This document shows positions 1-26,647 of a stretch of DNA of 26,647 nucleotides, piece after piece. Source of the stretch: a virus; the IMG/VR virus record IMGVR_UViG_3300007234_000075, positions 1-26,647 of that record; one strand, 5' to 3'. How positions within the stretch are numbered: position 1 is the stretch's first letter; the number at the start of each line of letters is the position of its first letter. A model generated the notes under the pieces. The model saw only the letters and a list, made by a program, of their open reading frames with translations, was not told the origin of the DNA and ran no database searches. The translations under genes and the position numbers were made by a program.

Positions 1-824
1 GCTGATTGCATGAATAACATTTGTGCTTCGTTGATAACTCTGATATGCGGCAGTGCCATTCTCACAGGGCTTTCACCCCAAATGTCACCCACAGTCTTGC
101 CAAAACGGAACACTGTAAACATCTGCACAGGCATCTTTTTCTCTTCTAATATCTGCCCTTGTTCATTGAGTTGTACCACATAGGTGTATTCTTTTGCGTT
201 GGGCATACGGAAACAACTTTCTAGTATCTTGTGCTGTTTGTAAGGATCTTTTTGACACGCTTGTCTCATGGAATCTTCCAGTTTAGAACCATATGTTTCT
301 AATAGATAGTGCCCTGGTAGGGAGTGATCTCTAAACACTGTGTCCACTTCATTCTTGTGATTGTCTAGGAAGTATAATTGATGGCTTGGAATAGCAGTAA
401 AATTGATTGCATTATCTTCGTATGTGCCAATACAACCCACACCCGATATAACAGCATCAGTGAGTGCTTCTGATGATGCCACATAAAAATTTGAATCTCT
501 CAGTGTCTTAAACACAGTCCTGTTGGCTATGTCCAATTGAATTTTTACATCACTTGCTACTCTCTCTTTCAGATCTTCTCGCACAGACAGAGTAGCCCAC
601 TGTTGGTTTTGCGGAATCAACAAATTCAATATTGTAGATACTAAATTTTGCACACCTTCTGGTGCTGTCGAATCGTAAATTCTGCTTCTGTCCGTGGATG
701 TTGTGTCTGCCCTGTCGATATCCCTGTTAGGTCTCGTGTAGAGATATGCTTCAGATATCTCTGATTCGTGTTTCTGTCTTTCTGATTTTGCTAAACGATA
801 TGCTCGTGCAATAAAGTCTTTCAT
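1..824 (-). CDS. Portal (head-tail connector) protein, T7 gp8-like, 3' end outside window
   Basis: This frame is open from an ATG at 824 to the window edge and gives about 274 residues of a longer protein. It starts MKDFIARAYRLAKSERQKHE and continues with a YLYTRPNRDID segment and the stretch STAPEGVQNLVSTILNLLIP. That is the usual N-terminal pattern of T7-type portal proteins: a helical start, then a 'DSTAPEGVQNLAS-like' segment before the wing domain. The portal would form the dodecameric ring at the capsid vertex through which the terminase packages DNA. The family is usually somewhat over 500 residues, so roughly half is visible. The start follows the stop of the preceding gene by two bases, fitting one co-transcribed and coupled unit. 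The identification is by family recall of the N-terminal half only. Its place after terminase instead of just before scaffold and capsid is unlike T7. Confidence 0.85.
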   Translation of the reverse strand, partial: MKDFIARAYRLAKSERQKHESEISEAYLYTRPNRDIDRADTTSTDRSRIYDSTAPEGVQNLVSTILNLLIPQNQQWATLSVREDLKERVASDVKIQLDIANRTVFKTLRDSNFYVASSEALTDAVISGVGCIGTYEDNAINFTAIPSHQLYFLDNHKNEVDTVFRDHSLPGHYLLETYGSKLEDSMRQACQKDPYKQHKILESCFRMPNAKEYTYVVQLNEQGQILEEKKMPVQMFTVFRFGKTVGDIWGESPVRMALPHIRVINEAQMLFMQS

Positions 825-826
825 TA

Positions 827-1081
827 TTACTGTCCTGTATATAATGACTGATATTCTGTTTCACCAGTTGTGTCTAATGCGGAAAACAATCCACCTTGTC
901 TAGGTGTCATTAAACTTACTTTACCAGCCTGTCTTCTTTTTTCTGCCAGTGCGGCTTTTCTTCTCTCTTTTTCCGATTTTTCTGCCGCTTCGGAAGCAGA
1001 TTGATCTGCTAATTTTTTTTGAATTGCATATTGCTCTTCTGCCGAAGGCATCGCTGGTGCTTTAGGAAATATTCCTCCCAT
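827..1081 (-). CDS. Small conserved-type phage protein, charged coiled-coil, unknown function
   Basis: An 84-residue protein, MGGIFPKAPAMPSAEEQYA at its start, with a long Ala/Glu/Lys/Arg-rich middle (about residues 14-50) likely to be helical or coiled-coil, and a short Gly-rich end containing TPRQGGLFSAL. Its ATG overlaps the stop of the upstream poly-proline gene as TAATG, which points to translational coupling, and its own stop is two bases before the portal start. Small proteins opening MGG(I/L)F and rich in charge often sit near portal genes in marine podoviruses, but I do not know a function. A head-assembly or scaffold-like role is possible from position and composition; that is inference only. 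Confidence 0.75.
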   Translation of the reverse strand: MGGIFPKAPAMPSAEEQYAIQKKLADQSASEAAEKSEKERRKAALAEKRRQAGKVSLMTPRQGGLFSALDTTGETEYQSLYTGQ

Positions 1082-1440
1082 TAGTATCCTCCTCCTCTCA
1101 ATAAGCCCAATATAGTTTGTGCCGCTGATTGTGTTGGTTGTAATAAATTTTTTCTAGTACCACCTATCTGTTCTTCTGCTGTTTCTTCCACACCCAACGG
1201 AGCAGTAGGTCGTATCAATACACCTCTACCTCTCGCAGATTTTTCTAGAGCTCTACCTGTGGTTCTCGTAACCGTTGGTTCCGGAGCAGGTGCTGGAGGT
1301 GGGGGTGGTGGGGGTGGTGGTGGAGGTGGTGGGCTTGGTCTGCCTCCCATCATCTGTACCACTGGTCCCGTGTATTGAGATGAAATTTCTTCAACGATGT
1401 TGAAATCCTTATCCCAAACTATTTTTGAATAAATTTTCAT
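1081..1440 (-). CDS. Poly-proline protein between terminase and portal, unknown function
   Basis: A 119-residue protein with three parts: a folded-looking N-terminus (about residues 1-30, MKIYSKIVWDKDFNIVEEIS), a run of 13 consecutive prolines followed by APAPEP (about residues 38-56), and a basic then Gly-rich C-terminus ending LLRGGGY. The proline codons are mixed (CCA, CCC, CCT), so the run is maintained at protein level and is not a simple nucleotide slippage tract. Such a run stalls ribosomes and would need elongation factor P of the host. The gene follows terminase after an 80-base gap and couples to the next gene by TAATG. I do not recognise a family; a virion or packaging accessory role is suggested only by position. 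Confidence 0.75.
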   Translation of the reverse strand: MKIYSKIVWDKDFNIVEEISSQYTGPVVQMMGGRPSPPPPPPPPPPPPPAPAPEPTVTRTTGRALEKSARGRGVLIRPTAPLGVEETAEEQIGGTRKNLLQPTQSAAQTILGLLRGGGY

Positions 1441-1477
1441 TTTTTCTTTTTGGCCTTTCGCGCGTGTGTTATTATTA

Positions 1478-1508
1478 TATAAATAACTTTGACAGTCAAA
1501 TTATTTAT
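1478..1508. repeat. AT-rich imperfect palindrome downstream of terminase
   Basis: In the gap between the terminase stop and the poly-proline gene, AAATAACTTTGAC and GTCAAATTATTT form an almost perfect inverted repeat around a single central base, broken by one extra C. The core TTTGACAGTCAAA is a perfect 13-base odd palindrome. It could be a protein-binding site, an mRNA hairpin or a processing site. A TTGACT/TATAAT pair on the minus strand exists here but with only 14 bases between, too short for a normal sigma-70 promoter. Confidence 0.55.
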
Positions 1509-1520
1509 CAGAATCTGTTG

Positions 1521-2990
1521 CTAATTGATCTTAAATCGGCTTCCAGCGTTCTGTAAGGGGTTGAATACCTTAGCTACCTTTGTGACATCCACAGAGAGAT
1601 TTGGTAGGTTGCTGATCGCTTCAGCGGTAGCATCTATGCAGTCATCGTGTTTCATACGCGGAAATGCTTGTAGTTCATCCATAAACAAACTATTATCTCG
1701 CACTCGCTCATGGACATATAATCTACCCACTTTGATCAGAGGTTCCATTATTTGTGCTATGAATACCATTTTGTTTTTGTTACGGAATTTAGGCACCACT
1801 TGCACCATTATCTTCATTTCACGTGCCACTCTCCTTAATTCATTAGCAAGTGTAGCGGAAAAGTTTTCTTCCACAAATACGTGAGATATTTTGTGTTTAG
1901 CACAAGACAAAATAATTTCGCGACATTGTATTGTAAAATCTTTTGTGTCAGCATCCACCGCAGAAAGTGTAACAACATCATGGACAAAAGTATTGCCATC
2001 CATATCTCTAGCCACTATAGATAACACAGAGGCATCTCTACCATGGAGTCCTGTTGCGGCATCCCACGCGGCACATAATCTTGAAATGTTGTGTTTGCCT
2101 AGATGACAGGAAGTCAGATAGGTTCCAAATGGCTGTGCGATATTTTGCCATAAAAACTCATCAGTATAATATTTTATATTTTCCAATTGTACCAGTGATT
2201 GATATATGCTGACAGGTTGTAGCATATACTGTGATAGATAGTCACCTTCTGTGGTTTCCATCCTCTGTCGTTCTAACCAATCGTATGTAAACATACCTTC
2301 TGGGTGATTGTCCCAAGCAAGATATTCTTCATCAATTTCTGTAGAATCTTCCTGTCTAATTTTCCTTGTGCGTATGGCTGGGACTTTCTTTAATTCATAT
2401 CCCACTGATTGTAAATGATCATAGATGGTATCTTCGTGATGGGGTGTTCCCACCATCAAAATTCTAGGTGCCAGTTTTCCAAACTCTGCTACTCGCTCTT
2501 TGGTCTTGGCTCGCTGATCCGCACTTAACACGTTGTCAGATGTTTCCACATCATCACCAATCACCATAGAAGCGTGTAATCCTGTATAAGATGCTCCCAG
2601 TGATGACACTGTGACAGATGGGTTAAGTTGCATAATGGGTCGCTCCACTGTGAATGTTTCTGATTTCCAAGTGTATAGATCTGATTTAAGATGCTGTAGC
2701 AGAGGATGATTTTCTATCGTGTTCCTAATAAACATTGAGTTACGCAATGCAAGATTTCTTTTGGCAGAAATCAATAGACAGGTCCAATTGGGATCTGTGT
2801 ATAATTTCCAACACACGTAAGCCCCAATGATATAGGACTTACCACCATTACGAAACATTTGAAGAATCCTTCTAGGATTCTCTTCTGTTTGCTCTAGCCA
2901 ATCAGCAATTTCTAAATGGACATCAGGTGTTGTGTGTTGTGATATAATGTTTAATGTATCTAAAAACACCTTGAAAGGTATTTTAGACAT
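1521..2990 (-). CDS. Terminase large subunit, T7 gp19-like
   Basis: A 489-residue ATP-driven DNA-packaging motor with nuclease. The N-terminal ATPase shows a Walker A-like FRNGGKS at residues 46-52, Walker B with catalytic acid in MVIGDDVE (142-149) and a coupling-motif candidate MVGTPH (179-184). The C-terminal nuclease (RNase H fold) has the expected acidic residues: D310 in AAWDAATG, E374/E375 in VFVEEN, and D449/D450 with D453 in KHDDCIDA. All key residues expected of the family are present and the length is normal for T7-type terminases (slightly under 600 in T7). The ATG overlaps the stop of the upstream small gene as TAATG. It would dock on the portal whose gene lies two genes downstream. 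Confidence 0.95.
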   Translation of the reverse strand: MSKIPFKVFLDTLNIISQHTTPDVHLEIADWLEQTEENPRRILQMFRNGGKSYIIGAYVCWKLYTDPNWTCLLISAKRNLALRNSMFIRNTIENHPLLQHLKSDLYTWKSETFTVERPIMQLNPSVTVSSLGASYTGLHASMVIGDDVETSDNVLSADQRAKTKERVAEFGKLAPRILMVGTPHHEDTIYDHLQSVGYELKKVPAIRTRKIRQEDSTEIDEEYLAWDNHPEGMFTYDWLERQRMETTEGDYLSQYMLQPVSIYQSLVQLENIKYYTDEFLWQNIAQPFGTYLTSCHLGKHNISRLCAAWDAATGLHGRDASVLSIVARDMDGNTFVHDVVTLSAVDADTKDFTIQCREIILSCAKHKISHVFVEENFSATLANELRRVAREMKIMVQVVPKFRNKNKMVFIAQIMEPLIKVGRLYVHERVRDNSLFMDELQAFPRMKHDDCIDATAEAISNLPNLSVDVTKVAKVFNPLQNAGSRFKIN

Positions 2991-3307
2991 TATTCATTTA
3001 TGCTTTTATTGATCCTCTGAGTTGCTAATTCAAGTAGTTTTGCCGCTTGTCCTTTTTCTTCCTGACTGTTTTGTCCAGTAGGATGGATTGCTCCACTCTT
3101 GGATTGTGCCAAATATTTTAACATTTGTAATTTGGCTCTCTTAGCATTGTCTAAAAAAGTTGTCTTCTTGATGTAGTCTTTGTCATCAGAAGATGGATAA
3201 GCCGCATTGAATAACTCATGAGCTTCGTTGACTTCTTTATCCCAATAACCATCAGCGAACTGTTTGAGGATATCTAACCATTCTTTATCTACTCTATTTT
3301 TTGTCAT
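2990..3307 (-). CDS. Probable terminase small subunit (by position)
   Basis: A 105-residue, mostly helical and charged protein immediately upstream of the terminase large-subunit gene, overlapping it as TAATG. In T7-like phages the small terminase (gp18, about 90 residues) is a small DNA-recognition partner of the large subunit and sits just upstream of it. I see no sequence motif that proves the assignment: there is a helical N-terminus (KEWLDILKQFADGYW), a central Lys-rich helix and a Lys/Glu-rich tail. The start overlaps the upstream gene's stop by four bases (ATGA). An unrelated accessory protein remains possible. Confidence 0.6.
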   Translation of the reverse strand: MTKNRVDKEWLDILKQFADGYWDKEVNEAHELFNAAYPSSDDKDYIKKTTFLDNAKRAKLQMLKYLAQSKSGAIHPTGQNSQEEKGQAAKLLELATQRINKSINE

Positions 3308-3504
3308 TGCTGTGGTCCTTTGGGTAGATATGATACAACTTTGTTGTACACTGTGGCTACTCCTGCTAGGTCTGCCGCAGTGAATATACCTCTACGTGTA
3401 GCCATATCGATGATTTGTGCTATCACTGTGAGTTCTTGTGGATTGAATTGTGCCTGTACTGCTCCTGTAAATTCAGGCATAGATGTTTCTTTATCTTTTT
3501 TCAT
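3304..3504 (-). CDS. Small hypothetical protein upstream of terminase
   Basis: A 66-residue protein beginning MKKDKETSMPEFTGAVQAQF. The centre (PQELTVIAQIIDMATRRGIFTAADLAGVATVYNKVVSYL) looks like two or three short amphipathic helices. The ATG at 3504 is preceded by AAAGGA at a good Shine-Dalgarno distance. The stop overlaps the next start as ATGA, so it is translated with the terminase genes. I do not recognise a family. Nothing in it suggests membrane insertion. A packaging cofactor is a guess from position. Confidence 0.75.
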   Translation of the reverse strand: MKKDKETSMPEFTGAVQAQFNPQELTVIAQIIDMATRRGIFTAADLAGVATVYNKVVSYLPKGPQQ

Positions 3505-3537
3505 TGCTATTCCTTTTGTTTTTCTTTTCTATTTAGA

Positions 3538-3600
3538 TGGTGTTATTGAAAGAGACTACTTTGTATGCCAGAGTATTAACGTTAAAAATCAATAACACCA
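3538..3600 (-). repeat. Intergenic 12-bp inverted repeat (mRNA hairpin)
   Basis: TGGTGTTATTGA (3538-3549) is perfectly complementary to TCAATAACACCA (3589-3600), with 39 bases between that include the palindrome TTAACGTTAA (3575-3584). It fills most of the 99-base gap before the 66-residue gene, on the transcript of the terminase cluster. No T-run follows on the minus strand, so it is not a typical intrinsic terminator. An RNase III-type processing or mRNA-stability hairpin is a reasonable guess by analogy with T7 intergenic hairpins. Confidence 0.65.
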
Positions 3601-3603
3601 AAA

Positions 3604-4071
3604 TTATTTAGCAATTAAACTATCAAGTATTGGATTTCCATATTGTTTATTTTTTTGTTTCATTTCGATCTGCTGATCTATCCATATGGTTGCTACTTTT
3701 GGGTAATGTTTTTCCATTATAGTTTTTAAATCATCCATCATTCTATTCCATCTATCAATCTGTCTTTCACTTATTCTTCTAGTCTTTTGAGAGTGACACA
3801 TAGACTCCACTATCTGTGCTAATTGATCTAATATACTTTGTTTGCCTAATCCAACTGTGCTAGAATGATAACGAGCTTTTCTTAAATGTGTTAGCCAATA
3901 ATCAGAAAATGTTATAAAGTCATCTGAATCAGGTATATCTTTTAACATCAATTCTATTGTTTCTAATATGTGAATGTTTAGTGCTTGTTTGTCACTGCCT
4001 TTATGATCTAAATAATCATAATATGCCCCACCATTGAATTCAAATATATCATCATAATTAAATGTTTTCAT
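3604..4071 (-). CDS. Hypothetical helical protein, terminase cluster
   Basis: A 155-residue protein without recognised domain. It opens MKTFNYDDIFEFNGGAYYDYL, is acidic in the first third and basic with Arg/Lys/Gln in the last (RRISERQIDRWNRMMDDL, KHYPKVATIWIDQQIEMKQK), and looks mostly alpha-helical. The start has AAGGA before it at a normal distance. It follows the GNAT-like gene after 8 bases and is followed by a 99-base gap holding a strong inverted repeat. No signal peptide or membrane segment is visible. Function unknown. Confidence 0.75.
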   Translation of the reverse strand: MKTFNYDDIFEFNGGAYYDYLDHKGSDKQALNIHILETIELMLKDIPDSDDFITFSDYWLTHLRKARYHSSTVGLGKQSILDQLAQIVESMCHSQKTRRISERQIDRWNRMMDDLKTIMEKHYPKVATIWIDQQIEMKQKNKQYGNPILDSLIAK

Positions 4072-4079
4072 ACTGTTCC

Positions 4080-4553
4080 TTATTGTAATGTTTTTTTGAA
4101 AAAATTTCCCACCACATCATATTTGAGAAATTCATATATTTTAGATACTTTAGGTGCTATCAACACAGATGTCGCAGGAGCAAATTCTTTACAGCCTTGT
4201 TCTTTAGCCCAACGCTCCGCACATTTAACCAATTTGATAGCCAGCATAGGCCAACGATTTCTGTAGTCTGGATCGATATAGAAAAAATAATCGCTGGCTG
4301 TTTTCTCACTGTTGAAAAAATAATAACTGATGTATGCCACATACATTCCAATTATTTTGCCTTGATATTTTGCTGTCCATCCATTGCCCCATTGTCTGTT
4401 TTGGACACGTATCTCTCTGTCCAATTGTCTCAATCTTTCAGGTTGATAGGGAAGAAAATGATAGGCACCTTCTTGATGCATACGTGCACCTAATGCTATC
4501 ATTTCTTCCACATCTTCTTCCTGGTATTCTTGTATGGAATAATTATTTTCCAT
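4080..4553 (-). CDS. GNAT-fold acetyltransferase-like protein
   Basis: A 157-residue protein with the layout of the Gcn5-related N-acetyltransferase fold: N-terminal strand-helix (YSIQEYQEEDVEEMIALG, 5-22), a central strand GKIIGMYVAYISYYFF (65-80), the acetyl-CoA-site-like segment DYFFYIDPDYRNRWPMLAIKLVKCAERWAKEQG (88-120), and a last part with YEFLKYDVVGNFFKK (140-154) typical of the closing strand. The glycine of the usual R/Q-x-x-G-x-G/A loop is replaced (YRNRWPML), so catalysis is uncertain. Marine podoviruses often carry such GNAT-like proteins in the late region, and T7 gp13 has a comparable look. The start overlaps the previous gene by 11 bases. The target is unknown; it could act on host or virion protein, or be a structural derivative. 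Confidence 0.7.
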   Translation of the reverse strand: MENNYSIQEYQEEDVEEMIALGARMHQEGAYHFLPYQPERLRQLDREIRVQNRQWGNGWTAKYQGKIIGMYVAYISYYFFNSEKTASDYFFYIDPDYRNRWPMLAIKLVKCAERWAKEQGCKEFAPATSVLIAPKVSKIYEFLKYDVVGNFFKKTLQ

Positions 4554-4779
4554 TTTTTTCTTGTTGCCTTGCTTTGATCATTAGAAGTATTTCTTCTGCT
4601 CTTGAAGCACGGGCACAATTCAATCCCGCGGTAACAACTTCTTGTAAAGTGTATTGCTCTTTTTTAATCAACCAAAGTAATGGTATCAATCGCGGTGGTT
4701 GTTGTTTCCAGAAATGTTCTTCTCTGATTTTTTTATTTTTTACTTCTAATAGTATTTCTTTTAAAGATTTTTTCTTCAT
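4543..4779 (-). CDS. Small basic hypothetical protein, first gene of terminase cluster
   Basis: A 78-residue Lys/Glu-rich protein (MKKKSLKEILLEVKNKKIRE at the start) with a likely helical body and no Cys pattern, signal peptide or membrane helix. The start at 4779 is preceded by AAAGGACTAGGCA, a usable Shine-Dalgarno with long spacing, and the gene is the first after a promoter region at 4864-4925 and a leader hairpin. It overlaps the following GNAT-like gene by 11 bases. Function not recognised. Confidence 0.7.
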   Translation of the reverse strand: MKKKSLKEILLEVKNKKIREEHFWKQQPPRLIPLLWLIKKEQYTLQEVVTAGLNCARASRAEEILLMIKARQQEKNGK

Positions 4780-4800
4780 TGCCTAGTCCTTTTGTTTACA

Positions 4801-4856
4801 GCACAACGTAAGTCTTATTTGATTTGTAGAGGATAAAACAATACGTTACGTTGTGC
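4801..4856 (-). promoter_or_regulatory. Leader hairpin, 11-bp perfect stem
   Basis: GCACAACGTAA (4801-4811) is the exact reverse complement of TTACGTTGTGC (4846-4856), with a 34-base loop. With the promoter at 4864-4894, the transcript would start near 4858, so the hairpin would form the very 5' end of the mRNA, about 20 bases before the start codon of the first gene. It may protect the mRNA, control access to the ribosome site, or be a dyad protein-binding site. Confidence 0.6.
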
Positions 4857-4863
4857 TTGTTTA

Positions 4864-4894
4864 TACTTATAGTTTCATTTTATGCCTTTGTCAA
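4864..4894 (-). promoter_or_regulatory. Sigma-70-type promoter for the terminase cluster
   Basis: On the minus strand TTGACA (4894-4889) is followed after exactly 17 bases by TATAAG (4871-4866), five of six matches to the -10 consensus. The -10 continues as TATAAGTA, which also resembles the T4-late-like box seen elsewhere in the window. It faces the gene starting at 4779. Confidence 0.6.
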
Positions 4895-4917
4895 GCCTAA
4901 ATTGCCTTAAGTAAAAA

Positions 4918-4968
4918 TATTTATACAAACTCAAAAAAATATGGTGTCTTTTTGAGTTTGTATAAGTA
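4918..4968. promoter_or_regulatory. Mirrored divergent promoter-like element (17-bp inverted repeat)
   Basis: TTTTTGAGTTTGTATAA reads on the plus strand at 4949-4965 and on the minus strand at 4937-4921, a perfect 17-bp inverted repeat with an 11-base spacer. On the minus strand it runs into TATAAATA (4925-4918), the octamer found before other late genes; on the plus strand into TATAAGTA (4961-4968). This places a mirrored pair of late-promoter-like boxes, one facing the terminase cluster, the other facing the structured RNA region. The arms also could form a hairpin in RNA, but no T-run follows on either strand as a terminator would need. Confidence 0.5.
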
Positions 4969-4969
4969 T

Positions 4970-5690
4970 ATGTGATTAGGCAGACACAGGCATATAAATT
5001 TCTCAATAGGCAACATAGCAACAGCAAAATTGGTAAGAGTTTAACACACCCTCTAAATTGTGTAGATGAGTTGCAATCTAAACTGTTAGGCAAGGACAGT
5101 ATAAACAAATGGGCAGTGATGCTAACAGGAGTTGGACACTCTCTTGTTGGATATCAATAACTATACCTTTAAGGTCGCAACGATTCACCTTGTGTTATTG
5201 ATACTGGAAGTCGGACACTGGAAACAGGAACGTAAGATATGCAATACCCTTTACGTTTAAATGGTTGGATGTTGTGAATGCTGTGAGGAGTTCTTTTGGT
5301 TTTTTACTAAAAGTGCTCTTGCCAACTACAGCAAAAAAAGAAAAGGTGATGAGCGAGAGCGATATCACTGATTGGCTTTGCCAATCATACACTGTATCAC
5401 ACAGCCCAGAAATAATTCATTTGTACAATATCTAAATAAATACTGATGAGTTCGAATTGGCAGTTTCTCTTATATAAAGTCATCAAATTGCACTGCGAAC
5501 TCAATGAGTGGCACAACTACTCCCTATTGCCTAGTTAATGGTTGTGCAATTCAGAGCAGGGGTAATCTCCTACGATTTGTATGTACTAATAAAAGTCGTG
5601 ATTTATCCCTGCTCATTTACCATTAGGTAAATACTGTGTGGGTCGAAGTTTCCTATGCCATATTTTACTCCGGCCCACGCACAGTATGAA
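4970..5690 (+). ncRNA. Candidate large, highly structured phage RNA
   Basis: About 0.7 kb between divergent genes has no convincing reading frame but many complementary segments. Helices I can pair by eye include 5124-5130/5142-5148, 5152-5161/5194-5203 (10 bp perfect), 5228-5235/5251-5258, 5262-5268/5322-5328, 5286-5290/5316-5320 with 5293-5300/5306-5313, 5346-5350/5364-5368, 5369-5376/5380-5387 (8 bp, 3-base loop), 5447-5454/5496-5503, 5511-5517/5541-5547, 5554-5565/5603-5614 with inner 5571-5578/5593-5600, 5616-5621/5626-5631, and 5632-5645/5671-5686. The segment 5114-5118/5216-5220 may close a multi-way junction. Several helices contain G-U pairs on the plus strand (for example 5562-5606, 5298-5308, 5643-5673) that would be C-A mismatches on the other strand, so a plus-strand RNA is indicated. 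The last helices abut with 0-1 base between them. Size and layout recall ornate phage RNAs such as GOLLD and ROOL, but I cannot confirm a family. Exact ends are unknown; the 5' end is placed after the promoter-like box at 4961-4968. Confidence 0.65.
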
Positions 5691-5973
5691 AGAATCCAAG
5701 TTTTTCCAAAAATTACAAGAGATAGGACTGCGTATGGAACACGTGCCCAGCACCAAAGGTATGTCACGAAGAAGACCCACTTCATCACAATATTCAAAAG
5801 AATGCAAGTACTGGGACAGATTTCAAAGCCAAAATGGTAGCGTATGGAACTTGTATCGAATATATCCTATCTGTGATGATATCAGAGATTGCGGAAAACC
5901 ACACATACACACTTGGTCTAAACCTCGACAAGAATGGTATTCTCGTTGTCAACAGTGTAGTAAAAAATATTAA
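5686..5973 (+). CDS. Small zinc-finger-like protein on plus strand, downstream of the structured RNA
   Basis: A 95-residue basic protein if started at ATG 5686 (a GTG at 5638 in frame lies inside a helix of the RNA and is unlikely; ATG 5734 has a better Shine-Dalgarno, AGGA six bases before it, giving 79 residues). The C-terminal third has C63-X5-C69, H73, H75 and C88-X2-C91, with a WSKPRQEWYSR segment between, a pattern suited to binding one zinc ion. C40 is an extra cysteine. Such small zinc-ribbon proteins often bind DNA or RNA, but I do not recognise the family. It lies opposite to all late genes and its stop codon overlaps the tail-fibre stop by two bases, so the two genes converge with no room for a separate terminator. 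It may be co-transcribed with the RNA upstream. Confidence 0.65.
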   Translation: MKESKFFQKLQEIGLRMEHVPSTKGMSRRRPTSSQYSKECKYWDRFQSQNGSVWNLYRIYPICDDIRDCGKPHIHTWSKPRQEWYSRCQQCSKKY

Positions 5974-8900
5974 CTTAGAGCGTAGTAAGGCATCACGTAT
6001 TCTGTGCCGTTGATCTTGAATTGAGCATAACCCACCAATGATCCCGCAGAGCCCTGTGTGTCCACAAGGAAGTCAATGTTGTAGCCTGTTCTCGCTTCAA
6101 TTCTCAAATCCGAAGATGAGGATTGAGATCTCAATCGAGTGTACCATAAACTCACTCCACCTATCACGTTTTCTAGACTGTTAGAGCTGGTATAAAAACC
6201 ATATGTTTTAGAGGCACTTGCTGTGGCTCCAGTATTCAAATACACACCGTATTCATTGGTAATGCTGGTAGTTCCAGTCATAGAAGCATCCATTGTCATT
6301 GGTTGCCAATGATAACCATACAGACTGCTTATGTTTGCTGTGGAGCCTGAATCCATATATGATATATGACCCACCCTGACACCAAACATATTACTATAAG
6401 TTGTGGTATTATTGGCTCCCTCACTTGGTCTAATAAACACACCTCCGGCCATTGCGTGTACAGCATAGACAGAGTTAGAAGCACTGGCTCCTGTGTTTTT
6501 GATCGTGGTATAGAATGCTTGTTGTGGTCCCGATCCAAATGATCCTGTGCTCCAGTTGTATCCTGCAAGATCCACATCCATAGTGTTGTGCTGTCTTACC
6601 CTGTTACTAGCAGTCACGTTGCCTGCCAGCGTGATCTCTGTCATCGTTGCGTTGGGATAGATATTGCCTGATTGCACATCTGCCGCAGTGTTTACATAAC
6701 TTCTCTGTGATCCCACGTTGGCCGCAAATGCTCCCGAGAATGACATTGTGCCATCTGACACGTTTCCGATGTAGATGTCTCCCGTAGGAGTTGCTCCATT
6801 GATTCTTAATATGTCATTGCTTCGTATAGGTTTAATCACGTTGTCAGCGATTGTGATAGCATCTGTTGAGATATCACCTGTGATTGAAATATTTCCTGTG
6901 CCTGTGATGTCGTTAGAATTTAGATCTAAATTGCCACCCAATTGAGGTGTTGTGTCTTCTACCACATTTTCAAGATAAGTGCCCAAATCTGAAATGTTGC
7001 TTTCTGTTATAGTGATTGTGTTGGAAGCGGAATTGATAGTTTTGTTTGTGAGTGTTTCTGATCCATCCAATGTAGCAAAATCAGCATCTGACAGAGCTGT
7101 GTTGAACTGTGCGATTGTGCCTGTCAGTGTGTTGGATGACAGATTAACAGTTTTGTTGGTCAGTGTATCTGATGTAGATGCTGTGATATATGAACTTAAA
7201 TCTGGTCCTGTGATTGTTAATGTGTCACCGCTCACTGCTGTGGTAATACCTGTGGCTCCAGCGAATTTGAATATCTCACCTAGATCTACACCTGTGCCTG
7301 TTGAGTCATCTCCCACGAATGTGATTGGATTCAATACATTAGATATAGCACTCGCATCGATGGTCAAAGTGTCCCCAACCACTGCGGTTGTAAGTCCATT
7401 AGCACCAGCAATTTTAAATGTTTCACCCGTGTTTAATGTAGCACCTGTGGAATCATCACCCACGATAGTTATTGGTGAATTTGTGATGTAGCCCTGTGAT
7501 GTTACATATGATTGCGTAGCATACGAGCTTAAATCGGGTCCTGTAATAGTTAATGTGTTGCCCGACACTGCTGTTGTAATATTAGTGCTACCTAAAAATT
7601 GAATAGAACCACCATCAGGTATTGCTGTGCCTGTGGAATCATCACCTAATATAGTAAATCCTAACGCACCTGCTCCACTGCCCCAACTTAAATTGCCAGC
7701 ACCATCTGTCTGTAATAATTGTCCAGCACTACCATCGGCATTAGGCCAATAGTTGTTATCTAAAAGAATTTTGCCTGTGCCTTTAGGTTTAATTTGTATA
7801 TTAGCATCTGTTGCACCAGCATCAATTTGGATGTATGCATTGGTTTCACCAGTTGGATAACCTGTAGTTAATTGTAATGCTTGTAGACTAGTTTCTCTAG
7901 ATTTGATATAACCAGTACCTCCCGATTTTTGATAACCTATTGTTACAGTGTTGGAACCAAAATCAATCTGTCCAGATCCTGCCGCAAGTCTAACATTAGC
8001 ATCTCCTTGTATAGTAGTAGAACCACCAGCATTATTATTTGCAATAGTACCTGTATCTCCAGCAATAGAAAATAATTCGTTGTCTCCAAATTTTACTGTG
8101 TTGTGTAGATTAATTTCTCCAGTGCCGTTTGGATCAATAGTTACATCACCGTTGGTAACACTGCTAGTGATTGTATCTATCTCTCCATGGTCATACCACT
8201 GGAGAGTACCGGAACTGTCTGCTGTTTTTAATATTTTTCCTGCTGATGGATAAAGAGTCGGATAAAACTGTCTTGAAGTCGGCCATTTAATATAATCAAT
8301 ATATACATGATTACCGGTGTCCCCATAATCAGTACTATATGGAGCCGGTCTCAGATGAATTCCAGAAGTACTTCCAGCTTTATCCCCTCCAAGTATTATC
8401 TCACTAGAAACATACGATGTACCTGTTTTAGGATACCAACTTTTATGACTAATTTTAGAATGTCCAGTATTACTATCACCGCTACCCGCAGAAGGTCTTC
8501 GATTAGATATTTCAAATCCCTCTCCATCAAATATACCCAATTGTATGGCTGGTTCATCACCTAGTCCCGAACCAATATTACTAACTTTACGGCTAGTAGA
8601 TAATACTATTTTGTTCTTTTCACTGCCCCCACTACCATCTACATCAGATTCTATTTGGAGCAGACCTCCACTGGTTGTTGCCATAACACCACTAGTATTA
8701 AAAGCAAAATTTCCTAATGTTGATCCTGATGGTAAAGTTCCCCAACCTAAATTGCCCGCACCATCTGTAGTTAACACTTGACCGTTGCTACCATCTGCTT
8801 GAGGCCATTTTTGTCCTTCAAATACTAGATTGCCTGTTCCGCTGGCTGTTAATGCTAAATCTCCATTTGTGGAACCATTGCCAATGCTGTTGATGTTTAT

Positions 8901-10988
8901 TAAATTTTGTCCTAAAGCAACAGAAAGTGTATCACCCGACACTGATGTTACTATGTTATCTCCACCTGCTATTTTAAATGTTTCATTTAGATTGACTGCT
9001 GTGCCTGTGCTGTCATCACCCACAAATGTGATTGGTCCCAGTGTAGATGATATTGCAGAACCATCGATAGTTAAAGTGTCACCGCTCATGGCTGTTGTGA
9101 TACCATTTGCACCTGCTACTTTGATAGTTTCATTATCTGAAATTCTTGTGCCTGTGGAATCATCTCCCACAAAAGTTATACCTTGTGCTGTGGCCGAAGC
9201 CCAACTCAATGTGCCTGTTCCATTGGTTATTAATGTTTGTCCTGCTGTGCCATCTGTATTAGGCCAATAGTTGTTATCGATTTTAACTTTACTTGTGCCA
9301 TATGGTATTAATTCAATACCACCACCATCATTAATAGCTGGTGTGCCAGAATATGTACTTCTAATTTGTACAGTTCCACCATTATATGCAGATTTTAATT
9401 GAATAGGTGTATAACCATATGCATCAAGAGATAAATGTAATTCTCCAAATCCAGGTCCTAATATTTTAGCAGTGCCTGTGGTAAGACTTTCTGTTGGAAT
9501 TATTTTTAATCCAGTAGTACCAGTTATAAACTCAAAACCCGGATCACCAAACTGTTTGTCTCTTAAAATAAGTTTTGTATCACCTCGAGTGACATACCAT
9601 GGGGTATTAGATGCACCCGTTTGTTTAAATGTTAATGTTCTATTATCACTATCAAATTCGAATTTTTGACTAGATGATCCTTGTAATTCTATCTTACCCG
9701 TACCACTAGTTCTAAGAGTTAAATTATCATCGCTATTGATAGGACTTATTGTAGTACCAACTATTTGTAAATCACCTGTAGATAATGAGTTAGTGATAGT
9801 TACAGTGTCACCCGATACCGCTGTTGTAATACCCGTGCCACCAGCAAATTTTAATGTATCACCTGTGTTAACAGTTATACCTGTGGAATCATCTCCCACA
9901 AAATTCATATTTGAAATTACTGTAGCAAATGATAGATTACCCGCACCATCTGTTTTTAAAAATTGTCCAGCATCACCATCCGCAGAAGGATATACTAATC
10001 CGTTAAGATTACCGGTAACTGTTAAATCATTAAATGTACTTGTACCTGTTGTTGCTGTAACATTACCTGTTAGATCACCAGTTACGTTGCCGGTTACGTT
10101 GCCAGTTACATTGCCAGTTAAATTACCTGTAACATTTCCAATAACTCCTCCAACAACATCTCCTGTAACATTACCTGTAACATTACCTGTTAAATTACCT
10201 TCAAATGTGTTTGCAACAAACGTTGATGTGCCCACAGTCCACTTGTCTGCCGCTTCATCCCAAATTAATTGTTTGTCTGCTTCTGAACCTCTGTTAATTT
10301 CAATACCACCATTTGCTGATGGTGCACCCGATACATTTGAATTTAGAGTTATGATATTGTCTTCTACATCTAGTGTTGTTGTGTTAAGTGTTGTGGTTGT
10401 GCCTTGTACAGTTAAATCTCCATTTACGATCAAATCATTAAGTGTGCTAGTGCCAGAAGATGCTGTAACATTACCAGTAACGTTACCTGTAATATTAATA
10501 TTTAAATCATTAGTAGCAGTAACATCTCCATCATTGTCAAATGCTAAAATTTTATTTGCTCTATTGGCTTTAGAAGGTATATCCAACGATGCTGTGTCGA
10601 CTGTGGGTTCACCCACTCTTAAAACTTTATTTTTTAAAATGTCTTCTACATCTTGAATGCCTTGTGTAAGTCTGTCTAACTCGTTGTTGATAGTTGCCGC
10701 TAGGAACGCTCCACCCTCAGCAAAATCTATAGCTCTCACGTTGTCTGTGTCTCTGATTAGATACACTCGCGTGCCAGAAGCAGGTGCTGATGTCAGTGTT
10801 ACTGTGCCTGTTCCGCTAGTGCCAGAATCAAATGCAACTGTGTAATCTGTTGTAATAGTTTGTAATGTTGTGCCCACATATACAGCAATAGAATTTGCAT
10901 CCGCTATGTCAAAATTAAACGTAAAAGCAGTTGTGCTGGAATCTGCTGTTAAGTATGTAAGTCTTGGTGTTGCTGTTGAAGTTGTCAT
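5970..10988 (-). CDS. Tail fibre protein, T7 gp17-like N-terminus, repeat-rich
   Basis: A 1672-residue fibre, about three times T7 gp17. Residues 1 to about 120 match the T7 tail-fibre N-terminal domain that anchors the fibre to the tail (LTYLTADSSTTAFTFNFDI, then VYLIRDTDNVRAIDFAEGGAF and LDRLTQGIQDVEDI). Then come NVTG-type tandem repeats (about 166-319), six copies of a roughly 38-residue module starting GDDSTG (near residues 364, 608, 658, 1116, 1178, 1229), several copies of a (W/Y)P-x-ADG-x-AGQ-x-L-x-TDGAGNLSW module, and DTLTNKT-type repeats near 1260-1330. The last 230 residues are non-repetitive and probably form the receptor-binding tip. The middle is visibly more AT-rich than both ends, suggesting module exchange. 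A TATAAATA box ends 10 bases before the ATG and no Shine-Dalgarno is visible, so the message may be nearly leaderless if started there. Host attachment is the expected role. Confidence 0.92.
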   Translation of the reverse strand: MTTSTATPRLTYLTADSSTTAFTFNFDIADANSIAVYVGTTLQTITTDYTVAFDSGTSGTGTVTLTSAPASGTRVYLIRDTDNVRAIDFAEGGAFLAATINNELDRLTQGIQDVEDILKNKVLRVGEPTVDTASLDIPSKANRANKILAFDNDGDVTATNDLNINITGNVTGNVTASSGTSTLNDLIVNGDLTVQGTTTTLNTTTLDVEDNIITLNSNVSGAPSANGGIEINRGSEADKQLIWDEAADKWTVGTSTFVANTFEGNLTGNVTGNVTGDVVGGVIGNVTGNLTGNVTGNVTGNVTGDLTGNVTATTGTSTFNDLTVTGNLNGLVYPSADGDAGQFLKTDGAGNLSFATVISNMNFVGDDSTGITVNTGDTLKFAGGTGITTAVSGDTVTITNSLSTGDLQIVGTTISPINSDDNLTLRTSGTGKIELQGSSSQKFEFDSDNRTLTFKQTGASNTPWYVTRGDTKLILRDKQFGDPGFEFITGTTGLKIIPTESLTTGTAKILGPGFGELHLSLDAYGYTPIQLKSAYNGGTVQIRSTYSGTPAINDGGGIELIPYGTSKVKIDNNYWPNTDGTAGQTLITNGTGTLSWASATAQGITFVGDDSTGTRISDNETIKVAGANGITTAMSGDTLTIDGSAISSTLGPITFVGDDSTGTAVNLNETFKIAGGDNIVTSVSGDTLSVALGQNLININSIGNGSTNGDLALTASGTGNLVFEGQKWPQADGSNGQVLTTDGAGNLGWGTLPSGSTLGNFAFNTSGVMATTSGGLLQIESDVDGSGGSEKNKIVLSTSRKVSNIGSGLGDEPAIQLGIFDGEGFEISNRRPSAGSGDSNTGHSKISHKSWYPKTGTSYVSSEIILGGDKAGSTSGIHLRPAPYSTDYGDTGNHVYIDYIKWPTSRQFYPTLYPSAGKILKTADSSGTLQWYDHGEIDTITSSVTNGDVTIDPNGTGEINLHNTVKFGDNELFSIAGDTGTIANNNAGGSTTIQGDANVRLAAGSGQIDFGSNTVTIGYQKSGGTGYIKSRETSLQALQLTTGYPTGETNAYIQIDAGATDANIQIKPKGTGKILLDNNYWPNADGSAGQLLQTDGAGNLSWGSGAGALGFTILGDDSTGTAIPDGGSIQFLGSTNITTAVSGNTLTITGPDLSSYATQSYVTSQGYITNSPITIVGDDSTGATLNTGETFKIAGANGLTTAVVGDTLTIDASAISNVLNPITFVGDDSTGTGVDLGEIFKFAGATGITTAVSGDTLTITGPDLSSYITASTSDTLTNKTVNLSSNTLTGTIAQFNTALSDADFATLDGSETLTNKTINSASNTITITESNISDLGTYLENVVEDTTPQLGGNLDLNSNDITGTGNISITGDISTDAITIADNVIKPIRSNDILRINGATPTGDIYIGNVSDGTMSFSGAFAANVGSQRSYVNTAADVQSGNIYPNATMTEITLAGNVTASNRVRQHNTMDVDLAGYNWSTGSFGSGPQQAFYTTIKNTGASASNSVYAVHAMAGGVFIRPSEGANNTTTYSNMFGVRVGHISYMDSGSTANISSLYGYHWQPMTMDASMTGTTSITNEYGVYLNTGATASASKTYGFYTSSNSLENVIGGVSLWYTRLRSQSSSSDLRIEARTGYNIDFLVDTQGSAGSLVGYAQFKINGTEYVMPYYALS
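7286..9910 (-). repeat. Six dispersed GDDSTG modules within the tail-fibre gene
   Basis: Six degenerate copies encode F/I-V-G-D-D-S-T-G, a short variable turn, E/D-x-F/I-K-x-A-G, then I-T-T-A-V-S-G-D-T-L-T-I-T. They lie near 9895, 9165, 9013, 7640, 7455 and 7300 in the gene and are separated by other repeat types. This is a protein-level beta-repeat typical of long trimeric fibres; nucleotide identity is partial, so old duplication followed by drift or recombination is likely. Confidence 0.8.
10050..10205 (-). repeat. NVTG tandem repeat block in tail-fibre gene
   Basis: Ten or so successive four-residue units (GNVT, GNLT, GDVV, GDLT and variants) read in the fibre frame. At DNA level the 12-base unit is about GTTACATTGCCA with synonymous changes, so the block could expand or shrink by recombination or slippage and alter shaft length. 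Confidence 0.8.
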
Positions 10989-10998
10989 AATTTTTTAG

Positions 10999-11006
10999 TA
11001 TTTATA
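10999..11006 (-). promoter_or_regulatory. TATAAATA box before the tail-fibre gene
   Basis: TATAAATA on the minus strand in the 18-base gap between the gp16-like stop and the tail-fibre ATG, which starts 10 bases downstream. It matches the T4-type late promoter octamer. Other copies precede the capsid gene, tail tubular A, the first late gene and the terminase cluster. Confidence 0.45.
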
Positions 11007-13946
11007 TTAATCTTTCAAACCTAAATCTTTAATGAAAAAATTATATAATTCTCCATTTACCCTTTCATCTGTGGCTCTTCTTGTTAATCTTCTTTGTGTT
11101 CTGTAATATCTTTGCGGATCAAAATATTCTAAAAATGCATCATAAGTTAATGATCTCCATAATGCTTTTGTCATCCACATATTTGCTAACGGATCGAAAC
11201 CCTGGAATGTTCTTGCAAATCTAGATACTGAAAGTTTGAATATGTCTGCCGCTTCTCTTTCTCTGCCTTTTACTTCTAATAAACCTGCTTCACCCATTTC
11301 TATAACTGCTTTAGTAAAAGATTCAAAATCTTGTATCGTTGGCCCTAAAATATTTCTAAAAAATGAATTCATAGACACTCCAGATCTTGGTGTTTTTTCA
11401 CCATCTTTAAGGGACATAATATTGAATAATTGTTCTCCACCGTTTTGCCAATATAGATCTCCAAGGAACGGAATAATATTAGTGTATTGGAACATTTCTC
11501 TAAGTATAGCCTCATCATCAGTTTTGTAAAATTCTTTACCAGCAACAAATTGTTTTAATTGTACCACAGCATATGTTAATAGTAACATTGGTGCCACTAA
11601 ATGAGCCAAATTTATAGTCGCTTGTACAAATTGTTTGTCTTTTGCTAATTTTCCTATTGTGCCATATTCATTCAATAATAATTTTCTTGAATGTGCCACA
11701 AGGAATGTTTTAAATTGTGTAATTGCTCTAAATGATTGTTCCATAACCGACCCAGGTTTTGAAAAGAATCCAATTGCCGCTCTATCGATAGCCCCAGGTT
11801 TGATAACCATGGTTTCTGACAGATCGTTAATTACAGAAATTAATTTTTGTATTTCTGTACCACCATACATGGCTTTATTGTCTTTCAACCATCGTTGATA
11901 ACCAAATATGTTTAATCTACCGCTAGAATCTAATGCATCATTTCCTGCGGCTAATAGAGATTTATATTCTATTTCATTAAAACCAAATTTTTGAAAAAAT
12001 TGTCTTTGTTCTGGTTTTAATTCTAACCAGCCCTTTTTATTTGCGATCATATCACCAATTTCTCTTTGAATGAATGATGTTGCACCAATGCTCATTGTTC
12101 TGTTCCAAGCATTAAATCCAGTATATTTTAATGTGATATGTGCCATCCCAGCAGAACCTTTCACAAGCCAATCACCCATACGACTGTTACCACCCATTGC
12201 TCCGTGATCGATCATTCTAAATCTATCTTGCAAAGTACCTATGTATACTTCAGCAAAATCTACAAAAGCAGATGCATACAATCTTCTTTCTGCTCTAGTA
12301 CCTTTAAAATCGTGTCCAGTTATTGCTGATATTATTCTACTTTGACTGCCTTGTATTCTAGTGCTGGCCACAGTCCAAAACGATGCCATATCTGCAAGGT
12401 TTGTAATAAATGCACTGCCTAATTTTACAATCTGTGCATTTCTTATAGAGCCCAAAATTGATGACCAAACACTGGTATCAATATTTTCTGAAATCCATGG
12501 GTGTATTAAATGTTCCACATAATCATTTGCAGATTTGGCTAATTTTTTATCTAAAAAACTACCAGTTTTATAGTTTTGAAGATTGAATGTACCACTATAA
12601 TCTAATGGGTCATCAATTAATCTACCATTTTCAACAATATCTTTTAATGTTTTAAAATTGGTTTCAAATTGAGCACCAAAAAATTTAGTTAATCCTAACA
12701 ATCTACCTGACTCATTTACAGATCTATGCACAATTTCTAATAAAGAAGTTTCACCACCTATCAATTTATTCACTTGTAAAAATGCCGCTTCATCACGAAA
12801 TCTTAATGTAGTTGGTAATGTTGCTTGTGCTTTACCTCGTTCTGTAGATGCATACGGCAGGCTAGCCACGGTCTGTTCTTTGTATTGTTTAATAATAACA
12901 TCGGCATCTCTCCAGTCACCTGTTAACATAAATTTGTTGTATATAGATTTGGCTAATTGTTCTCTAACTGTAACATCTTTACCGTGTAAATCACTCATAT
13001 TGTCTGCTAGTAATCTAATAAATGCTTCATCACCTGCGGCTGTTTTTGCATCATAGTCTTGTCTGCCCTTTTGTCGTTGTTCTTCTATCCAACGATCTTG
13101 TAATTTTTTTATTTTCCATTTTTTAAATGTTATTTTAGGTGTGTTATCAAATACTGATGTATTTCTACCTACTGCTTTTGTTTCATAGTATGTGGGCAAA
13201 ATAATACTTTCAGTCCAAGCTCTTGCAACCGCACGTGCTTCTTTACTGCCGCTGACTGGATTTGCTCCTATAGTATTACTGTATTTTTGACCTTTTGGAC
13301 CTTGAATTTGTTTAGCCATATCAAACAATTCCATAATAACAGCATCTTGAAATGTTATATCTATTTCTGTTTCTACACCAGTTATGGGATCGATTTCTTT
13401 TCTTTTGCCCACAATATCTTTACGAGTCCAAACAGAAAACGGATCATCTAATGGAATACCGTATTCTTGAAAAATATCTGATATTTTTTTAGCCAACATT
13501 GCTTGTTTTATTTTAGTATTTGCATCTATAATTCCTTCTAGTGTTTGATGACCAAATGTATCACCACTATTAAAAATTAATGCCTTCCACGCTTTTAAAT
13601 TAAGTTCTGTTCTTGATTTGTTTGGATTGAGTTTTGCTAAGTGTTCTGTATTAGTTTCTAATTCTAGCATTCTCATATTCAATATAACTTTTTTGTTAGC
13701 TTCTTCGGCAAATTTACGATCAGAATTTTCAAAAAAGTCTTCTATTAACGATTGAAAAAATACATCTTTTTCTCTAACAATATCATTGCCTTTAATTAAG
13801 GAATCAAATGATTTTCCTTGTGATTCTAATTCTAATTTTTTTGCTTCAACTGCTTCTCGAAGCTCTGCTACTTCACTTACTTTTAATACAATATTATTTT
13901 CATTTAAGAAATCATTTAACAGTTGAGCACATTTATTAAGAGCCAT
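11007..13946 (-). CDS. Internal virion protein, T7 gp16-like (second part), large core protein
   Basis: A 979-residue protein, largely helical and polar, with hydrophobic stretches near the C-terminal third (for example NLAHLVAPMLLLTYAVVQL). The ATG at 13946 overlaps the upstream stop as TAATG, and AAGGA lies nine bases before it; an in-frame TTG nine bases earlier is less likely. Size, position between the gp15-like protein and tail fibre, and the late RRLTRRATDERVNGEL end fit the C-terminal portion of the large ejection protein of T7-like phages, which enters the cell envelope at infection to help DNA pass. Together with the 627-residue gene upstream it makes about 1600 residues, comparable with or longer than T7 gp16 (about 1320). 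The family link rests on position and general features. Confidence 0.7.
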   Translation of the reverse strand: MALNKCAQLLNDFLNENNIVLKVSEVAELREAVEAKKLELESQGKSFDSLIKGNDIVREKDVFFQSLIEDFFENSDRKFAEEANKKVILNMRMLELETNTEHLAKLNPNKSRTELNLKAWKALIFNSGDTFGHQTLEGIIDANTKIKQAMLAKKISDIFQEYGIPLDDPFSVWTRKDIVGKRKEIDPITGVETEIDITFQDAVIMELFDMAKQIQGPKGQKYSNTIGANPVSGSKEARAVARAWTESIILPTYYETKAVGRNTSVFDNTPKITFKKWKIKKLQDRWIEEQRQKGRQDYDAKTAAGDEAFIRLLADNMSDLHGKDVTVREQLAKSIYNKFMLTGDWRDADVIIKQYKEQTVASLPYASTERGKAQATLPTTLRFRDEAAFLQVNKLIGGETSLLEIVHRSVNESGRLLGLTKFFGAQFETNFKTLKDIVENGRLIDDPLDYSGTFNLQNYKTGSFLDKKLAKSANDYVEHLIHPWISENIDTSVWSSILGSIRNAQIVKLGSAFITNLADMASFWTVASTRIQGSQSRIISAITGHDFKGTRAERRLYASAFVDFAEVYIGTLQDRFRMIDHGAMGGNSRMGDWLVKGSAGMAHITLKYTGFNAWNRTMSIGATSFIQREIGDMIANKKGWLELKPEQRQFFQKFGFNEIEYKSLLAAGNDALDSSGRLNIFGYQRWLKDNKAMYGGTEIQKLISVINDLSETMVIKPGAIDRAAIGFFSKPGSVMEQSFRAITQFKTFLVAHSRKLLLNEYGTIGKLAKDKQFVQATINLAHLVAPMLLLTYAVVQLKQFVAGKEFYKTDDEAILREMFQYTNIIPFLGDLYWQNGGEQLFNIMSLKDGEKTPRSGVSMNSFFRNILGPTIQDFESFTKAVIEMGEAGLLEVKGREREAADIFKLSVSRFARTFQGFDPLANMWMTKALWRSLTYDAFLEYFDPQRYYRTQRRLTRRATDERVNGELYNFFIKDLGLKD

Positions 13947-15829
13947 TATCCGCAATCCTTGTTAGTGTTTAAAGCTGTTTTAATTATATTTTGTTTAGTT
14001 TCAATATTTGTTTCATAATCATTGATTATATTTTCCATTTTTTTCACAAACCCTTTTTGACCATCAGTCAAACCATTATATACTGCTTGATCGATAATGA
14101 CAAATTTTCCAGTCTCTGGATCAATATCAACCCCAAAACCCCGTAAATCTATTGCACCGGCATTTCTTAAATTAACTATTAAATCATTAGCAGTTTTCCT
14201 TTTATTTAAATTTAATGGTTGATCTGGATTTTGTTCTATATCTGCTCGTAATTCTTCTTCTGTTTTTAATCTGCTTTCAATTCCTAAATCTTGATCTATT
14301 TGTTTGTTGTCTGCGGCTTCTATTGCTTTGTCTTGCACTGTGCTTTCTCCTGTGCCCTCTAATATTCGTTCTTCTGGAGTTTTTGAAATAATGTTGCTGG
14401 TTGTTTTTAAATTGTTTGCTGTGCTTCTAGAATCAACTAGATTTTCTGATGGTTGCCCCAATATCTTTAATGCTTCAACGGCTTGTTCTTTTGTTAATAG
14501 TGTTCGTTGTCCTGTTTTGGTATCTACTTTATACATCTTGCCTATATCATTAGCAGGATCAAAACCTTGTTTGTCTGATTTAATTTCAAACTCACCCTCA
14601 TATATAACACCTTCTATTTCTTTAGATTTAAATGCAACGTTGTCATCTAATGTGCCTTCAAAAGGTTTAACAAACATTTTTTTAATGTCCATTAATGTCT
14701 CACCTAATTGCGTGCCTTGTAATGGTTTAATTAAATTACTGTTAACTTTAAATATTTCTTTATCTACCCATCCTTCAATTTCTGATTTTTTTAATTCAAC
14801 AGATCTGCCAGGTTTGTCTGATCTTATTATTCTTATAGATTCTCCATCGTTGATATATTTTGCAATAACAGATAAAACTTTTAAAATACTTTCATTATTA
14901 CCTGCTATAGTTTTAACACCATCGATTGGATGAAAACTAGCAGTTACGTGCTCTTTAGTTCTTATGTTATTAACATCATCATGAATTTGTCCTGTAGTAT
15001 CAATAATTTTCATAGTATCTAATACAAATGGATCTGTGTTTCTTATGCTAACTCCAGTTGTGTTTGCAATATCAATTGCTTCTTTGCTTAATAAGTTTCC
15101 AAACTCATCTGTTATTGTGTATTCTCCTCGTTTTGCTCTTGCCGCAATACCAGGCAAACCCCCAGGTTCTCCTCTGTGCCCCATCAATGAAAAAGCATCT
15201 AAATATCCAGTTACACCTCTTACACCCGAAGCAAGTAAACTTAATCCTGCTCCTGCTCCAGCCGCAAATGCAATATTTGTAGCGAGATCACGTGGAGTGT
15301 ATTCTTCATTTCGTGCCGCATATGCTCCCATAGCAAATGGAGTAAGACCTACTTCTATCAATGCATTGGCACTTGCCGCTCTACGAGCATTGGCCATAAC
15401 CCCTGCTCCTTTAACAGGCATACCTAACGGAATATAGTTTATGGGATCTGTTAATCCACCAATAAATCCACCCAACATATAATATCCTGTTGTTGCGAAT
15501 GTGGTGTTTTCTTTCATCATTTGAAATTCTTTTTTTCTTTCAAATGTGTCTATATAATTGTTTGCGACAGCCATAGTCATACCAGGAAACCAAGCCATAT
15601 CAGGTGTGACTCCAGGCATATTTCTAAATTCATCTTCTGTAAGTTCTTGACCCTCAACATCAATTCTTGCTGTTGCATTTGAAAGAATATCTGATAGATA
15701 ACTCCAACTAGTTTCTTTTAAACCAGAAGAAATACCTGCTCCAATAACTTCTGTTCTTGAATATGGTAATGGTTTGGCTTGTTCGGGTGTTCCAACCTTA
15801 ATATAATCAGGTAATTGCTCAATAGGCAT
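13946..15829 (-). CDS. Internal virion protein, possibly N-terminal half of a split gp16-like protein
   Basis: A 627-residue protein with a Gly/Ala-rich hydrophobic zone at about residues 110-210 (YYMLGGFIGGLTDPINYIPLG, NIAFAAGAGAGLSLLASG) that could insert in or cross a membrane, and a polar, charged second half. I see no lytic-transglycosylase motif (no ES-x-x-x-x-x-A-x-S-x-x-x-A-x-G-L-x-Q type segment), unlike T7 gp16, whose N-terminus has one. The start overlaps the upstream stop, and its stop overlaps the downstream start, both as TAATG, so the three large core genes are translationally linked. An ejection protein acting at cell entry is the likely role, by position and composition. Confidence 0.65.
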   Translation of the reverse strand: MPIEQLPDYIKVGTPEQAKPLPYSRTEVIGAGISSGLKETSWSYLSDILSNATARIDVEGQELTEDEFRNMPGVTPDMAWFPGMTMAVANNYIDTFERKKEFQMMKENTTFATTGYYMLGGFIGGLTDPINYIPLGMPVKGAGVMANARRAASANALIEVGLTPFAMGAYAARNEEYTPRDLATNIAFAAGAGAGLSLLASGVRGVTGYLDAFSLMGHRGEPGGLPGIAARAKRGEYTITDEFGNLLSKEAIDIANTTGVSIRNTDPFVLDTMKIIDTTGQIHDDVNNIRTKEHVTASFHPIDGVKTIAGNNESILKVLSVIAKYINDGESIRIIRSDKPGRSVELKKSEIEGWVDKEIFKVNSNLIKPLQGTQLGETLMDIKKMFVKPFEGTLDDNVAFKSKEIEGVIYEGEFEIKSDKQGFDPANDIGKMYKVDTKTGQRTLLTKEQAVEALKILGQPSENLVDSRSTANNLKTTSNIISKTPEERILEGTGESTVQDKAIEAADNKQIDQDLGIESRLKTEEELRADIEQNPDQPLNLNKRKTANDLIVNLRNAGAIDLRGFGVDIDPETGKFVIIDQAVYNGLTDGQKGFVKKMENIINDYETNIETKQNIIKTALNTNKDCG

Positions 15830-18777
15830 TATGCACCCTCGTTTAATGTGGTTACATCAACTTGTGGTGCATAATCATCTGCTAATTTCATAATCACTTG
15901 CCATGGACTCATTCTTGTTGCCCCATCTGTTGGTGTAGTTAATTTGCTTATTTCGTTAAAATCTTTCTTCCAACGGTTTAAAATATATTCTCTTCTATTT
16001 GCATCATTTAATTGTAATTTGCTCATCATAGGTATATTTTGGTATGCCCATAATAAATCTCTATCAGTTAAATTATTTTCTACTGCTTTCAAACTGATTG
16101 CTTGTGCTATGCTTCTATTTTTTTCACTAAATCCAACCAATCCAGGCACGATCCAATCGTTGTATGCTTGAACTGTTCTGCCTTGATTGTCTTTTTGTAT
16201 ATAATTGTTATTGAATGTTTTTTGTAAAGCATCACCATATGATAATAATTTGTTATCCATTTTATCAGTGAAATCAAACCCTGTTTCATCGAATACATCG
16301 TATTCAACTTTTATATCTTCTTTAAATGTACCAGGTAATTTTTTACTGAATACTTTTTTATTTTGAAATATATCCCAAGTGTTTTCTGTGTCATCAAACA
16401 CTGTTTTAGGTTTATGTTCTTTGTGTGTGGTAATTACGGCATCACTCAAATATAATGTTTTGCCATCACTTGGATATTTTTGTAAAGGCTGTGCCACAAT
16501 GTCACCTGCTGAATTTCTATAAACAAATCTACCATTGTCAAACACCATTATGAATTGATCTTTATTATTAATCACTTGATCATATGTTTGTCCGTTAGGT
16601 GGAACAATATTATACAACCATGGTTTGTTTATGGTATCATTTAATTGATCCTGTATGTAACCAGTCATATTGTTGCCTTCACTATCTCTTAAAAAAGATT
16701 TAGGAAACATAATTTGTCTTCCGTTTGACAATTCCATTTTGATATGATGTTGCCCAACAAATGAAGCCGCGGTTTCAAAACTTTCTGAAGCATTCATTAT
16801 ACCCGCACCTCTATTTTTTAGATACAATTGATATGTGGTTGCTAATAAACTTTTGCCATAACTGGTTTTTAAATCGATCTCCTTGCCAAATTTCTTTATA
16901 AATTTTGTTTGAAAATCTAATTTTTCATTGTTCCAATCTGTTGCGGGCATTGTGGCTTTGAGTGCTTTTTCTGTATCTTGTCCATTCTTCCAAGCCGCAA
17001 ACAATTGTTCTGATTCTGCAAATTTGCCTGCTTTTCTCAATTGAATAACTTCTACCAAAGCATAATCATTGCTTTTATTGTTGTCTGATGATGCTCTTAA
17101 TGCTGATGTAACCAAACCCTCTGCATACTTGCCCTGTCTAGAAATCAATTGATCTATGTTGGATAGTCCTTGCTGAATGCTGACAGCGGCACCTTGTTTA
17201 ATTGTGCCCAATTCAATTGTGGCTTGTTGTGTAGGCAATTCTGAATATCTGATTGGGTTGTTTGAAAAACTTTCATATTTTGCACTCAAAGCATCTAGCC
17301 CTTCTTTTGTGCTTAAATTGATATTAGGGTCCAAACCAAATGCTTGTCTATTTTCCCAAAATGAAGTCATACCTTCACCGTTGGTTTTATCTGCTGTTCT
17401 TGCTTTAATTACAGCATCTACTCTCTTTTTTGCTTTTTCTGCGGCTTGAGTATATACAGCTTTTTGATATGCTGTTTTTGCATTATTGGCTTCGTTTTCT
17501 AATTGTGCTATTCTTGTGTAAGCTTCAGTCATTCTGCCTTCGCTGTCTGTTTTTGCTCTTATAACAATGTCACCTGCTAATTTTGAAGACATTAAATCTA
17601 TTTTGTGTTCCATAACAACTTTTTCATCATTGCCTAACACTCTTGATTGTGCTTCGTTATAAATTAATGCTGTGCTGTCATAAGCAATAACTTGACTACC
17701 ATCTGGGTTCCAAGTAACTTTAAATCCTTTTGTTCCATCTGCTATTGAATCTGAATCTGATTTGTGTTGAAGATTAAATGTGTATCTTTCTCCTGCCGCA
17801 AGTTTAGCATAATCTGTTTGATATTTTTCTAAAATAGAAAGATAACTTTTGCCTTCTGCTAATGTAATCTGTTTACCACCCGGTATGTAGTTTCCATACT
17901 CTTCACCCAATTGTCCAAATGTGTATGTGCCGTTTCTTAATTGTTCTTTTAAATTTTTTAATCCTTCTGGGTTGTTTGCATTATTTTTAAATTCTTGTTG
18001 CAACCATTGAGCAAATATTTGTTGTCTTGCACTATCGCTGATTGTTTTTAATTCTTTAGGACTTAATTGTATTACATCTTTTAATGTTTGTAAATTGCTT
18101 GTAATATTTGTAAATCCTTCTGTAATAGCACCAGAAGCATTTATTCCATGATCTCTGATTGCACTAAAAACTTTTGTAGTATCTCTGTCAATACCATTAA
18201 TAATTTGTTGTTGATTCTCTTCAAAATTATCTTGTAATATTCTTAAATTAATTTGTGAATTAAAATTGTTTTTAGCTTTTTCAAAATCATCACTAACTGC
18301 AAGTTGTACATTACCTGGTAAATTTGATAATATTCTTGTTTTGATTTCTCCTGCTTCTTTATTGAATGCATTTGGATCTCTTCTTCTTTTTAATGCTAAT
18401 GCTCCCAATTGCTCATCAATCTCACCTCTTTTTTTATTAACCATAGCAACTGTAGCACCCGCTTCGTAGGCTTTGCCTGATAATGTAAATGCCGACCCAC
18501 TGCCCACATAGTTAGGATCACCTTGCTCAATTCTTTTTTGTTGATCTTGATATCCTGCTATTTTTGCTTCTTGAATTGCATTTTCATCTGCTATTTTATT
18601 AAATGTATCAGTCAGTCCGCTCACTGTCCTTGCCGCAGATTCTCCCGCAATAAATGGTGTAGTAAATGTAGATTGAGCTTCAGGTCCCGCAGAAGTTACT
18701 GTAGGAATTGGTTTTGCTTTGTCTCTTGAGCCCGGTAATGTTTGTTCTAGTGGTGGTGTTTCAGGTATTGTAGCCAT
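15829..18777 (-). CDS. Internal virion protein, T7 gp15-like
   Basis: A 982-residue protein. The N-terminus is Pro/Thr-rich (PETPPLEQTLPGSRDKAKPI), followed by long Gln/Glu/Lys-rich helical stretches typical of T7-type gp15 core proteins and no predicted membrane helix. It sits between the gp14-like and gp16-like genes as in T7, with TAATG coupling at both ends. T7 gp15 is about 750 residues, so this one is longer, as often seen in marine podoviruses. Role: part of the internal core that is ejected into the periplasm to form the DNA channel with gp14 and gp16. Identification is mainly by order and composition. Confidence 0.72.
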   Translation of the reverse strand: MATIPETPPLEQTLPGSRDKAKPIPTVTSAGPEAQSTFTTPFIAGESAARTVSGLTDTFNKIADENAIQEAKIAGYQDQQKRIEQGDPNYVGSGSAFTLSGKAYEAGATVAMVNKKRGEIDEQLGALALKRRRDPNAFNKEAGEIKTRILSNLPGNVQLAVSDDFEKAKNNFNSQINLRILQDNFEENQQQIINGIDRDTTKVFSAIRDHGINASGAITEGFTNITSNLQTLKDVIQLSPKELKTISDSARQQIFAQWLQQEFKNNANNPEGLKNLKEQLRNGTYTFGQLGEEYGNYIPGGKQITLAEGKSYLSILEKYQTDYAKLAAGERYTFNLQHKSDSDSIADGTKGFKVTWNPDGSQVIAYDSTALIYNEAQSRVLGNDEKVVMEHKIDLMSSKLAGDIVIRAKTDSEGRMTEAYTRIAQLENEANNAKTAYQKAVYTQAAEKAKKRVDAVIKARTADKTNGEGMTSFWENRQAFGLDPNINLSTKEGLDALSAKYESFSNNPIRYSELPTQQATIELGTIKQGAAVSIQQGLSNIDQLISRQGKYAEGLVTSALRASSDNNKSNDYALVEVIQLRKAGKFAESEQLFAAWKNGQDTEKALKATMPATDWNNEKLDFQTKFIKKFGKEIDLKTSYGKSLLATTYQLYLKNRGAGIMNASESFETAASFVGQHHIKMELSNGRQIMFPKSFLRDSEGNNMTGYIQDQLNDTINKPWLYNIVPPNGQTYDQVINNKDQFIMVFDNGRFVYRNSAGDIVAQPLQKYPSDGKTLYLSDAVITTHKEHKPKTVFDDTENTWDIFQNKKVFSKKLPGTFKEDIKVEYDVFDETGFDFTDKMDNKLLSYGDALQKTFNNNYIQKDNQGRTVQAYNDWIVPGLVGFSEKNRSIAQAISLKAVENNLTDRDLLWAYQNIPMMSKLQLNDANRREYILNRWKKDFNEISKLTTPTDGATRMSPWQVIMKLADDYAPQVDVTTLNEGA

Positions 18778-19418
18778 TAAAATGTTTCTCCTTGTCCCAT
18801 GGGTATTTCGGTAAAGATATTTGTTTTAGGTTTTGGTGTTGTACCTCTCATACCTAATGTAGTAACTGCTTTGGTTACTCCACCTAATATAGCACCTTGT
18901 GCTTCTACTCTTAATTGTTCTGCACTAATTTGTTTGCCGTATATTTTTTGTGATGTATTAAAATCATCAATGAATTGATCTTCAGCAAATTTAGCTGATG
19001 TTTCACCTAACACATCTGTAGGTGTTCCTTCAACAGTTACACCAGTTGTGCCCCATTTTGCATATTGACTTGCTAATGCCGTTCTCATTTGTCTTTCTCT
19101 TTTAATCTTTCTTAATGCTGATGCTTCCATATCCATGGTAACAGAATAATCTACAAAGTTGGCTTTAGATTTTAAAATATTTGCTTGTATTACTCCGCTG
19201 TAGATTGACCCAGCCGCTCCCATTAAAGGTGCCGCAACTTTAACAACATTTGATAGAGTTGAAAACATTCCAGACCAGTTAATTGCTGTTGTTCCTGCTG
19301 TAGTTGCCGCTGTGGTTGTGGTTGCCGCTGTGGTTGCACCTATGCTGGCTCCACCGGTTGCATATGCGGCCGCGGCTATTACTGCTAATTTGGCTAAATC
19401 TTTGGTTGGTGCACACAT
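18777..19418 (-). CDS. Internal virion protein, T7 gp14-like
   Basis: A 213-residue protein with an Ala/Thr/Gly-rich hydrophobic N-terminus (about residues 8-80, including AVIAAAAYATGGASIGATTA and APLMGAAGSIYSGVIQA) and a polar helical remainder (ALRKIKRERQMRTALASQYAKWG). T7 gp14, which forms the outer-membrane pore during DNA ejection, is about 196 residues with the same pattern. Position after the gp13-like gene and before gp15 supports this. The start lies two bases after the stop of the gp13-like gene. Confidence 0.78.
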   Translation of the reverse strand: MCAPTKDLAKLAVIAAAAYATGGASIGATTAATTTTAATTAGTTAINWSGMFSTLSNVVKVAAPLMGAAGSIYSGVIQANILKSKANFVDYSVTMDMEASALRKIKRERQMRTALASQYAKWGTTGVTVEGTPTDVLGETSAKFAEDQFIDDFNTSQKIYGKQISAEQLRVEAQGAILGGVTKAVTTLGMRGTTPKPKTNIFTEIPMGQGETF

Positions 19419-19419
19419 A

Positions 19420-19890
19420 TTAAGTTCGATTCATCTCCATTAATAAAATCTCTTCATTCCCAACGGAAAATGATGAAAAGGGTTTAAATTTTAAAATATT
19501 TAGCCATTTTACAGAGTCCTGATGTTTATTCCAAACTTGTACTATGTGTCTGGCTTGAGGATTAGTTTTTTGATTTTTTGTTATCATTTTCTTGGCTTCA
19601 CGTGTTATATTTTTAAAAAAATCTCTCACCAACGGTGTAGCAATAAACCAATACCAGTACACGTTGGGAAATGTTTGATAACCTGCACATAACACAGGGA
19701 TATCTTCGTGTGTTGCACTGACCCCTTGCAGGTTGTCAAACATTTTTAGCAGTTGCTTCTTGGTATAACCCTGTAGCATCACTTCCATATGATCCCATTG
19801 TCGCATATGTTCAATCACATATTCATAATGATCAAAACGTAATGGATATGCTGTGAGTTTATCCTGCTTCAGATAATTTTCCGAGACCAA
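19420..19890 (-). CDS. T7 gp13-like internal virion protein (GNAT-like fold), TTG start
   Basis: A 156-residue protein directly after tail tubular B, the place of gene 13 in T7. Like T7 gp13 it has an acetyltransferase-like outline: aromatic central strand (YQTFPNVYWYWFIATPLV), a basic helix, and the segment HIVQVWNKHQDSVKWLNILKFKP, which parallels the 'V..W....H..FLK..G' part of gp13. The first in-frame codon with a good ribosome site is TTG at 19890: GGAGG (minus strand, 19901-19897) lies six bases before it, and the first ATG is about 30 residues in. This start overlaps the end of tail tubular B by 32 bases. In T7, gp13 is needed for assembly of the internal core. Confidence is moderate because sequence similarity is thin. 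Confidence 0.65.
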   Translation of the reverse strand: MVSENYLKQDKLTAYPLRFDHYEYVIEHMRQWDHMEVMLQGYTKKQLLKMFDNLQGVSATHEDIPVLCAGYQTFPNVYWYWFIATPLVRDFFKNITREAKKMITKNQKTNPQARHIVQVWNKHQDSVKWLNILKFKPFSSFSVGNEEILLMEMNRT

Positions 19891-21955
19891 ATTTAACCTC
19901 CGTTGTGAGAGATAACAATGTTATAGGTAATCCCACATCATTAATTAGAGTTACTTGAGGTGATCTATCGTATCCAGATAATCGCATTCTTTTCATACCG
20001 GTAAATGGAGTTACGGGAGCATTCAATAGAGTACCACCCACTTCTTTAAATGGTATGTTGAAACCATCTATTTCTAAATATTTGCTTTGATAAAATTGTA
20101 ATTCACAAGACACTTTTCTCACTCGCTCACCCAATGTGGTTAAATTTGCTGAAGCAACTTGTACAGGCAATGTTTTAGCTGTTGCAATATAATTGTAACC
20201 CACTGCGGTATCACTGCTGACACGTGTTAATGTAAAGTTACCATATTCATCTATGGCCACATCTGGATGCACCAATTGATCCGCTATGGCTTCTACTGTG
20301 CGATTTTCTAAACCTTGTGCACCTTGGAATGCTTGTGATGTTGTTGTTGAATAATGGAAACAATCTAGATACACTGCTTCTTCTGTGAGTTTTTCTAGGA
20401 ACACCCCCGGTTCTAATGTGCTACCATCTGCTGTGTATCTCTGTGTCAGTGTGTATAGGCTGTCATCAACCACAATCAAATCTTTAAATGCTCCGTTGGT
20501 TGTCCATTTAGTCCAACCCACGACTGTGTATTCTGTGTTAACACCTAATACAGATAGAGTACCATCATCATTGAGTGCAAACACAAAGTTGTTGTTACTA
20601 TTGTCATAATTTTTAAGGTATGCAAGATTGGTTGCATTTGACAATATGTCGTGATGCACTAGATTGTAATTTTTTGCTGAATAAGCATCTGTGTTAAAGT
20701 TATAAACAAATGCTCTCACTGCGGCACCACCCCGTTGAACGAATAACACTTCGTTGTCTACCACTTGTGGCACTGTCTTACCTAAATCTAAACCATAACG
20801 TGTTTGTTGTCTTACTAATACGTTGCTAGGAGTCACGGGCTCACCAGCCATGTCAAACTCACCATCTGATGTGAATATGAATAATGATTGCTGTGACACA
20901 ATGTGTCTAATGATGTTTAATTGATCTGAAGCAATGGTAAATTGTATTCCAGAACTGTCTACGATTTCTCCTGTAACAGTACCTGTGCTGGATACCACTC
21001 GAGAATAGTTGTCAAAGTTAAAAAAGTCTCCTGATTGAGATCCAAATATGGTTTGAGGTTTATCTCTGCTACCTCCAAATATCAATCTGTTTTGATGGAA
21101 TGAAACTGATCTAGGCCACCCACCACCCAACGATGCTGATAGGTTTGAAAAAGCATCAATCTTCCATTCGTGTCCTTGTGCTGTTTCGTTGTCTACTAAT
21201 TCGTATTCTATCTCACATACTGCCACTGTGCTGGATGAAATAGATTTAATTCTTGCCATACCACCATTGATATCAATATGCATACCCACGTGTCCATTGG
21301 GATAAGCGGCATCAACCCAAGCATATGTGCCTCCTGCCAGTGTGAAGTTTACGTTGGCTCCTGAAGTGGATGCTGGTGTAAGAGTAGAATTAAAATTAAA
21401 ATTTGCTTGAGGCACGTGGTCAAAATCTATGTATGTGCAAGTCCAATCTGTGTTAGTTGCTCCTCGCACCAATTCCATAGGTCTTATGTCTGGATGTACT
21501 AGAATCATGTAATCAAATGATTGTGCATAACGCACATCATCGACTTGATCATCAGCTATGGGAAATGTATTACCGGCAACACCATCTGTCAAAACTTTTA
21601 TTCTAACATCATTGTAGAAGATGTGCATTTTAGCGGCCGCAACGGAATCTCCGCTAGGCTCCATCACTATCACATATTCTTGTTCATCTGAAAATTTAAA
21701 TGAAAACATTCTACTGTTGATAGAAAATCCGTTTGTGCTTAATGGTGTTACACCATCTGGTGTGGTAGAATTATCTGGATCCGCTGATATGAATTGAAAA
21801 CCTTTTCTTTTGGTAATACCTCCTTGTGGTAAACAAAGAAAATTTTCACAGGTTTCTAGTCCTGCTTTGTATATGGGAGTGTCTCCTCTACCTTGGATGT
21901 AAGGTCCTACCTGTCCTTGTGTAAAGTTGTTTTGAGTAAATTTTCGTGTTGCCAT
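19859..21955 (-). CDS. Tail tubular protein B, T7 gp12-like (nozzle)
   Basis: A 698-residue protein opening MATRKFTQNNFTQGQVGPYI, with LETCENFLCLPQGGITKRKG shortly after. This 'N-F-x-x-G-x-x-x-P-x-x-x-x-R, then N-x-x-x-x-P-x-G-G-x-x-x-R-P/K-G' opening is characteristic of T7 gp12-type nozzle proteins, as are SVSFHQNRLIFGGSRDKPQTI and SQSGDFFNF near the middle. It is slightly shorter than T7 gp12 (about 790). It would form the hexameric nozzle closing the short tail. It follows tail tubular A by five bases. Confidence 0.93.
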   Translation of the reverse strand: MATRKFTQNNFTQGQVGPYIQGRGDTPIYKAGLETCENFLCLPQGGITKRKGFQFISADPDNSTTPDGVTPLSTNGFSINSRMFSFKFSDEQEYVIVMEPSGDSVAAAKMHIFYNDVRIKVLTDGVAGNTFPIADDQVDDVRYAQSFDYMILVHPDIRPMELVRGATNTDWTCTYIDFDHVPQANFNFNSTLTPASTSGANVNFTLAGGTYAWVDAAYPNGHVGMHIDINGGMARIKSISSSTVAVCEIEYELVDNETAQGHEWKIDAFSNLSASLGGGWPRSVSFHQNRLIFGGSRDKPQTIFGSQSGDFFNFDNYSRVVSSTGTVTGEIVDSSGIQFTIASDQLNIIRHIVSQQSLFIFTSDGEFDMAGEPVTPSNVLVRQQTRYGLDLGKTVPQVVDNEVLFVQRGGAAVRAFVYNFNTDAYSAKNYNLVHHDILSNATNLAYLKNYDNSNNNFVFALNDDGTLSVLGVNTEYTVVGWTKWTTNGAFKDLIVVDDSLYTLTQRYTADGSTLEPGVFLEKLTEEAVYLDCFHYSTTTSQAFQGAQGLENRTVEAIADQLVHPDVAIDEYGNFTLTRVSSDTAVGYNYIATAKTLPVQVASANLTTLGERVRKVSCELQFYQSKYLEIDGFNIPFKEVGGTLLNAPVTPFTGMKRMRLSGYDRSPQVTLINDVGLPITLLSLTTEVKFGLGKLSEAG

Positions 21956-21960
21956 TCATA

Positions 21961-22560
21961 TTACTCGCTGATTTGACCAACTGCACCGAAATGTGCTTCA
22001 ATTAATCTACCTGCGGGCATAACATTTCTTGGTGGTTCTTCTTGTCCATCAGCGATCCTTGCCGCTCTTATTTTGATGTTAAAATCATTGAGCAATCTGT
22101 CGCTCAATGTGCCAATTCCTGTGATTGCTTCATTGATTTCATAGGCCATTTTTGATACCAATGCTTCAATAAAAAATACAGGAAAATATTGTTCATCCAT
22201 GTCTTGGATGTATTCTAAAAACACTGTGGTATTATTAGAATAAATTTTTTGTCCTTCTACGCTGTAATCTCGAATGAGACTACCATTTTGATCAAACACG
22301 CTCTTGATACGAATTATGTCTCCCGGCAGTGAATGTGCCTTGGTATATTTTTTATCTGTAGGTGTTTCTGCCAATAGATTTAATTCTTGTTTTGCTACAG
22401 CAAAATTCCAAAACGTATAATACAACAAACCTTGTTTGGTAGTTTCATACATCGTAGAACACACATTCGCTTCGTGTGTGCCTTCTGTCATGGATGCTAT
22501 TGTTGCGGCACCGCATTTTAATAACGCTTTGTTTGATATGGAAATATTTGTTTCAGTCAT
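21961..22560 (-). CDS. Tail tubular protein A, T7 gp11-like (adaptor)
   Basis: A 199-residue protein (T7 gp11 is 196) with the family's typical features: N-terminal ISNKALLKCGAATIASMTEG, the segment CSTMYETTKQGLLYYTFWNFAVAKQEL with LPGDIIRIKSVFD, and a later FPVFFIEALVSKMAYEI. It forms the ring between portal and nozzle. The gene has its own upstream TATAAATA box (22586-22579), and the ATG has AAAGGA before it. It lies just after the capsid-gene terminator. Confidence 0.93.
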   Translation of the reverse strand: MTETNISISNKALLKCGAATIASMTEGTHEANVCSTMYETTKQGLLYYTFWNFAVAKQELNLLAETPTDKKYTKAHSLPGDIIRIKSVFDQNGSLIRDYSVEGQKIYSNNTTVFLEYIQDMDEQYFPVFFIEALVSKMAYEINEAITGIGTLSDRLLNDFNIKIRAARIADGQEEPPRNVMPAGRLIEAHFGAVGQISE

Positions 22561-22578
22561 TACGGGATCCTTTGTGAT

Positions 22579-22586
22579 TATTTATA
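22579..22586 (-). promoter_or_regulatory. TATAAATA box before tail tubular A
   Basis: TATAAATA on the minus strand, 18 bases before the tail tubular A start codon and directly after the capsid-gene terminator. The placement right behind a terminator supports it being a real promoter that restarts transcription of the tail genes. Confidence 0.5.
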
Positions 22587-22591
22587 CAGTA

Positions 22592-22620
22592 TAAAAGAAG
22601 ACAGGCCCTTAACGGGCCTG
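22592..22620 (-). terminator. Intrinsic terminator after the capsid gene
   Basis: On the minus strand CAGGCCC (22620-22614), loop GTTAA, GGGCCTG (22608-22602), then TCTTCTTTTA. A 7-bp GC-rich stem followed by a T-rich tract 40 bases after the capsid stop codon is a good intrinsic terminator, probably partial, allowing high capsid expression relative to the tail genes. Confidence 0.8.
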
Positions 22621-22659
22621 CCTTAATGTTTATTGCAAAACTATTACCGATAATTGAAA

Positions 22660-23550
22660 TTATTCAGCAACGTTAATAGTCACAACACCTTCTGAATCAA
22701 TTACAGTTGATCCACCTGACATTGTACCTAATACTAGGTGCGATGCTTTGTGAGGAACGTAATCGATTCTAGCCTGAATGTCTTGTGCAAGAGCAAGACC
22801 CACTGCTTCTTTTTGAATTGCGAAGCAAGTTCTTACACCCGCTGTAGTTCCAGTGCCATCTAATAAATTAGAAACTATTACTCTGAAACCAAACACTGAT
22901 GGAATGTATCCAGTTGCTAGTGCTGTGTTTGTGATAACACCATTGTCTGATGATACTAACGTAGTGTCAGTTAATAGATCAGTTAACACGGCTGGTGATA
23001 TAATCAAGCATCTATCCATATTTGGTACATCTAAAGAGTTTAATCTTTCGTGTACTTTTAATAGATTAGCTTTTGTTAACCCAGAAAAGTTAAACGGTGT
23101 TTGATCAGTATCTGCGTTTGTGTTTAATGCACCGATGATTTCATTATCAACACCTCTTGCTAAAGCCGCACCAATTGATTGTGCAAAAGTGCTTCTTAGA
23201 TCGATGTTAGTTTTGAACTGATCCATATCTTCGATGTATTCTCCAGAATGGAAATTATTAAGTGTAGCAGTCACAACTGATTGTGCCGCTTCACCACCTG
23301 AATAAGTTGCTCCACCTAGAGATTTGCTTGAATCAGACATTGCGATAATATCCGCAAATCTGTCTTTGTTTTTTAAATATCCACCTTTACCAATTTTGTG
23401 GAATTTGTATGTTGAACCAGTAACGTTTCTTACAACTCTTACTGAATCAACAAGTTTTGATGTCTGTTGCTGATACGCTTGTTTGACATCATCGGACCAC
23501 ATAGTAATAAAACTATTACTAACTGTTCCTCCTGCATTAGATAAAGCCAT
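22660..23550 (-). CDS. Major capsid protein
   Basis: A 296-residue protein beginning MALSNAGGTVSNSFITMWSD. The segment WSDDVKQAYQQQTSKLVDSVRVV, then FHKIGKGGYLKNKDRFADI, resembles phage capsid proteins with the 'F-x-x-x-x-x-x-x-Q-Q-x-x-S-x-L' opening found in several podovirus groups, with a likely HK97 fold. EYIEDMDQFKTNIDLRSTFAQSIGAALARGVDNEII fits the spine-helix/P-domain zone of this group. The end is a beta-rich region (RTCFAIQKEAVGLALAQDIQ, then VLGTMSGGSTVIDSEGVVTI). It is shorter than T7 gp10A (345). Upstream are a TATAAATA box, a 180-base structured leader and AAGGAG; downstream a terminator, so it is its own expression unit. No scaffold gene precedes it. Confidence 0.88.
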   Translation of the reverse strand: MALSNAGGTVSNSFITMWSDDVKQAYQQQTSKLVDSVRVVRNVTGSTYKFHKIGKGGYLKNKDRFADIIAMSDSSKSLGGATYSGGEAAQSVVTATLNNFHSGEYIEDMDQFKTNIDLRSTFAQSIGAALARGVDNEIIGALNTNADTDQTPFNFSGLTKANLLKVHERLNSLDVPNMDRCLIISPAVLTDLLTDTTLVSSDNGVITNTALATGYIPSVFGFRVIVSNLLDGTGTTAGVRTCFAIQKEAVGLALAQDIQARIDYVPHKASHLVLGTMSGGSTVIDSEGVVTINVAE

Positions 23551-23613
23551 TGCTTTTCTCCTTGTTGTTGTTTGTTTGTTATAATAAAACGCTGGGAATT
23601 GTGTTTTTGTTTT

Positions 23614-23637
23614 CAGGGTCCTTGCGGATTGTCCCTA
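23614..23637 (-). promoter_or_regulatory. Leader hairpin motif, copy 2 (GCAA loop, ACAA bulge)
   Basis: On the minus strand UAGGG-ACAA-UCC-GCAA-GGA-CCCUG. UAGGG pairs with CCCUG (one U-G pair), ACAA is a 5'-side bulge, UCC pairs with GGA and GCAA is a GNRA-type tetraloop. It lies in the leader of the capsid mRNA, about 65 bases before the ATG. Confidence 0.55.
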
Positions 23638-23703
23638 CTAGCAATGAACGTTCTTTGCTTGTAGTTTACAGCACTACCAACTGTCCTAAATTATTAGACA
23701 TCA

Positions 23704-23726
23704 GCGGGTTCTTGCGAATTGTCCGC
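23704..23726 (-). promoter_or_regulatory. Leader hairpin motif, copy 1 (GCAA loop, ACAA bulge)
   Basis: On the minus strand GCGG-ACAA-UUC-GCAA-GAA-CCCGC. Same layout as the second copy 90 bases downstream: ACAA bulge, three-pair upper stem, GCAA loop. The upper stem is UUC/GAA here and UCC/GGA there, a compensatory change (U-A to C-G), and the lower stem also differs while staying paired (with one extra C). It would lie at the 5' end of a transcript begun at the TATAAATA box. Confidence 0.55.
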
Positions 23727-23730
23727 ACTG

Positions 23731-24243
23731 TTATTTATAATCCTGCATAAAATAATCATCGTGAGTTATAGTCAGCCACGGGAAGTGTTGTATTAGATCT
23801 TTTTCAAATGTTTCGTAGCGTGAAAGATTACTTTCGCACCAATCCAATGTTTGATTGCTGGCAGTTTTGCCTCTGTCAGCATGGAGAGGACCACCATCAA
23901 ATCCTATGAGATGTAGATGTGTGTAACCCAAACGAGCGGCTAATATTATACACCATTCTCCAGATAATAAAAATTCAAAATGTTGCCCAGGCAGGGGTTC
24001 TATTAATTGTATGTTGGGAATGTTCAATCGTTGAGACACAGGTCTTCTACGCACTCTAGGCACAAACACTGTGTGGATGCCATCTCTAGACATACCCATT
24101 AATATTTCTGGATCCTGTGCTACTAAAAATGTGGGTAGGTATGTGCGATATATGGTGTTACTGCCAAATGTGGTCACTGGAATAGAATTTAAATCATATT
24201 GATTGCGGCTAAGACCATTGCCAATAATAAAACACTGTTTCAT
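23731..24243 (-). CDS. DUF115/MptE-like protein (putative glycan- or nucleotide-sugar-related)
   Basis: A 170-residue protein starting MKQCFIIGNGLSRNQYDLNS, then TTFGSNTIYRTYLPTFLVAQDPE (about 24-46) and LGYTHLHLIGFDGG (about 105-118). The pattern 'F-I-(I/V)-G-N-G-x-S-(hydrophilic) ... G-(S/T)-N-x-I ... P-T-(F/Y)-L-V-x-x-D' followed by 'H-L-I-G-x-D' is that of the DUF115 family (6-hydroxymethylpterin pyrophosphokinase MptE-like; also glycosyltransferase-like motility accessory factors). It is short for that family. In phages such proteins occur near surface-modification genes; an FkbM-type methyltransferase is three genes upstream. The substrate cannot be told from sequence. Confidence 0.6.
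   Translation of the reverse strand: MKQCFIIGNGLSRNQYDLNSIPVTTFGSNTIYRTYLPTFLVAQDPEILMGMSRDGIHTVFVPRVRRRPVSQRLNIPNIQLIEPLPGQHFEFLLSGEWCIILAARLGYTHLHLIGFDGGPLHADRGKTASNQTLDWCESNLSRYETFEKDLIQHFPWLTITHDDYFMQDYK
23732..23739 (-). promoter_or_regulatory. TATAAATA box before the capsid gene
   Basis: TATAAATA on the minus strand overlapping the stop codon of the upstream DUF115-like gene. It would give a capsid mRNA with a leader of roughly 180 bases containing the two motif hairpins. Same octamer as before other late genes. Confidence 0.5.
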
Positions 24244-24246
24244 TAT

Positions 24247-24477
24247 CTAGGTTTTCATTAGAATTACCACAATGGTAGATAGCAATCCAGCAATCACTGT
24301 GCCCGCAGAATAGATCACAGTGCGTATAGTGCCTGATCCATTTTTTTGCATACACTGTGTGATCTCATCCAATTTGCGCTCTATGTTATCCAATCGCTCA
24401 TTGATGCGTTTGAAACGCTGTGTGCATAACTCCACGTGTGCTTCTAGATTGGTGTGTTCGATACTGCCGTTGCTCAT
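24247..24477 (-). CDS. Coiled-coil plus one C-terminal TM protein, XhlA- or holin-like
   Basis: A 76-residue protein: helical coiled-coil part (RFKRINERLDNIERKLDEIT, about 23-42), a short GSGTIR linker, and a C-terminal membrane helix (about residues 54-74, TVIYSAGTVIAGLLSTIVVI) ending KT. This layout matches XhlA-type hemolysin/holin-helper proteins and small phage holin-like proteins. ATG at 24477 has AAGGAG five bases before it and overlaps the upstream stop as ATGA; the in-frame GTG two codons earlier is less likely. It is the only lysis candidate in the window; no endolysin is seen nearby. A membrane anchor for another function cannot be excluded. Confidence 0.65.
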   Translation of the reverse strand: MSNGSIEHTNLEAHVELCTQRFKRINERLDNIERKLDEITQCMQKNGSGTIRTVIYSAGTVIAGLLSTIVVILMKT

Positions 24478-24944
24478 AGCCACTCCTTGGGATCCAAATC
24501 ATGAATTGGATGACAAACGAGTATGTCTTCTCCCTCTTCCAATATGTTGTGAGATCCGCTGGATATCTCTGTAAAACAGTGCTCTCTGTCTAAAAATTTG
24601 TAGTCCACTCGCTCTGGCTCAAACTGTCGTAGCCATAATAGGATGGTTTTCACATCAAAATCCTTGCAACTGTATACATCCAACTGTATTACAGGATAGT
24701 GTGCTTCAATCCAAGAGTGAAATGTGATAGAAGATGTTTCAATGATCACTGTGCCACTCCAACCTTTGTTGCCTTCCACAGGACACCACGCAGTGTGCGG
24801 TCCTGACAGTATCTTCATATCGATATGATGCACTAGGCTGGCTAATTCCAGTGTGAGATCATAACCCTCCATGGGAGGTGCATTCACTTCCGCTCTCACC
24901 AATAAATGTTTGTGTGCTAATAGGGGTTGCATTCTTCTCATCAT
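24474..24944 (-). CDS. speD: S-adenosylmethionine decarboxylase-like proenzyme (SpeD family)
   Basis: A 156-residue protein with the hallmark of pyruvoyl-dependent AdoMet decarboxylases. The segment GTVIIETSSITFHSWIEAHY (64-83) aligns with the bacterial cleavage region 'K-E-S-H-I-S-I-H-T-W-P-E-x-G-Y': S71 matches the serine that becomes the pyruvoyl group, H76 the processing histidine, and C93 in LDVYSCKDFD the catalytic cysteine; the residue before the cleavage serine is Thr, not the usual Glu. A two-residue insertion lies between H76 and C93. Length fits the short prokaryotic class (about 120-150). The canonical reaction makes decarboxylated AdoMet for spermidine synthesis; related phage proteins may decarboxylate other substrates. 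Overlaps the methyltransferase gene as ATGA and the next gene as ATGA, so it is part of a tight operon. No spermidine synthase is visible here. Confidence 0.75.
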   Translation of the reverse strand: MMRRMQPLLAHKHLLVRAEVNAPPMEGYDLTLELASLVHHIDMKILSGPHTAWCPVEGNKGWSGTVIIETSSITFHSWIEAHYPVIQLDVYSCKDFDVKTILLWLRQFEPERVDYKFLDREHCFTEISSGSHNILEEGEDILVCHPIHDLDPKEWL

Positions 24945-25810
24945 TTATTTACATTTTTTTCAAACAAATAGTTAAATTGTGGATTAATTTTGTCTGAATG
25001 TATTTTGTGATTCCATTCTTGAGGTATAAAAAATAAATCCATATCACGTTTACGTTTTACACCATTGTGCCATAGACCCCTGGGAGATTTAATCACGTGA
25101 TTAGTAGTAAACACACCATCCAGCCAACCAGTCTTTTTAGAGCATACTCGATAGTTTAAACCACGCATATACTCAATTAAATTTTCTGCTCTGTAATTAA
25201 ACTTACGACATTGATCAGCTAGAATTTCCATTTGTATGAGAGGTCTGCATTTTTTTATGGTACGAATTGCACCTTGTATCACAAACAATTCATAGCCTTC
25301 TGTATCTATTTTGATAAAGTCCACTTGTTCAAAATGATATGAATCCAGTGTTCGCTGTGTGATTGGGTGTGTGTTCCTACCCAGTCGCTCTGGTTTAGCA
25401 CGAGGGTTTTTGTCATAGTGGGCAAGATGATTGTGTCCGCTGTTGTGTTTGTGCAGTATGATTTTTGTGGTGCCTGATGTTTCTGCCAGTGCTTCTGTGT
25501 GTAACACAGCATTGGTAACACCGCAATCTCTCACCGTGCAGTGCCATAACTGTTGTGCTAAGGGAGTGGGTTCCCAGCATTCTACTCTATCAAATCGTTC
25601 CGCATAATGCACAGCATTGCAGGCATTGTTGGAGCCCACATCTAGACATACTCGATACTGCCGCAACACAGTTTGGGCAAAGTCCCAATTGGTGCTTTGA
25701 TACTGACCTTTTTTTAGTCTTGTGCCCATCATACGATTTACGGATTCAACCCAATAGGTTTTGCCGTTGCGTGAATGTATGGGTATTATCTGGGATTGTC
25801 TCTCTTCCAT
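24941..25810 (-). CDS. FkbM-family methyltransferase
   Basis: A 289-residue AdoMet-dependent methyltransferase. Motif I is LDVGSNNACNAVHYA (56-70), followed by the acidic end of the next strand in VECWEPTP (77-83), and the FkbM signature VDFIKIDTEGYELFVIQGA (163-181). The C-terminal RDMDLFFIPQEW is also typical. FkbM-type enzymes mostly O-methylate sugars or other small molecules and are frequent in phages. The start is unsure: the frame is open back to an ATG at 25864 (307 residues) and a TTG at 25870, but those overlap the zinc-ribbon gene by some 80 bases. ATG 25810 overlaps it by 25, so I prefer that, with only a weak GGA before it. Overlaps the SpeD-like gene as ATGA. Confidence 0.88.
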   Translation of the reverse strand: MEERQSQIIPIHSRNGKTYWVESVNRMMGTRLKKGQYQSTNWDFAQTVLRQYRVCLDVGSNNACNAVHYAERFDRVECWEPTPLAQQLWHCTVRDCGVTNAVLHTEALAETSGTTKIILHKHNSGHNHLAHYDKNPRAKPERLGRNTHPITQRTLDSYHFEQVDFIKIDTEGYELFVIQGAIRTIKKCRPLIQMEILADQCRKFNYRAENLIEYMRGLNYRVCSKKTGWLDGVFTTNHVIKSPRGLWHNGVKRKRDMDLFFIPQEWNHKIHSDKINPQFNYLFEKNVNK

Positions 25811-26019
25811 TTCCGTTCTATGCGGTCCTGTTCCTCCCTGCGACCCATACCACAGGGGTAGCATATCCAACGATTGCGAGACTCATCATGCCACCACATC
25901 ATCACGGTGTTGATGCGACAGCAGGATGGACAGAGTGTGCGGTTAGAGTCCACTGACACCCTGTCATCATCAGCCCTTGGGGCTGGTGCGTTAAGATTTT
26001 TTTTTGTATCCTGAGGCAT
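25786..26019 (-). CDS. Small zinc-ribbon protein
   Basis: A 77-residue protein with C30-P-S-C33 and C53-Y-P-C56-G, about 20 residues apart and with WWHDESRNRWI between, a clear four-cysteine zinc ribbon (C34 extra). The tail is strongly basic/acidic (GRREEQDRIERKWKRDNPR). ATG at 26019 is the first ATG; a GTG at 26049 would add ten residues but lies deeper inside the upstream gene. No strong Shine-Dalgarno is seen. It overlaps the upstream 41-residue gene by 29 bases and the methyltransferase start. A nucleic-acid-binding or regulatory role is possible; family not recognised. Confidence 0.65.
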   Translation of the reverse strand: MPQDTKKNLNAPAPRADDDRVSVDSNRTLCPSCCRINTVMMWWHDESRNRWICYPCGMGRREEQDRIERKWKRDNPR

Positions 26020-26116
26020 ATGCGGCCCTGGCTTGTCTGAGTGCTCCACGCTTGGAACGGTAGACTTTGCCCCGTGAGCCCCAGCGGTAGCCCCCCCGTA
26101 CTTTGCGGATGGGCAT
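25991..26116 (-). CDS. 41-residue basic protein, MPIRKVRGGYRWGS type
   Basis: A very short gene: MPIRKVRGGYRWGSRGKVYR, then SKRGALRQARAAYASGYKKKS. Small proteins of the form 'MP(I/V)(R/K)KV(R/K)GGY(R/Q)WG.SGKVY......A..QA.AIYASGYK' are frequent in phage genomes and I recognise the pattern, though not a proven function. The ATG overlaps the upstream stop as TGATG (coupled translation). Net charge is highly positive, so nucleic-acid or capsid association is plausible. Confidence 0.8.
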   Translation of the reverse strand: MPIRKVRGGYRWGSRGKVYRSKRGALRQARAAYASGYKKKS

Positions 26117-26247
26117 CAGTAGCTCTTCCTAGATCGTTTTTTGGATCCGGCACTGTGAGAGGATCCCTTCATCAATCGGCCTCCAGGCATTCTGTGATAG
26201 CCTCGGGGTGTTTTACGTGATCCTTTTCGCATCGAATGTTTTGGCAT
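26116..26247 (-). CDS. 43-residue Arg/Lys-rich protein, first late gene
   Basis: MPKHSMRKGSRKTPRGYHRM, then PGGRLMKGSSHSAGSKKRSRKSY. The ATG at 26247 has AAGGAG eight bases before it, which fixes the start (the same frame extends upstream to 26310 without a better site). About one third of residues are basic. It couples to the next gene by TGATG. It is the first gene downstream of the TATAAATA box at 26323-26316, hence probably the first of the late transcript. Function unknown; a small DNA-binding or head-associated protein is possible. Confidence 0.75.
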   Translation of the reverse strand: MPKHSMRKGSRKTPRGYHRMPGGRLMKGSSHSAGSKKRSRKSY

Positions 26248-26315
26248 TGTGGTTCTCCTTGGTTTGGGCCCTGACCATGCAGTGGTGAAGGCTCTGGTTA
26301 TGGTTGTCATATCAA

Positions 26316-26323
26316 TATTTATA
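26316..26323 (-). promoter_or_regulatory. TATAAATA box before the first late gene
   Basis: TATAAATA on the minus strand about 70 bases before the first late gene, in the gap between divergent late and early regions. It has no TTGACA at 16-18 bases upstream, as expected of a T4-type late promoter lacking a -35. Confidence 0.5.
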
Positions 26324-26462
26324 GGATTGGGGAGACCATGGGCTTAAAATGGTGGCCGTGAAAAATCGTGCTTACAACACATATCAATCAACCACGTTTT
26401 TTTTGGGCACCAAAATAACCATAGTGTCAATGGCCCCCAACCATTTTTACTACAAATCACGG

Positions 26463-26506
26463 TTGACATCACACAGTATGATGCTATAATGATAGTAACA
26501 AAGGAG
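26463..26506 (+). promoter_or_regulatory. Consensus sigma-70 promoter with RBS, early cassette copy 1
   Basis: TTGACA (26463-26468), 16 bases, TATAAT (26485-26490), then AAGGAG (26501-26506) five bases before the ATG of the 28-residue gene. Both hexamers are perfect consensus. A second copy lies 132 bases downstream; over 52 aligned bases from the -35 to the ATG the two differ at seven positions. A host-polymerase early promoter is the natural reading. Confidence 0.88.
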
Positions 26507-26511
26507 CAAAT

Positions 26512-26598
26512 ATGGAATTGGGATTAGCAGATTGGGGCATACTATCGCTGGGTTGGCTGATAATAATCGCAACGGGCATATGGTTAGCACGTGATTGA
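26512..26598 (+). CDS. 28-residue membrane micropeptide, first early gene
   Basis: MELGLADWGILSLGWLIIIA followed by TGIWLARD: a single hydrophobic helix (about residues 9-26) with acidic N-terminal and charged C-terminal ends. The strong promoter and AAGGAG at five bases show that it is meant to be translated. The stop codon TGA lies inside the -35 TTGACA of the next promoter, so the unit is extremely compact. Small early membrane peptides of phages often act on host membrane proteins or superinfection; nothing here proves that. Confidence 0.7.
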   Translation: MELGLADWGILSLGWLIIIATGIWLARD

Positions 26599-26638
26599 CA
26601 TCACACAGTATGATGTTATAATAACAGTAACTAAGGAG
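26595..26638 (+). promoter_or_regulatory. Consensus sigma-70 promoter with RBS, early cassette copy 2
   Basis: TTGACA (26595-26600), 16 bases, TATAAT (26617-26622), then AAGGAG (26633-26638) five bases before an ATG at 26644. Same architecture and nearly the same sequence as copy 1, including the first 15 spacer bases, so the cassette has been duplicated. Confidence 0.88.
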
Positions 26639-26643
26639 TAACA

Positions 26644-26647
26644 ATGA
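26644..26647 (+). CDS. Start of second early gene (cut by window edge)
   Basis: Only the ATG and one base are in the window. The call rests on AAGGAG at five bases and the strong promoter just upstream, exactly as in the preceding cassette. Nothing can be said about the product. Confidence 0.6.

Follow-up and report, generated by a model that had tools for sequence, protein, structure and literature searches.

Does the gap between the late genes of this uncultivated phage encode a structured RNA and, if so, is it one of the large phage RNAs that are already known? We analyzed a stretch of 26,647 nucleotides, positions 1 to 26,647 of the IMG/VR virus record IMGVR_UViG_3300007234_000075 (the window; all unlabeled coordinates refer to it). 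The original prediction described about 0.7 kb without a convincing gene (4970–5690) that carries at least twelve helices on the plus strand, runs opposite to the surrounding late genes and has a promoter-like box at its 5′ side, and suggested a member of the GOLLD or ROOL RNAs, or a new class. The observation is confirmed, as the helices are present and the region folds beyond chance on the plus strand. The interpretation is partly supported: a phage-encoded, structured plus-strand RNA is strongly supported and a new class fits, whereas membership of GOLLD or ROOL was tested and no match was obtained, and the extent and the promoter were overstated. The conserved RNA (5040–5395, plus strand) belongs to a family that is absent from Rfam 15, and its base pairs have been kept by compensating mutations in at least fifteen distinct phage sequences of different kinds, so that it must do its work as an RNA.

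Genomic context and folding of the region

The window carries the late genes of a T7-like podovirus on the minus strand, including a terminase, a tail fibre with a T7 tail-fibre N-terminus and a major capsid protein. The best-ranked phage records for its terminase are only about 24–26% identical, the first being Synechococcus podoviruses. An ORF with a run of about 13 prolines (1081–1440, minus strand) lies between the portal region and the terminase. The RNA is located between the 3′ end of the fibre gene (5970) and the GNAT-terminase operon (start 4779) and reads in the opposite direction. No convincing gene covers 5040–5620, and a conserved protein read through the core is also argued against by the covarying stems and frame-shifting indels.

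The predicted pairings are in the sequence. A search for complementary segments recovered 5152–5161/5194–5203 (10 of 10 pairs), 5447–5459/5491–5503 and 5554–5565/5603–5614 (92%, with G-U pairs), and the minimum-energy fold contains the stem around 5293–5313 and the stem 5632–5645/5671–5686. The 721 nt fold at −213.1 kcal/mol, compared to −173.6 ± 4.6 kcal/mol for dinucleotide shuffles (z −8.5, 0 of 20 shuffles), whereas the reverse complement gives a z of only −1.5. When the region is divided, 5030–5400 has a z of −2.9 on the plus strand and −1.0 on the minus strand, 5436–5690 has −8.1 and −5.0, respectively, and 4780–5030 folds equally on both strands. Thus, the energy signal comes mostly from the 3′ half, while the evolutionary signal described below comes from the 5′ half. 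The long helix that closes the 5′ half of the minimum-energy fold is probably wrong, since it uses the strands of two conserved, covarying hairpins (H1 and H2).

The region is not a single 0.7-kb unit. The conserved part extends from H1 (5044) to a pair of tandem hairpins (5346–5386). The following domain of several hairpins (5436–5620) is very stable (z −6.4 on plus and −3.4 on minus), but is known only here and in L004, a 98% identical relative (contigs and loci are denoted by L numbers). Its start, TAAATACTGATGAGTTCGAA, resembles TAAATACTGTGTGGGTCGAA at 5628, as if duplicated. A TAAATA box and a hairpin (5633–5642/5674–5685, within 5628–5685) immediately precede the start codon of ORF 5686–5973 on the plus strand. 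The same layout, with different but complementary stems, recurs before a small ORF in L051, L037, L009, L011 and L055, and this hairpin (5633–5685) belongs to the ORF rather than to the RNA. The ORF encodes 95 aa with a C-terminal CxxC and is probably a small zinc-binding protein, as inferred from sequence alone. It has a weak match to HNH_repeat of Pfam below the cut-off (E 0.009, 16.8 bits against a cut-off of 26), and an AlphaFold model was not usable (pLDDT 52). Homologues are found at the same place in L004, L051, L009 and L011 (18–29% identity for those in L051, L009 and L011). This fast-evolving protein, which ends in a WYSRCxxC-like motif, is kept together with its box and hairpin across different RNA types.

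Upstream of the RNA, an AT-rich hairpin (4917–4969) lies between the divergent late-gene promoter region and the leader. It is self-complementary, matching itself on the minus strand at 83%, and a similar hairpin-like sequence was seen by eye upstream of the RNA in L037, L038, L040 and L051. The leader (4975–5035, plus strand) contains AGGC repeats (4978, 4988 and 5008) and the box AGGCAACATAGCAAC; 2 to 5 AGGC copies precede the RNA in 14 of 15 members. A sigma70 scan of the upstream 200 nt gave strong sites for L031 (TTGACA-18-TATAAT) and L040, moderate ones for L030/L035, L041 and L033/L034/L036, and nothing above chance in the window, L051, L038, L045 and L046. The promoter-like box of the window is not supported, since 31 of 100 Markov-shuffled controls score as well. 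On the minus strand, TTGACA-N17-TATAAG (4868–4896) reads away from the RNA into the GNAT-terminase genes, and L051 has TTGACA-N17-TATAAT at the same place (read by eye). Boxes of the type TATAAATA, like T4-type late promoters, lie shortly upstream of late genes on the minus strand (4925, 11006, 22586 and 23739). However, their number in the window (6 copies) is close to what base composition alone would give.

Homologues and covariation of the conserved core

A terminase search identified contigs with a 54% identical terminase that carry a diverged copy of the RNA (L028 and L029; 68–75% identity over 106–285 nt), with the RNA pointing the other way relative to the terminase. Motif scans of viral contigs extended the family to about 16 contigs: the window and a contig identical to it over 9.5 kb, L004 (nearly identical to the window), L030, L031, L033 (equal to L029), L034, L035, L036 (equal to L028), L037, L038, L039, L040, L041, L045, L046 and L051, corresponding to 15 distinct sequences without the near-identical copies. 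The last two scans mostly returned known members, so this collection appears nearly exhausted for these motifs, although more diverged members are missing because homologues were found by searching for sequence motifs of the family. Of the other pattern hits, L042–L044 and L047–L049 share one sequence that looks like a helicase gene, and L050, L052 and L053 are chance matches. Two exact-pattern scans of 84,980 prokaryote genomes found no copy, and blastn of five members against 50,697 phage records gave chance hits or none. L038, L039 and L041 encode tail fibre J-like proteins and are hence siphovirus-like, while L046, in which a portal-like protein was found, has a podovirus-type head-tail adaptor; the RNA has crossed between phage groups.

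Covariation among homologues and better folding than shuffled controls had been set beforehand as tests of the RNA. An alignment of the 15 distinct sequences (A4) was made by MAFFT without knowledge of structure. In this alignment 81.0% of cells pair, compared to 33.6–45.1% when partners are slid by 1–3 columns, and the covariation score is 0.312, compared to 0.139 ± 0.014 in shuffles. Changes on both sides are observed in 23 of 41 pairs and 71 cells. None of 500 shuffles reaches any of these values; the number of further pair types is the one measure that 18 of 500 reach. Relatedness inflates the shuffled comparison, but the slid control keeps relatedness and still separates widely. The structure was written down from L036, which favours it over slid versions on cells paired, but the double changes do not come from that. 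A covariance model (R1) finds all members at E<1e-44, although nearly all were used to build it.

The core begins with hairpin H1 (5044–5048/5059–5063), which has a conserved loop CCCUCnnAU and compensatory changes, followed by H2 (5065–5067/5076–5078), in which the same pair occurs as A-U, G-C and C-G. H3 (5082–5086/5096–5100) has a conserved loop UAGGCnAGG, is 100% paired in the alignment with one pair as U-A, A-U and C-G, and is followed by the conserved single strand UAUAAACAAAUGRGCAGU. The arms of the helices were also read by hand in 14 distinct sequences. H4 (5122–5131/5141–5150) pairs in 108 of 112 cells with double changes at 7 of 8 pairs. H5a (5152–5161/5194–5203), the 10-bp helix of the original prediction, pairs in 112 of 112 cells with double changes at all 8 pairs, and H5b (5177–5180/5190–5193) pairs in 49 of 52 cells with double changes at 4 of 4. 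The invariant GGAAGUnG and a small hairpin H6 (5218–5220/5225–5227) lie within 5206–5255, together with H7 (5231–5235/5251–5255), which has the near-invariant loop GAUAUGCAAACCCU and pairs in 69 of 70 cells with all 5 pairs covarying; two helices of this segment were also recovered in the alignment. H8 (5288–5297/5309–5318), with a conserved 3′ side ACUAAAAG, pairs in 77 of 80 cells in the 8 sequences scored.

The loop of H5b (5183–5188, AUUCAC) pairs with a segment after H7 (5274–5279, GUGAAU), forming a pseudoknot. This helix is paired in 83 of 84 cells, with 8 distinct versions and all 6 pairs covarying. None of 2000 permutations reaches the values of H4, H5a, H5b or the pseudoknot. The complement lies at the same relative place in all 15 distinct sequences, although single sequences are individually only weakly significant (p 0.008 to 0.41). 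In contrast to the variable stems, the segments UAGGCnAGG, UAUAAACAAAUG, GGAAGUnG, GAUAUGCAAACCCU and ACUAAAAG hardly change, which is the pattern of a folded RNA with functional loops. By nested minimum-energy folding the core alone is only modestly better than shuffles (z −2.9 in the window and −1.7 to −3.1 in four members), so the case rests on comparison and not on energy.

The tail consists of tandem hairpins H9 and H10 (5346–5386), for which perfect stems of differing sequence were found in 12 of the 14 loci with this type of core (type A) that were scored by script. The H9 stem in the window, L036, L034, L046 and L012 seems to hold symmetric tandem G-A mismatches capped by a small, in part GNRA, loop.

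Other structured sequences at the same locus

In relatives with the same gene order, the same place and orientation carries other sequences: type B in L009 (1990–2350, minus strand) and L010/L011 (L011 7500–7800, minus strand), with z of −6.2 and −6.8; type C in L012 (1940–2300, minus strand; z −8.2); and type D in L055 (344–700, minus strand; z −3.7). No Rfam match was found in L009, L011 and L012, where this was tested. Model R1, run without filters, detects no relation to type A in L009, L018 or L055, and only a weak full-length match in L012 (7.6 bits, E 0.011 for 901 bases), which we retain as a hint. Nevertheless, these loci share with type A the leader box and/or the tandem tail hairpins. 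The tail of L012 is 89% identical to that of L051 over 46 nt (E 1e-10), and the layout recurs in the unlike cores of L009, L011, L012 and L055. Types A and B share the box AGGCnACATAGCA, and the box AGGCTACATAGCA also precedes the unrelated core of L009 and L011. The more distant L018 (7060–7400, minus strand) has AGGC repeats and CAATATAGCAAC followed by a stem-rich stretch (read by eye), near a tRNA-Lys (7678–7753, minus strand), and is possibly a fifth core type. With one or two sequences per type, the structure of types B to D rests on folding energy and a few compensatory changes, and these may be either very diverged forms of one RNA or the result of exchange of the core.

A more far-reaching and tentative reading is that the interval between the tail-fibre gene and the terminase operon of this phage group is a dedicated slot for interchangeable structured RNAs. 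In this view, at least four unlike cores (types A to D, perhaps a fifth) would be swapped as cassettes among phages, as expected of RNA-based counter-defence or host-takeover effectors in an arms race.

Interpretation and comparison with known RNAs

We interpret 5040–5395 as a plus-strand gene for a non-coding RNA about 350 nt long in the window. The analysis demonstrates ten short hairpins and a pseudoknot kept by compensatory mutation, with fixed loop and junction sequences, in phages of at least two tail types, and the identity of this element as an RNA is near certain. Gene order gives support for a further step: in seven of the fifteen distinct loci (L033, L034, L035, L036, L040, L041 and L046) no convincing gene follows on the same strand, the first one 3′ of the RNA being on the other strand, so the RNA most likely acts in trans and not as a leader of one gene. 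The remainder is inference, including transcription itself. The RNA would be transcribed apart from the late operon and fold into a compact scaffold whose conserved unpaired segments (UAGGCnAGG, AAAUGRGCAGU, GGAAGUnG and GAUAUGCAAACCCU) form the binding or active surface, and would bind a host or phage factor during infection. We assign this trans-acting binding role a probability of about 0.6. Because the same slot carries other structured sequences in close relatives and this RNA moves between unrelated phages, the likeliest role is host takeover or counter-defence under pressure to change; however, counter-defence in particular is only a tentative suggestion, as it rests solely on the swapping pattern.

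Other explanations are less likely, but are not equally weak. An RNA-only assembly (cage or multimer) of the GOLLD/ROOL sort, made late in infection and extending in the window to 5620 with a variable 3′ part, would agree with the phage origin, the many short helices, the pseudoknot, the strong folding of 5436–5690 and the attachment of a variable outer domain to a conserved one, an arrangement also found in GOLLD (PMC12286853). We consider it unlikely, since no GOLLD or ROOL match was obtained, no tRNA neighbours were found in the member loci scanned, the conserved part is only about 350 nt and the 3′ domain is missing in all members but the window and L004. A cis-acting leader controlling ORF 5686–5973 appears less likely still. 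This ORF follows the RNA in the window, L004 and L051, its relatives follow the other cores in L009 and L011, and L030, L045 and L039 have other small ORFs after the RNA, but the seven loci in which no convincing gene follows on the same strand are not explained and the ORF has its own TAAATA box and start-codon hairpin.

A mobile element, such as a ribozyme, an intron-like element or a guide RNA working with an HNH-type nuclease, is similarly doubtful. L031 encodes an HNH endonuclease (5733–6203, plus strand; E 9e-28 in PHROGs) directly 3′ of the RNA on the same strand, the window ORF has its sub-threshold HNH_repeat hit and the RNA occurs in unrelated phages. However, HNH is found in only one of about 16 loci, no group I, group II or HEARO match was detected, no interrupted gene was found around the intergenic RNA, and no conserved terminal repeats were noticed, albeit without a formal test. 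The hairpins could also be DNA elements without RNA function (terminators, or a replication or packaging site). Since 5436–5690 also folds on the minus strand and 4780–5030 folds equally on both, those parts may be DNA elements or terminators, but for the core this is very unlikely, as only the plus strand folds, the conserved loops are strand-specific and a covarying pseudoknot with fixed loops is an RNA trait.

Undescribed RNA families with a pseudoknot and this much covariation are uncommon, and long phage RNAs such as GOLLD and ROOL have remained without a function. A compact family found in two kinds of phages, in a slot where relatives carry other structured sequences, gives a tractable system that is small enough to probe and solve and has natural variants that can be exchanged. 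If the swapping reflects an arms race, it would point to structured RNAs as a general class of phage effector. We found no description of this RNA in the open literature searched, which leaves out most subscription papers.

Long structured phage RNAs are already known as a kind (GOLLD and ROOL, PMC12286853), and the present RNA is a separate family. Rfam 15 gave no match at gathering level in the window and 10 member loci, and at permissive thresholds only spurious microRNA/snoRNA-type and similar weak hits, with no GOLLD or ROOL match at E<=10 in 4780–6000. No tmRNA or RNase P RNA was detected by ARAGORN or Rfam, and no tRNA was found in the window or the member loci scanned. GOLLD is likewise a large structured RNA of phages and prophages, of unknown function, with one conserved and one variable half (PMC12286853), but many of its members exceed 800 nt, compared to about 350 nt for the conserved part here, which is not beside tRNAs and of which no copies were found in prokaryote genomes. 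ROOL shares occurrence in phages and prophages, multiple pseudoknots and the lack of a known protein partner (PMC12286853), but its covariance model does not match and our RNA is not beside tRNAs. HEARO or IscB-type guide RNAs and group I introns are structured RNAs that can be followed by an HNH gene, as in L031. However, neither their Rfam models nor the conserved catalytic core of group I introns were matched, there is no RuvC-HNH protein and no adjacent IscB/IsrB ORF, the ORF next to the RNA in the window being 95 aa, and the RNA lies between complete ORFs in the window and other loci rather than interrupting a gene. Small phage regulatory RNAs, in general, are also stand-alone RNA genes in phage genomes and probably trans-acting like this one, which is much longer and pseudoknotted, with many fixed loops.
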